From the NCBI GenBank assembly GCA_020161795.1, contig JAIUOR010000012.1, forward strand, positions 1 to 64,000: 64,000 nucleotides of DNA, given 5' to 3'. The stretch comes from Actinomycetota bacterium. GTDB lineage: Bacteria > Actinomycetota > Actinomycetes > Propionibacteriales > Propionibacteriaceae. Of the stretch, positions 1 through 64,000 are shown one piece after another. Made by a program: the position numbers and the translations under genes. The notes below the pieces were generated by a model. That model searched no databases. It saw nothing but the letters and a program-made list of their open reading frames with translations, and was not told the DNA's origin. Numbering within the stretch: the stretch's first letter is position 1; each line of letters starts with the position of its first letter.

Positions 1-29
1 CGGCCGGGGGTGTGAGACAGTTGCATCTC

Positions 30-100
30 GGAAGTGCCCTTCTTGGGGGAGCTACGGAACTCTAGACAAGTCCCATTCTCCCTTACCAGAGGGCACTTCC
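30..100. repeat. 11-bp inverted repeat, 49-bp spacer
   Basis: GGAAGTGCCCT (30-40) is repeated in perfect inverted orientation as AGGGCACTTCC (90-100). It lies upstream of the lipoprotein gene in a stretch that holds no recognisable gene. It could be a regulator site pair, a long hairpin at the end of the gene left of the window, or the remnant ends of a small element. Nothing in between resembles a coding sequence, so the function is open. Confidence 0.45.
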
Positions 101-233
101 TCGCTTAACGCACCGCTACCAGGCCGGTGGATTCAGGCTTAACCAGACCTTTCAAAGAATACCCTTTATATCCGGTCCGTCTTATAGGGTTACCACGTAA
201 CCATACCGCCACTGAGACGAAGGACAAGACAAG

Positions 234-758
234 ATGAACAAGGTGCTCGGAGCAGTCATTGCGCTCCTGCTTCTCACCAGCTGCGGGGCGCCTACCGGCG
301 CAACGACGGCCGAGGCCCCGTCGGAACCCGCGGCAGCGGCCACCGATGCTCCAGATGCCACTCCGGAGGAAGAACCGGCCACCGAAGAGGAGCCCTCGGC
401 TGAGAGCGAATACGCCGTCGCTATCGATGGGCACAGCCTGACCAAGGACCACGACGGAAAGCCCGTGCTAGTGGTTGATTTCACCTTCACCAACAATTCC
501 GAGGACGCAGCGAGCTTCATGTTCGCGCTCCGCGCCAAGGCCTTCCAGGACGGCATCGAGCTGGAGGACGCCATCCTCATCGGAAACAAGAAGTACGACT
601 CGGCGAACACGATGAAGGAGATCAAGCCCGGCAAGTCCCTCAAGGTGCAGCAGGCCTTCTCGCTGGACAACAAGAAGGACGACGTGGAAATCGAGGTCAC
701 CAAGCTCCTCAGCTTCGACGACGCTCTGCTGGCCACGAAGACGATCACGCTCAAGTAG
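234..758 (+). CDS. Secreted lipoprotein, DUF5067-like
   Basis: A 174-residue predicted lipoprotein. The N-terminus is a short signal peptide ending in the lipobox LTSC (Cys near residue 17), so the mature protein should be attached to the outer face of the membrane. Residues 20-60 are a low-complexity Ala/Glu/Pro/Thr linker. From about residue 60 a beta-rich domain begins with the pattern LVVDFTFTNNSEDAASF, typical of DUF5067-type proteins that carry an immunoglobulin-like fold. An AAGGA ribosome binding site precedes the ATG. The gene stands alone, with a tRNA on the opposite strand downstream. The molecular role of this family is unknown; cell-envelope binding is a guess. Assignment of the domain family rests on pattern similarity only. 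Confidence 0.75.
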   Translation: MNKVLGAVIALLLLTSCGAPTGATTAEAPSEPAAAATDAPDATPEEEPATEEEPSAESEYAVAIDGHSLTKDHDGKPVLVVDFTFTNNSEDAASFMFALRAKAFQDGIELEDAILIGNKKYDSANTMKEIKPGKSLKVQQAFSLDNKKDDVEIEVTKLLSFDDALLATKTITLK

Positions 759-897
759 GGCCCGACGCCCGAACTGATAGGGGGCATCCTCGCGATGATC
801 GGAACGAAGAAATCACCGTCGATCCCATCGCCCGCGGGCTATCCGCCACGGCCGGCGGGCTGGCCGGGGCGTTGAGTCGCGGTTGCGCTCAGGCAAA

Positions 898-934
898 AGC
901 GAGGGCCGGTAGGCGAACGTAACACCTACCGGCC
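898..934 (-). terminator. Rho-independent terminator of tRNA-Gln
   Basis: Read on the minus strand, a perfect 10-bp stem (GGCCGGTAGG 904-913 with CCTACCGGCC 925-934, 11-nt loop) is followed by CTCGCTTTTG. It begins about 40 nt after the tRNA-Gln 3' end and in the right direction to end that transcript. The U-run is short, as is usual in high-GC genomes. Confidence 0.6.
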
Positions 935-972
935 TTCCGCCTTGTCAAGAGCAGGAATGAACCGCTCCGCCG

Positions 973-1051
973 CTCCCCGGGTAGGAGTCGAACCTACGTC
1001 GCTAGTCCTGATTCAAAGTCAGGCGGGCCCTGCCGGCAGACCAACCGGGGA
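973..1051 (-). tRNA. tRNA-Gln (anticodon TTG)
   Basis: On the minus strand the acceptor arms TCCCCGG and CCGGGGA pair over 7 bp with discriminator G. The anticodon arm is CCTGA-CTTTGAA-TCAGG, giving anticodon TTG (Gln, codon CAA). The T arm is GTAGG-TTCGACT-CCTAC. CCA is not encoded. The body is unusual: 79 nt, a D arm whose loop contains the palindrome TGCCGGCA, two nucleotides instead of one between D and anticodon stems, and about nine nucleotides in the variable region where class I tRNAs have four or five. It could therefore be a lineage-specific variant or a degenerating minor tRNA. A terminator hairpin follows it. Confidence 0.75.
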
Positions 1052-1124
1052 TCGGTCGATGACCGCGGCCCACTCTACGGGGTGCGGTGGGCGCGGGAAC
1101 AACCGCGCTACGTCGGTGGCGGCG

Positions 1125-1209
1125 CTTCGTCGTCGGATTGACCGCTTCGCGGATCCGTCCTCCTCAGTCCGATCGCGAGCGGGCTCGCGTCGTCCTTCGT
1201 CGTCGGATT
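1125..1209. repeat. Pair of 15-bp direct repeats before TetR gene
   Basis: CTTCGTCGTCGGATT occurs at 1125-1139 and again at 1195-1209. Between them lies the small hairpin CGCGAGC-GG-GCTCGCG. The segment sits between the 5' end of tRNA-Gln and the TetR-type gene, so it must contain the promoter of the tRNA and of the regulator. The repeats could be binding sites of the downstream TetR protein, but they are not palindromic, which argues against it. Confidence 0.35.
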
Positions 1210-1244
1210 TCCCAACCTGGGTCGGGCGGGCCAGACTTAGGGCC

Positions 1245-1922
1245 GTGGATCAGGTAGCCGGTACCGCGCGCGCCAGGCGCGGCCGCGTCCGGATGACCCG
1301 CGCCGAACGCCGCGAGCAACTCATCGAGGTCGCCCGCGGCCTGTTCGCCGAGCGAGGGCTGGAGGGCACCTCCGTCGAGGAGATCGCCGCCCACGCGGGA
1401 GTCAGCAAGCCGGTGGTCTACGAGCACTTCGGCGGCAAGGAAGGCCTCTACGCGGTCGTGGTCGACCGAGAGGTGCAGACTCTGCACGGTGCGATCAGGC
1501 AGGCGCTGGCCAACCCCCGGGCGAACCCCCGCGCGCTGATCGAACAGGGCACGCTGGCCCTGCTGGACTACATCGACGACAACCCCGACGGCTTCCGGAT
1601 CATCTCCCGCGACACCTCCGCGGCCTCCGAGACCACCTCGTTCGCGACCATCCTCTCCGACATCGCCTCCCGGGTGGAGGATCAGCTGGCGGACGAGTTC
1701 ACCAAGCGCTCGCTCGATCCGGCGACCGCCCCGCTGTACGCCCAGATGCTGGTCGGCCTGGTGGCCCTGGCGGGCCAGTGGTGGCTGGACACCCGCGAGG
1801 AGTTCGACCTCGACAAACCGACGGTCGCGGCCCACCTGGTGAACCTGTCGTGGTACGGGCTGCGCAACCTGCGCGCCGAGCCGCGGCTGTTCACCCAGCG
1901 TCACCAGACTCCGGCGGAGTAG
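1245..1922 (+). CDS. TetR/AcrR family transcriptional regulator
   Basis: A 225-residue TetR-family repressor. Residues 18-64 form the typical N-terminal helix-turn-helix: RAERREQLIEVARGLFAERG, then TSVEEIAAHAGVSKPVVYEHFGGKEGLYAVV. The remaining alpha-helical part is the ligand/dimer domain, with no feature that reveals the effector. The GTG at 1245 is preferred; an ATG at 1293 would start directly at MTRAER. The longer open frame upstream runs through the tRNA gene and is not credible. The gene converges on ispE, with only 7 bp between the stop codons. TetR proteins usually control a neighbouring transporter or enzyme, but no obvious target is adjacent. Confidence 0.85.
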   Translation: MDQVAGTARARRGRVRMTRAERREQLIEVARGLFAERGLEGTSVEEIAAHAGVSKPVVYEHFGGKEGLYAVVVDREVQTLHGAIRQALANPRANPRALIEQGTLALLDYIDDNPDGFRIISRDTSAASETTSFATILSDIASRVEDQLADEFTKRSLDPATAPLYAQMLVGLVALAGQWWLDTREEFDLDKPTVAAHLVNLSWYGLRNLRAEPRLFTQRHQTPAE

Positions 1923-1929
1923 GCCGGGG

Positions 1930-2856
1930 TCAGCTGAGCAGCCGGGCGCCTGGGACGGGGCCGTGGACGCGTCGGATCGCCCGTCCGATGCCATGGGTGG
2001 CCAAACCGACCGAGAGCTCCATCGCCGCCCGCTCGTCGCCGGCCAGGAAGGCGACCGTCGGGCCGGAGCCGGAGACGATGCCCCCCAGCGCACCGAGTTC
2101 GCGGCCGGCCCGCAGCACCTCGGCCAGTTCGGGATGGAGGCTGATCGCAGCCTGCTCCAGATCATTGATCAGGGTGCGGCCGAGCGCGGCCGGGTCGCCG
2201 GCAATCAGGGCGCTGAGCAGTTCCGGCGGCATCGCGAACTCGCCACCGCCCAACGGCCGTAGCTGATCGAAGCGACCGAAGACAGCCGGGGTGGAGAGTT
2301 CGGCTTCGTTCAGCACCAGCACCCAGTAGTAGCTACCGCGGCTCAGCACCGGCGCCAGCCGGTCGCCCCGGCCCGTTCCCAGCGCCGTCCCGCCGGTCAG
2401 GCAGAACGGCACGTCGGCGCCCAGCGTGGCGCCCAGTTCGAGCAGGTCGTCGGGGTCGGCGTCCAGATCCCACAGCACCGAACAGGCCAGCAGCGCCGCG
2501 GCCGCGTCCGCCGAACCACCCGCCATGCCACCGGTCACCGGAATCGCCTTGCGGATCGTCAGCTGGCAGCCCAAGCCCCGGTTTCCGCTCTCCCGCGCCA
2601 GCAGGGCCGCGGCTTTCACGGCCAGATTGGAGTCGTCGCAGGGCACCAGGTCGGCCTGGTCTCCGGTCATGGTGACGCTGAACCGACCCGGCTCATCCCA
2701 CCTGGCCTCCAGGTCGTCATAGACCGACACCGCCTGGAAGATCGTGGCCAGCTCGTGATAGCCGTCGCTGCGGCGCGGCCCACTGCGCAGCGCGAGGTTG
2801 ATCTTGCCCGACGCGCGGACCCGGATCACCTCGTCCTCGACCAGCGGAGATGCCAT
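1930..2856 (-). CDS. ispE: 4-diphosphocytidyl-2-C-methyl-D-erythritol kinase
   Basis: A 308-residue GHMP-superfamily kinase that phosphorylates CDP-methylerythritol with ATP in the MEP (non-mevalonate) isoprenoid pathway; cytoplasmic. Family marks are the N-terminal ASGKINLALR substrate/ATP region and the glycine-rich ATP-binding loop PVTGGMAGGSADAAAALL near residues 100-117; a C-terminal GSGPTVAFL motif completes the GHMP set. The ATG at 2856 follows the ksgA stop by 10 bp, so it is the last gene of the rsmI-tatD-ksgA-ispE operon. The ksgA-ispE order is standard in actinobacteria. Length is normal for the family. Confidence 0.95.
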   Translation of the reverse strand: MASPLVEDEVIRVRASGKINLALRSGPRRSDGYHELATIFQAVSVYDDLEARWDEPGRFSVTMTGDQADLVPCDDSNLAVKAAALLARESGNRGLGCQLTIRKAIPVTGGMAGGSADAAAALLACSVLWDLDADPDDLLELGATLGADVPFCLTGGTALGTGRGDRLAPVLSRGSYYWVLVLNEAELSTPAVFGRFDQLRPLGGGEFAMPPELLSALIAGDPAALGRTLINDLEQAAISLHPELAEVLRAGRELGALGGIVSGSGPTVAFLAGDERAAMELSVGLATHGIGRAIRRVHGPVPGARLLS

Positions 2857-2866
2857 GGGGGCGAAC

Positions 2867-3721
2867 CTACCGGACCACCGGCAGCAGTTCCGCAACCCGG
2901 GCGAAGTCCGCGATGCCCAGCACCTCGCCACGCGCCTGCGGATCCACTTCGGCCGCCACCAACGCCGCCGAGGCCTCGGCCGACGACCCGAACAACCCGG
3001 CCAGCGAGCCGCGGAGCATCTTGCGCCGCTGCGCGAAGGCCGCGTCCACAACGGCGAACACCTGCCGGCGGGAGGCGGTGGTCGACGGCGGTTCGCGCCG
3101 GGTGAAGCTCACCAGGCCGGAATCCACATTGGGCACCGGCCAGAAGACGGTCGGCGGTACGCTCCCCACCCGGCGCGCCTCGGCGTACCACGCCAGCTTG
3201 GCCGACGGCACTCCGTAGACCTTGGAGCCCGGCGGCGCGACGAGACGGTCGGCCACCTCCGACTGCACCATCACCAACCCCCCGCGGATGCCGGAGTACC
3301 GGGCCAGCACGTGCAGCAGCACCGGGACGCTGACGTTGTAGGGCAGGTTGGCGACCACAGCGGTGGGCTGGGGGTCGGCCAGTTCGTCGACGTCGAGCGC
3401 GTCGGCCTCGATCGTCCGCAGCGCGGCGGCCCGGTCGGGCAGTCGCTCGGCGACGGTCCTGGGCAGCCGGGCGGCCAGCGTCGACTCGATCTCGACCGCC
3501 ACGACATCGCAGCCGGCTTCCAGCAGCCCGAGGGTGAGGGATCCGAGGCCGGGCCCGATCTCGAGCACCACATCGCCGGGGCCGACCCCCGCCGCGGCCA
3601 CGATCCGGCGAACGGTGTTGGCGTCGTGGACGAAGTTCTGGCCGCGCTGCTTGGTTGGCCGCAGGTCGAGCTCGGCGGCCAGTTCTCGGACGGTGCGCGG
3701 GTCGAGCAGGCCCTCAGCCAT
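2867..3721 (-). CDS. rsmA: 16S rRNA (A1518/A1519-N6,N6)-dimethyltransferase KsgA/RsmA
   Basis: A 284-residue SAM-dependent methyltransferase that dimethylates two adjacent adenines in the helix-45 loop of 16S rRNA during small-subunit maturation. Visible motifs: [14 protein letters not shown] at the N-terminus, SAM-binding motif [17 protein letters not shown], motif II acidic VVAVEIEST, and the adenine-binding motif IV NLPYN. The start overlaps the tatD stop by 8 bp, indicating translational coupling, and ispE follows after 10 bp. Loss of this enzyme classically gives kasugamycin resistance. Confidence 0.95.
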
Positions 3722-4622
3722 CGGCCCTCCCAGCGGTGAGATCCCGGCCTTCGTCGGGATGACGGAGCGGATCGGGATGACGCTCAGAGCCCCACTCGCC
3801 GAACAGGGCGGTGGCGTTGGCAGCCACCTGCTCGCACACCTGCGCCAGGTCGGCGCCGCGGCGTTCGGCCACGAAGCGGATGGTGTGCGGCAGCAGGTAG
3901 GGCGCGTTGGGCTTGCCCCGCAGCGGCATCGGCGTCAGGTAGGGGGCGTCGGTCTCGACCAGCAGCCGGTCGGACGGAGTGAGGTCCAGCGCCTCCCGCA
4001 GCGGCTCGTTGGGCTTGAAGGTCACGGTGCCCGGGAAGGACAGCCAGAACCCGCGGTCGAGGCAGCGGCGGGCGAACCCGGCATCGCCGGAGAAGCAGTG
4101 CATCATCACCTTGTCCGGCACGCCCTCGGCGTCCAGCACGTCGAGGATGTCGTCGTGGGCATCCCGGTCGTGGATGACCAGCGCCAGCCCGTGCCGCTTG
4201 GCCAGGGCGATGTGCGCGGCGAAGGAGTGCTTCTGCCGGGCGATCCCCTCGGCCTCGCGGGTGCGGAAGTAGTCCAGCCCGGTCTCGCCGATGCCGCGGA
4301 TCCGCGACGAGCTGCCGGCCAGGCTCGACAGGGCGGTGAGCTCGGCCTCCAGTCCGTCGCCCAGCCGGGCGGCGTCGTTGGGGTGGATGGCCACGCACGA
4401 CACCACCTCGGGGTGCTGCCCCGCGAGGGCGACCGTCTCGGCGGACGAGGCCACGTCAGTACCCACGTCCACCACCCGGGTCACGCCGACGGCGCGCGCG
4501 GCAGCCAGGCTGTCGGCCACCGCCAGGCCGGAATACCGCGCCGTGCTGGCCAGGTGGGTGTGAGCGTCCGTGGTCGGGGCCGGAAGGGCCGGCGGCGCCG
4601 GGGGCAGTTGGCGGGTGGTCAC
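3714..4622 (-). CDS. tatD: TatD family metal-dependent DNase
   Basis: A 302-residue TIM-barrel hydrolase of the TatD family (Mg-dependent 3'-5' nuclease). Metal-binding and catalytic motifs are all present: [15 protein letters not shown], the HDRDAHDD segment, MHCFSGD, and ETDAPYL. The start overlaps the rsmI stop by 4 bp. An odd feature is the C-terminus: after the family's usual end near ALFGEWG comes a tail [17 protein letters not shown] that is encoded by a dispersed GATCCCGGCCTTCG-type palindromic repeat, which has evidently lengthened the gene and brought its stop into overlap with ksgA. The catalytic core is intact. Confidence 0.92.
3741..3785. repeat. Dispersed palindromic (REP-like) repeat inside tatD 3' end
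   Basis: ATCCCG-GCCTTCGT-CGGGAT followed by GACGGAG and a second CGGGATGACG unit. It belongs to the same family as the elements at 9956, 11430 and 15416, whose common core is GTCATCCCCGCGAAGGCGGGGAT on one strand. Here it is translated as part of TatD. Confidence 0.55.
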
Positions 4623-5467
4623 CGACTCTCCTTCCGGGCATCCAGGGTGGCCTGGTAGAGCGCCTTGCGGGCCACCCCGGAGAGCTCCGCGACCACGCTG
4701 ACCGCGGACGACAGCGGCTCGCCGGCGGCGATCCGGGCCTGGACGTCGCTGAGCGCGGCGGGCAGATCCACGGCGACCGGAGCGGCCCCGGATATCACCA
4801 CGGTGATCTCGCCTCGCACCCCGGCAGCCGCCCAGTCGGCCAGCTCGGCGAGGCCGCCGCGGCGCGTCTCCTCGAAGGTCTTGGTGAGTTCGCGGCTGAC
4901 CGCCGCCCTCCGGTCCGGGCCGAAGGCGGCAGCGGCGTCGGCGAGGAACTCGGCCAGCCGATGCGGCGCCTCGAAGAACACCATCGTGCGCTGCTCCCCG
5001 GTCAGCCCGGCCAGCCGGCGGCGGCGCTCCCCTGGTTTCCGGGGCAGGAAGCCCTCGAAGCAGAACCGGTCCGTAGGCATCCCCGACAACGCCAGCGCGA
5101 CCAGCACGGCGGACGGCCCGGGCACCACCGAGATCGGCAACCCCCGTTCGATGGCGGCCGTCACCAGCCGATAGCCGGGATCGGAGACGGTCGGCATGCC
5201 GGCGTCGCTCACCACCACCACGGATCGGCCCTGGTCCAGCTCGGCCAGCAGTTCGGCGACCCGGGCGGCCTCATTGCCGTCGAAGTACGACACCACCCGC
5301 GCCTCGGTGGTCAGATCGAGCCCGGTCAGCAGGGTGCGCAGCCGTCGGGTGTCCTCGGCGGCGATCACGTCCGCACCACTCAGCGCGGCACGCAACGCCG
5401 GCGAAGCGTCGGCCAGGTTGCCGATCGGCGTTCCGGCCAGCACCAGGCCTCGAGTCGCTGTGGTCAC
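4619..5467 (-). CDS. rsmI: 16S rRNA (cytidine1402-2'-O)-methyltransferase
   Basis: A 282-residue tetrapyrrole-methylase-fold (class III) SAM methyltransferase that modifies C1402 in the ribosomal P site. Diagnostic segments: GLVLAGTPIGNLADAS at the very N-terminus, DVIAAEDTRRLRTLL, and the SAM-loop VVVVSDAGMPTVSDPGYRL. The GTG at 5467 is chosen because it places the conserved GTPIGNL motif at the usual distance from the start; an ATG at 5503 is also possible. It heads the minus-strand operon and is divergent from the protein mannosyltransferase gene, a common actinobacterial arrangement. Confidence 0.93.
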   Translation of the reverse strand: MTTATRGLVLAGTPIGNLADASPALRAALSGADVIAAEDTRRLRTLLTGLDLTTEARVVSYFDGNEAARVAELLAELDQGRSVVVVSDAGMPTVSDPGYRLVTAAIERGLPISVVPGPSAVLVALALSGMPTDRFCFEGFLPRKPGERRRRLAGLTGEQRTMVFFEAPHRLAEFLADAAAAFGPDRRAAVSRELTKTFEETRRGGLAELADWAAAGVRGEITVVISGAAPVAVDLPAALSDVQARIAAGEPLSSAVSVVAELSGVARKALYQATLDARKESR

Positions 5468-5594
5468 CCCCGCAGTATTCCCGAGCGAGCGAGCCACCGT
5501 CATCCCGGCCACGGATTCGGCGAACGAGAAGCAGGGCCACGACACCGGCGCGGGTGGTCGAGGTCGGGCTCGGGCGGTCAACTACCATGGCCGG

Positions 5595-7295
5595 GTGAAG
5601 ACGATCCCGGACGACAGCGCCGCCGTCGCCGGTGACGACACTGCCTCGTCCTGGGCCCCCGGCACCCCGGACGAACCGGCGCTCGCGGAGGTGACCGCCC
5701 CCGGCGACTGGCCGCCACCGCGGACCGCCGCGGCTCCCACCCTGACCACCGCGCTGCGGTTGCGCGACGGGATCATGACCGATCGGCTGGCCGGCTGGCT
5801 GGTCACCCTGGGCATCACCGCGCTGGCGTTCGTGATCCGGTTCGTCGGCCTGGCCTATCCCAGCAAGCTGATCTTCGACGAGACCTACTACGCCAAGGAC
5901 GCCTGGACCCTGTGGAAGTACGGTTTCGAGAAGTCGTGGCCGGACGACGCCAACGACTCGATCGTGGCCGGCAACCCCGACGTCTACCTCGACTCGCCCG
6001 CTTTCATCGTCCACCCACCGGTCGGCAAGTGGCTGATCGGCCTGGGCGAGCAGGTGTTCGGGATGAACTCCTTCGGCTGGCGCATCATGCCGCTGATCTT
6101 CGGCACCCTGCTGGTGTTCGTGACGATCCGGCTGGCCCGGCGGCTCTCCCGCTCAACCCTGATCGGTGGCATCGCCGGCATCCTGCTCACCCTGGACGGC
6201 CTGGCCTTCGTGATGTCGCGGATCGCCTTACTCGACATCTTCCAGGCCTTCTTCCTGGTGGCCGCGGTCGCCTGCTGCGTCGCCGACCGGGACTGGTATC
6301 GCCATCGGCTGGCCGATCTGCTGGACGCCCGCGGCGTCCCCGACTTCGGCGGCAGGTTCGGCCCGGTGGTGTGGTGGCGGCCATGGCGGCTCCTCGCCGG
6401 CGTCATGTTCGGGCTGGCGATCGGCACCAAGTGGAATTCGGTCTACGTCCTGGCCGTGTTCGGCATCCTCACCGTGCTCTGGGACGTGGGCGCCCGCCGG
6501 TTGGCCGGCGCCGACTGGAAGGGCTGGCTTGCGCTGGTGATCGACGGCATCCCGGCATTCCTCATGATGGTCGTGGTGGCGGCCGGGGTCTACGTGGCGA
6601 CCTGGACCGGTTGGCTCACCACCACCGGGGGCTGGGGCCGCGACTGGGCCCAGAAGAACCCCGACCACCCCTGGAGCGTGCACCTGGGTGAGATGTGGGC
6701 CTCCTTCCTGCACTACCAGCAGGACATCCTGAACTTCCACACCGGCGACTACATCAACAGCGCCGAGCACCCCTACGACGCCCACCCGGCCGGCTGGCTG
6801 TTCATGCTCCGCCCGCTCGGGGTCGATTCGATCACCGACATCCAACCGGGTGTCGAGGGCTGTCACGCCGCGGCCGATCAGACCTGCATCCGGGTGATCT
6901 CGGCCATGGGCACCCCGGTGCTGTGGTGGATGGCGGCGACCGCGCTGGTGATCGCGATCATCTGGTGGATCGGCGGACGGGATTGGCGCTTCGGCGTTCC
7001 GGTGCTCGCCGCGCTGGCGACCTACGTCCCCTGGTTCTTCTCCACCGGCCGCCCGGTGTTCTTCTTCTACGCGATCACGATCATCCCGTTCACCGTGATC
7101 GCCCTGGCCATGGTGATCGGCCTGATCCTGGGGCCCTCCGGCGGCCGGTTCCGGCGACGAGGCGGCATCGTGGCCGGGGTCGCCGTCGCCCTGGTGGCCG
7201 CGAACTTCGCCTGGATCTACCCCGTCCTCACCGACAACCTGCTGATCCACCAGACCGAGTACCTCGCCCGGATGTGGTTGCGTAGCTGGATCTGA
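5595..7295 (+). CDS. pmt: Dolichyl/polyprenyl-phosphate-mannose protein mannosyltransferase
   Basis: A 566-residue multi-pass membrane enzyme of family GT39 that transfers mannose from polyprenyl-phosphate mannose to Ser/Thr of proteins as they are exported. After a roughly 70-residue Pro/Ala-rich cytoplasmic leader comes the first membrane segment, then the first extracytoplasmic loop with the catalytic acidic pair in KLIFDETYYAKDAW. Further landmarks are HPPVGKWLIG and about ten more hydrophobic helices, with an aromatic-rich C-terminus. The GTG at 5595 is in frame; the open frame extends upstream but overlaps rsmI. O-mannosylation of secreted proteins is typical of actinobacteria. Confidence 0.92.
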   Translation: MKTIPDDSAAVAGDDTASSWAPGTPDEPALAEVTAPGDWPPPRTAAAPTLTTALRLRDGIMTDRLAGWLVTLGITALAFVIRFVGLAYPSKLIFDETYYAKDAWTLWKYGFEKSWPDDANDSIVAGNPDVYLDSPAFIVHPPVGKWLIGLGEQVFGMNSFGWRIMPLIFGTLLVFVTIRLARRLSRSTLIGGIAGILLTLDGLAFVMSRIALLDIFQAFFLVAAVACCVADRDWYRHRLADLLDARGVPDFGGRFGPVVWWRPWRLLAGVMFGLAIGTKWNSVYVLAVFGILTVLWDVGARRLAGADWKGWLALVIDGIPAFLMMVVVAAGVYVATWTGWLTTTGGWGRDWAQKNPDHPWSVHLGEMWASFLHYQQDILNFHTGDYINSAEHPYDAHPAGWLFMLRPLGVDSITDIQPGVEGCHAAADQTCIRVISAMGTPVLWWMAATALVIAIIWWIGGRDWRFGVPVLAALATYVPWFFSTGRPVFFFYAITIIPFTVIALAMVIGLILGPSGGRFRRRGGIVAGVAVALVAANFAWIYPVLTDNLLIHQTEYLARMWLRSWI

Positions 7296-7342
7296 GGCCT
7301 CGGCCCGTCAGGCGAGGGACCCAGAACGCACAACTCCGCGAG

Positions 7343-7365
7343 CCGGGGAAAAGCGGCGTCCCCGG
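7343..7365. terminator. Possible hairpin after pmt
   Basis: CCGGGGA (7343-7349) pairs with TCCCCGG (7359-7365) across a 9-nt loop, located between pmt and the MFS gene. There is no U-run, so it may be a terminator of a weak type or simply part of the MFS gene's leader. Confidence 0.3.
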
Positions 7366-7396
7366 AGGACTAGGATGGCGCGGTTTGAGGAGGATC

Positions 7397-8740
7397 GTGA
7401 CGCAGGGACGACGCACGCTGCTGGTGGGCATGATGCTGGCGGTGTTCACCATCGCCTTCCAGGCGATGGGGCTGGCCACCGCGCTACCCACCCTGATGGC
7501 CTCCTTCGATGCTGAAGCCCTGTATCCGTGGGCGTTCACCACGATGATCTCCGGGATGCTGGCCGCGACCATCGTCGCCGGCCGGGTGGCCGACCAGCAC
7601 GGCCCGACCTTGCCGATGTACCTGGGATTCGCGCTGTTCGCGCTCGGGCTCGTGCTCGGCTGGCTGGCGCCCTCGGTGTGGGTGGTGCTGCTGGCCAGGC
7701 TCGTTCAGGGGTTGGGGGCCGGCGCGCTGAACCTCACCCTCGCCGTCACCGTCGCGCACGGCTTCTCCCCCGCCGAACGTCCCCGGGTCATGGCGCTGTA
7801 CTCGTTCTGCTGGCTGCTGCCCGCCTTCATCGGCCCGCCGATCGCAGCCTGGCTCACCCACTACGACTGGCGGCTGGTGTTCGCCACGGTGCTGCCGCTG
7901 GTAGCGGTCGCCTTCGTCATCCTGCTGCCCGGGCTGCGCCAGGTACAGTCGGCCTTCCATCCGGGCGAGGACGAGGTGGGCCCGGTCGCCGTATGGCCGA
8001 CCATCGCCATCACGGTGGCGCCGTCGCTGATCCTGCTCGCCGGCCAGCCTCTGGGCTGGTGGAGACTGGCATCGGCGGTCGCCGGCGTGGCCGCACTCGT
8101 GTGGGGTCTGCCGCGGATCCTCGCCCCGGCCGCCCAGGGCTTCGGCCCGGGCATCCCCAGCGTGGTACTGACCCGCGCGCTGCAGGCCGGTTCCTTCTTC
8201 GCCGCCGAGACGATTCTGCTGGTCACCCTGCAGAACCTGCGCGGCTACTCCCCCACCGAGGTCGGGTGGGCGCTGACGGTGGGCTCGATCGGGTGGACGG
8301 CCGGCTCCTGGCTGCAGTCCCAGCGCTGGCTGCGGTGGCATCGCAACTCCTACATCACCATCGGGGCCCTGACCACCGTCCTCGGCCTGGCAGGTCTGGT
8401 CGGGTACGCCTGGTTCCCGCTGCCGCTCGGGTTCGGCCTCTCCGCCTGGGTGCTGGCCGGCCTGGGGATGGGCTTCACCATGCCCAGCTCCGCGGTGGCG
8501 GTCATGAGCCTGTCGTCGTCCTTCGAACAGGGGCGCAACCAGTCGTCCATGCAGGTCGCCGAGTCGGTCGGCAACTCGGTGGTGACCGCGGTCGCCGGCG
8601 GCATCTACACCGCGCTGCTCCTGGCCAAGCCTGCCGAGCTCAGCTACTCCGCCGCACTGGCCATGACGCTGCTGATCGCGATCGCCGCGGTCTTCCTCAG
8701 CCTGCGGATCGGCCGGATCCGCAACGACCTGCTGGCCTGA
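7397..8740 (+). CDS. MFS transporter (drug/H+ antiporter type)
   Basis: A 447-residue major facilitator with about 12 hydrophobic helices. The loop between helices 2 and 3 has the MFS motif-A remnant GRVADQHGPTLP, and the third helix region has LLARLVQGLGAGALN, which resembles the DHA/EmrB-type antiporters. The C-terminal half keeps the loosely conserved GLGMGFTMP segment. The GTG at 7397 is chosen because GAGGAGG lies directly before it; a TTG four codons upstream is less likely. The gene is isolated and ends 4 bp from the convergent azlD. The substrate cannot be read from sequence. Confidence 0.85.
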   Translation: MTQGRRTLLVGMMLAVFTIAFQAMGLATALPTLMASFDAEALYPWAFTTMISGMLAATIVAGRVADQHGPTLPMYLGFALFALGLVLGWLAPSVWVVLLARLVQGLGAGALNLTLAVTVAHGFSPAERPRVMALYSFCWLLPAFIGPPIAAWLTHYDWRLVFATVLPLVAVAFVILLPGLRQVQSAFHPGEDEVGPVAVWPTIAITVAPSLILLAGQPLGWWRLASAVAGVAALVWGLPRILAPAAQGFGPGIPSVVLTRALQAGSFFAAETILLVTLQNLRGYSPTEVGWALTVGSIGWTAGSWLQSQRWLRWHRNSYITIGALTTVLGLAGLVGYAWFPLPLGFGLSAWVLAGLGMGFTMPSSAVAVMSLSSSFEQGRNQSSMQVAESVGNSVVTAVAGGIYTALLLAKPAELSYSAALAMTLLIAIAAVFLSLRIGRIRNDLLA

Positions 8741-8744
8741 GCCA

Positions 8745-9056
8745 CTACGGCAGGCCGGCGAGCCGTCCCAGCGCGGCGGCGGCCGCTCCGGCGATCACCA
8801 CCACCAGGTAGGGCGCCTTCAGCTTCAGCGCGACGGCGCCGGCCGCCAGGGCCAGGAGCCGGGAGTCGAAGCCGACCGACTGGCCGTTCCCAAGGGTGTT
8901 CATCACCGTGAGGGAGGCCAGCAGGCCGACCGTCAGCGCCGCCGCCAGGTCGGTGATCGGCGGCGATTCCAGCCAGGCCCGCGGCAGCAGGTAGCCGGCG
9001 AGCTTGATCAGGTAGGCAGCGGCCACCGCCAGCAACAGCCAGTTCCAGAGGGTCAT
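8745..9056 (-). CDS. azlD: AzlD family branched-chain amino acid exporter subunit
   Basis: A 103-residue protein with four hydrophobic segments, matching the small subunit of two-component AzlCD/BrnFE exporters that remove excess leucine, isoleucine, valine or methionine. The AzlD pattern includes LIKLAGYLLPR near the N-terminus and MNTLG in the middle. Its start overlaps the azlC stop by 4 bp, so the subunits are translationally coupled. Confidence 0.85.
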   Translation of the reverse strand: MTLWNWLLLAVAAAYLIKLAGYLLPRAWLESPPITDLAAALTVGLLASLTVMNTLGNGQSVGFDSRLLALAAGAVALKLKAPYLVVVIAGAAAAALGRLAGLP

Positions 9057-9763
9057 GGGGTGCCTCCGCTACGGCGGATCGCCCACCAGGCGGCGGTGAC
9101 GGCGGCGGCGATCAGGACGGGGATGCCGGGCGGCACCAGCGGCAGGGTGAGGGCGGTCACCACGGCGGCGACGACCGCGATGGCGATCGGATCCCGGCCG
9201 CGCAGCCGGGGCCAGAGCAGGCCGAGGAAGGCGGCCACCGCGGCACCGTCCAGCCCCCATTGCCTGGGATCGCCGAGCGCATCGCCGGCCAGCGCGCCGA
9301 CCAGGGTGAACAGATTCCACAACAGGTAGACGCCCAGCCCGGCCGTCCAGAAGCCGCGAACCCGCTCGTCGTGGTCGTCCTGGGCGGTCGCGGTGGCCGT
9401 GGACTCGTCGATCGTGAACTGCGCCATCACCGGGATCAGCCGGGCCGGCGGCCGCAGCAATGCCTTGATCTGCATGCCGTAGATGCCGTTGCGGACGCCC
9501 AGCAGGGTCGCCGCCGCCCAGGCCGCCGCGCCGGTTCCCCCGCCACCGATGACGCCGATGAAGGCAAACTGCGAGCCGCCGGTGAACATCAGCGCGCTCA
9601 GCGCGCAGGCCTGCCACACGTCCAGGCCGGCGGTCACCGCCAACGCGCCGAACGAGATGCCGTACAGCCCGACCGCGACCGCGATCGACAGCCCCATCCG
9701 GACGGCCGGGGTGAACCCATCCGGCAGCCACGGCCACGGACGTCCGTCCGCCTCAGCGCTCAC
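9053..9763 (-). CDS. azlC: AzlC family branched-chain amino acid exporter subunit
   Basis: A 236-residue membrane protein with six or seven helices. The core FGALAVTAGLDVWQACALS and FTGGSQFAFIGVIGGGG segments are characteristic of AzlC/BrnF, and the FTIDEST segment before residue 140 is also typical. It forms the large subunit with AzlD, encoded directly downstream. No Lrp-type regulator is adjacent, so control is not evident. The upstream 220 bp holds two palindromic repeats. Confidence 0.88.
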   Translation of the reverse strand: MSAEADGRPWPWLPDGFTPAVRMGLSIAVAVGLYGISFGALAVTAGLDVWQACALSALMFTGGSQFAFIGVIGGGGTGAAAWAAATLLGVRNGIYGMQIKALLRPPARLIPVMAQFTIDESTATATAQDDHDERVRGFWTAGLGVYLLWNLFTLVGALAGDALGDPRQWGLDGAAVAAFLGLLWPRLRGRDPIAIAVVAAVVTALTLPLVPPGIPVLIAAAVTAAWWAIRRSGGTP

Positions 9764-9842
9764 GGCTCACTCCCGTACCCGCCGCCACCGAACGACTCGC
9801 CCACGGCGCGGAAAAGCGACCTGCTGCCCCCACCCCGCCGAA

Positions 9843-9907
9843 GACCAGCCTTGGGGATCGAGGGCCAGCGTTCAAGACTGGTCCTCACTGACGAAGGCTG
9901 GCCCTCG
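9843..9907. repeat. Nested inverted-repeat element between uraA and azlC
   Basis: CGAGGGCCAGC (9859-9869) is perfectly inverted as GCTGGCCCTCG (9897-9907), with a 27-nt loop. CCAGCCTT at 9845-9852 can alternatively pair with AAGGCTGG at 9894-9901, so the two stems are mutually exclusive. GACTGGTC and GACCAG units also recur inside. It is transcribed as part of the uraA trailer or azlC leader. It may be an attenuator-like structure or a copy of a dispersed repeat. Confidence 0.45.
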
Positions 9908-9955
9908 ACGGAAGGGGTCGCGTCCGCGATGGGACGGCAGGGCTGAGCGTTCATC

Positions 9956-9978
9956 GTCATCCCCGCGGCGGCGGGGAT
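9956..9978. repeat. Dispersed palindromic (REP-like) repeat
   Basis: GTC followed by ATCCCCGC-GGCG-GCGGGGAT, a perfect 8-bp stem with a 4-nt loop, 6 bp beyond the uraA stop codon. Same family as the elements at 3741, 11430 and 15416. Its position suggests it also serves as the 3' hairpin of uraA mRNA. Confidence 0.6.
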
Positions 9979-9983
9979 TCTCC

Positions 9984-11321
9984 TCAGAGGTTCTCGGCGT
10001 CGGGCTGCTTCGGATCGAACTCGGTGGTGAGCGCCGGCTCCTCGAGGTCGGTGCCGCGCGCCTTACCGATGCTCTTCATGATGTGGTAGAGCGCCAGCGC
10101 GGTGATGGTGCCGACGGTGACGCCGCCGAAGACGATGTCGCCGAAGGCGAAGGTGAAGTCGGCGATCGCCATGATCAGGCCGACCGCGGCCGGGATCAGG
10201 TTCACCGGGTTGGTGAAGTCGACCTTGTTCTCGATCCAGATCCGGGCGCCGAGCAGGCCGATCATGCCGTACAGCACGGTGCCGGCGGCGCCGATCACGC
10301 CGGCCGGGATGGTGGCGATCGCCTCGCCGAACTTCGGGATGAACGACAGCGCGATGGCGATGAAGCCGGCGATCCAGTACAGCGCGGTGGAGTAGACCTT
10401 GGTGGCGGCCATCACGCCGATGTTCTCGGCGTAGGTGGTGGTGCCGGAGCCGCCGCCGAAGCCGGCCAGCGAGGTGGCGACACCGTCGGCCAGCAGGGCG
10501 CGTCCCATCTGCTTGTCGTAGTTGTGGCCGGTCATCAGGGCGACCGACTTCACGTGGCCCACATTCTCGGCGATCAGCACCAGGACGACCGGCAGGAAGA
10601 GCGCCGCGACGTTGAAGTCCGGGGTGGGCAGCTGGAAGTGCGGCAGGCCCAGCCAGCCGGCCTCAGTCATCCGGGCGAAGCTCACCTCGCCCTGGATCAG
10701 GGCGGCCACGTAGCCGACCAGCACGCCCAGCAGGATCGAGAGCCGTCCGATCAGGCCGCGGAACAGCACCGCGATGAGGATGATCGCGATGATGGTGATC
10801 CAGGCGGTCACCGGCGCGGCGCGGAAGCCCGAGGACTCGTCGACCCCCCAGGCAGCCCCGGCCAGGTTGAAGCCGATCAGCATCACGATGGTGCCCGTCA
10901 TCACCGGCGGCATCAGCACGTCGATCCAGTGCGAGCCGCCAATGTGGACGATCGCACCGACGATCGCCAGCAGGATGCCGGTGATCATGATGCCGAAGAG
11001 CGCCTTGCCGAAGTCCTTGCCGCCTTCGGTGACGATGGTGGAGGCCATCACCGGCGAGATGAAGGCGAAGGAGGAGCCCAGGTAGCTGGGCAGCTTGTTG
11101 CCGGTGATCAGCAGGAACAGCAGGGTGCCGACGCCGCTGAAGAACAGGGTGGTGGGGATCGGGAAGCCGGTAATCAGCGGCACCAGGAAGGTGGCTCCGA
11201 ACATCGCCACCACATGTTGGGCGCCGAGCCCGAACATCTTGCCCCAGCCGAGCCGTTCGTCAGGGGTGACAACTGCCCCCGGTACCAGCGTTCCGTCTCC
11301 GTGCAGCTTCCAAAGCGCCAT
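9984..11321 (-). CDS. uraA: NCS2 family uracil/xanthine permease
   Basis: A 445-residue nucleobase:cation symporter-2 protein with 14 predicted helices (7+7 inverted fold). The start region GAQHVVAMFGATFLVPLITG contains the family's signature QH motif in helix 1, and the GGSGTTTYAENIGVMA segment is the highly conserved substrate-site region of uracil permeases. ENVGHV and GLIMAIADF are also typical. Two ATGs are possible; the one at 11321 (MALWKL) is preferred since GAAGGG is 6 nt upstream of it, whereas it abuts the ATG at 11327. Xanthine specificity cannot be excluded. Confidence 0.88.
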   Translation of the reverse strand: MALWKLHGDGTLVPGAVVTPDERLGWGKMFGLGAQHVVAMFGATFLVPLITGFPIPTTLFFSGVGTLLFLLITGNKLPSYLGSSFAFISPVMASTIVTEGGKDFGKALFGIMITGILLAIVGAIVHIGGSHWIDVLMPPVMTGTIVMLIGFNLAGAAWGVDESSGFRAAPVTAWITIIAIILIAVLFRGLIGRLSILLGVLVGYVAALIQGEVSFARMTEAGWLGLPHFQLPTPDFNVAALFLPVVLVLIAENVGHVKSVALMTGHNYDKQMGRALLADGVATSLAGFGGGSGTTTYAENIGVMAATKVYSTALYWIAGFIAIALSFIPKFGEAIATIPAGVIGAAGTVLYGMIGLLGARIWIENKVDFTNPVNLIPAAVGLIMAIADFTFAFGDIVFGGVTVGTITALALYHIMKSIGKARGTDLEEPALTTEFDPKQPDAENL

Positions 11322-11429
11322 GTTCATCCCTTCGCCGGTGGCACCTTAGTGCGGCGAGCACTCACCGCATGCGGAAATCGAAGAACTGGGACGAGATGTG
11401 CATCGGTGACGAGCCGTGCATAGGCGAGC

Positions 11430-11453
11430 TCCCCGCCTTCGCGGGGATGACGG
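11430..11453. repeat. Dispersed palindromic (REP-like) repeat
   Basis: TCCCCGC-CTTC-GCGGGGA followed by TGACGG, a 7-bp perfect stem with a 4-nt loop, lying in the intergenic region between the divergent... here tandem genes uraA (start at 11321) and the acyl-CoA oxidase (stop at 11499), both on the minus strand. It is the clearest copy of the family together with 15416-15438. Confidence 0.6.
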
Positions 11454-11498
11454 TGGGCGCGAGCATGACCGCGGGCCGGGCGAGCCGGCCCGCCCCGC

Positions 11499-13421
11499 TC
11501 AGCCGTCCAGCATGGCCGCTCCCAGCCACTCCTCGGGGATGCCGAGGCCCTCGACCAAGGGCAGGGCGTGCGGACGAAGCTCGCGGCAGAGCTGCTCGAG
11601 CTGCTCGTCAATGGCCTTGGAGCGGGCAGTCGACATCTTGCCGTGCTCCAGGAACCAGGCGCGGTCGGCATTCAGGCTGGTCAGCGCGTAGAGGCTGCAC
11701 ACCTTGCCCAGCAGGTCGCGGGCCTCCGGGTCGGCGCAGGCGTCGATACCGGTGACGAAGGATTCCAGGATCCGTCGTTCCAGGTGCGCCCTGGCTACGA
11801 ACAGGACGTGCTCGCCGAGCCGGTTGAAGGCCTCGAACTGGTCACCATCGGTGCGCGCCGCGACCCGCATCCGGCGGGCCAGCGACTCCAGCGAATGCCG
11901 CTCGCGCTCGGTGAACATCAGCGCCTGCCAGCGCCGGTCGACCATCGTGAGCCCGTCGGGCTGGCGGCGGGCCGCCCGCACCAGCCGCTCCAGCACCACG
12001 CCGGCTGCCGTCCGCTCCGCGACCGTCTCCCCCACCACCCGCGCGGTGGCCTGGACGACGCCGGCGCGATCGAGTTCGCCCCACAGCTGCCGGTAGTCGG
12101 TCAGCAGCGCCTTGGTCACCAGTTGCAGCAGCACCGTGTTGTCGCCCTCGAAGGTGGCGAAGATGTCGACGTCGGAGCGGAGCGCGGTCAGCCGGTTCTC
12201 CGACATGAAGCCGGCGCCGCCACAGGCCTCCCGGCAGCTCTGAAGGGCGGTATTGGCGAACCCGGTGGAGACCGCCTTCAACCCGGCGGCGAAGGTCTCC
12301 AGCTCACGCTGGTCGCGATCGGTGGATCCCGCCGTCCCCTGCACCTTCACCAGCAGCCGGTTGAGGTCGTTCTGGGCGAAGCCGAGCGCGTAGGCGCGGG
12401 CCAGCAGCGGCAGCAATCGCCGCTGGTGGGTCAGGTAGTCGAGCAGCAGGACGCCATCGCGGCGCCCGGGAGCGGGGAATTGACGACGCTTGAGCGCGTA
12501 GCGGGTGGCGATCGAGATCCCGCGCCGGGCGGCGATGCCGGCACCGGCGGAGATGCACACCCGGCCGCGCACCAGGGTGCCCAGCATGGTGAAGAAGCGA
12601 CGGCTGGGCGATTCGATCACCGAGGCGTAGCGGCCCTGCTCGTCCACGCCGCCGTAGCGGTCGAGCAGCATCCGGCGCGGAACGCGGACGTGGTCGAAGA
12701 CGATGGTGCCGTTGTCGACCCCGACCAGGCCGCCCTTGTGGCCCTGATCGCCGGTGGTGACACCGGGCAGATCCCGGCCGGCCTCGTCGCGGATCGGCAC
12801 CAGGACGGCGTGCACCCCGTGCCGGACGTGGTCGACCACCAACTGCCCGAAGACCACCGCCATCGAGCCGTGCCGGCCGGCGTTGCCGATATAGGCCTTG
12901 GTGGCGGCCGGGCTCGGCGAGTGCACCTCGAACTCGTCGGTGGCCGGGTCGTAGACGATGGTGGTCTCCAGGCTGGCGACGTCGGAGCCGTGGCCCAGTT
13001 CGGTCATGGCGAAGCAACCGAGCAGCTCCAGGCGCGTCAGCGCGGGCAGGAAGGTGTCGTGGTGCCAGGCCGTGCCCAGGTTGGCGATCGCCCCGCCGAA
13101 CAGCCCGAACTGCACGCCCGACTTGATCAGCACCGACAGGTCGCCGTGGGCGAGCAGTTCGAAGGCCATCACCGCGTCCTCGGGCGATCCGTGGTCGGCG
13201 GCCGACACCGGGACGCCCGCCGCGCCGAAGCCCGCGTCCGACAGCTCGCGCAGCCGGGTCAGCACCCACTCGCGGGCCTCTGCCACGGGCTGCTCGGGAT
13301 CCCGCAGCAGGTGCTCGGCCGGGAACTCCACCCGTCCGCGAGCCCGCGGTTCGGCGAACGGGCCGTCGAGGGCGGTGCGCAGGGCCTCGCCCAGGGTCGT
13401 GGTGTCGGCGGTCAGCAGCAT
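11499..13421 (-). CDS. Acyl-CoA oxidase/dehydrogenase family flavoprotein
   Basis: A 640-residue protein, longer than ordinary acyl-CoA dehydrogenases (about 380-400) and matching the acyl-CoA oxidase family in size and motifs. The FAD/substrate signature CFAMTELGHGSDVASLETT near residue 135 is the oxidase form, followed by an ATKAYIGNA segment; FATFEGDNTVLLQLVTKALL near residues 440-460 is also typical. It should introduce the first double bond into an acyl-CoA, with O2 or an electron-transfer flavoprotein as acceptor. A TetR gene lies 1 bp upstream in the same direction. The divergent thiolase, FabG and MaoC genes suggest one fatty-acid or polyketide-chain degradation unit. Confidence 0.85.
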   Translation of the reverse strand: MLLTADTTTLGEALRTALDGPFAEPRARGRVEFPAEHLLRDPEQPVAEAREWVLTRLRELSDAGFGAAGVPVSAADHGSPEDAVMAFELLAHGDLSVLIKSGVQFGLFGGAIANLGTAWHHDTFLPALTRLELLGCFAMTELGHGSDVASLETTIVYDPATDEFEVHSPSPAATKAYIGNAGRHGSMAVVFGQLVVDHVRHGVHAVLVPIRDEAGRDLPGVTTGDQGHKGGLVGVDNGTIVFDHVRVPRRMLLDRYGGVDEQGRYASVIESPSRRFFTMLGTLVRGRVCISAGAGIAARRGISIATRYALKRRQFPAPGRRDGVLLLDYLTHQRRLLPLLARAYALGFAQNDLNRLLVKVQGTAGSTDRDQRELETFAAGLKAVSTGFANTALQSCREACGGAGFMSENRLTALRSDVDIFATFEGDNTVLLQLVTKALLTDYRQLWGELDRAGVVQATARVVGETVAERTAAGVVLERLVRAARRQPDGLTMVDRRWQALMFTERERHSLESLARRMRVAARTDGDQFEAFNRLGEHVLFVARAHLERRILESFVTGIDACADPEARDLLGKVCSLYALTSLNADRAWFLEHGKMSTARSKAIDEQLEQLCRELRPHALPLVEGLGIPEEWLGAAMLDG

Positions 13422-13422
13422 C

Positions 13423-14049
13423 TCAGTTCTCCTGTGGTCGGGTCAGGCCGGCGGTCAGCGCGGGGACGAACAAGGTGGTGATGTGGCCGACGATCCGGTC
13501 GGCCGGCGGACGGGGGTCGGTAGCCATCCAGCGGTCGGCACCGGCCCGGACGAAGCCCACCAGCCCGTGCCCCCAGGTCGCCGCAGCAGCCGGATCCTCG
13601 CCGCGCTCGGCCAGCCGAGCGGCGATCGCGGCCTCGATCCGGTCGCCGATCAGGGTGGAGAGCCCGGCTGCCGGATCGACCGGCTCCGGGGTGGGCGGGG
13701 TCATCACGAAGCGGTAGATCTCCGGATCCCGCTCGACCAGGGCCAGGTAGGCGCCGGCCAGATCCGCGGTGAGGCGTCCGACATCGGCCGGATCGCTCAG
13801 CCGCAGCGCACGGATCAAGTCGGCCAGGATGTAGCCGTGGACGGATTGGGCGACGGCCGCGTAGAGGCCGGCCCGATCGCCGAAGTGCCGGTAGATCACT
13901 GTCTTCGAGGTACCCGCCTGGGCGGCGATCTCGTCCATTCCGACACCGGGCCCATGCCGGCGGATCGCCCGTAGCGCATGCTCGACCAGTTCACGGCGCC
14001 GGGTGATCCGGTGCTGCGCCCAGCGGGTGTCGCGTCCGTCGGTGGTCAC
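13423..14049 (-). CDS. TetR family regulator of the acyl-CoA gene cluster
   Basis: A 208-residue TetR-type repressor with the N-terminal HTH in RRRELVEHALRAIRRHG and MDEIAAQAGTSKTVIYRHFGD (residues 13-55). The GTG at 14049 is chosen because the coding character begins there; the frame upstream runs into the promoter region. The start is 70 bp from that of the divergent thiolase gene, and the intervening DNA carries a small GTACG/CGTAC palindrome. It probably represses both the thiolase-FabG-MaoC side and its own operon with the acyl-CoA oxidase, and responds to an acyl-CoA, by analogy with FadR/KstR-like TetR proteins of actinobacteria; the effector is inference. Confidence 0.85.
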   Translation of the reverse strand: MTTDGRDTRWAQHRITRRRELVEHALRAIRRHGPGVGMDEIAAQAGTSKTVIYRHFGDRAGLYAAVAQSVHGYILADLIRALRLSDPADVGRLTADLAGAYLALVERDPEIYRFVMTPPTPEPVDPAAGLSTLIGDRIEAAIAARLAERGEDPAAAATWGHGLVGFVRAGADRWMATDPRPPADRIVGHITTLFVPALTAGLTRPQEN

Positions 14050-14065
14050 CCCCCAAGGGTACCCA

Positions 14066-14078
14066 GTACGAGACGTAC
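14066..14078. promoter_or_regulatory. Candidate TetR operator between divergent genes
   Basis: GTACG-AGA-CGTAC, a perfect 5-bp inverted repeat with 3-nt spacer, centred between the TetR start (14049) and the thiolase start (14120). GGTACC palindromes lie on both sides. Placement at the shared promoter makes it the best operator candidate; no footprint-level evidence can be drawn from sequence. Confidence 0.4.
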
Positions 14079-14119
14079 CTGCTACCTTTGGTACCGGATA
14101 TTTCCCGATTGGAGGCCCG

Positions 14120-15394
14120 ATGCAGCTCCCCCGGACCGCGGTCGTCGTCGGCGGCAACCGCACCCCCTTCGCCAAGGCCAACGGCGCCTACGCCCCCGCC
14201 TCGAACCACGATCTGCTGACAGCCGCCATCGACGGCCTGGTCGCCCGCTTCGGGCTGGCCGGGCAGCGGATGGACGAGGTGGTGGGCGGCGCGGTGCTCA
14301 AGCACACCCGGGATTTCAACCTCACCCGCGAGGCAGTGCTGAGTTCGGCGCTGGCCCCCGACACCCCCGCCTGCGATCTGCAGCAGGCCTGCGGCACCGG
14401 ACTGGAGACGGTGGTCTACCTGGCCAACAAGATCGCCCTCGGACAGGCGGACATCGGGATCGCCGGCGGCGTGGATTCCGCCTCAGATGCCCCGATCGCG
14501 GTCAGCGAGCCGCTGCGCCGGGCGCTGCTGGCGGCCAATGCCGCCCGCACCCTGCCGTCCCGGCTGCAGGCGCTGGCGGGCATCCGTCCCTCGCATCTGG
14601 CACCTGAGACCCCGCGGGTGGTCGAGCCGCGGACCGGGCTCAGCATGGGCGAGCATCAGGCTCGCACCACGAAGAAGTGGGATGTCACCCGCGCCGAGCA
14701 GGACGAACTGGCCGCCGCCTCGCACCAGCACCTCGCCGCCGCCTGGGATTCCGGTTTCTTCGACGAGTTGGTGACGCCCTACCTGGGCCTCACCCGCGAT
14801 GCGACGCTGCGTCCGGACACCTCGGTGGAGAAGCTGGCCACGCTCAAGCCGGTCTTCGGCGGACCGGACGGGACGATGACCGCCGGCAACTCCACGCCAC
14901 TCTCGGACGGCGCCGCCGTGGTGCTGCTCGCTGACGCCGACTACGCCGCCGCCCATCACCTGCCCGCGCTGGCCAGGCTGGTGGACGCCGAGGTGGCCGC
15001 GGTCGACCACCCCGGCGGCGCCGACCTGCTGCTCGCCCCGGTCACCGCCGTCGGACGATTACTGGCCCGGCAAGGGCTGACGCTGGCCGACTTCGACCTC
15101 TTCGAGATCCACGAGGCCTTCGCCTCGACAGTGCTCGCCACCCTGAAAGCCTGGGAGGACGAGGAGTACTGCCGCTCGGTCGGGCTACCGGGCGCGCTGG
15201 GCTCGATCGACCGGGCCAAGCTCAACGTCACCGGCTCATCGCTGGCCGCCGGGCACCCGTTCGCGGCCACCGGCGGGCGGATCGTCGCCACCGCGGCCAC
15301 CCTGCTGCACCAGCGCGGCCCCGGCTCCCGCGGCCTGATCTCGATCTGCGCCGCCGGCGGGCAGGGCGTCGCCGCCATTCTGGAGGGGATGTGA
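14120..15394 (+). CDS. fadA: Acetyl-CoA C-acyltransferase (thiolase)
   Basis: A 424-residue thiolase, catalysing CoA-dependent cleavage of 3-ketoacyl-CoA (or the reverse condensation). The nucleophile is Cys91 in QQACGTGLET. The C-terminal His379 in AAGHPFAATGG and Cys410 in ISICAAGGQG complete the active site, and EIHEAFAST supplies the NEAF-type motif. The ATG at 14120 has GGAGG at good distance. Followed by fabG and maoC on the same strand, a set that parallels fadA2-fabG4-htdX of mycobacteria. Confidence 0.92.
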   Translation: MQLPRTAVVVGGNRTPFAKANGAYAPASNHDLLTAAIDGLVARFGLAGQRMDEVVGGAVLKHTRDFNLTREAVLSSALAPDTPACDLQQACGTGLETVVYLANKIALGQADIGIAGGVDSASDAPIAVSEPLRRALLAANAARTLPSRLQALAGIRPSHLAPETPRVVEPRTGLSMGEHQARTTKKWDVTRAEQDELAAASHQHLAAAWDSGFFDELVTPYLGLTRDATLRPDTSVEKLATLKPVFGGPDGTMTAGNSTPLSDGAAVVLLADADYAAAHHLPALARLVDAEVAAVDHPGGADLLLAPVTAVGRLLARQGLTLADFDLFEIHEAFASTVLATLKAWEDEEYCRSVGLPGALGSIDRAKLNVTGSSLAAGHPFAATGGRIVATAATLLHQRGPGSRGLISICAAGGQGVAAILEGM

Positions 15395-15415
15395 GATGAC
15401 CATCCCCTTGCCGCT

Positions 15416-15438
15416 GCCCCCGCGAAGGCGGGGATCCC
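15416..15438. repeat. Dispersed palindromic (REP-like) repeat
   Basis: CCCCGC-GAAG-GCGGGG followed by ATCCC, between the thiolase and FabG genes. The sequence is the exact complement of the loop version at 11430, so the elements occur in both orientations. It is intra-operonic, where such hairpins often affect mRNA stability. Confidence 0.6.
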
Positions 15439-15459
15439 ACGACCCGCAGGAGGCGTGAA

Positions 15460-16809
15460 GTGAACCTGCTCGAGAAGCTCTTCTACTCCCCACCCGGCCA
15501 GGCGATCGCCGGCAAGGCCGGGCTGCCCGAGCCGCCGGTGCTGCGCCGCGGCCCGGTCTGGCCGGACGGCCCGATCGTGGTCGCCTCCCTGGGCAGTGGC
15601 ACCCTCGCCGCAGACACCCTGCGGCTGCTCGGCCGGGCGACGACCGAGCCGGTCCGGGACGACGCGGAACCGGTGCCGGGCTACCCGGGGAAGATCGGCG
15701 CCCTGGTCGTCGACGTCACCGAGCTGCGCCGGCTGGTCGAACTGGAACAGTTGCGCGCGGTGCTGCGTCCCGCGGTGCGAGCGCTGGAGGGCAGCGGACG
15801 GATCGTGCTGCTGGCCCGCGCTCCCGCCGAGGTCGACGGCTGGGAGGCCAAGGCGGTCGCCCAGGCGCTGGACGGCATCGACCGCACCGTCGGCAAGGAG
15901 CTGCGCAAGGGCGCGACCACCAACCTGATCCAGGTAGCGCCGGAGGTGACCCCGTCAGCGCTGGCCTCCACCCTCGGCTTCCTGCTGCAAGGCCGTTCCG
16001 CCTTCGTCGCCGGCCAGACCTGGCAGGTCGCACCGGCCGACGCGCCCGCCGTCGCCGATCGTCCCCTGGCGGGCCGCGTCGTAGTGGTGACCGGTGCCGC
16101 CCGAGGCATCGGCGCGGCGATCGCCCGGGTCGTCGCCGGGCAGGGCGCGCAGATCGTCGCGGTGGACGTCCCCGCGGCCGGCGAGGGGCTGAGCGCCACC
16201 GCCAACGCGATCGGCGGCAGCGCCCTGCAGCTCGACATCACCGCAGCCGACGCCGGCTCCCGGATCGCCGCCCATGTCGCCTCCCGCTACGGCGAACGCA
16301 TCCACGGCATCGTCCACAACGCCGGGATCACCCGCGACAAGCTGCTGGCCAACACCGATGCCGCGCGCTGGGCCTCGGTGCTGGAGGTGAACCTGGCCGC
16401 CCAGCTGCGAATCAACCAGGTGCTGCTCGATTCCACGGTGGCGGGCGGGCTTGCCGACGGCGGACGGATCGTCGGGGTGTCCTCCACCTCCGGCCTGGCC
16501 GGCAACCGCGGGCAGACCAACTACGCCGCCTCCAAGGCCGGGGTGGCCGGCCTGGTGCGGGCGATGGCCCCCGATCTGGCCGAGCGCCGCATCACGGTGA
16601 ACGCGGTGGCCCCCGGCTTCATCGAGACCGAGATGACCGCCCGGATCCCGTTCGTGCAACGCGAGATCTTCCGCCGCACCAACAGCCTCGGTCAGGGCGG
16701 AAAGCCGGTGGACGTGGCGGAGACCATCGCCTACTTCCTGGAACCCGCCAGCGCGGGGGTGACCGGCCAGGTCGTACGGGTCTGCGGCCAGAACCTGGTC
16801 GGCGCCTGA
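15460..16809 (+). CDS. fabG4: 3-oxoacyl-[ACP/CoA] reductase, two-domain FabG4 type
   Basis: A 449-residue short-chain dehydrogenase about twice the usual FabG size. Residues 1-200 are an N-terminal flavodoxin-like, non-catalytic domain as in mycobacterial FabG4. The catalytic domain from about residue 205 has the NAD(P) loop TGAARGIG, the HNAG motif (NNAG variant), Ser in VSSTSGLAG, and YAASK for the Tyr-Lys pair. It reduces 3-oxoacyl thioesters to 3-hydroxyacyl thioesters or the reverse. GTG start with GCAGGAGG upstream. The stop overlaps the next start in TGATG. Confidence 0.9.
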   Translation: MNLLEKLFYSPPGQAIAGKAGLPEPPVLRRGPVWPDGPIVVASLGSGTLAADTLRLLGRATTEPVRDDAEPVPGYPGKIGALVVDVTELRRLVELEQLRAVLRPAVRALEGSGRIVLLARAPAEVDGWEAKAVAQALDGIDRTVGKELRKGATTNLIQVAPEVTPSALASTLGFLLQGRSAFVAGQTWQVAPADAPAVADRPLAGRVVVVTGAARGIGAAIARVVAGQGAQIVAVDVPAAGEGLSATANAIGGSALQLDITAADAGSRIAAHVASRYGERIHGIVHNAGITRDKLLANTDAARWASVLEVNLAAQLRINQVLLDSTVAGGLADGGRIVGVSSTSGLAGNRGQTNYAASKAGVAGLVRAMAPDLAERRITVNAVAPGFIETEMTARIPFVQREIFRRTNSLGQGGKPVDVAETIAYFLEPASAGVTGQVVRVCGQNLVGA

Positions 16810-17681
16810 TGACCGAGGTGCTGCCGGACCTGCCCGACCTGCGGGCGGCGTTCTGGCGTGGGGTGATGCCGAGGCGACCGCGTCCGGCGGCGGTGACCAC
16901 CAAGGAGGTGGTCGTCCCGGGTCACACCCCGGATCCCGAAGCGCTGGCGCGCTACGCCCGGGTCTGCGGGTTCACGCTGCGGGACGCGCTGCCGCCCACC
17001 TGGCTGCACGTCCTCACCTTTCCGCTGCACCTCCATCTGCTGGCCGACCCAGGCACCACCCTGCCGCTGGCCGGCCTGGTGCACGTCCGCAACCGGATGC
17101 GGCTGCACCGCCCGACGCTGCTCACCGAGCAGCTGGAGATCGGTTCCGGGATCGGCAACCTGCGTCCCCATCGCCGCGGCGCCCTGGTGGACCTGACCGG
17201 CCGGGTTCACGTCGGCGCGGAACTGGTCTGGGAAGGGGTGACGACCTACCTGGCCCGAGGCGCGCAGGTGGCGGGCGCCGCCGGCTCCGCACACCACTCG
17301 CGCGATGCGCGTCAGGACTCCTTCGTTCCCGCGACCGAACCCGGCGGAGCCGGTGCCATCTGGCGATTGCCCGCCGATCTCGGACGGCAGTACAGCGAGG
17401 TCTCCGGCGACCCCAACCCGATCCACACCAGCCGGCTGGCAGCGAAGGCCGTCGGCTTCGCTCGGCCGATCATCCACGGGATGTGGACGCACGCGCGCGT
17501 GCTGGCCGCGCTGGAGAACCGGCTGCCCGACAGCTACGAGGTCGCGGTCGAGTTCACCAAGCCGATCCTGCTCCCCGGTACCGTCGGCTTCGCCGCGGCT
17601 CCCCGCCCGGGCGGCTGGGACGCCGCGGTCACGACGCGGGACGGCAGCAAACCGTACCTGCTGGCGCGCATCGACTACTGA
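16809..17681 (+). CDS. MaoC-type 3-hydroxyacyl-thioester dehydratase (HtdX-like)
   Basis: A 290-residue double hot-dog dehydratase. The hydratase-2 signature lies in the C-terminal half: YSEVSGDPNPIHTS then GFARPIIHGMW, giving the catalytic Asp and His of the (R)-hydratase site. The N-terminal half is the degenerate hot-dog that supports the long acyl tunnel. It hydrates 2-enoyl-CoA to (3R)-hydroxyacyl-CoA or the reverse. It is directly coupled to fabG, the order htdX/fabG4/fadA2 being known in mycobacteria. The cluster lacks an acyl-CoA synthetase. Confidence 0.88.
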   Translation: MTEVLPDLPDLRAAFWRGVMPRRPRPAAVTTKEVVVPGHTPDPEALARYARVCGFTLRDALPPTWLHVLTFPLHLHLLADPGTTLPLAGLVHVRNRMRLHRPTLLTEQLEIGSGIGNLRPHRRGALVDLTGRVHVGAELVWEGVTTYLARGAQVAGAAGSAHHSRDARQDSFVPATEPGGAGAIWRLPADLGRQYSEVSGDPNPIHTSRLAAKAVGFARPIIHGMWTHARVLAALENRLPDSYEVAVEFTKPILLPGTVGFAAAPRPGGWDAAVTTRDGSKPYLLARIDY

Positions 17682-17774
17682 GCACCTGCCGGCCGGGCCG
17701 CGACTCGGGTGCCGAAGCCATCGACCCGCTGCTCAGCGAGCCGCCGCTCCACTAGCCTTCCCTCAGGAGGAACC

Positions 17775-18680
17775 GTGTCCGACACCGCCTGGGCGATCGT
17801 CGTCAACCCGACCAAGTTCGACGACCTGGATGCGCTGAAGCGTCGCGTATCCGCGCTGTGCACCGGCCGGGGCTGGCCCGAGCCCCGGTGGTACGAGACC
17901 ACCGCCGAGGATCCGGGCACCGGTCAGGCCGCCGAGGCGATGCAGGACGGCGCCGCCCTGGTCTGCCCGCTCGGCGGGGACGGGACGGTCCGCGCGGTGG
18001 CCACCGCCATGCTGGACAGCGGCGTGCCGCTCGGTCTGCTGCCCGGCGGCACCGGGAACCTGCTGGCCCGCAACCTCGGGCTGCCGATCGACGACCTGGA
18101 TGCCGCGCTGGCCGTCGCGGTGACCGGGAGCGACACCGGCGTGGACGCCGGCATGGTCGCCTTCGACGAGCGCGAGCCGGAGGTCTTCCTGGTGATGGCG
18201 GGGATGGGCCTCGACGCCGAGGCGGTGGCCGGGGCCAGCGTGCAGCTGAAACGTCAGTTCGGGTGGGTGGCCTACGCGCTCTCGGGCCTCAAGGGCCTGG
18301 TGCGCTCCGGTTTCAGCGTCCGGGTGGCGGCCGGCGGCCAGCGCGCCTTCAGCCAGCATGCCGCGACGGTGATGATCGGCAACTGCGGCGAGCTCACCGC
18401 CGGGGTGCGTCTGATGCCGGACGCCAGGGTGGACGACGGACTACTCGATGTGGCGGTCGTTTCGCCCCGTTCCCTGGGCTCCTGGTTCGCCGTCGGGGCG
18501 TACATCCTCACCCGCCATCGGTTCGGCCATTCGGCGATCGCCCATCTGCGGGGGCCTGAGGTCGGCATCGTGGCCGCCGAGCCCATCGACGCCCAGTTGG
18601 ACGGGGACGGTGTCGGCCGGGTCACCGCCGTGACGTGCTCGGTCCGGCCCGGCGCATTGACAGTCCGCGTGCCTGCCTGA
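17775..18680 (+). CDS. Diacylglycerol/lipid kinase family protein
   Basis: A 301-residue protein with the DAG-kinase catalytic fold. The ATP-binding motif PLGGDGTVRAV is near residue 70 and the second glycine-rich element GGTGNLLARNLGLP near residue 100. The C-terminal beta-sandwich carries DAGMVAFDE and DGLLDVAVVSP, both family landmarks. It probably phosphorylates a lipid such as diacylglycerol (phospholipid recycling) or a sphingoid/isoprenoid alcohol. GTG start with AGGAGGAA immediately upstream. It ends 11 bp from the convergent glycosyltransferase. Confidence 0.87.
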   Translation: MSDTAWAIVVNPTKFDDLDALKRRVSALCTGRGWPEPRWYETTAEDPGTGQAAEAMQDGAALVCPLGGDGTVRAVATAMLDSGVPLGLLPGGTGNLLARNLGLPIDDLDAALAVAVTGSDTGVDAGMVAFDEREPEVFLVMAGMGLDAEAVAGASVQLKRQFGWVAYALSGLKGLVRSGFSVRVAAGGQRAFSQHAATVMIGNCGELTAGVRLMPDARVDDGLLDVAVVSPRSLGSWFAVGAYILTRHRFGHSAIAHLRGPEVGIVAAEPIDAQLDGDGVGRVTAVTCSVRPGALTVRVPA

Positions 18681-18691
18681 GCTCCAGCCGG

Positions 18692-19972
18692 TCAGACCTC
18701 GGATTCGGCCGGGGCGAGCGCCGGACGCCCGGTGGCGTGCACCTCGTCCAGGGCGAGGGCTTCGGTGTGCGGGATCGGAACCCAGGTCGGGTCGCGGTAG
18801 AACAGCACCACGATGTTCAGGATCGACCACGAGAGCAGGTAGAGCGGGAAGGTCGCCACGGTCAGCCAGACCTTCGGCCAACTCGCGCGCTCGAGGCGCA
18901 GCACAGCCACCGCGACCGCGCCGATCAGCACATAGCCCAGGGACGCCGCCACCGCGACCTGCCCAACCAAACCGAGCCAGTCCCCGGAGGCCGCGGCGTC
19001 GGCCAGCAGCATTCCCACCCAGGCCAGCCCGGTGGCGCCGGCGATCGGGATGCCGATGCTGAACAGGAAGGCGTCCAGCTTGCCCCGCCAGTCGGCGCGG
19101 ACCGCGCGCCACAGGGCCGGCCCGCAGAGGCTGATCACCTGCATGCTCCCGACGGCCCAGCGGTAGCGCTGCCGCAGCGACTGCGCGAACGTCAGCGGCT
19201 GCTCGTCGTAGAAGACGGCATCCAGCGCCAGCCCCACCTGATGGCCGGCGGCGATCGCGTTCAGCGTGAACTCGATGTCCTCGCAGGCCGAACTGGTGTG
19301 CCAGCCACGGCCGTCCAGCACGTCAAGGGCGAACATGAACCCGGTGCCGCCCACCGATGTCACCGGCAGCCGGTGCCGGGCGCGCGGCAGGTGGAACAGC
19401 CGGGTCTGCATCAGCCAGAACAGGCTGCTGCAGCCGCTCACCCAGGAACTGGCGGGGTTCTTGCCCACCCGGTAACCGACCGCGATCGGGGTGCCGGCGT
19501 TCAGCTGCCGGTTCATCGCCGCCAGGAAGCCGGGGTCGACCAGATTGTCGGCATCGAAGACCACGCAGGCATCGAACTCGGCAGAGCGGTCGAACCTGTC
19601 GAAGAACCAGGTGAGCGCGTGGCCCTTGCCGATCCGGCTGGTATCGAATCGCTCCACCACGGTCGCGCCGGCCGCGCTGGCGACCTCGGCGGTGGCGTCG
19701 GTGCAATTGTCCGCGGTCACGAAGATCTCGAAGGCGTCCGAAGGGTACTCCTGCGAACGCAGGCTGCCGAGCAGTTGTCCGATCACGGCGGCCTCGTCCT
19801 TGGCGAAGACCAGCACCGCGAACCGGTGGGTCCGGTCGGTGCGGGCGACCAGCGGATCCAGCGTGCCGACGACGGGGAACGCGAGGAAGACGTGGTAGAG
19901 CCCGTATCCGCCGGCCACGATCAGAATCACCTGGCAGAGCAACGCGAATGCCGCGAACACCTCGGCCACCAT
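18692..19972 (-). CDS. Family 2 glycosyltransferase, membrane-bound
   Basis: A 426-residue GT2 enzyme with an N-terminal membrane segment, a cytoplasmic GT-A domain and several C-terminal helices. Catalytic landmarks: VLVFAKDEAAVIGQLL, the DxD motif in VVFDADNLVDP, ACEDIEFT with the catalytic-base ED, and QRYRW (QxxRW), the acceptor-site motif of processive or polyisoprenyl-type synthases such as cellulose/hyaluronan synthase and N-acetylglucosaminyltransferases. It should elongate or start a cell-surface glycan or glycolipid. It is divergent from a CrtO-type acyltransferase, 118 bp away, suggesting a common glycolipid pathway. Confidence 0.87.
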   Translation of the reverse strand: MVAEVFAAFALLCQVILIVAGGYGLYHVFLAFPVVGTLDPLVARTDRTHRFAVLVFAKDEAAVIGQLLGSLRSQEYPSDAFEIFVTADNCTDATAEVASAAGATVVERFDTSRIGKGHALTWFFDRFDRSAEFDACVVFDADNLVDPGFLAAMNRQLNAGTPIAVGYRVGKNPASSWVSGCSSLFWLMQTRLFHLPRARHRLPVTSVGGTGFMFALDVLDGRGWHTSSACEDIEFTLNAIAAGHQVGLALDAVFYDEQPLTFAQSLRQRYRWAVGSMQVISLCGPALWRAVRADWRGKLDAFLFSIGIPIAGATGLAWVGMLLADAAASGDWLGLVGQVAVAASLGYVLIGAVAVAVLRLERASWPKVWLTVATFPLYLLSWSILNIVVLFYRDPTWVPIPHTEALALDEVHATGRPALAPAESEV

Positions 19973-20090
19973 TCCCCGCTCTCACGCCCGACACTCAGTT
20001 CTCAGGAGTCGATTCTACCCCGGCCACGCCGTGACCCGAGAACGACAAGGGCTCACGCAGCGGTAGACTCGAAGGTCGGAGGTGGAACCG

Positions 20091-20618
20091 ATGCTCATTC
20101 AGAACGACGCGAGTTGGTCGCTGTTCTGGTTCAACTGCATCCTCTACACCGTCCTGGTGGTGATCCGGGCCTGGATCGACATGATCATCCCCGAGCGCTT
20201 CCTCCGTCCGGACAGCTGGTGGTTCCGCACCCGCGACTGGGAGCGGGACGGCGAGTGGTACCGCGAACAGCTGCGGATCGATCGCTGGAAGGACAAGCTC
20301 CCGGCCCTCAAGACCGCCGCGCGCTTCTCCAAGAAGCGGCTGACCGAGGCCAGCCGTCGCTACTTCAACCGGTTCATCACCGAGACCTGCCGCGCGGAGT
20401 CGAACCACCTGCGCGCCATCGGGTCGGTGGTGGCGATGCGGTTGTGGACGCCGGTGGATCTCTGGCTGGTCTGCCTGCTGATCGCCGTGGTCGGCAATGT
20501 CCCGTTCATCATGATCCAGCGCTACAACCGCCCCCGGCTGGTGCGTGCCCTGGAACGGATCGAGCGGCGCCAGCTGGCCGCCGCCGGCGATTCGGAACTG
20601 CGTCCGGCCACCGCCTGA
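20091..20618 (+). CDS. CrtO-family (glycosyl-diaponeurosporenoate) acyltransferase-like protein
   Basis: A 175-residue protein with an N-terminal hydrophobic segment and a C-terminal one. It matches the CrtO acyltransferase family of staphyloxanthin synthesis: a central WKDKLPALK block, an acidic ITETCRAESNH segment, and the C-terminal GNVPFIMIQRYNRPRL that is almost the same in Staphylococcus CrtO. The ATG at 20091 is chosen because GGAGG is 8 nt upstream; a GTG at 20082 overlaps that site. In the known pathway CrtO puts a fatty acid on the glucose of a glycosylated carotenoid acid. No carotenoid genes are here, so the acceptor may be another glycolipid made by the neighbouring GT2. Confidence 0.75.
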   Translation: MLIQNDASWSLFWFNCILYTVLVVIRAWIDMIIPERFLRPDSWWFRTRDWERDGEWYREQLRIDRWKDKLPALKTAARFSKKRLTEASRRYFNRFITETCRAESNHLRAIGSVVAMRLWTPVDLWLVCLLIAVVGNVPFIMIQRYNRPRLVRALERIERRQLAAAGDSELRPATA

Positions 20619-20622
20619 CGGC

Positions 20623-21987
20623 GTGCCCGCGTCGCCTGACCCCGTGACTCCGCGGGACGCCGCCTCCTCGTCGTCCGGCCGCTCGCTCAACGCCGAGATC
20701 TGGGCGCTGGCCCTACCCGCCTTCGCCACCCTGCTGGCCGAGCCGCTGCTGGTGCTGGCCGACTCGGCGATCATCGGGCACGTCTCGACCGACGCGCTGG
20801 CCGGCCTGGGAGTGGCGGCCAGCGTCCTCGGCCTGACCCTGGGGTTGTGCGTCTTCCTCGCCTACGGCACCACCGCCTCGGTGGCACGGCGGCTGGGCGC
20901 CGGAGACCGGGCCGGTGCGCTGGCCGGCGGCCTGGACGGCATCACGCTCGGCCTCGGCGTGGGAGTGGTGCTCGCGGCCGTCGTCGGCGCCCTCGCCGCC
21001 CCGATCGTCGGCCTCTACCAGGTGGCTCCCGAGGTCGCCGAGCCGGCCAGCGCCTACCTGGGCATCGTGGCGCTCGGCTTCCCCGCGGCCCTGGCGATCC
21101 TGGCGAGCACCGGCGTGCTGCGCGGCCTGCAGGACACCCGCACCCCGCTGCTGGTGGTGGGGTGCATGAACCTGGCCAATATCGGGCTCAACCTGACGCT
21201 CGTCTTCGGCCTCGGTTGGGGCATCGCCGGCGCCGCCACCGGAACGGTGATCGCCCAGTATGCCGCTGCCGCCTGGCTGGTGTCGGCGGTGCTGCGCGGC
21301 GCCCAGCGCGAGCAGGTGCGCTGGCGATGGCATCCGGCCGGGGTGCTCGCCGCGGCCGGCGCCAGCGCCTGGCTGATCGTCCGCACCCTGGGGTTGCAGG
21401 CAGCGCTGCTGACCACCACCGCGGTCGCCGCGCGCATGGGCACCACAGCCATGGCCGCGCACCAGGTGCTGAACAGCCTGTGGATGCTGCTGGTCTTCGC
21501 CATGGACGCGGTCGCCATCGCCGCCCAGGCCATCGTCGGACGCTACCTGGGCGCCGGCGAGCCGCGGATCGTCCGCTCGCTGCTCGGCCGGATGATCGGC
21601 TGGGGCGTCGCGATCGGCGTCGGCGGCGGTCTCGCGCTGTGGGCCGGGCAATGGCTGTACCTGCCCTGGTTCACCCCGGACGCCGCGGTGGTCGCCCAGA
21701 TCGGCCGGGTGCTGCCGCTGCTGGCCGCGCTCACCGTGGTCAACGCGGTGGTGTTCGTGCTGGACGGCGTGCTGATCGGGGCCGGGGACGCGCGCTACCT
21801 GGCGCTGGCGAGCCTGATCAACCTGGCGACCTACCTGCCGCTGGCGCTGGCCGTGGCCTGGACCGGCGCCGGCCTGGAGTGGCTGTGGCTGGCCTACGGC
21901 GGCCTGTCCCTGAGCCGGCTGGCCACCCTCGGCCTCCGCGCCCGCGGCACCCGCTGGATGCGCCTGGGCGCGGCAGCCGTCGGCTGA
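20623..21987 (+). CDS. dinF: MATE family efflux transporter (DinF type)
   Basis: A 454-residue 12-helix multidrug/oxidant extrusion protein. The N-terminal EIWALALPAFATLLAEPLLVLADSAIIGH and the fourth helix region are typical of the DinF subgroup, and the second half has the pseudo-repeat MGTTAMAAHQVLNSLW. MATE pumps exchange drugs or flavins for Na+ or H+. It begins 5 bp after the CrtO-like gene. GTG at 20623 or 20644 are both possible, neither with a strong ribosome binding site. Converges on the aldo/keto reductase gene. Confidence 0.88.
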   Translation: MPASPDPVTPRDAASSSSGRSLNAEIWALALPAFATLLAEPLLVLADSAIIGHVSTDALAGLGVAASVLGLTLGLCVFLAYGTTASVARRLGAGDRAGALAGGLDGITLGLGVGVVLAAVVGALAAPIVGLYQVAPEVAEPASAYLGIVALGFPAALAILASTGVLRGLQDTRTPLLVVGCMNLANIGLNLTLVFGLGWGIAGAATGTVIAQYAAAAWLVSAVLRGAQREQVRWRWHPAGVLAAAGASAWLIVRTLGLQAALLTTTAVAARMGTTAMAAHQVLNSLWMLLVFAMDAVAIAAQAIVGRYLGAGEPRIVRSLLGRMIGWGVAIGVGGGLALWAGQWLYLPWFTPDAAVVAQIGRVLPLLAALTVVNAVVFVLDGVLIGAGDARYLALASLINLATYLPLALAVAWTGAGLEWLWLAYGGLSLSRLATLGLRARGTRWMRLGAAAVG

Positions 21988-22029
21988 CCGGCGATCAGCC
22001 GATCGGCTCTGGCGACCTGCGAAGGACGC

Positions 22030-22965
22030 TCAGGGAACCAGGTGCCCTCCGGCGCGATAGAGGTCGTACCACTCCGGCCGGGTCAGGACGATGTCGGCGC
22101 CCGCCGCGGCCGCCCGCACCCGATCGGGGTTCGTGCTGCCCAGCACCACCTGCATCCCGGCGGGATGCCGCGTGATCCAGGCGGTGGCGATCGCCTCCGG
22201 CTCCACCTCGTACTTGGCGGCCAGCCTGTCGATGACGGCGTTCAGCTCGGGGTAGCCCCGGTTGCCGAGGAAGGGGCCGGTGAAGAAGCCGGCCTGGAAC
22301 GGCGACCAGGCCTGGATGGTGATGTCGTTGAGGCGGCAGTAGTCGAGCGTGCCCAGCGTCCGGTCGATCGACTCGTCGTGGCCGGCCATGTTCATCGCCG
22401 TTCCCTGGGCGATCAGGGCGGCATGGGGGATCGACAGCTGCAGCTGGTTGACGATCAGCGGCTGATCGACGTAGCGCTTCAGCAGTTCGATCTGCGCCGG
22501 GGTGTGGTTCGAGACGCCGAAATGCCGAACCTTCCCTGCCGCGACCAGCTCGTCGAAGGCACGGGCCACGTCCTCGGGCTCCACCAGCGCATCGGGCCGG
22601 TGCAGCAGCAGGATGTCGAGGTAGTCGGTCTGCAGCGCCGCCAGCGAGCCGTCCACGGCCTCGATGATGTGCTCGTAGGAGAAATCGAAGTACGGGCCCT
22701 CCTTGACGATGCCGGCCTTGCTCTGCAGCACGATCTCCTCGCGCTCCGCCGCCGGCAATCGCAGGGCTTCGGCGAACCGCCGCTCGCAGCCGTGGGGAAC
22801 CGGAGTCCCATAGATGTCGGCATGGTCGAAGAAGTCGATGCCCGCTTCCCGGATCACCTCGTACAGCGCCCGGACCTCCGCATCCGACTTCTCCTGGATG
22901 CGCATCATGCCGGCGATCACGGCCGGTACCACTCGATCGGTGCCCGGCAGTACGAATGTCTTCAT
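22030..22965 (-). CDS. Aldo/keto reductase
   Basis: A 311-residue NADPH-dependent TIM-barrel reductase. The catalytic tetrad is visible as Asp and Tyr in FFDHADIYG, Lys in VLQSKAG, and His in LLLHRPD. The C-terminal cofactor site is VVLGSTNPDRV. It resembles YdhF-type oxidoreductases. Substrate unknown. It stands alone, convergent with the MATE gene and in tandem with yggS after a 70-bp gap. Confidence 0.88.
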   Translation of the reverse strand: MKTFVLPGTDRVVPAVIAGMMRIQEKSDAEVRALYEVIREAGIDFFDHADIYGTPVPHGCERRFAEALRLPAAEREEIVLQSKAGIVKEGPYFDFSYEHIIEAVDGSLAALQTDYLDILLLHRPDALVEPEDVARAFDELVAAGKVRHFGVSNHTPAQIELLKRYVDQPLIVNQLQLSIPHAALIAQGTAMNMAGHDESIDRTLGTLDYCRLNDITIQAWSPFQAGFFTGPFLGNRGYPELNAVIDRLAAKYEVEPEAIATAWITRHPAGMQVVLGSTNPDRVRAAAAGADIVLTRPEWYDLYRAGGHLVP

Positions 22966-23036
22966 CGACCCCTCCTCGTCGCCCGAGCCGACCTCGAGCC
23001 CTCACCCGTCACTGTAGCGGGACGAGCCGACGATGG

Positions 23037-23795
23037 TCAGACTCCGTCTGCCGGCCAGTAGAGCGAGTCGGGGGTGGGCCGGCTGCCGAAGATGGCCTGC
23101 CCGACCCGGACCACCGTGGCGCCCTCCTCGATGGCGAGCTCGAAGTCACCGGACATGCCCATGCTGAGCTCGTCCACGCTGACCTGCTCGGGCAGGTCGT
23201 CCCGCAGCCGGTCGCGCAACTCGCGGAGCCGGACGAAACAGGCCCGTACCGCTGCCGCGTCCGGGCTGAACACCGCCAGGGTCATCAGGCCGCGAACCCG
23301 CAGCCCGGTGAACTGCGGCAACGCGGCCAGGAATCCCGGCACCTCCGCCACCGGCAACCCGTACTTGCTCTGCTCGGCCGAGGTGTTGACCTGGACGAAG
23401 ACATCCAGCCCCCGGCCCGCGGCCTGCAACCGCCGGTCGAGGGTCTCGGCCAGCCGTAGGCTGTCGAGCGCCTGGAACTCGTCGGCGAAGGCCACCACAT
23501 CGCGGGCCTTGTTGGTCTGCAGATGGCCGATCACCGACCAGGACAGGCCGTCGACGTCGGCCAGCGCGGCCGACTTGGCCTTCGCCTCCTGCACCTTGTT
23601 CTCGCCGAAGCTGCGCATCCCGGCGGCGATCGCCGCCCGCATCCGGGTCTCGTCCACCGTCTTGCTCACCGGCAGCAGCCGCACCTGGGAGACCTCCCGG
23701 CCGGCGCGCGTACACGCCGCGGCGATCCGGGAGTTCACCTGGGCCAGGTTGGCGGCGAACTCGGCGGCGGTGGCGGCGGTGCGGTAGTCGGACAC
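23037..23795 (-). CDS. yggS: YggS/PLPBP family pyridoxal-phosphate homeostasis protein
   Basis: A 252-residue protein with the fold-type III PLP barrel and no catalytic domain of its own. The PLP lysine is in LLPVSKTVD, and FGENKVQEAKAK, SVIGHLQTNK, VNTSAEQSKYGL and ELSMGMSGDF are signature blocks in order. It buffers PLP and affects amino acid and CoA metabolism. The GTG at 23795 gives the standard length. It usually neighbours sepF/ylm genes in Gram-positives; here it is isolated from them. Confidence 0.93.
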   Translation of the reverse strand: MSDYRTAATAAEFAANLAQVNSRIAAACTRAGREVSQVRLLPVSKTVDETRMRAAIAAGMRSFGENKVQEAKAKSAALADVDGLSWSVIGHLQTNKARDVVAFADEFQALDSLRLAETLDRRLQAAGRGLDVFVQVNTSAEQSKYGLPVAEVPGFLAALPQFTGLRVRGLMTLAVFSPDAAAVRACFVRLRELRDRLRDDLPEQVSVDELSMGMSGDFELAIEEGATVVRVGQAIFGSRPTPDSLYWPADGV

Positions 23796-23824
23796 CCCCG
23801 CAGGATAGCCCGGCCCGAGCCGGC

Positions 23825-24949
23825 TCAGCCGAACTCGACCGTGATCTCGTCGGCCGTCAGGTCGGCCCGCATCCGGGTCACCTTGTCGGTCGCCTCCCAA
23901 TGCGAACCGTCCTGGCCGGACACGTCTCCCTCCACCGTGATCGCCAGCTTCGCCGTCGCCGAACCCGGGTGGTCCAGGACGATCTCCGCATCGGCCAGTT
24001 GCGCGTCTGCCCCGGGCGCCGACCACCGCACGGTCGACTCGTCCAGGGTGACCTGATCGGGATGGGTGAGCGCGAAACCGCAGTTGTCGGGTTCCAACTC
24101 CCGCTGCTCCAAGCAGGCGGCGAACTGCTCCTCCGCCGCCTTCACCACCTCCGCCCGGCCGGCGTCGCTCAGTTCGACGGTGGCGGTGGGCACCGGCGAT
24201 TCGAGCGGGCCGGGCACGACGAAGTCGCCACCGACCAGGACCAGCCGCGGGTTGCTGGTGGTCAGCCGGTAGCTGCCGGGGAAGAGGGCGGGTCGGGGGC
24301 CGGTCACCGCGGCGTCGTTGAGCAGCAGCGGAACCGTCGGCAGCCCGTCGAGATCGACCTCGGCCGCCACCGTCTTCAGCCGCCAGGCGTTCTCCTGCCA
24401 GACCAGATCGAAGGTGCTCTCCACTGGTCGCTCGCCGAGCCGGTAGCGGGCTCGCACCTGCTGGATGTCGGTCCGGTCCGGTGGCACGACGACGTCGATC
24501 GCGGCGAGCGGGGCGGCGGCGCGGGATTCGGCGAGCACGGGATCGGTCAGCAGGGTCGGATCCGCGAGCGGTTCGGCAGCGTAGCCGAGGGCCGTCTCGG
24601 CGTCCCCGTCCGCCAGCGCAGTCAGGTAGCCGCGCACGGCGTCGGCGGCGGCGGCCCCGGAATGCCGGGATGCCATCGGACGGATCACCTGGTAGGCGAT
24701 CAGGATCGCCAGCAGTAGCAGCAGAAGTGAGATGAGCGCGATGGACACCTGCCGGCGACGCGGCGGCCGGTTGCCGAATCGGGGAGGTTCGTCCGCCTCC
24801 GGCGTGATCGACGCGATGCCCTGCGTCGCCAGGTAGGGGAACTGGGTCTCGGCCGCGACGGCGGAGTCGCTGCCCGGCTCGGCTGCCTCCTCCTCGGCGG
24901 GCGAGGGGTCGCTCAAGGGACCGTCTGACGGATCCCGGTCGTCGGCCAC
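23825..24949 (-). CDS. Membrane-anchored protein with extracytoplasmic domain, unknown function
   Basis: A 374-residue protein I cannot assign to a family with confidence. Residues 1-75 are an acidic, Pro-rich cytoplasmic segment with PPRRRQ before one strong membrane helix (about 76-96, ISLLLLLLAILIAYQVI). The rest is extracytoplasmic: a first domain (100-190) with a repeating DADAV/YAAEPL pattern like NTF2/TPR-type lid domains, and a second beta-rich domain with an HPDQVT...Cys pair (CLEQRELEPDNC), which suggests one disulphide. GTG at 24949 has GGGGGGA upstream. It lies 30 bp downstream of yggS's start, in tandem. An actinobacterial envelope or regulatory role is only a guess. Confidence 0.7.
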   Translation of the reverse strand: MADDRDPSDGPLSDPSPAEEEAAEPGSDSAVAAETQFPYLATQGIASITPEADEPPRFGNRPPRRRQVSIALISLLLLLLAILIAYQVIRPMASRHSGAAAADAVRGYLTALADGDAETALGYAAEPLADPTLLTDPVLAESRAAAPLAAIDVVVPPDRTDIQQVRARYRLGERPVESTFDLVWQENAWRLKTVAAEVDLDGLPTVPLLLNDAAVTGPRPALFPGSYRLTTSNPRLVLVGGDFVVPGPLESPVPTATVELSDAGRAEVVKAAEEQFAACLEQRELEPDNCGFALTHPDQVTLDESTVRWSAPGADAQLADAEIVLDHPGSATAKLAITVEGDVSGQDGSHWEATDKVTRMRADLTADEITVEFG

Positions 24950-25173
24950 GATTGTTCCCCCCAACAACGTCCGAACTAGGGCCACGATACTTGCCACCGC
25001 GAACCCGGATCGACGGTAGCCGTGGGTAGTCTTCCGCCCCGCCCGCGACGCGCCGTTGCCACCCGGCGGATCTGTCCGTGTCCTGGCCCGATCACCGGGG
25101 CGCCGGGTCACGGTTCGCTATGCTCCGGTTCTCGGGCACTGGTGTGCGCGAAACTCCAAGGAGCAGGCAGCAG

Positions 25174-26943
25174 ATGGCAGACAAGACCCTCAACCGCGAC
25201 ACCTCCAAGCTCGATCCCACCACCTGGGATCATCGCTGGGGTTACCGGGACACCAAGCTCGTGGTGGAACCGGACGAGTGCGTGATCATGACCGGCACGC
25301 GCTACAACCTGTGCGGTTACCCGATGCCCTATCTGATCCCGTTCATCCGGGAGGAACTCGATTTCGACATCGACTTCACCACCACCCGTCCGCTCACCGA
25401 ACAGCCCCACGTCTCGCCGGTGAAGCAGAACAAGCGCTTCCTGACCGCGCTCGGCAAGGCGCTGTCGGACGACCAGTTCACCACCGACGACTCCGAGCGG
25501 CTGATCCACTCCCACGGCCAGACCACCACCGACGAGGTGTCGCGGGTGCTCTACGGCAACCTGCCCCGGACGGTCGATCTGGTGGTGTGGCCGGAATCCG
25601 AGGATGACTGCGTCGCGATCGTCGACCTCGCCCGCAAGCACGACGTCTGCCTGATCCCCTACGGCGGCGGGACGAACGTCTCCGACGCCCTGCAGATCCC
25701 CGCCGAGGAGACCCGGATGGTGGTCTCGCTCGACATGCGGCGGATGGACGCCATCGAGTGGCTCGACGCCGAGAACCTCACCGCCTGCGTGCAGGCCGGC
25801 ATCCTGGGCAGCCGGCTGGAGGAACTGCTGGCCGAGCAGGGCTTCACCTGCGGCCACGAGCCGGACAGCATCGAGCTGTCGACCCTGGGCGGCTGGATCG
25901 CCACCAACGCCTCGGGCATGAAGCGCAACCGCTACGGCAACATCGAGGACATCGTCGAGAACGTCACGATGGTGACCCCGTCCGGCGTGGTGGAGAACCT
26001 GTACTCGACCCCGCGGCAGGCCGCCGGCGTGGAGGCCTTCAAGTCGGCCTTCGGCTCCGAGGGCAACCTGGGCCTGGTCACCAAGGCGGTGCTGCGGATC
26101 CACAAGCTGCCCGAGGCCAAGAAGTACGGCTCGGTCATCTTCTCCGACTGGAAGAAGGGCGTGGCGTTCATGGCCGCACTCAACCAGACCGGGGCCAAGC
26201 CGGCCTCCATCCGGCTGGTGGACAACGTGCAGTTCCGGCTGGGGCAGGCGCTGAAGCCGGCGCCGTCCGACCGGGTGCACATCCTGAAGAGCAAGGCAGA
26301 GAAGCTGCTGGTCACCAAGGTGAAGGGCTTCGACCCGCACCAGATGGTGGCGGCGACCATGGTGCTGGAGGGCACCAAGGACGAGGTCGACTACCAGTTC
26401 AAGGTGGTCATGGACACCGCCAAGAAGTTCGGCGGCATCTCCGGCGGGCCGAGCAACGGCGAGCGCGGCTACATGCTCACCTACGCGATCGCCTACATCC
26501 GCGACCTGCTGGCCGACTACTACATCGTGGGCGAGACCTACGAGACGACGGTTCCCTGGAGCAAGATCCACGAGGTCTGCGACGCAGTGCGGCGGGTCGC
26601 CGCCGCCGAGCACCAGCGGCTCGGGTTCCCGGGCAAGCCCTTCGTCTCGCCGCGGGTCACGCAGATGTACCACACCGGGGTCTGCATCTACTTCACCCAC
26701 GGCCTGATCCACTCCGGCATCGAGGACGGCGACGACAAGTTCGCCGAGATGGAGAAGAACATCCGCGCCGCCATCATGGAGGCCGGCGGCTCGATCTCCC
26801 ACCACCACGGCATCGGCAAGCTCCGCAAGAGGTTCATCGACCGCGTCGCCTCCCCCGAGAGCCGCGCCGCCGTCCGCGCCCTCAAGGAAGGTGTGGATCC
26901 GACGAACGTCTTCGGCGTCCGCAACAACATCTTCGCCGAGTAA
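25174..26943 (+). CDS. FAD-dependent oxidase, alkylglycerone-phosphate synthase-like
   Basis: A 589-residue VAO/PCMH-type flavoprotein. The FAD-binding domain has PYGGGTNVSDALQIP near residue 170 and the SLGGWIATNASGMKRN segment; the substrate domain ends in the motif SHHHGIGKLRKRF (His-rich segment of AGPS) and EGVDPTNVFG. Overall architecture follows alkyldihydroxyacetonephosphate synthase, the ether-lipid enzyme that exchanges an acyl for a fatty alcohol on DHAP. The actinobacterial members are often annotated only as FAD-linked oxidases. ATG at 25174 with AAGGAG upstream. The GNAT gene follows after 4 bp. No acyl-DHAP or fatty-alcohol gene is adjacent, so ether-lipid function is not proved. 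Confidence 0.82.
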   Translation: MADKTLNRDTSKLDPTTWDHRWGYRDTKLVVEPDECVIMTGTRYNLCGYPMPYLIPFIREELDFDIDFTTTRPLTEQPHVSPVKQNKRFLTALGKALSDDQFTTDDSERLIHSHGQTTTDEVSRVLYGNLPRTVDLVVWPESEDDCVAIVDLARKHDVCLIPYGGGTNVSDALQIPAEETRMVVSLDMRRMDAIEWLDAENLTACVQAGILGSRLEELLAEQGFTCGHEPDSIELSTLGGWIATNASGMKRNRYGNIEDIVENVTMVTPSGVVENLYSTPRQAAGVEAFKSAFGSEGNLGLVTKAVLRIHKLPEAKKYGSVIFSDWKKGVAFMAALNQTGAKPASIRLVDNVQFRLGQALKPAPSDRVHILKSKAEKLLVTKVKGFDPHQMVAATMVLEGTKDEVDYQFKVVMDTAKKFGGISGGPSNGERGYMLTYAIAYIRDLLADYYIVGETYETTVPWSKIHEVCDAVRRVAAAEHQRLGFPGKPFVSPRVTQMYHTGVCIYFTHGLIHSGIEDGDDKFAEMEKNIRAAIMEAGGSISHHHGIGKLRKRFIDRVASPESRAAVRALKEGVDPTNVFGVRNNIFAE

Positions 26944-26947
26944 GCGG

Positions 26948-27472
26948 GTGACCGCGACGGGTGGGGAGGTCCGTCCCGCGACCGCGGACGACGCGGCCGC
27001 CTGCGCGGCGATCTACGCGCCGTACGTCCGCGACACCGCGATCACCTTCGAGACCGACGTGCCGGACGCCGCGGAGTTGGCCGCCCGGATCGCCGCCCAC
27101 GCAGCCAGCCACGCCTGGCTGGTGCTTGAGCGGGATCGCGAGATCGTGGGCTACGCCTACGCCTACCGCTTCTCCGAGCGCGCCGCCTACGACTGGTCGT
27201 GCGAGACGAGCATCTACCTCGCTCCCGGGGCCCGCGGCCGGGGCGCGGGCAGTGCCCTCTACGCCGCCCTGCTGCCGATGCTGGCCGAGCGCGGCTACCT
27301 CCGCGCCTTCGCCCGGATCGCGCTGCCCAACCCGGCCAGCATGGCCTTCCACGAACGCTTCGGCTTCACCACCTCGGGGGTGCTCCGCAAGGTCGGCTGG
27401 AAGCTCGGCGCCTGGCACGACGTGGCGTACCTGCAGCGCGACCTCGGCGACCCCGACGCCGCTCCCGTCTGA
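26948..27472 (+). CDS. GNAT acetyltransferase, phosphinothricin acetyltransferase type
   Basis: A 174-residue GNAT. The acetyl-CoA loop is APGARGRGAGSALYAALL (RGxGAG), and IYAPYVRDTAITFETDVP and the C-terminal GVLRKVGWKLGAWHDV are the PAT/YncA family blocks. Such enzymes acetylate the amino group of phosphinothricin, methionine sulfoximine or similar compounds. GTG start 4 bp after the AGPS-like gene. Resistance to a particular compound cannot be inferred from sequence alone. Confidence 0.87.
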   Translation: MTATGGEVRPATADDAAACAAIYAPYVRDTAITFETDVPDAAELAARIAAHAASHAWLVLERDREIVGYAYAYRFSERAAYDWSCETSIYLAPGARGRGAGSALYAALLPMLAERGYLRAFARIALPNPASMAFHERFGFTTSGVLRKVGWKLGAWHDVAYLQRDLGDPDAAPV

Positions 27473-27522
27473 GCCCGAACGCCACCGGGGGTGCGTCCGG
27501 CCGTCGGCCCCCCACGGCCGTC

Positions 27523-28440
27523 TCAGGCAGGTGGCCGGGTCGCGGCCTGCTTGGCCGCCGCCACCTCGAACAATGCCTGGAGCACCTGCTCCAGTTCGGG
27601 GGAGGCGGCCCTGCTCCACACCGCCTCGAGGGGCAGGAAGGCCGGCGGATCCAGCCGCTGGGCCGTGAGGTCGCCCTGGACTTCGCGCACCGCGTAGTCC
27701 TCGGGCACGAGGGAGAAGGCGCGCGCGTCGTCCAGGAGGTACGCCCAGGATCCGGTGATCCGCGAGGTGCCGGTGAGGACGAGCGGGTCGAGGCCCCGCT
27801 CCCGGCAGACGTCGATGAGGTGGTCGTAGTAGACCGGATGCCGTTCCCGCGGCCACAGCAGCAGCGGCAGGGTGCCGAGCTTGCGCAGGTCGCCCCGGCC
27901 TCGTCCCCGGCCGGCCCAGGAGCGGTGCGCGAGCAGGTAGATCTCGTCCTCTCCCAGGGCCTGCTTCACCGAGCCGGGCGCCGGCCCGAGAAGGTGCCCG
28001 ATGCCCAGGTCGGCCCGTCCGCTCTCGACCGCCTCGACGACCTCACCGGTCTCCACCTCGAGGGGAACCACCGTGACGTCGCCGTCGGCATCGTCGATGA
28101 ACCGGAGCAGTTCCGGCAGCAGCCGGTTCACGACGCTCGGTGAGGCGGCGACGCAGACCGAGTGCCGGTCCACCCGCCGGGCTCCCCCGGCAGCCGTCTC
28201 GAAGGCGCCCATGGCCCCGACCACCTGCTCGGCGTACGGCAGCAGGTGTTCGCCAGCGGCCGACAGCCTCGAGCCGCCCGTCGACCGGATGAACAGCGGC
28301 ACTCCGATCGTGCGTTCGAGTTGGCGGATCTCCTTGCTCACCGTGGGCTGCGCCACCCCGAGCGATGCGGCGGCGCGGCCGAAGTGCAGTTCCCGGGCAA
28401 CGGCGACGAAGGCTCGCAGCTGACCCAGCGAGGGTTTCAT
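27523..28440 (-). CDS. LysR family regulator of psuG-psuK
   Basis: A 305-residue LysR-type regulator with the N-terminal winged HTH (FVAVARELHFGRAAASLGVAQPTVSKEIRQLE, residues 11-42) and a periplasmic-binding-protein-like effector domain. It is divergent from psuG with 115 bp between starts, and a palindromic T-N11-A-type box lies in the middle at 28450. That layout is the standard one for a LysR protein that controls the neighbouring operon, here pseudouridine catabolism, and itself. Pseudouridine-5'-phosphate or pseudouridine would be the plausible inducer. Confidence 0.85.
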   Translation of the reverse strand: MKPSLGQLRAFVAVARELHFGRAAASLGVAQPTVSKEIRQLERTIGVPLFIRSTGGSRLSAAGEHLLPYAEQVVGAMGAFETAAGGARRVDRHSVCVAASPSVVNRLLPELLRFIDDADGDVTVVPLEVETGEVVEAVESGRADLGIGHLLGPAPGSVKQALGEDEIYLLAHRSWAGRGRGRGDLRKLGTLPLLLWPRERHPVYYDHLIDVCRERGLDPLVLTGTSRITGSWAYLLDDARAFSLVPEDYAVREVQGDLTAQRLDPPAFLPLEAVWSRAASPELEQVLQALFEVAAAKQAATRPPA

Positions 28441-28449
28441 AGCCTGAAT

Positions 28450-28463
28450 CTATCAACTGATAG
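28450..28463. promoter_or_regulatory. Candidate LysR operator
   Basis: CTATCA-AC-TGATAG, a perfect 6-bp inverted repeat with 2-nt spacer that contains a T-N11-A core, 10 bp before the LysR start and about 95 bp before psuG. It is the only strong palindrome in the divergent intergenic region. Confidence 0.5.
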
Positions 28464-28555
28464 CCATTTGATTCTTGATTGGCATGCCGCGGTCTTCCTA
28501 TCCTCTCAGACAGGATCTCCCTGCCGGGATGCCGCCAATCGATGAAGGAGTACGT

Positions 28556-29470
28556 ATGACCAACCCAGCCGCTATCCGGGTCTCGGAACAAGTACGGGAG
28601 GCCCTGGCCGCCAACCAGCCGGTCGTGGCGCTGGAGTCGACGATCTTCACCCACGGACTCCCCCGTCCCCGCAACGTCGAGGTCGCCCTGGAGGGCGAGG
28701 CCACGGCGCGCGCGGGCGGTGCGGTCCCGGCAACGATCGGCATCGTGCACGGACAGCCGGTGGTCGGGCTGAGCGAGGACGAGATCCGGGAGCTCGGCTA
28801 CGACGACAATGCCGCCAAGGCCTCGATCCGCGATCTCTCCTACGCCGCGGTCTCGAAGAAGAACGCCGGCACCACCATCGCCGCGACGGCGCTGCTGGCT
28901 CGCGCCGCGGGCATCGACGTGTTCTCCACCGGCGGGCTGGGCGGCGTCCACCACGGCGCCGCCACCACCTTCGACGAGTCGGCCGACATCTTCGCCCTCG
29001 CGGAGATCCCGATCGTCCTGGTCAGCTCCGGCGCCAAGGCGATCCTGGACATCCCGGCCACCCTGGAGCGCCTGGAGACCCTGAGCGTGCCCGTGGTCGG
29101 CTACCGCACCGACCGCTACCCCGGCTTCTACGTGGTAGACTCCGGCTACGACCTGGCCACCCGGGTGGAGGATCCGAGCGAGGTCGCCACCATGGCGCGG
29201 ACCCAGCAGGCGCTCGGCCTGCGGAGCGCCGTCCTGGTGGCCAACCCGGTCCCCGCCGACCAGCAGCTCGACCCCACCGGGCTGGACGAGGTGCTGGAGC
29301 GGGCCTGGGCCGCGGCCGACGCGCAGGGCATCCACGGGCAGGCGACCACCCCGTTCCTGCTGGACTTCATCCGCGTGGCGACCGAGGGTCGCAGCCTCGT
29401 CGCCAACACAGCCCTGTACTTCAACAACATCCGGCTCGCGGCCCAGATCGCTGCCGAGCTGACCCGGTAG
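28556..29470 (+). CDS. psuG: Pseudouridine-5'-phosphate glycosidase
   Basis: A 304-residue PsuG. It splits the C-C glycosidic bond of pseudouridine 5'-phosphate to uracil and ribose 5-phosphate; Mn-dependent. Signature blocks: VALESTIFTHGLPRPRN at the N-terminus, AKASIRDL and KKNAGTTIAATA, VFSTGGLGGVHHGA (active-site loop), DESADI and SSGAKAILDIPATLE. The ATG at 28556 has AAGGAG. psuK starts 2 bp after its stop. Pair of genes forms a complete scavenging route for pseudouridine from RNA turnover. Confidence 0.95.
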   Translation: MTNPAAIRVSEQVREALAANQPVVALESTIFTHGLPRPRNVEVALEGEATARAGGAVPATIGIVHGQPVVGLSEDEIRELGYDDNAAKASIRDLSYAAVSKKNAGTTIAATALLARAAGIDVFSTGGLGGVHHGAATTFDESADIFALAEIPIVLVSSGAKAILDIPATLERLETLSVPVVGYRTDRYPGFYVVDSGYDLATRVEDPSEVATMARTQQALGLRSAVLVANPVPADQQLDPTGLDEVLERAWAAADAQGIHGQATTPFLLDFIRVATEGRSLVANTALYFNNIRLAAQIAAELTR

Positions 29471-29472
29471 TC

Positions 29473-30369
29473 GTGCTCGGCGTCATCGGCGACGTCGTTC
29501 AGGACGTCGTCGTCTGGCAGCTCGAGGAGATCCGGGCGGCGACCGACACCAAGGCGGAGATCACCATGACCCGGGGCGGGTCGGCGGCCAATGTTGCTGC
29601 CTTCGCCGCCCCGCGTCATCCGACGCGCTTCATCGGCTGCGTGGGCGACGATCTCGGCGGGCTGGTGCTGACCCAGGAGCTCAAGCAGCGCGGTGTCGAC
29701 GTGCGCCTGCAGACCCGCGGCACGACCGGCATGATCGTCGTCCTGATCGACAGCCTGGGCGAGCGGGTCATGTTCCCCAGCCGCGGCGCCTCGCTGCAAC
29801 TGGAGACCGTCGACCCGTCCTGGCTGGACGACCTCGACATCCTGCACGTCACCGCCTACTCCTTCGACGGCGGCAGCACGGCCACCACCGTGGTGGAGGC
29901 CATCCGCGAGCAGCACCGCCGCGGCGGCAAGGTCAGCCTGGATGTCTCGTCGACCGGCATGATCGACCATTTCGGCACCGCGGCCTTCCTCGACCTGATG
30001 GCCGAGTTGCGGCCGGACTTCATCTCCGCGAACCGGGACGAGGCCCACCACCTCGGCCTGACCAGCGGGGACGAACCCGGCCCCGCCCTGGGCCGGTTCG
30101 GGGATGCGATCCTGTTGGCCCGGCAGGGCAAGCAGGCCACCAATGTCTTCCGGGCTGGTCGGCTGGCCGCGACCGTCCCGGTCACGCCGGTCGACGGCGT
30201 ACGGGACATGACCGGGGCCGGCGACGCGTTCAACGCCGGCTTCCTCACCGCCTACCTCACCAACGGCGGCGACCTCGTCGCATCCTGTCTGGCCGCCCAC
30301 GCCCTGGCGGCCCGGGTGCTGCGCTCCCCCGGAGCCACCGAGCCGCCGCTGGAGCCGACCGGATTCTGA
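29473..30369 (+). CDS. psuK: PfkB family kinase, probable pseudouridine kinase
   Basis: A 298-residue ribokinase-like kinase. The second PfkB motif is DMTGAGDAFNAGFLTAY (usual DTTGAGD), near residue 240, with GGSAANVA at the N-terminal first motif. Its close coupling to psuG points to pseudouridine as substrate, giving pseudouridine 5'-phosphate that PsuG then cleaves. Alone the sequence would only say sugar or nucleoside kinase. GTG start, 2 bp after psuG's stop. Confidence 0.85.
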   Translation: MLGVIGDVVQDVVVWQLEEIRAATDTKAEITMTRGGSAANVAAFAAPRHPTRFIGCVGDDLGGLVLTQELKQRGVDVRLQTRGTTGMIVVLIDSLGERVMFPSRGASLQLETVDPSWLDDLDILHVTAYSFDGGSTATTVVEAIREQHRRGGKVSLDVSSTGMIDHFGTAAFLDLMAELRPDFISANRDEAHHLGLTSGDEPGPALGRFGDAILLARQGKQATNVFRAGRLAATVPVTPVDGVRDMTGAGDAFNAGFLTAYLTNGGDLVASCLAAHALAARVLRSPGATEPPLEPTGF

Positions 30370-30377
30370 GTGTCGCC

Positions 30378-30452
30378 GGGAGGATTTGCACGCCAGATCG
30401 CTCCCGGTGCCGATTCCGGCCGAATCGAGGCGTCTAGCGTGCAATTCCTCCC
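30378..30452. repeat. 75-bp nested inverted repeat, possible bidirectional terminator or MITE
   Basis: GGGAGGATTTGCACGCCAGA (30378-30397) is inverted as TCTAGCGTGCAATTCCTCCC (30433-30452): 18 of 20 positions pair. Inside, CGATTC-CGGCC-GAATCG (30411-30427) forms a second stem. It fills the whole space between the convergent psuK and nirK genes (12 and 6 bp from their stops). It could end both transcripts, or be a small dispersed mobile element that landed here. Confidence 0.55.
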
Positions 30453-30458
30453 ACGCGC

Positions 30459-33083
30459 TCAGTCGGTGACGTGGACGAAGCCGTGGGCACCGCGCTCGGC
30501 ATCCACCATCAGGTGGCTGACCACCGCGTAATGGCCGGCCTCGGGGAACACCGCCTCGACGAAGCCGCCCTGGGCCGGCAGCAGGCCCAGCACCTGGGAG
30601 CCGCCGTCCTCGGTGCCGAAGGCGTCCCTGCCCTGTTTCAGCAGGTAGTGACCCTCGGCGTAGACGGTGTCGAACTGGGAGCCGACGATATGGAAGCTGC
30701 TGGGCCGGTTCGGGCCGGCGTCCAGCACCCAGAACCGCACCCGCTCCCCGGTCCTGGCGGCGAACTGCCGCTGGTCGTAGGCGTTGGCGACGCCGTTGAA
30801 GACCACGTAGTCGGGCTGCTCGGCGTTGACCTTGTCGGCGTTCACCTCGGTGGCGCCCTCGGCGTCCGTGGCCGGGGTGTCGAGGTAGACCTCGGACTGC
30901 ACCAGCACGTAGGAGCGATCCACCGGGGGCAGGTCGTCGGGCTCGATGACCACCGCACCATGCATGCCGGCGGCGATGTGGGCGCTCATCGGCATGGTCG
31001 AGCAGTGATACATCCAGATCCCGGCCATGGTGGCGGTGAACCGGTAGACCAGCGACTCACCGGGTTCGATGGTGCGCATCGGCTGGTCCGGGGCGAGCGA
31101 GCCGGCGTGGAAGTCGATCGAGTGCCCGATCGTGCCGTCGTTCACCAGCGTGATCTCGAAGACGTCGCCCACCCGGCCGTGCAGGGTTGGCCCCGGCGCC
31201 GTGCCGTTGAAGGTCCAGCGTCGCTGCCACACCCCGGGCGCGACCTCCAGCGGCACCTCCGAGACGGTGAAGGTCAGTTTGTGGATCTTCTCGTCGGTGA
31301 GCGGGGGTAGCACCGGGTCGATGACGGACGAGAGCTCCGGCGCCTCCCCCTCCGGCTCGTGGCCCTGATGCCCCGACGGCTCCGGCGACGGTTCGGACAC
31401 CGGCGCGTCGTCCACGATCACCTCGAAGGTCATCCCCATCTGCCGGTGGCCGACCACCGAGCAGAAGCCCTGGATGGACTCCCCGATCACCCCGGCGTCG
31501 AGCTCCTCGGTGGCGCCCGGCGCCAACCGGCTGGTACGCGCGTCGCCGATCACCAGGTCGTGGGTGGTCGTGTCGGCATTCACCAACTCGACGATCAGCT
31601 GGTCGCCGCGGTTGAGGTGGACGCTGGCCGGCTCGTACCGCATCCCGACCGCCTCGACCTTCACCCGCACCACGTTCCCCGTCGGGGTGACCGCCGAGGT
31701 TCCCGGTGGGGTCGAGGCACCGACCTCGGCTGCCGCCGGATCGACCCCGACCCCGAGCACCACCGCCGTGGCGATGGCGGTCAGGCCCGCGATCACCTGG
31801 CCGGCGGTGAGCACGCTGCGCGTCTGGATCGGCGCCGGACGCGGTACCGGAGCCGGCGCCGGCTCGGCCGTCTCCGCCTCGCGCCGCGCGCGCAGCGAGG
31901 CCCGCAACCCGCCCGCCATCAGTGGCAGGAACATCCCGGCACCGATCAGCGCCAGCAGCGAACCGGTCACCTTCACCCAGCTCGGGGTGGGCAGCAGCCA
32001 CAGCGCCACGCCGCCGTTGATCGCGATCAGCCGGAAGCCGCCGATCCTGTTGAACCAGGCCTGGCCGGCCCGGACCACGCTCGGCCCGCCCCCGATCACG
32101 GACGGCAGCAGGTACGACAACGCTCCGGTGACGAGCTGGACGACGCCCACCCCCAGCGCGGCCGCCGGCCAACCGAAGCCCTCCCGGATGGCGGCCCAGC
32201 CCGGCGCGGTGACCAGCAGCCAGCCGGCCCAGACCAGCCCTACCACCGGCCAGACCAGCGCGACCCCCACCGACAGCGGCGCGAACTCACGCGGCGGACG
32301 GTTGCGGAGCGGCTGCCACAGCCCGCGACCCCACAGGCCCAGCGCGGCCAGGTACAGAACCAGCCCGACCGCGGCCAGCCAGGGCACGCCGAGGAGCGCG
32401 CCGGCCACCGCGACCGCCACGGCGGCGAGGAAGAGCGGCAGTGCCCGGCGCGTCCACAGCTCGGCACGGTCGTCCATCCGGGTACGCAGCATGGTGGGCC
32501 ACAGCGTCAGCAGCGTCCCGGTGACAGTCAGCCCGACCCATCCGAGCACATTGGCCAGGGCGTGGCCGACCAGCAGGCGGCCGTGCCAGGCGTCGTCCCA
32601 GCCCCAGGCCGTGATCACGCCGAGGGTGATGCCGACCAGCAGGCAGGCCGCGGCCGCCAGGTAGTACCGCACGGTCACCTTGAACCGGGCCGGGAGCGCA
32701 CTCCGCAGCATCCGTCGCAGGGCCAGCGCGTGCCACCCCACCGCGACCGCCACCAGCGTCGCGCCGCCGAGCGTCACCGGCCACCAGGTGGCGGGAACGC
32801 CCACCAGCACCAGGGCTGTGCCGGCTGCCAGCAGCCCGAGCCGGACGATCTGCTGCCGCGATCCCGCCTCGGTGGCGGGGGCCCGCAGCACGGTCTGGGC
32901 GAAGTGGAAGCTCCAGACCAGGATCGCGTGGCTGGCCGCGCCGAGCAGCACCAGGTGCAGCATCAGCCAGCTGGCGTCGGGCAGCCAGCGGTGGATCACC
33001 GAGACCACGATGGCCGCGACCAGCCACAGCACCAGCGGCAGGTCGCGCCAGAACGAGGTCCCGCGGGCGAGCGAGCGGGTCAT
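30459..33083 (-). CDS. nirK: Membrane-anchored copper nitrite reductase with N-terminal membrane domain and cupredoxin
   Basis: An 874-residue fusion. Residues 1-400 are about 12 hydrophobic helices, NnrS-like in their loop and His-rich content (several His in helices, e.g. HLVLLGAASHAILVWSFHF). Residues 420-445 add another helix. About 470-557 is a plastocyanin-like cupredoxin with a full type-1 Cu set (His508, Cys541, His546, Met549 or 551). Residues 595-874 are the two-domain copper nitrite reductase: His654 and His659 (with Asp657), YHC (His693, Cys694), His702, Met707, His798, His857, matching AfNiR His95, His100, Asp98, His135, Cys136, His145, Met150, His255, His306. It reduces nitrite to NO outside the membrane. 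Overlaps the preceding gene by 4 bp. Confidence 0.9.
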   Translation of the reverse strand: MTRSLARGTSFWRDLPLVLWLVAAIVVSVIHRWLPDASWLMLHLVLLGAASHAILVWSFHFAQTVLRAPATEAGSRQQIVRLGLLAAGTALVLVGVPATWWPVTLGGATLVAVAVGWHALALRRMLRSALPARFKVTVRYYLAAAACLLVGITLGVITAWGWDDAWHGRLLVGHALANVLGWVGLTVTGTLLTLWPTMLRTRMDDRAELWTRRALPLFLAAVAVAVAGALLGVPWLAAVGLVLYLAALGLWGRGLWQPLRNRPPREFAPLSVGVALVWPVVGLVWAGWLLVTAPGWAAIREGFGWPAAALGVGVVQLVTGALSYLLPSVIGGGPSVVRAGQAWFNRIGGFRLIAINGGVALWLLPTPSWVKVTGSLLALIGAGMFLPLMAGGLRASLRARREAETAEPAPAPVPRPAPIQTRSVLTAGQVIAGLTAIATAVVLGVGVDPAAAEVGASTPPGTSAVTPTGNVVRVKVEAVGMRYEPASVHLNRGDQLIVELVNADTTTHDLVIGDARTSRLAPGATEELDAGVIGESIQGFCSVVGHRQMGMTFEVIVDDAPVSEPSPEPSGHQGHEPEGEAPELSSVIDPVLPPLTDEKIHKLTFTVSEVPLEVAPGVWQRRWTFNGTAPGPTLHGRVGDVFEITLVNDGTIGHSIDFHAGSLAPDQPMRTIEPGESLVYRFTATMAGIWMYHCSTMPMSAHIAAGMHGAVVIEPDDLPPVDRSYVLVQSEVYLDTPATDAEGATEVNADKVNAEQPDYVVFNGVANAYDQRQFAARTGERVRFWVLDAGPNRPSSFHIVGSQFDTVYAEGHYLLKQGRDAFGTEDGGSQVLGLLPAQGGFVEAVFPEAGHYAVVSHLMVDAERGAHGFVHVTD

Positions 33084-34165
33084 CCGCGCACCACCAGGGT
33101 GAGCGCGGTGAGCAGGAAGACCACCAGGGAGACCACGGTGACGATGCCACCCACCTTCCAGATTTCGTTGAAGCCGGCCAGCGCGGCACCGAACCGCACG
33201 ACGAGACCGGCATGGAGCAGTACGAGGGGCGCGTAGAGCACCGGACGGTAGGGCAGCGCCCGTCCCAGCACCGCGGGCAGGATGACCGGCGCGTGGGCCA
33301 TGACCATCGACAGAGCGAAGCCGAGGAACACCCCGTGCACGGCGACGTCATAGCCGGCCTGATCGGCCACCAGCCCTCGAACCGTGAGGACGCCGCCGGC
33401 CAGCGCCAGTTGCACGTAGCCCGCCAGCAGCGCGATCGCGATGTAGCGGCGCTGCCCATCCAGCCGCAGCTGGCGGCGCACCACGTCCCGCAGCAGCAGC
33501 CAGCCCGCGGTGAACAGCAGGGTGAGCCCGAGCAGCCGGTCACCGACCGCTGGCTCGATCAACGCCACGCAGGCGCTGAGCGTGTAGGCGACCGAGACCC
33601 CCAGCAGCGTGCTCACCGCCCGCGGACCCATCCAGAGCTGGGCCAGTTCGGCACGTTCGGAGGCGATGGTGAGGACGATGAAGCCGATCAGCCAGCTGAT
33701 CGCGGCGGGGATGTCGACCAGGGTCGCGACCACCGCGCCGGCCAGCATCAGCACCGCCGAGAGCACCTGCACAGCCACCAGCGGCAGCGGCGCCCGCCGC
33801 CACAGGGCGACATACACCGCGACCAGCAGGGCGGCGCCCTCGATCAGCAGCAACTGCCCCAGCAGCAGCGGCGCCGGAGTCAGCAGCGTCAGCCCGCCCA
33901 GCCCGAGCAGCGCCGGCGCGAGGTACCCCCAGGCCTGTCGCAACGCCTGGGCCCGCTCCAGCGAGATCAGCGTGCCGAGAAAGCCCAGCACCATCACCAG
34001 CCCGTGCACGTCGCCCGCGCGCTGGGAGGCCACCGGCGCCCAGACCTCCAGCCGCACCAGGGCGGCGTTCAGACCGGTGATCAGGCAGGCCCCGCCGAGC
34101 GCGAGTAGCGCCAGCCGCGGCGCCGCGCTCCGCGCCGGCGCGGCGGCCGGTGACTCGGTCAGCAC
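33080..34165 (-). CDS. Multi-pass membrane protein, NnrS-like, partner of NirK
   Basis: A 361-residue protein of about 10-12 hydrophobic helices. It shares the pattern of the NirK N-terminal membrane part and of NnrS-type proteins: HGLVMVLGFLGTLISLERA in the first helices and HGVFLGFALSMVMAHAPVILPAV near residue 290, with conserved His in helices that in NnrS bind haem and copper. The GTG at 34165 has GGAG upstream. It overlaps nirK by 4 bp, so it is co-translated. A role in NO or nitrite stress handling, or in assembly/electron supply to the fusion, is inferred from context only. Confidence 0.72.
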   Translation of the reverse strand: MLTESPAAAPARSAAPRLALLALGGACLITGLNAALVRLEVWAPVASQRAGDVHGLVMVLGFLGTLISLERAQALRQAWGYLAPALLGLGGLTLLTPAPLLLGQLLLIEGAALLVAVYVALWRRAPLPLVAVQVLSAVLMLAGAVVATLVDIPAAISWLIGFIVLTIASERAELAQLWMGPRAVSTLLGVSVAYTLSACVALIEPAVGDRLLGLTLLFTAGWLLLRDVVRRQLRLDGQRRYIAIALLAGYVQLALAGGVLTVRGLVADQAGYDVAVHGVFLGFALSMVMAHAPVILPAVLGRALPYRPVLYAPLVLLHAGLVVRFGAALAGFNEIWKVGGIVTVVSLVVFLLTALTLVVRG

Positions 34166-34179
34166 ACACGCTCCTTTTA

Positions 34180-34198
34180 TTTCACAAAGATATGTAAA
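34180..34198 (-). promoter_or_regulatory. AT-rich Crp/Fnr-like site upstream of the nirK operon
   Basis: On the minus strand TTTACA-TATCTT-TGTGAAA, 19 nt, begins 15 nt before the start of the NnrS-like gene. It sits within a 35-nt AT-rich stretch that stands out in this GC-rich sequence. The half sites TTTAC and GTGAAA resemble a Crp/Fnr-superfamily or NO-sensor (Nnr/Dnr) operator, though symmetry is imperfect. It may also hold the -10. Confidence 0.35.
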
Positions 34199-34273
34199 AA
34201 ATACCCCATCGTGGACTTCCCGGCGGCGATACCGAAGGAGAAGGTGGGGCCTGGAGTGTGAAATCCTGGCGGC

Positions 34274-34984
34274 ATGCGACTGCTTCTGATCCGGCACGGC
34301 GAGTCGGTCAACAACCGCATCCAGGCCGACACCGGCAGCTGGGCGGGCCGCTCCCCCGATCCGGAGCTGACCGCGTTGGGGCAGATCCAGGCGAACCGGC
34401 TCGCGACCTTCTACGTCGACCGGCAACTGCCGCGCCCCGACGTCCTGCTGACCTCGCTGATGCAGCGCGCGGTCGCGACCGCCGCTCCCCTGGCCCGCGC
34501 GCTCGACCTGCCCCTGCAGGGCCACCCGCTGCTGCACGAGGTGGGCGGCATCTACGAGGCCGACGACGAAGGCCCGCACGTCCAGGGCCGGCCGCTGCCG
34601 GGCAGCCCGGCCAGCGCCCTCCTGGCGCTGAGCCCCGATCTAGTGCTCCCGCAGGAGGCGGACGAGACCGGCTGGCACCATCGTCCGTTCGAGGCTCCCC
34701 ACCACGCCTGGGAGCGAGCCTGCGAGGTCACCGCCGCCCTGCGCACCGCCTACGGCGACACCGACCGCCTGGTCGGCGTGGTCTCCCACGCCTGGTTCAG
34801 CCAGTACCTCATTCACGCCTTCCTGGGCTGGGCGCCCGCGCCGGACGGCAGGCTGTCGGCCTGGCTGACGATCCACAACAGCGGACACACCCTGATCGAT
34901 CTCGAACCGGGTGTCGGCTGGCCGCCCGCCCTGATCTGGCTGAATCGCCACGATCATCTGAGCGCGGACGAGATCACCAGCTGA
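34274..34984 (+). CDS. Histidine phosphatase (phosphoglycerate mutase-like) family protein
   Basis: A 236-residue member of the branch-1 histidine phosphatases. The catalytic RHG motif opens the protein (LLIRHGES) and the second catalytic His is in GVVSHAWFSQYL near residue 168; LTSLMQRAVATA supplies the Arg and ELTALGQIQA the phosphate-pocket region. The substrate could be a sugar phosphate, nucleotide or phosphoprotein. Divergent from the nirK operon. The 5' half of the gene's own leader overlaps that promoter zone. No specific pathway can be named. Confidence 0.82.
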   Translation: MRLLLIRHGESVNNRIQADTGSWAGRSPDPELTALGQIQANRLATFYVDRQLPRPDVLLTSLMQRAVATAAPLARALDLPLQGHPLLHEVGGIYEADDEGPHVQGRPLPGSPASALLALSPDLVLPQEADETGWHHRPFEAPHHAWERACEVTAALRTAYGDTDRLVGVVSHAWFSQYLIHAFLGWAPAPDGRLSAWLTIHNSGHTLIDLEPGVGWPPALIWLNRHDHLSADEITS

Positions 34985-35020
34985 GCACGATCCTCGGCCT
35001 CGCGAGAACCGGAGCCGGCC

Positions 35021-35599
35021 TCAGCGATGGACGAGCGGGATGTGCCCGATGCTGATCAGCGGGACGCCGTCGTAGTCGCTGCGCGTCTCGCCCTCGGTCA
35101 GCACGCAGGCGACGCCGACGACCTCGCAGTCGATCGACCGCAGGAAGCCGAAGAGCGCCGCCAGGGTGGCACCGGTGGACACCACGTCGTCCACGACCAG
35201 CACGCGCCGGCCGCGCAGGGCGGCCAGATCCTCCTGCCCGAACCACATCCGTTGCGGGAAGGAGGTGGTGATCGACGTCACCTCGACGCTGACCGGATCG
35301 GCCATGTACGCCTTGCGGCTCTTGCGGGCCACCACGAAGTCGCCCAGGCCCAGCCGGGAGGCCAGCTCGTAGGCCAGCGTGATCGCCTTGGCCTCCGGGG
35401 TGACGATGACGTCGACGCCGCCCGCGAGGAGATCCTCGATCCGGGACAGCAACGAGGTGGCGGAGGCCTTGACCCAGGCCACCTTGTCGAGCAGCACGAA
35501 GGAGTAGATCCCGAGGTCGTCCGAGATCCACTGAAGCGGGAGTTCCGCGACGACCTCCCCGCCCAGCGGGACGTTCAGCACGGGTGCGGGCTCGGTCAT
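35021..35599 (-). CDS. Phosphoribosyltransferase family protein (adenine/xanthine PRT-like)
   Basis: A 192-residue type I phosphoribosyltransferase. The PRPP motif RVLVVDDVVSTGATLAAL is near residue 130; VDVIVTPEAKAITLAYELA and the region FVVARKSRKAYM mimic the adenine/xanthine PRT family. It should make a purine nucleotide from base and PRPP. ATG at 35599 has GAGGAG; the start four codons upstream at 35611 is unlikely. It is convergent with the histidine phosphatase and followed upstream by a catabolic island. Purine specificity is not determinable here. Confidence 0.8.
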   Translation of the reverse strand: MTEPAPVLNVPLGGEVVAELPLQWISDDLGIYSFVLLDKVAWVKASATSLLSRIEDLLAGGVDVIVTPEAKAITLAYELASRLGLGDFVVARKSRKAYMADPVSVEVTSITTSFPQRMWFGQEDLAALRGRRVLVVDDVVSTGATLAALFGFLRSIDCEVVGVACVLTEGETRSDYDGVPLISIGHIPLVHR

Positions 35600-35743
35600 G
35601 GCGCTCCTCATGGTCCGGGTTCCGGGTCGGCGGTCACGGCCACCCGATGCTCCGATTCTCGCTCATGGCGGCGGGCGGCGACCCCACGCACCCGGGACGG
35701 ACGCGAGCAACCCCCGATTCAGGCGCGGAGGGCACCCCCGACG

Positions 35744-36712
35744 CTAGCCGAGCGCGTCGAACCGGCCATCGGACACCCGCAGGCGTCCGGTGGCGTCCCA
35801 CCCGACGGCCATCGGCTCGGACAGCGATCCGACGAAGTCCCCGTCCTGGCCGACGTGGTTGAAGGCGAAGAGCCACCACGCGCCCTCCCGGTCCTGCAGC
35901 AGCCGGCCCGCATACAGCGACTCGTCGGTCAGCCGCGTGGCCTTCGCGATGTCGTAGGGGCCGGTGGGGGCGTCGACCGGAACCGACCACACGCCACCGC
36001 GCTCGCCGGTGGCGCGTCGCCGCGCGGCGAGTTCGCCGTGCAGGGACGAGAACAACAGCACGTGCCGCCCGTCCACGGTCGCGAGCTGTGGCACCTCCAG
36101 GTGCCCGAACCCCGCGCCGGGGGCCGAGAGCGGCGGCTGCACGGTCCACTCGTCGAGATCGGGCGAGGTGGCATGACCGATCACACCCCGGTCGTCGGTC
36201 GCGCCCTCGGGTGAGCGCGCGGTGATCAGCATGTGCCACTGACCACCCTCGGCGAAGACCCACGGGTCACGCCATGCCTCGTCCGGCCAGCTTGTTCCGT
36301 CGAACTTCTCGTACCACCGCGGATCGGCCTCGGTGAGCGCGGTGTCGCCGGTCCTAGTCCAGGTGTAGAGGTCGGACGAGGTCGCGGCGCCGATGCGCTG
36401 CACGGTCGCGTTCTCGGCGCGGTTGGTTCCGGTGTAGAACAACCGCCAGGTGCCAGCGGGATCCTTGACGATGGAGCCCGTCCACGTCGTGTAGTCGTCG
36501 AAGGCGGGCTCATCCGAGGCGATCAGGGCGTCGGCGACCTCCTGCCACTGGCGCAGATCGGACGAGATCGCGTGCCCGACCGTGACGTGGAAGTGACGCC
36601 GATCCGGGTTCCCGAGCGCGCGTGAGGCCTTCAGGTAGAACGCGTGGTAGTGCTCGCCGTCGTCGGCGAACCACATGTCCCAGGTCCACGCATCGGGAAG
36701 TACGTACGACAT
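35744..36712 (-). CDS. Short GH32/GH68-clan beta-fructosidase-like glycoside hydrolase
   Basis: A 322-residue five-bladed beta-propeller hydrolase of clan GH-J. Nucleophile region AWTWDMWFADDG replaces the usual WMNDPNG; RDPWVF (here WRDPWVFAEG) gives the transition-state Asp, and GHLEVPQL gives the acid/base Glu. The usual C-terminal beta-sandwich of GH32 is missing, which gives the small size. It has no signal peptide, so acts inside the cell. It is the last gene of the LacI operon. Beside a GH91 enzyme it would cleave inulobiose or other fructans/fructo-disaccharides to fructose. Related actinobacterial propellers are little studied, so exact substrate is inference. Confidence 0.72.
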   Translation of the reverse strand: MSYVLPDAWTWDMWFADDGEHYHAFYLKASRALGNPDRRHFHVTVGHAISSDLRQWQEVADALIASDEPAFDDYTTWTGSIVKDPAGTWRLFYTGTNRAENATVQRIGAATSSDLYTWTRTGDTALTEADPRWYEKFDGTSWPDEAWRDPWVFAEGGQWHMLITARSPEGATDDRGVIGHATSPDLDEWTVQPPLSAPGAGFGHLEVPQLATVDGRHVLLFSSLHGELAARRRATGERGGVWSVPVDAPTGPYDIAKATRLTDESLYAGRLLQDREGAWWLFAFNHVGQDGDFVGSLSEPMAVGWDATGRLRVSDGRFDALG

Positions 36713-36736
36713 CGGTTTTCGGCCTCTCGGTTCGGG

Positions 36737-37780
36737 TCAGTGCGCGGCGGGGGCGGCGTCGCTCGGCGGAGCGACGGAGCTGCGGTGGATCACCGGGCCC
36801 CGTAGCAGCGCCGTCGGGGTGTCACCGATCGTGCCGTTGATCTTCTTGAAGAGCTTCTGCGCGGCCCAGACGCCCATGTCGTAGTGCGGCAGTTCGATCG
36901 TGGTCAGACCCGGGTAGAGACCGTCGGCGACGTACTCCTGGTTGTCGAATCCGACGATAGAGACATCCTGGGGGATGCGCAGCCGCAGTTCGGCAGCCGC
37001 GCGATAGGCGCCCATCGCGATGCGGTCGTTGAAGCAGAAGACGCCTGTCGGCCGGTCCGGGCCGGCGAGGAGTCGCATGGCCGCGGCGTAGCCCCCGGCA
37101 GCGTCGGATTCGACCGCGACGACGGCCAGATCCCGCGCGGAGAGCCCGGCCTCGAACATGCGGGCACGGAACCCCTCGAGCCGCCCCGCCGAGGCGGGGA
37201 TGTCGTCGATGTTGTTGATGAAGCCCAGTCGTCGGTGCCCTGCCGCGATCAGGGTGTCCGCAGCGTCATGCCCACCGGCGGCCTCGTCCGGGGCGACCCA
37301 CGGCACGCCGGGGGTCGTGCACTGGGCATTGAGGAAGACCGTGGGAACCGAGGCGAGCTGCGAGGGCAGTTCGAGCTCACGATGGAACATGGAGGCGTAG
37401 AGGATGCCGTCGACCTGGCGGCGCAGCAGTTCTTCGATCTCCCGGTTCTCCACGTCGCGCTGGTACCCCGTCGACACCACGAACATGACCGTGTCCCGGG
37501 TCAGCGCCACCTCCTGCGCGCCGAGGACGAGCTTGCCGGCGAACGGCGTCGTGACGATCTCGTCGCCGATCAGCCCGATCGTGTTCGACCGCCGGGTACG
37601 CAGCGACTGGGCCAGCCCGTTGGGCACATATCCCAGCCGCGCCGACACGTCCTGGATGCGTTGCCGGGTGACCGGATTCACCCGCAGCCCCGGCACGTTG
37701 TTGAGGACGTGCGAGACCGTGGTGATCGACACCCCGGCCTCTTCGGCGACCTGCTTGATCGTGACTCTTCTTTGCTTCAC
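36737..37780 (-). CDS. LacI family repressor of the fructan/difructose-anhydride operon
   Basis: A 347-residue LacI/GalR protein. The HTH (IKQVAEEAGVSITTVSHVLNN, about residues 8-28) and hinge helix (LAQSLRTRRSN) precede the periplasmic-binding-protein core. Leu of the hinge in GLAQSL normally intercalates at the central CpG of a palindromic operator; the operon promoter carries exactly such a CAARACGTYTTG site twice. GTG start at 37780 with GGAGAGG upstream. It lies between GH91 and GH32 in the operon, so expression would be self-controlled. The inducer is likely a fructo-disaccharide. Confidence 0.9.
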   Translation of the reverse strand: MKQRRVTIKQVAEEAGVSITTVSHVLNNVPGLRVNPVTRQRIQDVSARLGYVPNGLAQSLRTRRSNTIGLIGDEIVTTPFAGKLVLGAQEVALTRDTVMFVVSTGYQRDVENREIEELLRRQVDGILYASMFHRELELPSQLASVPTVFLNAQCTTPGVPWVAPDEAAGGHDAADTLIAAGHRRLGFINNIDDIPASAGRLEGFRARMFEAGLSARDLAVVAVESDAAGGYAAAMRLLAGPDRPTGVFCFNDRIAMGAYRAAAELRLRIPQDVSIVGFDNQEYVADGLYPGLTTIELPHYDMGVWAAQKLFKKINGTIGDTPTALLRGPVIHRSSVAPPSDAAPAAH

Positions 37781-37827
37781 CCCATGACCTCTCCAGGTCA
37801 GTATGGCCGGACGGATTGCATGTGCCG

Positions 37828-39141
37828 CTACGACCCCACCGACGGGGTCGCCCGGAACGCGTTCGCTGTCGCGTCGAGGACGACCTGGGCGGTGGTTCCC
37901 GAGTCGAGAATCGTGTTGCCGGTGGCTGCGGCATCCACCTGCACGGTCGTGACGGGGAGGCCCCGCGAAGCCTCGGTCGCCAGCAGCGCATCCACCTGGG
38001 CCGCGAAGCAGGAGTCGCTCGAGGTGGCGTTCACGTCCTTGGCCACCACATGGTTGCCGGCCACGTGGTTGCCGCTGCCGGAAACGATCCGAATGACGAC
38101 CGGCGGCGCGCCGGCCGGCCGGAGGCTCTGCGCATCGACGATCTCGGAGAAGTGGTTGCCGATCACCGAGTTGTCGCTGCCACTGATGCGCAGCAGCCCG
38201 AAGTCGTCGTCGCGTCCGTTGCCCACCCCGAAGAAGGGCGTCCACGGCTCGTGATCGCGCAGGAAGTGGTTCGACGACACGAGGTTCTCCGAGCTGTCCG
38301 CGTCGAGGATCACCATGCCCGGGTAGAACGAGTGCAGGCGATTGTTCGTCACGCTCGACCGCGTCACGCCGTGGAGGTTCACGCTGCTGGCGCCACGGGG
38401 AAAGACGTTGTTGGCCGTGACGAGCAGCCCGCCGTGGTTCTCGGCGTAGATCGAGTGGCCCCAGGATCCCGCCCCGATCAGGTTGTCGGTGATCTTCGAG
38501 GCCTGTCCCCACCCCCGCAGTTCGACGCAGTTGCCGCATTCGGCGATGAAGTTGTCGTGGACGGAGAGCGCGTCGGCGTTCCAGATCTCCAGCGCGTGTT
38601 CGAGGTACACGAACCCCATGCCGGTGATGCGGAACGAGTCGTTCGCGTCCACCACCTGAATGCCGGTCTTGCCGTTCTGGTAGGAGTTCTCCGGGTTCCC
38701 CCCGCGGTCGCCCCCGGTGAAGTGCAGCCCGTCGATGCAGAAGTTCGAGAACTCCACCGAACTGATCCGCGGGCTCCCGGTCCGCGCGATGCGGAAGGCG
38801 GCGTCCTCGACATCGACGATCACGCGGCTGCCCCCGGGCCACAGTTCGTGCAGCCCGGGCCATTCCGCCTCGGGCGTGTTGAACCGGATGCTCGACGAGG
38901 TGAACCCGTGCCCCGAGCCCTCTATCCGGACGAAGCTGAGGTCGATCAGCACCGGTGTGCGAAGCCGGTAGTCACCGGGCGGGAGGTGGACGACGGCGCC
39001 GGGCTTGCCGCCGTCGTCCACGTCGGCTTCCGCCTGACGCTCCCTGACGTCGGCGAGGATGCTGTTGATCACCGCGCCGATGTCGTCGTGCGGGTCGCCG
39101 TGGGGCCACCTCGTCACGTCGTAGTGGTTGCTGCTCGACAT
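37828..39141 (-). CDS. GH91 family: difructose-anhydride hydrolase / inulin fructotransferase-like, cytoplasmic
   Basis: A 437-residue right-handed beta-helix protein that I recognise as GH91 (inulin fructotransferase family). Strong blocks: DDIGAVINSILAD, PPGDYRLRTPVLIDLS, GSGHGFTSSSIRFNTP, NGKTGIQV, ITGMGFVYLEHALEI, AECGNCVELRGWGQAS, and RLHSFYPGM. The catalytic Asp196 and Glu207 keep the 11-residue spacing of Asp233/Glu244 in Bacillus IFTase and Asp207/Glu218 in Arthrobacter DFA-III hydrolase. Unlike secreted inulin fructotransferases it starts MSSSNHYDV with no signal peptide, and sits with an importer. I therefore favour intracellular hydrolysis of imported difructose anhydride to inulobiose. 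ATG at 39141 has GGGAGAG. Confidence 0.85.
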   Translation of the reverse strand: MSSSNHYDVTRWPHGDPHDDIGAVINSILADVRERQAEADVDDGGKPGAVVHLPPGDYRLRTPVLIDLSFVRIEGSGHGFTSSSIRFNTPEAEWPGLHELWPGGSRVIVDVEDAAFRIARTGSPRISSVEFSNFCIDGLHFTGGDRGGNPENSYQNGKTGIQVVDANDSFRITGMGFVYLEHALEIWNADALSVHDNFIAECGNCVELRGWGQASKITDNLIGAGSWGHSIYAENHGGLLVTANNVFPRGASSVNLHGVTRSSVTNNRLHSFYPGMVILDADSSENLVSSNHFLRDHEPWTPFFGVGNGRDDDFGLLRISGSDNSVIGNHFSEIVDAQSLRPAGAPPVVIRIVSGSGNHVAGNHVVAKDVNATSSDSCFAAQVDALLATEASRGLPVTTVQVDAAATGNTILDSGTTAQVVLDATANAFRATPSVGS

Positions 39142-39161
39142 CACTCTCTCCCGTCCCGCGT

Positions 39162-39998
39162 TCAGCCCTTGACTGCACCCATGGTGAGGCCGGCCACGAT
39201 GTGCCGCTGCAGGAACAGGGTAAGGATGATGACCGGCACCGAGTAGACCGCGGCGAGTGCCGTCATCCCACCCCAGTCCAGCCCGAACTGGCTCTGGAAG
39301 TTCGCGATGACCACCGGAGTCGTCTGCGCGCGCACCGACGTCAGCAGCAACGAGAAGAGGAACTCGTTCCACGAGGCCAGGAACGCGAAGATCGCCGTCA
39401 CCGCGAGCCCACCGGACACGACCGGCAGCACCACGCGCGTCATCGCCTGCAGCCGGCTGCAGCCGTCGACCTGCGCGGCCTCGCTGAGCTCGTCGGGGAC
39501 GGCCTCGAAGAAGCTCGCCATGAGCCAGATCGACAGCGGCAGCGAGATGGTCGTGTGCGCGAGGGCCAGACCGAACGAGGTGTCGGTCAGGCCGAGGTTG
39601 CGCATCACTTCGACCAGCGGCGCGCCGACGGCGATCGTCGGAACCATGCGGGTGACGAGGGCGGCCAGGATGAAGACGCGCCCGGAGGGAGTACGGAATC
39701 TCGTGATCGCATAGGCCGCGGGGACCGCGAAGACGAGGCTCAGCGCCGTGGAGATGAGCGCGGTGACCACGCTGTTGATGAGGGCCGCGTCCACCCCCTG
39801 CCGGGTCAGCGCGGACACGTAGTTCTCCAGTGTCCAGACGCTCGGCAGGACGTTCGGCGGCACCGCGATGGCTTCCAGCGGCGTCTTGAACGAAGTCAGC
39901 AGCAGGTGCAGGAACGGGAAGCCGTACAGCAGCAGGGCCAGCGCGAGCGCCGTCCAGAGCAGGATCCGGGCGGGGCCGCGGGTCTCGAGGGGATTCAT
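39162..39998 (-). CDS. CUT1 carbohydrate ABC transporter permease (MalG type)
   Basis: A 278-residue six-helix permease of the MalG/CUT1 family. The ATPase-coupling EAA motif is ELSEAAQVDGCSRLQAMTRVVLP near residue 190. Start overlaps the previous permease by 4 bp, and the GH91 gene follows 20 bp after its stop. No ATPase is encoded in the operon, so a shared MsiK-type ATPase elsewhere is expected, as is usual in actinobacteria. Confidence 0.9.
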   Translation of the reverse strand: MNPLETRGPARILLWTALALALLLYGFPFLHLLLTSFKTPLEAIAVPPNVLPSVWTLENYVSALTRQGVDAALINSVVTALISTALSLVFAVPAAYAITRFRTPSGRVFILAALVTRMVPTIAVGAPLVEVMRNLGLTDTSFGLALAHTTISLPLSIWLMASFFEAVPDELSEAAQVDGCSRLQAMTRVVLPVVSGGLAVTAIFAFLASWNEFLFSLLLTSVRAQTTPVVIANFQSQFGLDWGGMTALAAVYSVPVIILTLFLQRHIVAGLTMGAVKG

Positions 39999-40966
39999 CG
40001 CTCACCTGCCCCGGGTCGCCAGATGAGCAGGATCGCGACGATCGACACGGCCAGCATCGCCAGCAGGTAGACCGTGCCCATCGCGCTCGCCAGGCCCGGT
40101 TCACCGAATCGGGTCATCGTGCGGTAGATGAGCAGGCTGAGCGTGGTCGTGCTGCCCTGCGGGCCGCCGTCGGTCTGGATGAGGATGACGTCGAAGGCAC
40201 GCGCGGCGTCGATGCCGCGGACGATCAGGGCGACGGCGATCACCGGACGCAGCAGCGGGATGATGATGCTGAGCAGGATGCGCGGGTAGCGGGCGCCGTC
40301 GATGCGGGCGGCTTCGATGACCTCCCCGGGAATGTTCTGAAGCCCGGCGAACAGGACGAGCGTGATGAACGAGGTCGTCAGCCAGATGTCGGGAATCGCC
40401 ACCGAGAACAGCGCCAGGTTCGGGTTGCTCAGCCACTGGATCTGATCCGGGCTGGCGAGGAGGCCGGCCCGGAAGAGCAGTTCGTTGACGATGCCGAAGT
40501 TGTCGATGAGGAGGAACCGCCAGAGCAGACCGGCCACCACCGGCGCGATCATCAGCGGGTACATGAAGAGAGTGCGGAAGACGGTGGAGCGGCGCCCGAG
40601 CGCCGTGAAGAGCAGCGCCACGGCGAGGCCGAGGACGAACTCCATGGCGACGACGAACAGGGTGTAGACGAGCGTGCGCACCGATGCCGAGGTGAACGCC
40701 TCGGAGGTGAACGCCGCGACGTAGTTGTCGAAGCCGACGAAGGTGCGGGCGCTCCCGGCGAACGGGGAGATCTCGAAGAAGCTGTCGTAGACGAAGCGGG
40801 CGAGGGGCCAGAGGACGAAGGCGGCGAGGAACAGCGCCGCCGGGAGCATCAGGAGGAGAGCGAAGCGGCGGTCGCCGCGCTCTCTCCGCCCGATGCCAGG
40901 CGCCTTTCCAGCCGCTGCTGGGGCGGCCGAAGCCGCCCCAGCAGCAGTCGAGGATGTCGCGGGCAC
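39995..40966 (-). CDS. CUT1 carbohydrate ABC transporter permease (MalF type)
   Basis: A 323-residue six-helix permease with an Ala/Gly-rich N-terminal tail of 25 residues. The EAA motif is PGEVIEAARIDGARYPRILL near residue 220. GTG start at 40966 follows the binding-protein stop by 11 bp, with TAGGAG before it. It forms the heterodimeric channel with the MalG-type subunit, for import of an oligosaccharide, probably a difructose anhydride or fructo-oligosaccharide. Confidence 0.88.
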   Translation of the reverse strand: MPATSSTAAGAASAAPAAAGKAPGIGRRERGDRRFALLLMLPAALFLAAFVLWPLARFVYDSFFEISPFAGSARTFVGFDNYVAAFTSEAFTSASVRTLVYTLFVVAMEFVLGLAVALLFTALGRRSTVFRTLFMYPLMIAPVVAGLLWRFLLIDNFGIVNELLFRAGLLASPDQIQWLSNPNLALFSVAIPDIWLTTSFITLVLFAGLQNIPGEVIEAARIDGARYPRILLSIIIPLLRPVIAVALIVRGIDAARAFDVILIQTDGGPQGSTTTLSLLIYRTMTRFGEPGLASAMGTVYLLAMLAVSIVAILLIWRPGAGER

Positions 40967-40977
40967 GAGACAGGCTC

Positions 40978-42312
40978 CTACTTGATGATCGCTTCGATCT
41001 GGGTCTTGGCCTCGGAGAGCAGCGCCGCGGTGTCCGCGCCCGGCTCCACTGCCTTCTGCAGCGTGGGGATGAGCACCGAATCGGTGATCTCCTGCCACTT
41101 CTCGGTCTTCGGGCGCGGCAGGGTCTGCGGAGCCTCGAGCGTGGTCACGAGAGCGGGGAAGTTCTCGAAACCGGGCTGGCCGTTCTTGCTCTCGAAGGCG
41201 CTCTTGCGCGCGACGAGCCCGAGCGAGGTGTCGGCCGAGAGGTCGTTGTGCTCGTAGGCGAAGGCGATGAAGTCCTTCGCGGCGTCCTGGTTCTTCCCGC
41301 TCGCGGGAACGGAGAGGTACCAGGCACCCGGGACGCCGGCGATGCCGCCGGGGCCGCCGATCATCGGTGCGACACCGATCGAATCCTTGATCGGCGAGTC
41401 ATCCGGGGTCTGCCGGTAGGCGTGGCCCCAGAACCGCATCATGGCGAGGTTGCCCTGGTAGAAGAGGTTCTGCGCACCTGCCCAGTCGAGCTGGGCCGCA
41501 CCCGAGGGAGCGTACGGCAGCAGGCTCACGTAGAAGTCGAGCGCCTCCTTGTGGGCCGCGCTGTCGATCGTGACCGCGCCGGTCGCGGGGTCGAGCACCA
41601 TCTGCTTTTCACCGGCCTGGGAGACGGTCGCGAGCCACTCGGTCTCGACCGCGCCCTTGACGTCGGTGCCGTAGAGATCGACTGTGCCGTCGCCGTCGGT
41701 GTCGCGCGTGAAGAACTCGGCGACGTCGCGGTACTGCTCCCACGTCGTCGGAGCCGCCAGCGGATAGCCGTACTTCTCCTCGAACTCCTTCTTGTTCGCG
41801 TCGTCGGAGAACAGGTCGGTGCGGTAGAAGAGGATCTCGGAGTTGGTCCAGACCGGCATCCCGACGAAGCTGTCGCCGACCTTGGCCTCGCTGACCAGGC
41901 CTCCGAAGAGGTCTGCCTGGACGTCGTCGGTGAACAGATCGTCCAGCGGCGCGAGCCCGGGGCCGAACGCGGTCAGCCAGATCGCGTCGAGCGCTGCGAT
42001 GTCGAAGGACGGACTGCCGGCCTGCAGCTCCGAGGAGATGCGGTCGTAGAGACCGGCGTAGGGAAGCTCGACGAGCGTGACGTCGATGCCTTTCTCGGAC
42101 TTGTAGAGGTCGGCCACCGGCTGCAACTCTGCCTTGCCGCCACCCTCGACGACGACGGTCAGCGCGCTCGCGGCGCTCTCGCCATTCTCACCGGACGGCC
42201 CGGTGGGGGTGCCGCCGGCACCGCATCCGCTGAGGGCGATCGCGGTGGCGCTGATCGCGGCCACGGCGACCCCGATGCGGCGCACGCGCCCTCCCGTGTG
42301 TGTGCGAAGCAT
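40978..42312 (-). CDS. Sugar ABC transporter substrate-binding lipoprotein (CUT1)
   Basis: A 444-residue extracellular solute-binding protein, family 1. The signal peptide ends in lipobox ALSGC (Cys near residue 30), so it is anchored outside the membrane. The core has the family pattern (VVVEGGGKAELQPVADLYKSE; VNMPAV-type domain around 80-110). Ca-like loop RDTDGDGTVDLYG near residue 205 resembles an EF-hand loop. It is the first gene of the operon; ATG at 42312 gives the complete signal peptide. It sets the transporter's specificity; ligand cannot be deduced from sequence alone. Confidence 0.9.
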   Translation of the reverse strand: MLRTHTGGRVRRIGVAVAAISATAIALSGCGAGGTPTGPSGENGESAASALTVVVEGGGKAELQPVADLYKSEKGIDVTLVELPYAGLYDRISSELQAGSPSFDIAALDAIWLTAFGPGLAPLDDLFTDDVQADLFGGLVSEAKVGDSFVGMPVWTNSEILFYRTDLFSDDANKKEFEEKYGYPLAAPTTWEQYRDVAEFFTRDTDGDGTVDLYGTDVKGAVETEWLATVSQAGEKQMVLDPATGAVTIDSAAHKEALDFYVSLLPYAPSGAAQLDWAGAQNLFYQGNLAMMRFWGHAYRQTPDDSPIKDSIGVAPMIGGPGGIAGVPGAWYLSVPASGKNQDAAKDFIAFAYEHNDLSADTSLGLVARKSAFESKNGQPGFENFPALVTTLEAPQTLPRPKTEKWQEITDSVLIPTLQKAVEPGADTAALLSEAKTQIEAIIK

Positions 42313-42357
42313 CTTCACTTCGGCTCCATTCGTTTGTGATTCGGTCTGGAAAAGACT

Positions 42358-42390
42358 GTGCCAAGACGTTTTGCCAAAACGTCTTGGCAC
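42358..42390. promoter_or_regulatory. Double LacI operator of the fructan operon
   Basis: A perfect 33-bp palindrome: 16-bp arms GTGCCAAGACGTTTTG and its complement around a central C (42374). It resolves into two overlapping LacI-type sites, GCCAAGACGTTTTGCC (42360-42375) and GCCAAAACGTCTTGGC (42373-42388), whose central CpGs are 13 bp apart. It lies directly after the -10 of the operon promoter, so binding would block transcription start. Confidence 0.88.
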
Positions 42391-42391
42391 G

Positions 42392-42420
42392 ATGGTAAAC
42401 GGCAGCGAGACAGGCGTCAA
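42392..42420 (-). promoter_or_regulatory. Sigma-A promoter of the fructan operon
   Basis: On the minus strand TTGACG (42420-42415), a 17-nt spacer, and TACCAT (42397-42392). Both hexamers match the housekeeping consensus and the spacing is optimal. Transcription would begin about 42385, inside the LacI operator, about 70 nt upstream of the binding-protein start. Confidence 0.8.
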
Positions 42421-42580
42421 TACCCCACCTCGGCGGCGTGGGTGGAGTGCTGCACCGGCCTACGCAACCCGCGCAGGCCGGAACTCGGAGGGTCGCTGGA
42501 GGGCGCCATGCCTGTCGCGAGCGCAGGGCCCGACATGGCCGCTCGGGCAGTGGCCGTGCGGCCAGGAGACGGCGGCGAGG

Positions 42581-43381
42581 CTAGAGCGAGGTCGTCATCC
42601 CACCGTCGACGTAGATGTTCTGCCCGGTGACGAAGTCGGCACCGGGCGAGCACAGGAACAGCAGCGCCGCGGCCAACTCGTCCACCTCCCCCCAGCGACG
42701 CGCCGGGGTGCGTCCCTCCACCCAGGCGTTGAACTCCGGATCGGAGGTCAACGCCGTGTTGAGCTCGGTTCTGAAGTAGCCCGGCGAGATCATGTTCACC
42801 TGGATGTTGAACTGGGCGAGGTCGGTCGCCATCGAGCGGGTGAGCATGACGACGCCACCCTTCGAGGCGCCGTACGGCGACACCGTGGCGCGCGCCAGGG
42901 AGGAGGTCACCGAACCGATGTTGACGATCTTGCCCGAGCCCCGCTCCGCCATCCGGCGCGCGATCGGCTGCGACACGTAGAACACCGAGGAGAGGTTCGT
43001 GGCGATCACCGCGTCCCAATCCGAACGATCGAGCTCGGTGAAGAGCCCCCGGCGCTGGATTCCGGCGTTGTTCACCAGGATGTCGGGCACGCCCCATTCG
43101 GCCATCAGGCGCGCCAGGCTGCCGTCGACCGCCTCCGGGTCGGTCACGTCGAAGGCCGTGGCGTGCGCTGCAACCCCGAACTCGCCGGCGACGGCGGCGG
43201 CCTGCTGCTCGGCGCGCGAGAGGCTGGAACCCGATCCGTGGACGATCACGTCGCATCCGGCACCGGCCAGCGCGCGAGCGTACGAGTTCCCCAGCCCGCG
43301 GACGGATCCGGTGACCAGCGCCAGCCTTCCGGTCAGGTCGAACCGCTGCGTCCCGGTCGGGCTCCCTGGCGCTGAGGTCAT
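42581..43381 (-). CDS. SDR family oxidoreductase, gluconate 5-dehydrogenase-like
   Basis: A 266-residue short-chain dehydrogenase. FDLTGRLALVTGSVRGLGNSYA is the NAD(P)-loop region, LVNNAGI the structural motif, and SPYGASKGG the Tyr-Lys pair with Ser in NIGSVTS. The N-terminal pattern is like IdnO (gluconate 5-dehydrogenase) or 2-deoxygluconate 3-dehydrogenase. It is the last gene in a five-gene operon, 2 bp after the preceding dehydratase. With the IdnD-like enzyme upstream it suggests oxidation of an aldonic acid or keto-acid sugar. Confidence 0.82.
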   Translation of the reverse strand: MTSAPGSPTGTQRFDLTGRLALVTGSVRGLGNSYARALAGAGCDVIVHGSGSSLSRAEQQAAAVAGEFGVAAHATAFDVTDPEAVDGSLARLMAEWGVPDILVNNAGIQRRGLFTELDRSDWDAVIATNLSSVFYVSQPIARRMAERGSGKIVNIGSVTSSLARATVSPYGASKGGVVMLTRSMATDLAQFNIQVNMISPGYFRTELNTALTSDPEFNAWVEGRTPARRWGEVDELAAALLFLCSPGADFVTGQNIYVDGGMTTSL

Positions 43382-43383
43382 GG

Positions 43384-44517
43384 CTACTTGCTTCCTCCGG
43401 AGAAGGACGATCTCACCGATGCCGGGTCCACCCGGCACGCCTCCAGGGCGGCGGGGTCGAAGACGATTCCGTGTCCGGGCAGATCGGACGGCGTCGCGAC
43501 CCCGTTCGAGACGGCTATCGGTTCGGCCAGCAGGCCCAGCTCGCTGAAGCTGCCACCCACGACGTCCTCCAGCATGAAGGCGTTCGGGGCCCCGCACAGC
43601 AACTGCAACGACAGTTCCATCATGTAGTGCGGCGCGACCGGCTTGTTGAACGAGGCGGCCGTGGCGGCGACCCGTCTCCACTCGGTGATTCCTCCGATGA
43701 AGGCGACGTCAGCCTGCACGTAGTCCACGGCCCCGGCGGTCAGGAACTGGAGCACCTGACTCCGGCTGTGGAGGCTCTCCCCCAGCGCCAGCGGCGTACG
43801 CAGTTGCCGGCGCAGGCTCGCGTGCCCGGCGACGTCGTGATGCACCAGGGGCTCCTCGATCCAGCCCAACTTGAGCGAATCGAGATCGCCGGCCCGGGAG
43901 ATCGCCTCCGACAGCAGCCACTTCTGGTTCAGGTCGACGAACAGGCTTCTCGGCGGCAACATCGCGGTCGCAGCGCGCAGTCGTTCGAGATCCCGCTCGA
44001 AGTCGTCGTACCCGATCTTGATCTTGACGTGATCGAATCCCCTGGCCCGGTAGCCTTCGATGCGCTCGCACAGCGCCTCGACGGTGTCAGATGGGCTGAG
44101 CTTGATCTCGCTGATGTACGCCTTGACGCTGCTCCGGCTGCCGCCCAGCAGGCGGTGCAGCGGAACCCCGTAGAACTTGCCCATCAGATCCCAGATCGCC
44201 ACGTCGATCCCGGCGATCGCCATCGAGTTGACGCCGGCCCCCAGCCGGCGGGACTGGCGGTGCAGCCGCTCCCAGATCCTCTCGTGGTCAAGCGGATCCT
44301 CACCGATGACCAACCCGCTCAGGTAGTCGGCTATCAAGGCCTGGATGGCGGTTCCGCCCACGTCCACCGAGTAGGTGATGCCCACGCCCTCGTGCCGGCT
44401 GTCGGTGGTGATCCGGACGAGGACGAACTCGATCGCCTGAACCCGGTTCGTCGCGTCCTCCCACGGGGAAGCGGGGGCGATCCTGTGCAGGCTCGCCTCA
44501 ACGCCTGTGATCTTCAT
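43384..44517 (-). CDS. Mandelate racemase/muconate lactonizing enzyme-type sugar acid dehydratase
   Basis: A 377-residue enolase-superfamily enzyme, mandelate racemase subgroup. Residues fall on nearly the same numbers as in mandelate racemase: Lys165 and Lys167 (VKIKIG), metal ligands Asp195, Glu221, Glu247, and the His297-Asp270 dyad. The KxK plus His-Asp dyad is typical of acid sugar dehydratases and epimerases. As it sits with SDRs and an IdnD-like gene, an aldonate dehydratase is likely, giving a 2-keto-3-deoxy acid. It overlaps the ADH by 4 bp. Exact substrate unknown. Confidence 0.82.
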   Translation of the reverse strand: MKITGVEASLHRIAPASPWEDATNRVQAIEFVLVRITTDSRHEGVGITYSVDVGGTAIQALIADYLSGLVIGEDPLDHERIWERLHRQSRRLGAGVNSMAIAGIDVAIWDLMGKFYGVPLHRLLGGSRSSVKAYISEIKLSPSDTVEALCERIEGYRARGFDHVKIKIGYDDFERDLERLRAATAMLPPRSLFVDLNQKWLLSEAISRAGDLDSLKLGWIEEPLVHHDVAGHASLRRQLRTPLALGESLHSRSQVLQFLTAGAVDYVQADVAFIGGITEWRRVAATAASFNKPVAPHYMMELSLQLLCGAPNAFMLEDVVGGSFSELGLLAEPIAVSNGVATPSDLPGHGIVFDPAALEACRVDPASVRSSFSGGSK

Positions 44518-45575
44518 GCTGGCAACCCGCTCACGTTCACGACGACCTTGCTGGAGACCGCGGGGTCACCGGCGATGCCGAGCGCCTCGCGCACCTGATC
44601 CAGCCGAAACGCGTGGGTGATGATCCCGTCCGCCTCGGCCCGCCGGCGCAGGACTTCCAGCGCCTCGTCGATCTCGATGTCAAACCGCTGCGAGCCGAAC
44701 AGCGTGATCTCCTTCGACACCAGCGGCGCCAGTTCCACCGACAGCGCACCCGGCGGCAGGATGCCCACCTGGACGACGGCACCGCCCGGCCTGGTGTACC
44801 TGATGCAGGCGCTCAGGGAGTTGGCGGCCCCGGCAGCCTCGATCGTGATGTCGAAGGAGTTCTCGTCCGGCATCACGTCCGATCCCAACTTGAACGCCGC
44901 CGTGGCTCCGCAACTGCGGGCCACCTGAAGGGCCTTGTCCTGCGGGTCGACCACGGCGATCTCCTTCACCCCCCGCTCTCTCAGCGCCAAGACGGTGAGA
45001 CATCCGATCGGGCCCGCCCCGCTGACCAGGACCTTGGCGCCGGGGAGGCGGCCACGCACCCGGTCGACACCGTGAAGCGCCACCGCGAGCGGTTCGGCCA
45101 GCGCCGCCCGCTTGAGGGAGAGACCTTCGGGAAGCGGACGAATCTGGATCGCCTTGACGGAGATCGTCTCGGTGAGCGCGCCCTGCGTATGCGGCGTGGT
45201 CGACGCGCTACCGAGGTAGCTGCCGCCGCGCCAGAGATTCAGGCCGCCGCCGTCCACCGCTCCCCGGGGTGGGGCGGGGTCCGCGGGATGCACCGCGACG
45301 TCCTCGCCGACCTCGATCCCCTCGACTCCAGCGCCGATCTCCCGCACCCGTCCGGACAGTTCGTGCCCGAGGACGAGCGGCTCGGTGATCGAGAAGATCC
45401 CGTTGCGGCCCGCCCGGTAGTAGTGGACATCCGAACCACAGAGCCCGACGTAGGCGACATCCACGAGCACCCGGCCCGGGGCGACCGTCGGCCGCTCCCG
45501 CGGCACGACCTCGATGGCCTCGGGGCCGGTCAGCACGGCCGCGGCCATTGGATCACGCACCTGTTCCCCGGTCAC
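44514..45575 (-). CDS. Zinc-dependent alcohol dehydrogenase, L-idonate 5-dehydrogenase-like
   Basis: A 353-residue medium-chain dehydrogenase. Catalytic Zn ligand Cys and the region GLCGSDVHYYRAGRNG, LGHELSGRV, and Rossmann loop VSGAGPIGCL; the structural zinc Cys cluster is reduced (one NPADPAPP-like stretch in its place), so only the catalytic zinc seems present. Motif order is closest to L-idonate 5-dehydrogenase/sorbitol dehydrogenase. GTG start overlaps the upstream SDR stop in GTGA. It would oxidise a polyol or aldonic acid to a keto form. Confidence 0.82.
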   Translation of the reverse strand: MTGEQVRDPMAAAVLTGPEAIEVVPRERPTVAPGRVLVDVAYVGLCGSDVHYYRAGRNGIFSITEPLVLGHELSGRVREIGAGVEGIEVGEDVAVHPADPAPPRGAVDGGGLNLWRGGSYLGSASTTPHTQGALTETISVKAIQIRPLPEGLSLKRAALAEPLAVALHGVDRVRGRLPGAKVLVSGAGPIGCLTVLALRERGVKEIAVVDPQDKALQVARSCGATAAFKLGSDVMPDENSFDITIEAAGAANSLSACIRYTRPGGAVVQVGILPPGALSVELAPLVSKEITLFGSQRFDIEIDEALEVLRRRAEADGIITHAFRLDQVREALGIAGDPAVSSKVVVNVSGLPA

Positions 45576-46366
45576 ACGGCCACCTCGCTCTGGGCGAAGG
45601 TGACCGGGCCGTGGTAGTAGGAATCCCGCAGATAGATCCCGTTCAGCACGTTGCTGACCACGATCTCGTTGATGCAGACGTGGGCGGGCAGTGACGCGAT
45701 GACCGAGATCATGTTCGCCACGTCGCCGGGACGCAGCATCGCGGCCAGTTCCTCGGCGCTCGGAGGGCTCGGGCGGGTGGTCATGATCTCGGTCGCGACT
45801 TCGGCCGGGATGACCAGGGTGGCGCTGATCCCGGAGCGTCCCTCCTGGTCGTTGATCGACTCCACGACTCCTGACAGCGCCTGCTTGCTTCCGGAGTACG
45901 CGGCGCCCGCGACCGACATGAACCGCCAGCCGGCCCAGGATCCGAGAACCACGATCCGGCCCGCCCGGGCTGCTCGCATCCCCGGCAGGACGGCGGCCAC
46001 TGCCTCGACCACCGACAACATGTTGACCTCGACCGTGCGCCGGACGGCCGCGGGGTCGAGGTCGTCCCACCACCTGCTCGGGACGTTGGTCCCGGCCGAG
46101 TGCAACAGCAGGGACACGTCACCGCACTGGTCGGCGATCAGTCGGTGGGCGCGCGCGACGTCGCCGGGCAGGCTCGCGTCCACCGGGACCGTGATCGCCT
46201 GACCACCCTCCGCCGTGATCTGCGCCAGGGTGTCGCCCAACTCCGCCTCGCGGCGTCCCGACAGCGCGACCGTCCAGCCGTCCCGGGCCAGCCGCAGCGC
46301 GGAAGCGTGCCCGATCCCGCTGCTCGCCCCGATCACCCACGCGAGTCTTCCTGGCACACCCATCAA
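45572..46366 (-). CDS. SDR family oxidoreductase
   Basis: A 264-residue short-chain dehydrogenase. Rossmann loop GASSGIG; NNAG motif altered to HSAGTN; active site SWAGW...YSGSKQAL with the Tyr-Lys pair. It belongs with the dehydrogenases of the sugar-acid operon and overlaps the next gene by 4 bp; 46 bp separate it from the SDR upstream. Substrate unknown. Confidence 0.78.
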   Translation of the reverse strand: MMGVPGRLAWVIGASSGIGHASALRLARDGWTVALSGRREAELGDTLAQITAEGGQAITVPVDASLPGDVARAHRLIADQCGDVSLLLHSAGTNVPSRWWDDLDPAAVRRTVEVNMLSVVEAVAAVLPGMRAARAGRIVVLGSWAGWRFMSVAGAAYSGSKQALSGVVESINDQEGRSGISATLVIPAEVATEIMTTRPSPPSAEELAAMLRPGDVANMISVIASLPAHVCINEIVVSNVLNGIYLRDSYYHGPVTFAQSEVAV

Positions 46367-46412
46367 CCGACCGCTTCCATCAACAGATCCTCCGTCGCAC
46401 CGCAGACCCGCG

Positions 46413-47255
46413 TCAGCGGGGCATGTACATTCCGCCGTCCACGCCGATCACCTGTCCGGTGAGATGCCCGGCGGTCACCTCCGAGGCCAGGAAGACGATC
46501 GCCGCCGCCGTATCCTCGGCCGCGCCGAACTTGCCCAGGACGGTCGCGTCGAGCAACCCGGCCTGCGGGCCGCCGGGCGCCGGCACCAGAGCCGGTCCGC
46601 CATTGTCGCGGTCGGGGCCGGGGAGCCAGCCGACCTCGCCCTGCTCGGGGCGCAGCCACAGGCTGGAGTTGCCGGCGTCGCTCACCCTGCGGGGCGGGGT
46701 CGGGCCCGGCGCCACGACATTGATCCGGATGCCGTCGGGCCCGTACTGCTTGGCCATGCACTGGCTGAAGACGATCTGCGCCGCCTTGGTGCCCGCGTAC
46801 ACCGGCTCCAGGGGGTCCGGACGCCGGCCCATCACGCTGCTGACCGTGATGATGGTGCCCGACTTCTGGGCCTTCATGATCGGCAGCATGATGTGGAACC
46901 AGTTCAGGGTCGAGACATAGTTGCTCTGGATGACTTCCTGCCACTCCTGGCGGTCGACCTCGAGGAAGTCGCCGGGAGAGTCCCACCCCATGCTGCCGAC
47001 GAAGATGTCGATTCCACCGTGGAGTTCGAGCACCTCCTTCGCCATTCGCTCGAGATCTTCGTACTTCGTCGCGTCCGCGGTGATCACGTGGCTCTGTCCG
47101 CCGGCCTCGGCGGCCACCCGCTCGCAGTCGACCCGATTGCGGGCGACGATCACGACGTTGGCGCCTTCCCGCGCGAGGGCGAGCACCGTCGCCCTACCGA
47201 TGTTCGAGCTCCCGCCGACCACGACGGCCGTCTTGTTGGCAAGCCCAAGGTCCAT
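46413..47255 (-). CDS. SDR family oxidoreductase with insertion before the C-terminus
   Basis: A 280-residue short-chain dehydrogenase. Loop VVVGGSSNIGRAT starts it; the NNAG element reads VGSMGWD; the Tyr-Lys pair is YAGTKAAQ; VVAPGPTPPRRVSDAG follows, then a 40-residue Gly/Pro-rich segment (EVGWLPGPDRDNGGPALVPAP) unusual in the family, before the ASEVTAGHLTGQVIGVDGG end. First gene of the operon; its promoter has an overlapping GntR-type operator. The insertion could shape the substrate site. Substrate unknown. Confidence 0.75.
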   Translation of the reverse strand: MDLGLANKTAVVVGGSSNIGRATVLALAREGANVVIVARNRVDCERVAAEAGGQSHVITADATKYEDLERMAKEVLELHGGIDIFVGSMGWDSPGDFLEVDRQEWQEVIQSNYVSTLNWFHIMLPIMKAQKSGTIITVSSVMGRRPDPLEPVYAGTKAAQIVFSQCMAKQYGPDGIRINVVAPGPTPPRRVSDAGNSSLWLRPEQGEVGWLPGPDRDNGGPALVPAPGGPQAGLLDATVLGKFGAAEDTAAAIVFLASEVTAGHLTGQVIGVDGGMYMPR

Positions 47256-47370
47256 GCTTCATCGCCTCTCTCGTCGGCTACCCGGCGACGACCTACCCGG
47301 CGCCGGGCATCCACTAGTGGTGTGAACGGTCGATCCGACGCGCCTTCGTCAGGGTCGGACACCGTTGCCA

Positions 47371-47405
47371 CCTATATGATTCCATGAAATCCAATAGGAT
47401 GTCAA
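47371..47405 (-). promoter_or_regulatory. Promoter with GntR-type operator upstream of the SDR operon
   Basis: TTGACA on the minus strand (47405-47400) is a consensus -35. Over the spacer and -10 zone (AATCAT or TATAGG) lies GATTCCATGAAATC (47378-47391), an inverted GATT-N6-AATC. CTATAT precedes GATT. The same motif recurs at 53911 before the ABC operon, so a common regulator, probably the GntR encoded between the two, is likely. Confidence 0.6.
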
Positions 47406-47482
47406 CGATTCACGTATTGCGTCGGCGAAGCGGAGATCCTCCACCGACCCCTTGAAGTGGAGCGGCGCAGAAGGCTCCGGGT

Positions 47483-48181
47483 TCAGCCGGACGGAGTCGC
47501 CGCCGTATCCCGCACGGCGCCTTTCCTGAAGGCGGCGGCTGCCCGCTCGAAGGAGTTGCGGATGTGCTCCTCGGCCACGGCGGCCGCCGCGGCCGGGTCG
47601 CAATCCTCGATGGCCTTGGCCATCGCACGGTGCTCGCCGATCGTGAGGAAGACATCGGTCGCCGTGTACTCCAGGCGGAAGATATGCAGGTGGCAGTGGC
47701 TCTGCTCGTAGGCGTTGACGATGAACGCGTTCTCCGTGGCGGCCACCACGGACTCGTGGAACCTCATGTCGTGAGCGAACGCCTTCTCCCTGGCGAGGTC
47801 GGCGCCCGAGCCGACCAGTGCCTCGAACGCGGCGATCTCGGAGCTCAGGAAGGCTCCTGGATTGGAGAGCCGCTGAACCGCCGCGCATCGCGCCGCCCAC
47901 GGCTCGATCAACAGCCGGAACTCGTAGAGCTGCTTCAGTTCCGAGAAGTCGAGCACCGGGCTGGCGACGGCCCCCCGTCCCGAGGTCCAGACCACCAGGT
48001 TGTCACCCTCGAGCCGTCCGATGGCCTCCCGGACCGGAGTGGCCGAGACACCGAGTTCCCGGGCCAGAGCGTCGATGGTGAGCCGTTCTCCCGGCGGTAT
48101 CCGGCCCTCCATCAACCAGCCACGCAGGGTCTCGTACACATCGGCGGTGGCGGATTTGGAACCACTTCCTGATGCTCTCAT
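47483..48181 (-). CDS. GntR family regulator (FadR/FCD subfamily)
   Basis: A 232-residue repressor with an N-terminal winged HTH (ERLTIDALARELGVSATPVREAIGRLEG, residues 32-60) and a C-terminal all-helical FCD effector domain (DMRFHESVVAATEN and the later HRAMAKAIED His residues that bind metal in this fold). ATG at 48181 has GGAG. It is located between the SMP-30 gene and the SDR operon, and the GATT-N6-AATC sites ahead of both transporter and SDR operons fit the FadR-type dimer. The ligand is presumably a sugar acid of the pathway. Confidence 0.88.
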   Translation of the reverse strand: MRASGSGSKSATADVYETLRGWLMEGRIPPGERLTIDALARELGVSATPVREAIGRLEGDNLVVWTSGRGAVASPVLDFSELKQLYEFRLLIEPWAARCAAVQRLSNPGAFLSSEIAAFEALVGSGADLAREKAFAHDMRFHESVVAATENAFIVNAYEQSHCHLHIFRLEYTATDVFLTIGEHRAMAKAIEDCDPAAAAAVAEEHIRNSFERAAAAFRKGAVRDTAATPSG

Positions 48182-48300
48182 CTCAACTCCACATCGTCGT
48201 ATAGCCGCGGAGGGTGCAGCGGCGAACATCCTGGACTCCCCGCCGGGATCAGCAGGATGCTATCGAACACCCTTCCGTCGCGAAGCCGTTCCGGCATCGG

Positions 48301-49191
48301 TCAGGTACGGGTGAAAGACAGCGGAGATTCGGGCAATCCGGTCACGCCGACGTCGACCAGGAAGACCGACCCCGCCAGCGACTCCCCCGTTGCATCGTCC
48401 TCCGGGCTCCGCGCGGACGTGATGGCCAGCACATCCAGGTCCGGCCCGGCGAACATGCAGCTCGTCGGCCTGCGGATCGGCAGCAGCAACTCGAGCACCG
48501 GCGTGCCGTCCGGGGCGTACCGCACCACCTTCGCCCCGTCCCACTTGGCACTCCAGACGTAGCCTTCCGAATCCACCGTCAGCCCGTCGGGAGTGTAGTC
48601 GGCAGGGTCGCGGCTGAAGCGGGACGAGCCATCGAGTCGGCCGGTCTCGGGAGGGTCGGTGAACGCGGTGATGGTCCGCGCCGGCGAGTCGGTGTAGTAC
48701 ATCCTGCGGCCGTCCGGGCTCCAACCCAGGCCGTTCGATGTCGTCACGCCGCCGAGCACCTCCTCGAGCGTGCTGCCGTCGAATCGGTACAACGACGCCG
48801 ACGGCGCCATCCCGTCCTCGCGGATCGTCCCGAACCAGAGCCTTCCCGCCCGGTCCGACTTCCCGTCGTTGAGGCGGTGGCCGTCCGGGACAGCGGGCCC
48901 CAGGCTCGCCGACGAGAAGGAACCCTCTCGCGGGGAGAACCAGTGAAGGCCGTCGGCCAGCCCGGCGATCCACCAGTCCGGCCCGCCGGGCACCACGAAC
49001 CCGATGTCACTCGGTGTATCCCAGTGCTGGTACGCGCTGCCGTCGATGCGGCACCTGCGTATCTTCCGGCCCCAGATGTCGACCCAGATGAGGAACTGGT
49101 CGGCCCGGCTCCACCAGGGTCCCTCGCCGAGAATGTCCCGCTCCGGCACGGGGATGATCCGATAGTCCGCCTTCACTTGCGACGTTGACAC
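48301..49191 (-). CDS. SMP-30/gluconolactonase family protein
   Basis: A 296-residue six-bladed beta-propeller hydrolase. Metal ligands are Glu in DILGEGPWW, Asn in VTTSNGLGW, and Asp in YTPDGLTVD, the full SMP-30 set, with the LNDGKSDRAGRLWFGT block. It opens sugar 1,5- or 1,4-lactones to the aldonic acid. Encoded in the ABC operon, 12 bp after the last permease, which suggests a lactone is formed from, or is part of, the imported sugar. Confidence 0.87.
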   Translation of the reverse strand: MSTSQVKADYRIIPVPERDILGEGPWWSRADQFLIWVDIWGRKIRRCRIDGSAYQHWDTPSDIGFVVPGGPDWWIAGLADGLHWFSPREGSFSSASLGPAVPDGHRLNDGKSDRAGRLWFGTIREDGMAPSASLYRFDGSTLEEVLGGVTTSNGLGWSPDGRRMYYTDSPARTITAFTDPPETGRLDGSSRFSRDPADYTPDGLTVDSEGYVWSAKWDGAKVVRYAPDGTPVLELLLPIRRPTSCMFAGPDLDVLAITSARSPEDDATGESLAGSVFLVDVGVTGLPESPLSFTRT

Positions 49192-49203
49192 CCCGGGCCT
49201 CCT

Positions 49204-50163
49204 TCACGCCACCGCGACGGACATCGAGCGCCCGCGGCTGGAGAGAAGAACGGCGAAGAACAGGACGATTCCGTTCAACACCATCTGAATGCTCTGGGAG
49301 ACGTTCATCGCCGCCAGGACGCCGTTCAGAATCACGGTGACGAGCACGCCGCCCATGGCGCCGACGTAGCGGCCACGCCCGCCGAGCAGCGAGACCCCGC
49401 CGATGGCCGCGGCCGACACCGTCGCCATCTGGTAGGTGTCTCCCATGCCCAGGTAGAGCTGACCCAGGCGGCCGGCGAAGAGCACCCCGGCGAGCGCGGC
49501 CAGCAGCCCGGACAGGCAATAGGCGGTGACGGTGATCCGTTTTACCCGGATGCCGGAGTACCGGGCGGCCTCGATGCTGCTGCCGGTCGAGTAGATCTCG
49601 CGCCCGAACCGGCTACGGCTCAGCAGCACCGACGCCACCACCGCGATCGCCAGCCAGATGATCAGCAGGATGGAGATGCCGCCGACGGTCTCGGTCGCGA
49701 TGAACCCGATCAGGGGCGGCGCCGCTCCGCCCGGCGTCCCTCCGGAAAGGCCCACCAGGAGGCCTTGGAAGATGACGTTCGAGCCGATGGTCATGATGAC
49801 CGGGGACACCCCTACGTAGGCGACGCCGATGCCGTTGAACAGGCCCATCAGCACGCCGGCACCCAGCACCAGCGGGAGCGCCCAGGCCAGCGCGAGGTCA
49901 CTGCCGTTGGTCAACGCCGCCAGCAGGAACGCGGCATTGGTGAAGATCCACGGGATCGACAGATCCAATCCGCCGGTCAGCATCACGATCGTCTGCCCGA
50001 GTGCGACCAGGCCGAGGATGGCCGCCTGCGCCGACAGGATCTTGAGGTTGTTGATGCCGGCATACCCGGGGCGCATCAGCGAGACGAAGACGAACATGCC
50101 GATCGCCACGAGGTAGACGACCACCACCGAGGAGTAGCGGGCCCACAATCTTGACAGACTCAT
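49204..50163 (-). CDS. Ribose-type ABC transporter permease (RbsC-like), 2
   Basis: A 319-residue permease of the CUT2 family with about 10 helices. The GLDLSIPWIFTNAAF region is the family's TLTGGIDLSV-type motif in helix 3; YSTGSSIEAARYSGI is the loop for ATPase coupling. ATG overlaps the preceding permease stop in ATGA. The operon has two permease genes, so the channel may be a heterodimer. Confidence 0.88.
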   Translation of the reverse strand: MSLSRLWARYSSVVVVYLVAIGMFVFVSLMRPGYAGINNLKILSAQAAILGLVALGQTIVMLTGGLDLSIPWIFTNAAFLLAALTNGSDLALAWALPLVLGAGVLMGLFNGIGVAYVGVSPVIMTIGSNVIFQGLLVGLSGGTPGGAAPPLIGFIATETVGGISILLIIWLAIAVVASVLLSRSRFGREIYSTGSSIEAARYSGIRVKRITVTAYCLSGLLAALAGVLFAGRLGQLYLGMGDTYQMATVSAAAIGGVSLLGGRGRYVGAMGGVLVTVILNGVLAAMNVSQSIQMVLNGIVLFFAVLLSSRGRSMSVAVA

Positions 50164-51191
50164 AGCGATCCCCTCGCTCGACGCCTCAGGGAGGCATAGG
50201 CACTCACTGCGACCGCGAGGATCAGCAGAACCCCCTGCACCAGCGAGGACCAGTAGGAAGACACCCGCATGAAGACGAGCAGGTCGGCGATGCCGCGGAG
50301 GATCAGCGCGCCGACGATCGTGCCCACGACGCCGCCGTATCCCCCGCCGATGGCCGTACCACCGATGACCGCCGCAGCGATCGAGAGCATGATGAAGCTC
50401 TGGCCGGCGGTCGGCGAGCCGGAGGCGACCTGCGCGGTTCGGTAGATCCCCGCCAGCGCGGCGAAGCCTCCCGACACCCCGTAGGCCAGCACCGTGGTGA
50501 CCGAGACGTTGACGCCGTTCAGCCGGGCTGCACGGGCATCGCTGCCGACCGCGAACAGGGCCAGCCCACTGTCGGTCTCCCGGAACCAGAACCAGCCCAG
50601 GATCAGCAAGACGGTGAGGATCAGGGAGAGCGGCACGCCGCCGAACCGGGCCAGCAGGGTATTGGTGAAGTCCGGGCTCACCTCGCCACCGTCGATCTTC
50701 AGCACCAGCAGCGCTATCCCACCGCAGACCAAACCCGTCGCCAGCGTCACGATGAAGGGCTGCATACCGGTGCGGACGATCGCCCAGCCATTGAAGCAAC
50801 CCACCGCGACCCCGACCAGCAGGCAGCCGATGGACACCGCGACGATGCCCAGGGGCGAGTCACCGGCATGCACCGCCGCCAGGCTGTTGGTCAGGCTGAT
50901 GACCCCGCCCACCGAGAGATCGAAGCCGCCGGCGAGCAGGGGGAAGGTCTGGCCGATGCCGACGAGGATGAGGGAGAACGCCGATTCCGACGAGTTGGCG
51001 AGCCAACTGGGCCGCAATGTCACCGGGTTGACGATTCCCATCAGCGCAATGAGCACGAAGAGAATCACGTAGGGGACGGCAGCGATCCAGTGGGCCTGGA
51101 TCCATTGCCTCAGCGAGCCGGCGAGCGATGCTCCTGCGAGCCGGCCGGGCCGGTCCGCGTCCGGGCGAAGGTCCTGACTATTGTTCGACAT
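50160..51191 (-). CDS. Ribose-type ABC transporter permease (RbsC-like), 1
   Basis: A 343-residue CUT2 permease. LLAGGFDLSVGGVISLTNSLAA is the helix-3 motif; FAVGSDARAARLNGVNV is the coupling-loop block. The ATG at 51191 overlaps the end of the ATPase gene by 14 bp. Partner of the permease that follows with a 4-bp overlap. Confidence 0.88.
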   Translation of the reverse strand: MSNNSQDLRPDADRPGRLAGASLAGSLRQWIQAHWIAAVPYVILFVLIALMGIVNPVTLRPSWLANSSESAFSLILVGIGQTFPLLAGGFDLSVGGVISLTNSLAAVHAGDSPLGIVAVSIGCLLVGVAVGCFNGWAIVRTGMQPFIVTLATGLVCGGIALLVLKIDGGEVSPDFTNTLLARFGGVPLSLILTVLLILGWFWFRETDSGLALFAVGSDARAARLNGVNVSVTTVLAYGVSGGFAALAGIYRTAQVASGSPTAGQSFIMLSIAAAVIGGTAIGGGYGGVVGTIVGALILRGIADLLVFMRVSSYWSSLVQGVLLILAVAVSAYASLRRRARGSL

Positions 51192-52674
51192 GGGCACCGA
51201 TCGACGCTCCGATGATCCGGTCGGCCGTGAGATCCGCGCCGCCGAGGTCTGCGGCCACCTTTCCGTCGTGCATGACGAGGACGCGGTCGCAGACGTTGAC
51301 CAACTCCTCCACGTCGGTTGAAAGGTAGAGGACGGCATTTCCTTCGCCGGCAATCTCTCTCACCAAGCTGAACATCTCCTTCTTCGTGCCGACATCCACC
51401 CCTCGGGTGATGTCGTGGAGCATCAGGATCTCCGGCCGCGTCGCGAGCATCTTCGCCAGCACCACCTTCTGCTGGTTGCCTCCACTGAGGGCGGACGCCG
51501 GCTGAGTATCGCCGGTCGTCCTGATGGCGAGTTGGCTGATGTAGCTCTGGGTGAGCTCACGCTCACGTCCGAGATCCACCAGCAACCCGCGCTTGAGACT
51601 TCCCAGGGAGGCGAGGGAGGTGTTGAACGGGATCGAGAAGTCCAGCAGCAGCCCCTGGGTGGCCCGCTCCTCGGGAACCAGGGCCATACCGCGCCGCAGG
51701 GCCTCCCGAGCGTCGCGATTGTGGATCTGGTCGCCGTCGAGCTCGATCGAGCCATGGGCTGGAATCACTCCGTAGAGGGCCCGCAGCAGTTCTGCCTGCC
51801 CCTGGCCGGCGAGCCCGCCGATCCCCAGCACCTCACCGCGATGCAGATCGAACTCGACCCCGTTGAGAGTGTGCTGGTATCGCAGATCCCTTACCCGCAG
51901 CACGACCTCGTCCGTGGCGGTGCTCCGCTTCTCGGGGAAGTAGCTGGACATCTGGCGGCCGATCATCATGGAGACGATCTCGTCCATGTCCAGATCGGCC
52001 AGCGGGCGGGTGTCCACCGTCGATCCGTTCCGAAGGATCGTGACCCGATCACAGGCATCGCGGATCTCCGACATCCGATGCGAGATGAAGATGACGATCC
52101 TGCCTTCGTCCGCGAGCCGCCGGGCGAGGCCGAGCAGCCAGGCGACGCGGTTCTCGGTGAGCGCCGAGGTGGCCTCGTCGAGAACGATGACCGAAGGATC
52201 GGTCGCCAGCACCCGCAGGATCTCGACGATCTGCCGGCGCGACAAGGACAGTTCCTTCGCCTTGGTGTCAGGCCTGACGTCGTCCACCCCATAGCGATCG
52301 AGCAACTCCTGCGTCATCGCCCGCAGTTGCGCGCGGCGATGCATCCCCACGAGATTGGTCGGGATACGACCCAGGAAGATGTTCTCGCTCACCGTGAGTT
52401 CAGGAATCAGCGAAAGCTCCTGATACACGGTGCCGATCCCCAACTCCATGGCGTCTCGTGGGGAATGGATGGAGACGGGTTGGCCATCGATCCTGATCTC
52501 ACCGGCATCCGCTCGATGCGCGCCGCTGAGCACCTTCAGGAGCGTGCTCTTGCCGGCACCGTTCTCTCCGAGCAAGGCGTGTACCTCGCCCCGGACGCAG
52601 GAGAACGAGACGTCGTCCAGCGCCACGATGCCACCAAAGGACTTGGATATGCCCCTGAACTCAAGATCTGCCAT
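51178..52674 (-). CDS. Sugar ABC transporter ATPase (RbsA/XylG type) with altered second site
   Basis: A 498-residue double-NBD ATPase. NBD1 is canonical: Walker A GENGAGKST, Walker B VIVLDEATSAL, with a weak signature SLSRRQ. NBD2 has a degenerate Walker A (GLAGQGQAE, usual for the family) and a normal LSGGNQQK signature, but its Walker B reads ILMLHDITRGVDVG instead of LDEPTRG: the Asp is His and the catalytic Glu is Asp. It powers the CUT2 importer. Stop overlaps the permease start; the binding-protein gene is 22 bp upstream. Confidence 0.9.
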   Translation of the reverse strand: MADLEFRGISKSFGGIVALDDVSFSCVRGEVHALLGENGAGKSTLLKVLSGAHRADAGEIRIDGQPVSIHSPRDAMELGIGTVYQELSLIPELTVSENIFLGRIPTNLVGMHRRAQLRAMTQELLDRYGVDDVRPDTKAKELSLSRRQIVEILRVLATDPSVIVLDEATSALTENRVAWLLGLARRLADEGRIVIFISHRMSEIRDACDRVTILRNGSTVDTRPLADLDMDEIVSMMIGRQMSSYFPEKRSTATDEVVLRVRDLRYQHTLNGVEFDLHRGEVLGIGGLAGQGQAELLRALYGVIPAHGSIELDGDQIHNRDAREALRRGMALVPEERATQGLLLDFSIPFNTSLASLGSLKRGLLVDLGRERELTQSYISQLAIRTTGDTQPASALSGGNQQKVVLAKMLATRPEILMLHDITRGVDVGTKKEMFSLVREIAGEGNAVLYLSTDVEELVNVCDRVLVMHDGKVAADLGGADLTADRIIGASIGAHVEQ

Positions 52675-52695
52675 CCCCCGCCTCCATCCTGTTAC

Positions 52696-53766
52696 TCACT
52701 TGATCTGGTAATCCGAGATTTCCTCGATGGTCACCTGCGGCTCGAAGTCGGACGGCAGCACCGGCCAGGCCAGCGCGCCCGGAAGCTCGGGGAACGCGTT
52801 GACACCCTCTTCGATCTTCACGACCGGGAATCCGACATCGACCGAGTTGTCCACCGCGAAGAATCCGGGCGTGACCAAGGTCGCGGTGGGAACCTCCTCG
52901 CCTTCGAGAACCTTCAGCGCGACGTCCATGGCGATGGCGCCGAGACCAGCGGCGTTGTTGCTGATCAGCAGATCCATGTTGTTGTTGAGGGCGGCGAGCA
53001 TCCCCGCGTTGGTATTGAACGAGGTCGCCGGAACCAGCTCGCGACCGGCGTCCTTGAAGGCAGCGGCGATGGTCTCGCCGTACACCTGGGAGTAGACCCC
53101 GTCCAGATCCTGGTGCGCCGCCAGGACGCTGCCCAGCTGCTCCTGCCCGACGCCGTCGGCGTACTCGCCCGCGAACTCCGCGACAACGTCCATGTCGTTC
53201 TCGGCGAAGATCGCCATCGCGGTCTCGTAGAGGGTGTTTCCGGCGGTGTTGCCCGGCAGACCCGTGTCCACGGCGATCTTGGCGCCCTTGCCCACCTTGG
53301 CGACCAGGTAGTTGGCCCAGCCGGTCGCCATGGCGGTCAGATCGGTCTGCACCGTGTAGATCCCCTCGCCGTCCACCACGGAGTCGAAGCTGACCACCAC
53401 GATCCCGGAATCCAGGGCACGCTTGACGACGGGAGCCAGGGCCGTCGGCGAGGAAGGATTGATGATGATCGCGTCATATCCCTGGGCGACCAGGGCATCG
53501 ACCGACGCGGCCTGCGCCTCGGGCGTGTTCTCGGAGTTCACCACGGTGAGCTCGACCTTGCTCGCGAACGGCTCCTTGGTGGCGACGACCTCGGCGGTCT
53601 TGATCATGAGCTGCCGCCAGTCGTTACCGAGGTAGGAGTTGCTCAATGCGATCTTGTAGACCCCTTCGCCGCCACCGCCAGCGGTGGGCGCCGGCTCCGG
53701 CGAGCAGCCAGCGAGCGTCGCGGCTGCCAGCGATGCGGCGACGATGGCCGCAATCCCCTTGTTCAT
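52696..53766 (-). CDS. Ribose-type ABC transporter substrate-binding lipoprotein
   Basis: A 356-residue periplasmic-binding-protein family 4 lipoprotein. Signal peptide ends in lipobox LAGCS (Cys about residue 21). The core follows RbsB: KIALSNSYLGNDWRQLMIK, VDALVAQGYDAIIINPSSPTALAP, and VVSFDSVVDG. ATG at 53766 has GGAGG. It is the first gene of the importer operon. Ligand probably an acidic or neutral monosaccharide; the pathway context favours a sugar acid. Confidence 0.9.
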   Translation of the reverse strand: MNKGIAAIVAASLAAATLAGCSPEPAPTAGGGGEGVYKIALSNSYLGNDWRQLMIKTAEVVATKEPFASKVELTVVNSENTPEAQAASVDALVAQGYDAIIINPSSPTALAPVVKRALDSGIVVVSFDSVVDGEGIYTVQTDLTAMATGWANYLVAKVGKGAKIAVDTGLPGNTAGNTLYETAMAIFAENDMDVVAEFAGEYADGVGQEQLGSVLAAHQDLDGVYSQVYGETIAAAFKDAGRELVPATSFNTNAGMLAALNNNMDLLISNNAAGLGAIAMDVALKVLEGEEVPTATLVTPGFFAVDNSVDVGFPVVKIEEGVNAFPELPGALAWPVLPSDFEPQVTIEEISDYQIK

Positions 53767-53910
53767 ACATCCTCCAACATGTTGAGAACCAGTTTCCGTA
53801 CCAGTCGGCCAGCGCCGGCAAACAGTTGACGACTCGACCTTCTTCATCCCCGACGTCAACGCTGATCGGGGCCACCCAAGCTCCTAGGCCATAGAGCTTA
53901 TGAGAAAATG

Positions 53911-53932
53911 CTATATGATTTTTCTGAATCCT
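53911..53932 (-). promoter_or_regulatory. Second GntR-type operator upstream of the ABC importer operon
   Basis: CTATATGATTTTTCTGAATCC. The 14-bp GATT-N6-AATC (53917-53930) and the preceding CTATAT match the site at 47371-47391 (CTATATGATT plus AATCC shared). It lies 150-170 nt upstream of the binding-protein start in an AT-rich tract. Confidence 0.55.
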
Positions 53933-54011
53933 ACTTGCTCGTTGGCCGCCTGTCGCGTGGTTGATATCTCGATTCGATAACGGGCGAGGAGCGTGAGGGC
54001 GGTTGCCGCCC

Positions 54012-55226
54012 TTACCAATCCGTCATGCTGCCGTCTCGGCGACGGGCCACCGGAAGGTGGGCCGCCTGATAGTCGTCGCGACGGTGGAGGGCATCCTCGA
54101 GCGTCACCCCGAGGCCCGCAGCCTCGCCGGGATGCAGGTGCCCCTGGTCGACGTACCACTCATGGGGGAAAGCCTCATGGACCAGATCGGGGTAACCCAT
54201 GTACTCCTGGATCGCGAAGTTGTGGGTGGCGATCCCGAGGTGGATGCTCGCCGCGAGGGATATCGGTGACACATCGGACGGGCCGTGCGGAGCCGCCCGC
54301 ACTCCATGCAGTTCGGCGAGCGCGAAGATCTTGCGAAGGTGGCTCACACCGCCCCCGTGGACGACGGCCAGCCGGATGAAGTCGATCAGCCGGTTCTCGA
54401 TCAGGTACTGGCAATCCCAGGCCGTATTGAACACCTCGCCGATCGCCAGCGGAGTCGTGGTGTGCTGCCGGACGAGGCGCAGCGCTTCCTGGTCTTCGGC
54501 TGGAGTGACATCCTCGAGCCAGTACAGGTGGACGTCTTCCAGCGCCTTTCCCAATCGCGCGGCCTGAATCGGGGTCAGCCGATGGTGGGCATCGTGGAGC
54601 AGCCCGACCTCGTCACCCACGTGGGCCCGGACCTTGGCGATCACCTCCGGCATGGTGCGCAGGTAGCCCTCCGGCTCCCAGACCTCCTCGGGCGGACCCG
54701 TCCGGCCGGCAGCCGGCTCGTAGGTCGGATCCTTCGAGACCCCGTAGACGGTGTCGAGCCCGGGGACCCCGGACTGGACCCGCACATGCGTGAAACCGGC
54801 TTCCCGGTGGGCGTCAACCTGCTCCAGCAGAGCGGGGACGTCCCATCCGAACGCGTGCCGGTAGGTGGCGAGCCGATCCCGGACCCTGCCACCGAGCAGC
54901 GCGTAGAGTGGCTGGCCGGTGCGTTTTCCGAGAATGTCCCAGAGCGCGAGATCGACAGCCCCGATCGCGGCCATCGTGATCGGCCCGCGCCGCCAGTAGA
55001 CGCCCCGGTACAGGTACTGCCAGGTGTCCTCGATCCGGCCCGGATCCCGGCCGATCAGCAGCGGGGCCACGTGCTCGCGGAGATAGGCGGCCACCGCCAG
55101 TTCCCTGCCGTTGACGGTGGCGTCCCCCAGGCCCACCAAGCCGTCGCGGGTGGTCACTCGCAGGGTGACGTAGTTGCGTGCCGGGCTCGAGACGAGCACC
55201 TCGACACGCTCGATCGCGTCATTCAT
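54012..55226 (-). CDS. manD: D-mannonate dehydratase, enolase-superfamily type (ManD/RspA)
   Basis: A 404-residue enolase-superfamily dehydratase that matches ManD. With a constant offset of two, the ManD residues are all present: Arg149 and Tyr161 (catalytic), Asp212, Glu238 and Glu264 (Mg ligands), His214, His314. Diagnostic text: ARNYVTLRVTTRDGLVGLGDATVNGRE at the N-terminus, VPGLDTVYGVSKDP, LHDAHHRLTP and AAPHGPSDVSPI. It converts D-mannonate to 2-keto-3-deoxygluconate. Some ManD-like enzymes have low or other activity, so substrate needs care. KDG kinase lies 6 bp upstream. Confidence 0.87.
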   Translation of the reverse strand: MNDAIERVEVLVSSPARNYVTLRVTTRDGLVGLGDATVNGRELAVAAYLREHVAPLLIGRDPGRIEDTWQYLYRGVYWRRGPITMAAIGAVDLALWDILGKRTGQPLYALLGGRVRDRLATYRHAFGWDVPALLEQVDAHREAGFTHVRVQSGVPGLDTVYGVSKDPTYEPAAGRTGPPEEVWEPEGYLRTMPEVIAKVRAHVGDEVGLLHDAHHRLTPIQAARLGKALEDVHLYWLEDVTPAEDQEALRLVRQHTTTPLAIGEVFNTAWDCQYLIENRLIDFIRLAVVHGGGVSHLRKIFALAELHGVRAAPHGPSDVSPISLAASIHLGIATHNFAIQEYMGYPDLVHEAFPHEWYVDQGHLHPGEAAGLGVTLEDALHRRDDYQAAHLPVARRRDGSMTDW

Positions 55227-55232
55227 GAAGGC

Positions 55233-56336
55233 TCACCTCTCCACTCGGGCGGAGCCGCCACGAGCCAGTTTGTGGACTTCGTCCCGCGTAGCCATGCTGG
55301 TGTCGCCCGGAGTGGTCATCGCCAGCGCGCCATGGGCCGCGCCGAGTTCCACGGCAGACTGTAGCCCGTCGCCGGCCAGCAGCCCGTAGATCAGTCCCGA
55401 AGCGAAGGAGTCTCCCCCGCCGACGCGATCCAGGATCTCCAGGTTCCTGCGATCCGCCGCCTGGACCAGCCCCTCGTCCACGGACCACGCCAGCGCACTC
55501 CAGTCGTTGTCGCTGGCGCTGTGGACAGCACGCAGCGTGGTGGCGATCACCTTCAGGTTGGGGTAGCTGGACGCCACCTTGTCGATCATCGCGGCGTACG
55601 CATCGACCGGCAGCATGGTCATGCCTTCGTCGACGCCCTCGACATCGAAGCCCAGCGAGGCGATGAAGTCCTCCTCGTTGCCGATCATCACGTCCACCCA
55701 CTTCGCGACCTCCCGGTTCACTTCCTGGGCCCTGGCCATCCCGCCGATCGACTTCCAGAGGCTGGGACGGTAATTCAGGTCATAGGAGACCACGGTTCCG
55801 TGCCGCTTCGCCGCCTGTATCGCCGCTATGACGGTCCGGGAGCTCTGCTCGCTCAGGGCCGCGTAGATGCCCCCGGTATGCAGCCACCGGACGCCCAGCG
55901 AGCCGAACAGGTGGTCGAAGTCCAGGTCGCCCGGAGCGAGCTGCGACACCGCCGTGTGGCCCCGGTCGGAAACCCCTTTGGCTCCCCGCACACCGAATCC
56001 CCGCTCGGTGAAGTTCAGGCCGTTGCGCGCGGAGCGGCCCACGCCGTCCGAAGGCACCCACCGGATGAGCGAGGTATCCACGCCGCCGGCAAGCATCAGG
56101 CCTTCGATCAGGTGGCCGACCTCGTCGTCCACGAGAGCGGTGATCGCAGCGGAGCGGAGGCCGAACACCCGGCTCAGGCCGCGGGCGACGTTGTACTCGC
56201 CGCCGCCCTCCCACACCGCGAGATTCCGCGCCGTTCGGATCCGCTGTTCCCCGGGATCCAGCCGCAGCATGACCTCACCGAGCGCCACCGCGTCGTAGCG
56301 ACACTCCTCTGCGGCTCGTACCGAAAGGCCGCTCAT
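55233..56336 (-). CDS. kdgK: 2-dehydro-3-deoxygluconate kinase (PfkB family)
   Basis: A 367-residue ribokinase-fold kinase. GGGEYNVARGLSRVFG is the first PfkB motif, VVSYDLNYRPSLW is typical of KDG kinases, and the ATP-binding motif is DRVGGGDSFASGLIYG (GAGD changed to GGGD). It phosphorylates 2-keto-3-deoxygluconate to KDPG. Directly before manD in the same operon, which is the usual partner gene. KDPG aldolase is not in the window. Confidence 0.87.
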   Translation of the reverse strand: MSGLSVRAAEECRYDAVALGEVMLRLDPGEQRIRTARNLAVWEGGGEYNVARGLSRVFGLRSAAITALVDDEVGHLIEGLMLAGGVDTSLIRWVPSDGVGRSARNGLNFTERGFGVRGAKGVSDRGHTAVSQLAPGDLDFDHLFGSLGVRWLHTGGIYAALSEQSSRTVIAAIQAAKRHGTVVSYDLNYRPSLWKSIGGMARAQEVNREVAKWVDVMIGNEEDFIASLGFDVEGVDEGMTMLPVDAYAAMIDKVASSYPNLKVIATTLRAVHSASDNDWSALAWSVDEGLVQAADRRNLEILDRVGGGDSFASGLIYGLLAGDGLQSAVELGAAHGALAMTTPGDTSMATRDEVHKLARGGSARVER

Positions 56337-56436
56337 CCCCGACTCCTCGCGTCACCGCAGCCGGCGCTGCGATTCGTCCAGTCGGTCTTCTCTGCCCGAT
56401 CCCGAGACTGTGCGTTACTGCCCATCTTCCCAGCCG

Positions 56437-56477
56437 TTTCGTTCATTGAAATCATGCGTTGCAGTTACTGATGCGCA
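56437..56477. promoter_or_regulatory. Candidate IclR operators in divergent region
   Basis: TTTC-GTTCATT-GAAA (56437-56451), an inverted repeat, and TGCGTTGCAGTTACTGATGCGCA (23-nt imperfect palindrome, 56455-56477), lie between kdgK and iclR. A related inverted GAAAC half lies near 56548. Either may bind the IclR protein and control both genes. Confidence 0.4.
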
Positions 56478-56570
56478 AGGTTGCCACCTTCGTCCCATCA
56501 ACGCAATGACACGTCTCACTCAACGAGCCTGCCTATTGCACTGAGTGAAACGAACCCCCATCCTGGTGGC

Positions 56571-57323
56571 GTGGCCCAAGCACCGAAGATCGAGGCAGTG
56601 GAACGAGCCCTGCGATTGCTCGTCGCGCTCGCCGACGCCGGCCCCGCCGGCGCCACGCTGGCCAACCTCGCTTCGTCCATCGGCGCCAACAAGTCGACGG
56701 CCTACCGCGCGCTCGCGACGATGCGCGCCGAGGGTTTCGTCGCGCAGTCGGGCACCGTCGGCGAGTATCGCCTGGGCGCCGTGTCGATGTCCCTGGGAGC
56801 ACGGTTCTGGGCACCGCACAATCTGGCTTCCGCACTGCATCCCGCCCTGGTCGCATTGTCGCGAAAGTCGAACGAGTTGGTGCATCTCGGGGTGCTCATC
56901 GACGACCGCGTGCTCTACCTGGACAAGGTGGAGCCGGACCGTGCTATCCGGGTGTGGTCGGAGATCGGCCGTCTCGCACCCGCAGCAACCACCAGCCTGG
57001 GCCGCGCCATCCTCGCGGCGCAAGGAGTGACGGACGCGCAGTTGGCGGCCTACCTGCATCAGTGCTCGATGAGCAGCGAACAGCTGCGGGATGTGATCCA
57101 CGCCACTCGCGCCCAGGGCTACGCGCTCGAGATCGGCGAGAACGAAGCCGGCGTGGCCTGCCTCGGAGTCGCGATTCTGCGCGATGGGGAGCCGGTGGCC
57201 GCGCTGTCGATCACGATGCAGACCGAGCGGATGACCGAGAGCAGACAACACGAACTGGTCCAGATCATCCGCGATGTCGTGCCGGCCCTGCTGCCCGATC
57301 AGCTGACCCTGCCATCGCAGTGA
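56571..57323 (+). CDS. IclR family transcriptional regulator
   Basis: A 250-residue IclR-type regulator. Winged HTH (AVERALRLLVALADAG and LANLASSIGANKSTAYRALATM, residues 7-50), followed by the GAF-like effector domain with ELVHLGVLID and VACLGVAILRDGEPVAALSI. GTG at 56571 gives the standard length; the reading frame before it is not protein-like. Divergent from kdgK-manD, 234 bp apart, so it probably controls the KDG branch. KDG or KDPG is the usual IclR/KdgR-type ligand. Confidence 0.87.
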   Translation: MAQAPKIEAVERALRLLVALADAGPAGATLANLASSIGANKSTAYRALATMRAEGFVAQSGTVGEYRLGAVSMSLGARFWAPHNLASALHPALVALSRKSNELVHLGVLIDDRVLYLDKVEPDRAIRVWSEIGRLAPAATTSLGRAILAAQGVTDAQLAAYLHQCSMSSEQLRDVIHATRAQGYALEIGENEAGVACLGVAILRDGEPVAALSITMQTERMTESRQHELVQIIRDVVPALLPDQLTLPSQ

Positions 57324-57375
57324 GCTGTCGCCGATCCATGACCCAAGCGAGACACATGTCCCGACTCATCAAAAA

Positions 57376-57399
57376 GTGGAGCTAAGGGTGGAGCTAAGG
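57376..57399. repeat. Tandem 12-bp duplication of the tRNA-Ala 3' end
   Basis: GTGGAGCTAAGG occurs twice without gap (57376-57387 and 57388-57399). The right copy is the 3' end of tRNA-Ala; the left copy is outside the tRNA on the side of the catabolic island. Short tRNA 3'-end duplications can mark integration sites, but replication slippage gives the same picture. Confidence 0.5.
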
Positions 57400-57461
57400 G
57401 GATTCGAACCCCTGACCTTCTCATTGCGAACGAGACGCGCTACCAACTGCGCCATAGCCCC
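57389..57461 (-). tRNA. tRNA-Ala (anticodon CGC)
   Basis: On the minus strand the acceptor GGGGCTA pairs with TAGCTCC, discriminator A; D arm GCGC-AGTTGGTA-GCGC; anticodon arm TCTCG-TTCGCAA-TGAGA with anticodon CGC (codon GCG); T arm AGGGG-TTCGAAT-CCCCT. 73 nt, CCA not encoded. It flanks the right side of the sugar-catabolic block, its 3' end pointing at it. Confidence 0.95.
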
Positions 57462-57509
57462 AGGTGCCTTGCGGCGGCGTCCAGAGTAGCACCGGACGGA
57501 GGAGGGAGG

Positions 57510-58238
57510 CTAACCGACCTCGCGCTCGTCCTCGACCGCGACAGTGAGCTCGTCGGCGGGGGTTCCGGCGATCACCGGATGGGGTGCCGGCGGGGTCACC
57601 GGAGCCGACAGATCGATCGTCCGTACGGTCCGCGGCGCCAGCGGCGTGGAGACGTAGGTGGAGCGGGCGATCGGGATCGGTTCCCACAACGACCCCATGC
57701 CGCCCACCGGGACGGTGAGCTCGATCGAGTGCTCCCGATCGGTCACATCCGCCTCGGTCAGCGTCAGCGCGACCGTCTCCTCGTCGACCACCTGCCTGAT
57801 CTGCTCGGCCCGGCGGTCGAGGTCGGCGCGCATCGTCCGGACGCTGAACCGCGCCACCACGAGGAAGGCGACCAGCAGGCCGGACGGGATGGCCACGCCC
57901 CACCACAGCAGGATCCCGGCATAGGCCAGGCCGGCGACCACCAGGCACGCCAGCAGCAGCACGATCAGCACGCGCCGGCGCCGCCGGGCGGCCAACTGGT
58001 CGATCAGCCGCAGTTCGCGTAGCGCGGCACGACGGGTCAGCGGGGTCGAGACATCCGCCTCTCCCCCGTCCGCCTCGGCAAGCGACTCACCGCTCCGCAC
58101 GATCGTCACCGCGGACGGGGTGAAGGGGATGTCGGTCTCGTCGTCCAGCGCATCGCCGCGGCTGTGCAGGTAGTTGGGGACCAAATAGACCAGCAGGAAT
58201 ACCGCTATGACTGCGAAAATCACTCCTGCCAGGCCCAC
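57510..58238 (-). CDS. glpR: Divisome protein SepX/GlpR
   Basis: A 242-residue membrane protein found beside rimJ and the moeA-like gene in many actinobacteria. Residues 3-22 form a helix ending VYLVPNYLHSR, like the start of Streptomyces SepX and corynebacterial GlpR; an Arg-rich stretch (AARRRRRV) leads to two more helices around 89-130; the rest is a cytoplasmic tail with the segment TYVSTPLAPRTVRTIDLS. In Corynebacterium GlpR is the membrane receptor of Glp in the divisome. Assignment rests on N-terminal pattern and gene order. Confidence 0.78.
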   Translation of the reverse strand: MGLAGVIFAVIAVFLLVYLVPNYLHSRGDALDDETDIPFTPSAVTIVRSGESLAEADGGEADVSTPLTRRAALRELRLIDQLAARRRRRVLIVLLLACLVVAGLAYAGILLWWGVAIPSGLLVAFLVVARFSVRTMRADLDRRAEQIRQVVDEETVALTLTEADVTDREHSIELTVPVGGMGSLWEPIPIARSTYVSTPLAPRTVRTIDLSAPVTPPAPHPVIAGTPADELTVAVEDEREVG

Positions 58239-58298
58239 ACCCGCACGCTACGGGGCCGCGGCGCCGCCTCGCGCCATCCGGTGCGGAGTGTCGGCGAA

Positions 58299-58922
58299 TC
58301 AGGTCTGCAACCGCTGCTGATAGCGGCGCAGCACGCCCTGGGGAACATCCTCCGAGTGCAGCGCGTACAGATCGTGGTCCCGCCAGTCGCCGTCCACGTG
58401 CATATAGCGCGGCAGCCGGGCCTCGTGCCGGAAGCCCAGCTTGCGCACCACCGCCTGGCTGTTGGTGTTCTCCGGACGGATCGCGATCTCGATCCGGTGC
58501 AGTCCCAGGCCGGTGAAGCAGTGGTCGCAGGCCATCGCCACCGCCGTGGGGATGATCCCCCGGCCGGCCCACTGCGGATCGACCCAGTATCCGATCTGAG
58601 CCCAGGACGCCGAACCATGGGTGATGCCACCCACGGTCAGCTGTCCGACGAAGCGCGGCTTGCCGCCCGCGGGGGTGTAGTCGACCGCCCAGGGCAGCAT
58701 CTGGCCGCGCCGCGCCCGGGCCCGGAAGCGCCGGGCCAGCGCGCCGAACGACACCGGCTCGTCCCGCGACTCGGGCGGACGGGTCGAATCCCACGGCTGG
58801 AACCACGCCCCACCGCGCCGCCGGATCTCACTCCATGCCCGCTCGTCGCTGGCCCGCAGCGGACGGAGGGTCACCGCGCCCTCGCGCAGCGTGACCGGCC
58901 AGCCTGGCCGGGCATCGGCCAT
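58299..58922 (-). CDS. rimJ: GNAT family acetyltransferase RimJ
   Basis: A 207-residue N-acetyltransferase of the RimJ/RimL type. EGAVTLRPLRASDERAWSEIRR opens the domain, GYWVDPQWAGRGIIPTAVAM is the acetyl-CoA loop, and IAIRPENTNSQAVVRKLGFR the C-terminal motif. RimJ acetylates ribosomal protein S5 in E. coli; in actinobacteria its target is unknown. It lies between glp and glpR in the usual order, 2 bp after glp's stop. Confidence 0.87.
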   Translation of the reverse strand: MADARPGWPVTLREGAVTLRPLRASDERAWSEIRRRGGAWFQPWDSTRPPESRDEPVSFGALARRFRARARRGQMLPWAVDYTPAGGKPRFVGQLTVGGITHGSASWAQIGYWVDPQWAGRGIIPTAVAMACDHCFTGLGLHRIEIAIRPENTNSQAVVRKLGFRHEARLPRYMHVDGDWRDHDLYALHSEDVPQGVLRRYQQRLQT

Positions 58923-58924
58923 CG

Positions 58925-60199
58925 CTACCCCTGCAGTGGCCAGGCGGTCACATCGTGGTGCGCGGGCACCTCGGCGACGCCGGGGCCCACCACGATCAGG
59001 GTGTCGGCGCCGGCGAGGTCGATCAGGGTCGGCTCGTCGCCTGACACCGGCTCGATCCCCCGCTCGGTCGCCCGGCCCAGCAGGTAATTGGTCGCCGCGG
59101 GGTCGACCGTCAGCTCACGCGTGACGGGAGCACTGACGCGGGGGCGCTCGGCGTCCAGACCCACCAGCTTGCGAATCAGCGGCTGCCCGAAGACCTGATA
59201 GCCGATGTAGGCAGCGGCCCCCTCCCGGGGCAGCACCAGCACCGGCACCTTGTCGTCCCCGACCAGCGCGAACAGCCCCGGCCCGGCCGGGTGCATCGCG
59301 ATCGGCGTCTCGTCGACCGTGCCCAACTCACCCAGGACGTCCGACAGCCCGGGCGTCACCTCGGCCACCAGCAGGATCAGGTCGGCCCGCAGCAGCTGAT
59401 CCGACAGCATCCTGCGCAGCGCTGCAGGCTCGGCGGGCAGGATGCCGATCGGGAAGACCTGGGCGCCGTCGCCGCGAGCGGCCGCCGCCAGCAAGGGCGT
59501 CCCCGCGTCGTAGACCTGGTGCAGCCGCTCCAGCGGCAGGCCGGGATCGACCAGATCGGCGCCCACGCTGGCCACCACCACGCGCGGCTTCGGCCGCGCC
59601 AGCACCTTGTCGATACCCACCTCGGCGAGCAGGCCGATCGCCCGGGCGTCCAGGACGGTGCCGCTGGCCAGCAGCGCATCGCCGTCGCTGAGCCGGGATC
59701 CGGCCAGCACCAACTTCTGCTGGAACACCGCCTCCGCTGTGAACTCGACCTCGTCCTCGAACTCGGTCGCCTCAGCCAGCGGCACCACCGCGTCGGCGCC
59801 TTCGGGGACGGGCGCGCCGGCGGTCACCTTGACCACGGTGCCCGGCATCAGCGGCGCGGCGCGGAAGCCGATCATGTCGATCTCGCCCACCACCGGCACC
59901 CGGACCGGGTGGTGGGGGGAGGCGCCGACCAGATTCGATCCGCGCACCGCCCAGCCGTCCACCTTCGCCGTCGTGCATACCGGCAGGTCGATGTCGGATT
60001 CGATGGATTCGCACAGGGTGAGCCCGACCGCGTCCAGCAGGCCGATGCCGAAGGGGCGCAGGCTGGTCACACCGGCCAGGAGCTGCTCCCGCTGTTCGTC
60101 AACGCTGCGGGGGCCGGCGGCCGGCGGTGGCGTTACGAGGGAAGGAAGGGGTGCCGCCGCGGGGGCGGTCTCCGGCTTGGAACGTCCGAACAAGGCCAT
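58925..60199 (-). CDS. glp: Gephyrin/MoeA-like protein (Glp), degenerate catalytic loops
   Basis: A 424-residue protein with the MoeA/gephyrin E-domain architecture. The DGWAVRG block (usual DGYAVR) with the active-site Asp is retained, as are ITVKVTAGAPVPEGADAVVPL and PIGILPAE. But the MoeA motifs STGDEL and GGVSxGxxD are changed: VASVGADLVD and LLVAEVTPGLSD. So molybdenum insertion is doubtful and a cell-division role like corynebacterial Glp is preferred; GlpR lies two genes away. ATG at 60199, 17 bp from the divergent cyclo-ligase start. Confidence 0.8.
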   Translation of the reverse strand: MALFGRSKPETAPAAAPLPSLVTPPPAAGPRSVDEQREQLLAGVTSLRPFGIGLLDAVGLTLCESIESDIDLPVCTTAKVDGWAVRGSNLVGASPHHPVRVPVVGEIDMIGFRAAPLMPGTVVKVTAGAPVPEGADAVVPLAEATEFEDEVEFTAEAVFQQKLVLAGSRLSDGDALLASGTVLDARAIGLLAEVGIDKVLARPKPRVVVASVGADLVDPGLPLERLHQVYDAGTPLLAAAARGDGAQVFPIGILPAEPAALRRMLSDQLLRADLILLVAEVTPGLSDVLGELGTVDETPIAMHPAGPGLFALVGDDKVPVLVLPREGAAAYIGYQVFGQPLIRKLVGLDAERPRVSAPVTRELTVDPAATNYLLGRATERGIEPVSGDEPTLIDLAGADTLIVVGPGVAEVPAHHDVTAWPLQG

Positions 60200-60216
60200 A
60201 CGTTTACGATAGGTCA
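60200..60216. promoter_or_regulatory. 17-bp shared symmetric -10 for glp and the cyclo-ligase gene
   Basis: Only ACGTTTACGATAGGTCA separates the two divergent ATGs. TACGAT read rightward ends 6 nt before the cyclo-ligase ATG, and TATCGT read leftward ends 6 nt before the glp ATG; they share the 7-bp TACGATA. Both fit TANNNT and imply leaderless transcripts from one symmetric element. Confidence 0.55.
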
Positions 60217-60801
60217 ATGACCGGCCAGCTCAGCGCAGCGCGCGCCGCGTGGCCGTCGAACCCCGCCAAGGATGCGCTCCGCCGCCGGATTCAGGCTCGC
60301 CGTCAGGCCGGGCCACTACCGGACGGCGACCGCACCGCGCGTGCTCTTCAGCTGTGCGCCGGCCGTCAGGTGGTGGCGGTCTACGCCTCCCTGCCCGCGG
60401 AGCCCGACAGCTGGGCGTTGATCGAGGCGCTGGCCGCCGCCGGCACGCGCATCCTGCTGCCGGTGCTGGGCCGGGAGCCCGACTGGGCCTGGTTCGAGGG
60501 GCCCGAGCGGCTGGAGCCGGCCCGGCGCGGCATCCAGCAGCCGCGCGGGGAGCGGCTGGGTGCGGCCGCGCTGGCGCAGGCCGAATGGATATGGATCCCG
60601 GGCCTGGCCGCGACGCGCGGCGGGGAGCGGCTCGGCACCGGCGGCGGCTGGTACGACCGGGCTTTGCGCCATTCCGCGGCGACCGCGCCGGTCGGCGTCC
60701 TGCTCTTCGACGGCGAGTTGCTCGACCAGGTGCCGACCGATCCGTGGGATCGGCGGGTCGACTGGGTGCTCACCGCCTCCGACACCCTCGGCGTGGAATA
60801 G
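60217..60801 (+). CDS. 5-formyltetrahydrofolate cyclo-ligase
   Basis: A 194-residue enzyme that converts 5-formyl-THF to 5,10-methenyl-THF with ATP. The N-terminal KDALRRRIQARRQA, VVAVYASLPAEPDSWAL and the substrate loop GERLGTGGGWYDRAL are the family marks. ATG at 60217 has no leader worth an RBS, consistent with a leaderless mRNA. Same gene order (beside FmdB/Ruc protein and glp) is found in mycobacteria. Confidence 0.92.
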   Translation: MTGQLSAARAAWPSNPAKDALRRRIQARRQAGPLPDGDRTARALQLCAGRQVVAVYASLPAEPDSWALIEALAAAGTRILLPVLGREPDWAWFEGPERLEPARRGIQQPRGERLGAAALAQAEWIWIPGLAATRGGERLGTGGGWYDRALRHSAATAPVGVLLFDGELLDQVPTDPWDRRVDWVLTASDTLGVE

Positions 60802-60877
60802 CGCAAGACGATACGGGGTTTACAGAGGCGATCCCCTACCATGGGGAGGTCACTCCCGTAGTCCCAGGAAGAACGCC

Positions 60878-61192
60878 ATGCCCACTTATCAGTACCGATG
60901 CACGCAGTGCGCCACCGAACTGGAAGCTGTGCAGAAGTTCACCGATCCCCCGCTGGCCGTGTGCCCCGAGTGCGAGGGCAGCCTGCGCAAGGTGTTCAGC
61001 GCGGTCGGGGTCGTGTTCAAGGGCTCCGGTTTCTACGCCACCGACAGCCGCTCCAAGGGCAAGAGCAACGCCGCCAAGCCGGCCGCGTCCTCGACCTCGT
61101 CCGCCTCCGATTCCAGCAGTGGGACGAAGGACGCCGCGGGCTCGAAGCCGGCCGAGAAGCCGGCATCCACAGCCGCCGCCAGCGCTGCCTGA
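60878..61192 (+). CDS. FmdB-family zinc ribbon protein, Ruc (Rv0991c)-like
   Basis: A 104-residue protein. Zinc ribbon with two CxxC pairs: CTQC (Cys8, Cys11) and CPEC (about Cys29, Cys32), then SAVGVVFKGSGFYATDSR, which is nearly the same in the mycobacterial redox-regulated chaperone Ruc. The remaining 45 residues are a Ser/Ala/Lys-rich disordered tail, also as in Ruc. A redox-sensitive chaperone role is thus plausible. ATG preceded by AGGAAG. Next to the cyclo-ligase gene as in mycobacteria. Confidence 0.85.
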   Translation: MPTYQYRCTQCATELEAVQKFTDPPLAVCPECEGSLRKVFSAVGVVFKGSGFYATDSRSKGKSNAAKPAASSTSSASDSSSGTKDAAGSKPAEKPASTAAASAA

Positions 61193-61235
61193 GCCTGTGC
61201 ACAACTGACCCCTCGGGTCAGCGCCTGGCCAGGTT

Positions 61236-61841
61236 ATGGGCGTGATCTCTCATCTGTTCGCTTCATTACGCCGAGCCGTGCGCTGGCATCGCCGGCTCCT
61301 GGCCGCGGTCTTCGCCGGCCTGGCGGTGTATTGCGTCCTGGCCGTCGTCACCGTCCGCGACGACACCGTCACCGTGTTGGCCGTCGCGACCGCGCTTCCC
61401 GGCGGGCAACCGCTGACGACCCGGGATCTGACACCCCTGCAGCTTCCGGCCGCGGCCGTTCCCGACGGCGCGCTGACCAGCGCCGATCAGGCCGTGGGAC
61501 GGGCGCTGGTCGCCCGCCTGCCGGCACGCGCGGTCCTCACCGCCGACTCCCTCGCCTCCGGCGACTCGCTGGTCGAGCCCGGACGCGTCGCGCTGCCGGT
61601 GTCGCTGGCCGATTCGGCACTGCTCGGGCTGCTGCGGGTCGGCGACCGGATCGATCTGCTGGGCACCGGACAGTCCGGCACCGTCGAGGTCCTGGCGAGC
61701 GCGGTGCGCGTCGTCGCGCTCCCGAAGATCGACGCCGGCCTGCTCGGCGGGCAGGCATCGGCCGTGCTGGTCGACGTCACCCGCGAGGAGGCGGCGCGCC
61801 TGGTCTCCGCCGGGTCGCCCCTCAGCTTCGCATTGAGTTGA
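61236..61841 (+). CDS. SAF domain protein, membrane-anchored (CpaB/RcpC-like)
   Basis: A 201-residue protein with one N-terminal membrane helix (about 23-38) and an extracytoplasmic SAF (antifreeze/CpaB-type) domain: LAVATALPGGQPLTTRDLTPLQLP, then a beta-clip region VGRALVARLPARAVLTADSL. The C-terminal half, with VALPVSLADSALLGLLRVGDRIDLLGT, matches the Flp pilus assembly CpaB/RcpC. No pilus genes are present, so it is likely an isolated envelope protein. Start at ATG 61236; GTG 61242 is possible. Confidence 0.78.
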   Translation: MGVISHLFASLRRAVRWHRRLLAAVFAGLAVYCVLAVVTVRDDTVTVLAVATALPGGQPLTTRDLTPLQLPAAAVPDGALTSADQAVGRALVARLPARAVLTADSLASGDSLVEPGRVALPVSLADSALLGLLRVGDRIDLLGTGQSGTVEVLASAVRVVALPKIDAGLLGGQASAVLVDVTREEAARLVSAGSPLSFALS

Positions 61842-61964
61842 TTCCGCGCTTGCCCGGTGAAGAACGCCGCGCCTATCGCCTTGTCACGTGGTGGTTGTCT
61901 GGTTCGCCACAGCGATGCGGGCCGTAAGCTGCGGGCTCAATCTACTCAAGGAGAGAAATCTGCC

Positions 61965-62333
61965 ATGAAGGGCTTCAAGGAATTCCTGATGCGGGGCAAC
62001 CTGATGGATCTGGCGATCGCCGTGATCATCGGCGGTGCGTTCGGCGCGGTCGTCAGCACGTTCACCGACGTGGTGCTCAGCGTGATCGGCCTGATCGGTG
62101 GCAACCCCGACTTCAGCACGGTTCGCCTCGGGCCGATCCTGATCGGCCCGTTCATCAACGCCGTGGTGTCCTTCGTGATCATCGCCGCGATCGTCTACTT
62201 CGGCATCATCAAGCCGCTCGCAGCAATGCAGAACCTCAGGAAGAAGGAAGAGGCCGAGGAAGCGGCCGCCCCGACCTCCGAGGAGTTGCTCACCGAGATC
62301 CGCGACCTGTTGAAGGCACAGTCGAAGAACTGA
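61965..62333 (+). CDS. mscL: Large-conductance mechanosensitive channel
   Basis: A 122-residue MscL. FKEFLMRGNLMDLAIAVIIGGAFGAVVSTF is the first helix with the gate residues; FINAVVSFVIIAAIVYFGIIKPL is the second; the C-terminal EEAEEAAAPTSEELLTEIRDLL is the cytoplasmic helical bundle. It opens under membrane tension to release solutes in hypo-osmotic shock. ATG at 61965 with AAGGAGA upstream. Conserved neighbour of the FmdB/cyclo-ligase genes in actinobacteria. Confidence 0.95.
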   Translation: MKGFKEFLMRGNLMDLAIAVIIGGAFGAVVSTFTDVVLSVIGLIGGNPDFSTVRLGPILIGPFINAVVSFVIIAAIVYFGIIKPLAAMQNLRKKEEAEEAAAPTSEELLTEIRDLLKAQSKN

Positions 62334-62410
62334 GTCGTCGTGCGGTGACCCTGGGTCGCGCCCGGGGTCACTGTCGTTTCCGTACCGATCCGAAGCCGGG
62401 CCGCGTTCGT

Positions 62411-62776
62411 TCAGTAGTGCGGGGGGACGTCGCGGAGCAGGCGCCGCTCGTCCGGGTTCAGCCGGGTCCGGGTGGTCGGGACGCGGGTCTCGAGCGTGAC
62501 CAGGTCGAGAAGCGCGCGCGTCCGGCCCAGCGCGGCGTGGAGCTGGGCGGCGCCGCAGCCCTGTCGCAGCTCGGCCGGAATCGGGTGCGGCCAGGGTTGC
62601 TCGGCTTCGATCGTGCCGAGGGCGTGGACGGCGATCCGCTCGGCATCCCAGCCGGCGTCGCGGAGTTCGGCCACCAGCCGCTGCGGCTCAGGCAGGGCAG
62701 GCTCGGTCAGCCCGAGTTCCTCCCCCACCAGCGCGTAGGTGATCGCCGCGTGCCAGCGCGGAGTGGCGGCGCTCAT
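62411..62776 (-). CDS. Conserved hypothetical protein
   Basis: A 121-residue mostly helical protein, Pro/Arg-rich, no signal peptide or membrane helix and no motif I recognise. It starts MSAATPRWHAAITYALVGEELGL and ends with NPDERRLLRDVPPHY. Its ATG overlaps the stop of the UDP-glucose pyrophosphorylase gene by 4 bp, so the two are co-translated. Converges on mscL. Confidence 0.55.
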   Translation of the reverse strand: MSAATPRWHAAITYALVGEELGLTEPALPEPQRLVAELRDAGWDAERIAVHALGTIEAEQPWPHPIPAELRQGCGAAQLHAALGRTRALLDLVTLETRVPTTRTRLNPDERRLLRDVPPHY

Positions 62777-64000
62777 CGGTAGTGCCGGCGCTCACCCTCG
62801 TCGGCCAGCGCGACGTCGCCGATCACCTCTGCCGGGGCGTCGAAGACCCAATCCCCCCGCACCACCAGCGAGTCGGCGCGGCGCAGCGAGGGCACCACCG
62901 AGACCCGCTCCTCGAAGTCGTCGACCAGCTTGAAGTAGCGGTCGTCCAGGTCGATCCGCGGGATGTCGGCCACCGCCTCCAGGGTGCCGTCCTGATGCAG
63001 GTCGAAGACGTCCGAGCGCAGCAGCATCAGTTCGTTGGTCGTCTTCACCGGCAGGAACCGATCCCGGCCCACGGCGATCGCCTGCGCGCCGGCGAACACC
63101 TCGATCGCCGAGCCCATCGCGGTCTCGAACTGCACCACCTTCGGCGATGCGGGGTCGGTCGGGTCGACGTTCTTCTCGTTGCGGATCAGCGGCAGCCCGA
63201 GCACACCCGACCGGTCGATCATCGCCTGCCGGACCTGGGCGATGTCGAGCCACAGGTTGTTGGCATGGAAGTAGGGGTGGCGATGCTCGTCGGTGAAGAA
63301 CTGCAGCTCGTCGGGCGCGGTCTGGGCGGTGTCGCGCAGGATCAGCTGGCCGTCGCGCTTGCGGATCGCGAGATGTCCGCCCTTGCGGTCGTTCACCGTC
63401 CGCGGGCAGACCTCGGCGGCGTAGGGAGCTCCGGTGGCGGCGAACCAGCCGGCGAGCCGGGCGTCGGGCGCGGCGCCGAGGTTGTCGCCGTTGGCGACGC
63501 TGACGTAGCGGAAGCCGGCATCCAGGAGCGCGTCGAGCACGCCGGAGCCCCACAGCGCCGGATACAGGTCGCCGTGGCCGGGCGGGCACCATTCCAGGCT
63601 CGGATCGTCCGGCCACTCCACCGGGGTGAAGTCGTCGGCGCGGATCTTCGGCTCGGCGTTCTGCAGGAAGTCCAGCGGCAGCCCGCCCACCGCCAGGTCG
63701 GGGTAGCGGGCCAGGTGGTCCAGGGTGTCGGAGCGGGTGCGGAAGCTGTCCATGAAGAGCAGCGGGAGCCGGACGCCGTAGGTCCGGCGCGCGTGGCGCA
63801 CCTGGGCGACGATCAGGTCGAGGAAGTTCTTGCCCTCGCGCACCGGCAGCAGCGACTTCGCCCGGTCCAGGCCCATCGAGGTGCCGAGGCCGCCATTGAG
63901 CTTCAGGATCGCGGTCTGCGCCAGCGCCGCCTGGGCATCGGCATCGCTGATCTCCACCTGGTCGAGCCGGGCCGGGGCGACCAGCGGGTCGATGGTGTCC
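62773..64000 (-). CDS. UTP--glucose-1-phosphate uridylyltransferase, eukaryotic type (5' end outside window)
   Basis: Partial: at least 409 residues in the window, the start lies to the right of the edge. It is a UDPGP-family (Pfam UDPGP type) pyrophosphorylase, unlike bacterial GalU: ILKLNGGLGTSMGLDRAKSLLPVR is the nucleotidyl-binding signature, then PDDPSLEWCPPGHGDLYPAL, VANGDNLGA and TVNDRKGGHLAI in order. It makes UDP-glucose for glycan and trehalose synthesis. In mycobacteria GalU lies next to moeA and the cyclo-ligase; here a non-homologous enzyme is close to the same place. Its stop overlaps the following gene by 4 bp. Confidence 0.9.
   Translation of the reverse strand, partial: DTIDPLVAPARLDQVEISDADAQAALAQTAILKLNGGLGTSMGLDRAKSLLPVREGKNFLDLIVAQVRHARRTYGVRLPLLFMDSFRTRSDTLDHLARYPDLAVGGLPLDFLQNAEPKIRADDFTPVEWPDDPSLEWCPPGHGDLYPALWGSGVLDALLDAGFRYVSVANGDNLGAAPDARLAGWFAATGAPYAAEVCPRTVNDRKGGHLAIRKRDGQLILRDTAQTAPDELQFFTDEHRHPYFHANNLWLDIAQVRQAMIDRSGVLGLPLIRNEKNVDPTDPASPKVVQFETAMGSAIEVFAGAQAIAVGRDRFLPVKTTNELMLLRSDVFDLHQDGTLEAVADIPRIDLDDRYFKLVDDFEERVSVVPSLRRADSLVVRGDWVFDAPAEVIGDVALADEGERRHYR

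Follow-up and report, generated by a model that had tools for sequence, protein, structure and literature searches.

Why does a copper nitrite reductase (NirK) begin with about 400 residues of membrane protein, and what would such a domain do for the enzyme? The window analysed here is a stretch of 64,000 nucleotides from an Actinomycetota bacterium of the family Propionibacteriaceae (GCA_020161795.1, contig JAIUOR010000012.1, positions 1-64,000 of the forward strand). An open reading frame of 874 amino acids with an ATG start codon occupies positions 30459-33083 of its minus strand. The start lies within the stop codon of the upstream gene, with a 4-base overlap reading ATGA at 33083-33080. 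As delimited from the reading frame, its homologues and a NirK tree, the product joins a 12-helix domain with the predicted fold of haem-copper oxidase subunit I (residues 1-405, 31869-33083), a 13th transmembrane helix (residues 423-449, 31737-31817), a cupredoxin (about residues 468-555, 31419-31682) and a NirK core (about residues 590-874, 30462-31316), all on the minus strand. A sequence-only reading had proposed that membrane domain, cupredoxin and NirK form a single chain, and this is borne out by the 874-residue frame and the domain analysis.

Is the fusion genuine? Many genomes carry it, those of Propionicimonas, Micropruina and Kocuria among them, ruling out an artefact of a missed stop codon or of assembly. 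A separate gene for the N-terminal part, the case that the sequence-only reading had itself raised, is found only in other classes; therefore, the fusion is real. In a Propionicimonas metagenome-assembled genome (L009) whose protein is 90% identical, the frame is broken at a repeat-rich linker containing an N-gap. A split gene was considered there and rejected, the gap marking a limit of the assembly and not two genes. At L009:7220-7670, short GC-rich repeats (GGGATCGTCGGGAGCCG-like, with CCCTTCGACAAGCTCAGGGA) around the gap lengthen the stretch that links helix 12 to helix 13, and a dispersed repeat seems to have entered the coding linker.

The NirK core possesses the type 1 copper ligands H654, C694, H702 and M707, the type 2 ligands H659, H693 and H857, and the catalytic residues D657 and H798 that distinguish NirK from other multicopper oxidases. 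Both catalytic residues are retained in 41 of 41 homologues, as are all copper ligands except M707, which is replaced by Gln in seven. H851 was tried as the third type 2 ligand and rejected: it lies nearby and is not conserved, H857 being the ligand. Pfam Cu-oxidase_3 matches the core, while the NCBIfam equivalog TIGR02376 scores 170.9 bits over residues 599-872 and does not reach its curated cut-off of 296.3. Membership in NirK is therefore claimed on the active-site residues and not on that model. Since those residues are complete, we infer from the sequence that the fused protein is an NO-forming copper nitrite reductase. In the preceding cupredoxin, the type 1 ligands H508, C541, H546 and M551 (CX4HX4M) are kept in every fused homologue examined; Pfam Cupredoxin_1 gives 22.8 bits, below its cut-off of 27. 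The closest solved structures are the Hyphomicrobium NirK (2dv6), which matches cupredoxin plus core (residues 485-872), and Neisseria AniA. The sequence-only reading had expected a full set of NirK ligands and a second complete type 1 site, and both are located here; the loss of copper from the cupredoxin, which it had considered as a counter-case, is not what the retained ligands indicate.

What is the membrane domain? Searches with Pfam, NCBIfam and PDB-sequence profiles returned no family for it or for the product of the upstream gene. An AlphaFold model of residues 1-405, built from an alignment of 37 homologues, has a mean pLDDT of 93 and contains 12 long helices, in agreement with the roughly 400 membrane residues anticipated ahead of the copper domains. 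Foldseek ranks subunits I of haem-copper oxidases highest for this model (6hwh, E 7.8e-4, probability 1.00). VIA-align superimposes it end to end on cbb3 CcoN (Z 28.3, rmsd 3.6 over 381 residues) and on NorB (Z 25.3), and Z scores of 25-28 are far above the level that VIA-align gives for chance matches between helical bundles. On the strength of this model, the 12-helix fold of haem-copper oxidase and NO-reductase subunits I is confidently predicted for residues 1-405. By sequence, Pfam COX1 does not match the window protein and only weakly matches one or two of the 37 homologues (best E 9.7e-4). Compared profile to profile, the fused domain scores no better or little better against COX1, NnrS and the upstream gene than reversed controls do, and its kinship to the superfamily therefore rests on the predicted fold.

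The superfamily holds its two haems and its active-site metal with histidines from helices 2, 6, 7 and 10, and helix 2 carries one of the low-spin haem ligands. Two histidines of the fused domain are invariant, H43 in helix 2 and H174 in helix 6, and no others. By helix order, H43 would occupy the place of one low-spin haem ligand and H174 that of one CuB or FeB ligand; the helix equivalence is taken from the full-length, co-linear structural match to cbb3 and NorB, and the ligand positions from general knowledge of these enzymes. The other invariant residues are G48, G95, G107, G155, G181 and P196; in helix 10 a Gln, Q316, is nearly so. No conserved histidine is present in helices 7 and 10 of the homologue alignment, so that neither the standard two-histidine haem b nor the copper site of the superfamily would be assembled in the usual way. 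The remaining ligands are gone, and the domain has the fold without a complete centre. With H43 and H174 alone left, it is described as sharing the fold and is not filed as an oxidase or an NO reductase. The label "NnrS-like", given to it in the sequence-only reading, is inexact: Pfam NnrS (PF05940) matches neither the window protein nor the 37 family members at E 1, and the conserved histidines lie in helices 2 and 6, as against helices 2 and 10 in NnrS.

The upstream gene (33080-34165, minus strand, GTG start at 34165) encodes 361 amino acids; modelled at pLDDT 86, its product again takes the haem-copper oxidase fold. Its top Foldseek row is NorB 4xyd (probability 1.00), and its Z score against cbb3 is 27.8. 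The fold predicted for both proteins agrees with the earlier suggestion that the membrane domain is alike in kind to the next gene. Helix 2 contributes the conserved H54 and helix 10 the conserved H277 and H291; E170-R171-x-E173 is conserved as well. The NnrS histidines, one in helix 2 and two in helix 10, align with H54, H277 and H291. The upstream gene aligns with NnrS over its full length at P 0.0018, a match that is still weak, with reversed controls at 0.35 or more; PF05940 finds neither it nor 19 members of its family at E 0.1. This family is absent from Pfam and common to Actinobacteria and Proteobacteria, an example being H16_RS32660 on Cupriavidus necator pHG1. On proteobacterial plasmids, its members lie beside DUF2249, Fe-S assembly, NnrS, hemerythrin, Rrf2, norB and hmp genes; in Actinobacteria, they lie beside DUF2249, Fe-S assembly, hemerythrin or narG. 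Of the fused nirK genes, about one in two has such a gene next to it. No convincing consensus FNR or CRP box was found upstream of the operon. After the fused gene, on the plus strand at 28475-30369 of the window, stand two adjoining genes with no link to nitrite metabolism; the first resembles pseudouridine-5'-phosphate glycosidase by eye, and the second is a PfkB-family kinase by Pfam.

Does the membrane domain follow NirK? In a census of 396 actinobacterial genomes, with NirK-like proteins counted at E of about 1e-30 or better, the domain was detected in 56 genomes and NirK-like proteins in 52. Both are present in 40, compared with 7.4 expected, and by family 21 overlap out of 24 and 25; common ancestry makes these figures larger than they would otherwise be, and fused proteins, which count for both, account for eight of the 40. 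In the class to which the window belongs, eight genomes gave a full match to the domain, and each of them has it fused to cupredoxin-NirK. In other classes, it is a separate gene, which adjoins nirK in eight genomes (G025, G051, G075, G097, G140, G172, G326 and G335). The fused domain had no match on plasmids. When 41 NirK cores were placed in a quick maximum-likelihood tree, 19 of 19 fused NirKs fell in one clade (support 99), with an unfused NirK (L021) nested inside. One fusion followed by one loss in L021 is the simplest reading of this tree and probably the correct one. Around the fused gene, a radical SAM gene before nirK and a nitroreductase-like gene after it were observed in two large-genome relatives (L018:144-1409 and L018:4501-5514). 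Elsewhere, the upstream gene and the separate 12-helix gene are paired without NirK beside them (L066:277-1389 and L067:5244-6344), and a secreted protein of a family we do not recognize, beginning ...AHTRTEETTNV, is encoded near these pairs.

How did the fusion arise? With the N-terminus in the cytoplasm, 15 Lys/Arg residues fall in inside loops and three outside. Judged from the sequence by hydropathy and the positive-inside rule, helix 13 is predicted to place the cupredoxin and NirK outside the cell. Most of the unfused cupredoxin-NirKs examined from other classes have a hydrophobic helix at their N-terminus that matches helix 13 in position. The fused gene thus looks like a separate 12-helix gene joined ahead of a cupredoxin-NirK that was already anchored. 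Since the unfused proteins have an anchor of their own, the 12 extra helices are not needed for anchoring alone.

The respiratory setting bears on both the source of nitrite and the fate of NO. The genome of the window is 95.6% complete and encodes NarG (1408 bits); NosZ was not found above the cut-off, and a PF00115 search returned a single protein, the aa3 oxidase, and thus no NO reductase by this search. Among 19 fused-NirK genomes, 17 likewise contain aa3-type COX1 and no other PF00115 protein, while two (G139 and G392) contain a second, full-length NOR-like protein; this count covers PF00115 proteins only. The result is in line with a report that many actinobacterial NirK carriers possess no Nor and must handle NO otherwise (Pold et al. 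2024, PMC10999283). In two relatives (L011 and L004), nar genes adjoin the fused nirK. For the relative Micropruina glycogenica, which has narG and nirK, nitrate reduction has been reported only as far as nitrite (PMC5974061).

We tentatively favour a reading in which the membrane domain is the membrane partner of NirK and feeds electrons to the tethered cupredoxin and NirK, as had been proposed from the sequence. Nitrite made by Nar would be reduced to NO by NirK on the outer face of the cell membrane. Electrons would pass from menaquinol or a cytochrome part of the respiratory chain into the 12-helix domain, from there to the tethered cupredoxin, and on to the type 1 and then the type 2 copper of NirK; the presence of a haem or other redox centre in the domain, the direction of electron flow and the donor are all presumed in this scheme. 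The role is suggested because a domain of oxidase fold tracks NirK and is joined to its cupredoxin, and because the invariant histidine of helix 2 lies in the helix of a low-spin haem ligand. The supply of nitrite and a membrane electron chain fit because narG is in the genome and nar genes lie beside nirK in relatives. Against electron entry, the haem-ligand pair of helices 2 and 10 is incomplete in the fused domain, 12 of the 52 NirK genomes do without the domain, and 16 of the 56 domain genomes have no clear NirK. In the Hyphomicrobium NirK, moreover, about 24 Å separate the N-terminal cupredoxin from the copper of the core, and this cupredoxin is reported not to shuttle electrons (PMC6400189). 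Might the domain instead deal with the product of the enzyme? In the main rival reading, which is possible if on balance unlikely, the domain and its NnrS-like neighbour bind, remove or steer the NO made by NirK and so protect a cell without NO reductase. The 17 genomes whose only PF00115 protein is COX1 speak for this, as does the company kept by relatives of the neighbour gene (NnrS, hemerythrin, DUF2249, Fe-S assembly, Rrf2, norB or hmp). So do a hemerythrin gene adjoining the fused nirK in L004, L006 and L016, Rrf2 regulators near the separate domain gene in L051, L052, L053 and L059, and pairs of neighbour gene and domain without NirK beside them in G009, G370 and G378. However, this evidence concerns mostly the neighbour rather than the fused domain, such a neighbour is missing beside about one fused nirK gene in two, and the ligands of the canonical NO-reducing centre are missing from the domain. 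A further reading, of the domain as a reduced but functional relative of the haem-copper oxidases which takes up or converts the NO of the fused NirK, replacing the missing NO reductase, seems distinctly improbable.

Two further explanations are less likely than electron entry or NO handling. The domain or its neighbour might help to supply the cupredoxin and NirK with their copper. In favour of this, a small CopD/DUF2269-like membrane gene comes immediately after nirK in three relatives (L019:4059-4502, L020:3990-4433 and L021:2775-3212, the last being the relative that lost the 12-helix domain), with two of the three scanned and both below the Pfam cut-off, and NnrS has been classed as a cuproprotein (PMC6769254). 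Yet no metal-transport motif was found, and the fold is that of redox enzymes and not of transporters; a role in metal delivery is improbable. The domain could also be a dead oxidase-like module that only tethers NirK. Most of the metal-ligand histidines of the superfamily are indeed missing, and the fused lineage represented by L021 seems to have lost the domain and kept NirK. Nevertheless, at an identity of only about 30% between fused and separate forms, two histidines and six other residues never vary; where the domain has a gene of its own, that gene has been kept and follows nirK in its distribution, and the single anchor helix already present on unfused NirKs weakens the case for an anchor. 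A relic is accordingly very unlikely in our estimate.

How does this protein compare with known systems? Actinobacteria have a large and widespread NirK clade, many carriers of which are without NO reductase (PMC10999283). An oxidase-fold identity of the domain bears on how this NirK obtains its electrons and on what becomes of its NO; together with the tracking of nirK and an oxidase-fold neighbour known from NO-response loci, it makes both questions directly testable. The sequence-only reading had called the arrangement unusual, which stands in comparison with soluble NirK, but the architecture has already been reported for Propionibacterium acnes, with a membrane part "of unknown function" (Decleyre et al. 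2016, PMC4770552). In that study, all actinobacterial NirKs possess the cupredoxin, with or without the membrane part (PMC4770552). The long P. acnes-type NirK is about 900 amino acids long, with an N-terminal transmembrane domain of about 400 residues, a CX4HX4M cupredoxin and a NirK core, and the window protein has all three parts in one chain; the likeness is one of description and not residue by residue. The difference lies in what the membrane part is here given, and what appears to be new: a predicted haem-copper oxidase fold and a probable ancestry as a separate gene. Neither was found reported in the open literature, most subscription papers falling outside that search. The Hyphomicrobium denitrificans NirK (2dv6) shares the N-terminal cupredoxin and core but is soluble and has no membrane domain. 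cbb3 CcoN and NorB share the predicted 12-helix fold, whereas the fused domain is about 10% identical to them and has conserved histidines in helices 2 and 6 only. NnrS (PF05940), too, is encoded in NO-related loci and crosses the membrane with many helices; its Pfam model finds no match in the fused domain or in the upstream gene, and the fused domain lacks the helix 10 histidines, whereas the upstream gene possesses those of both helices 2 and 10.
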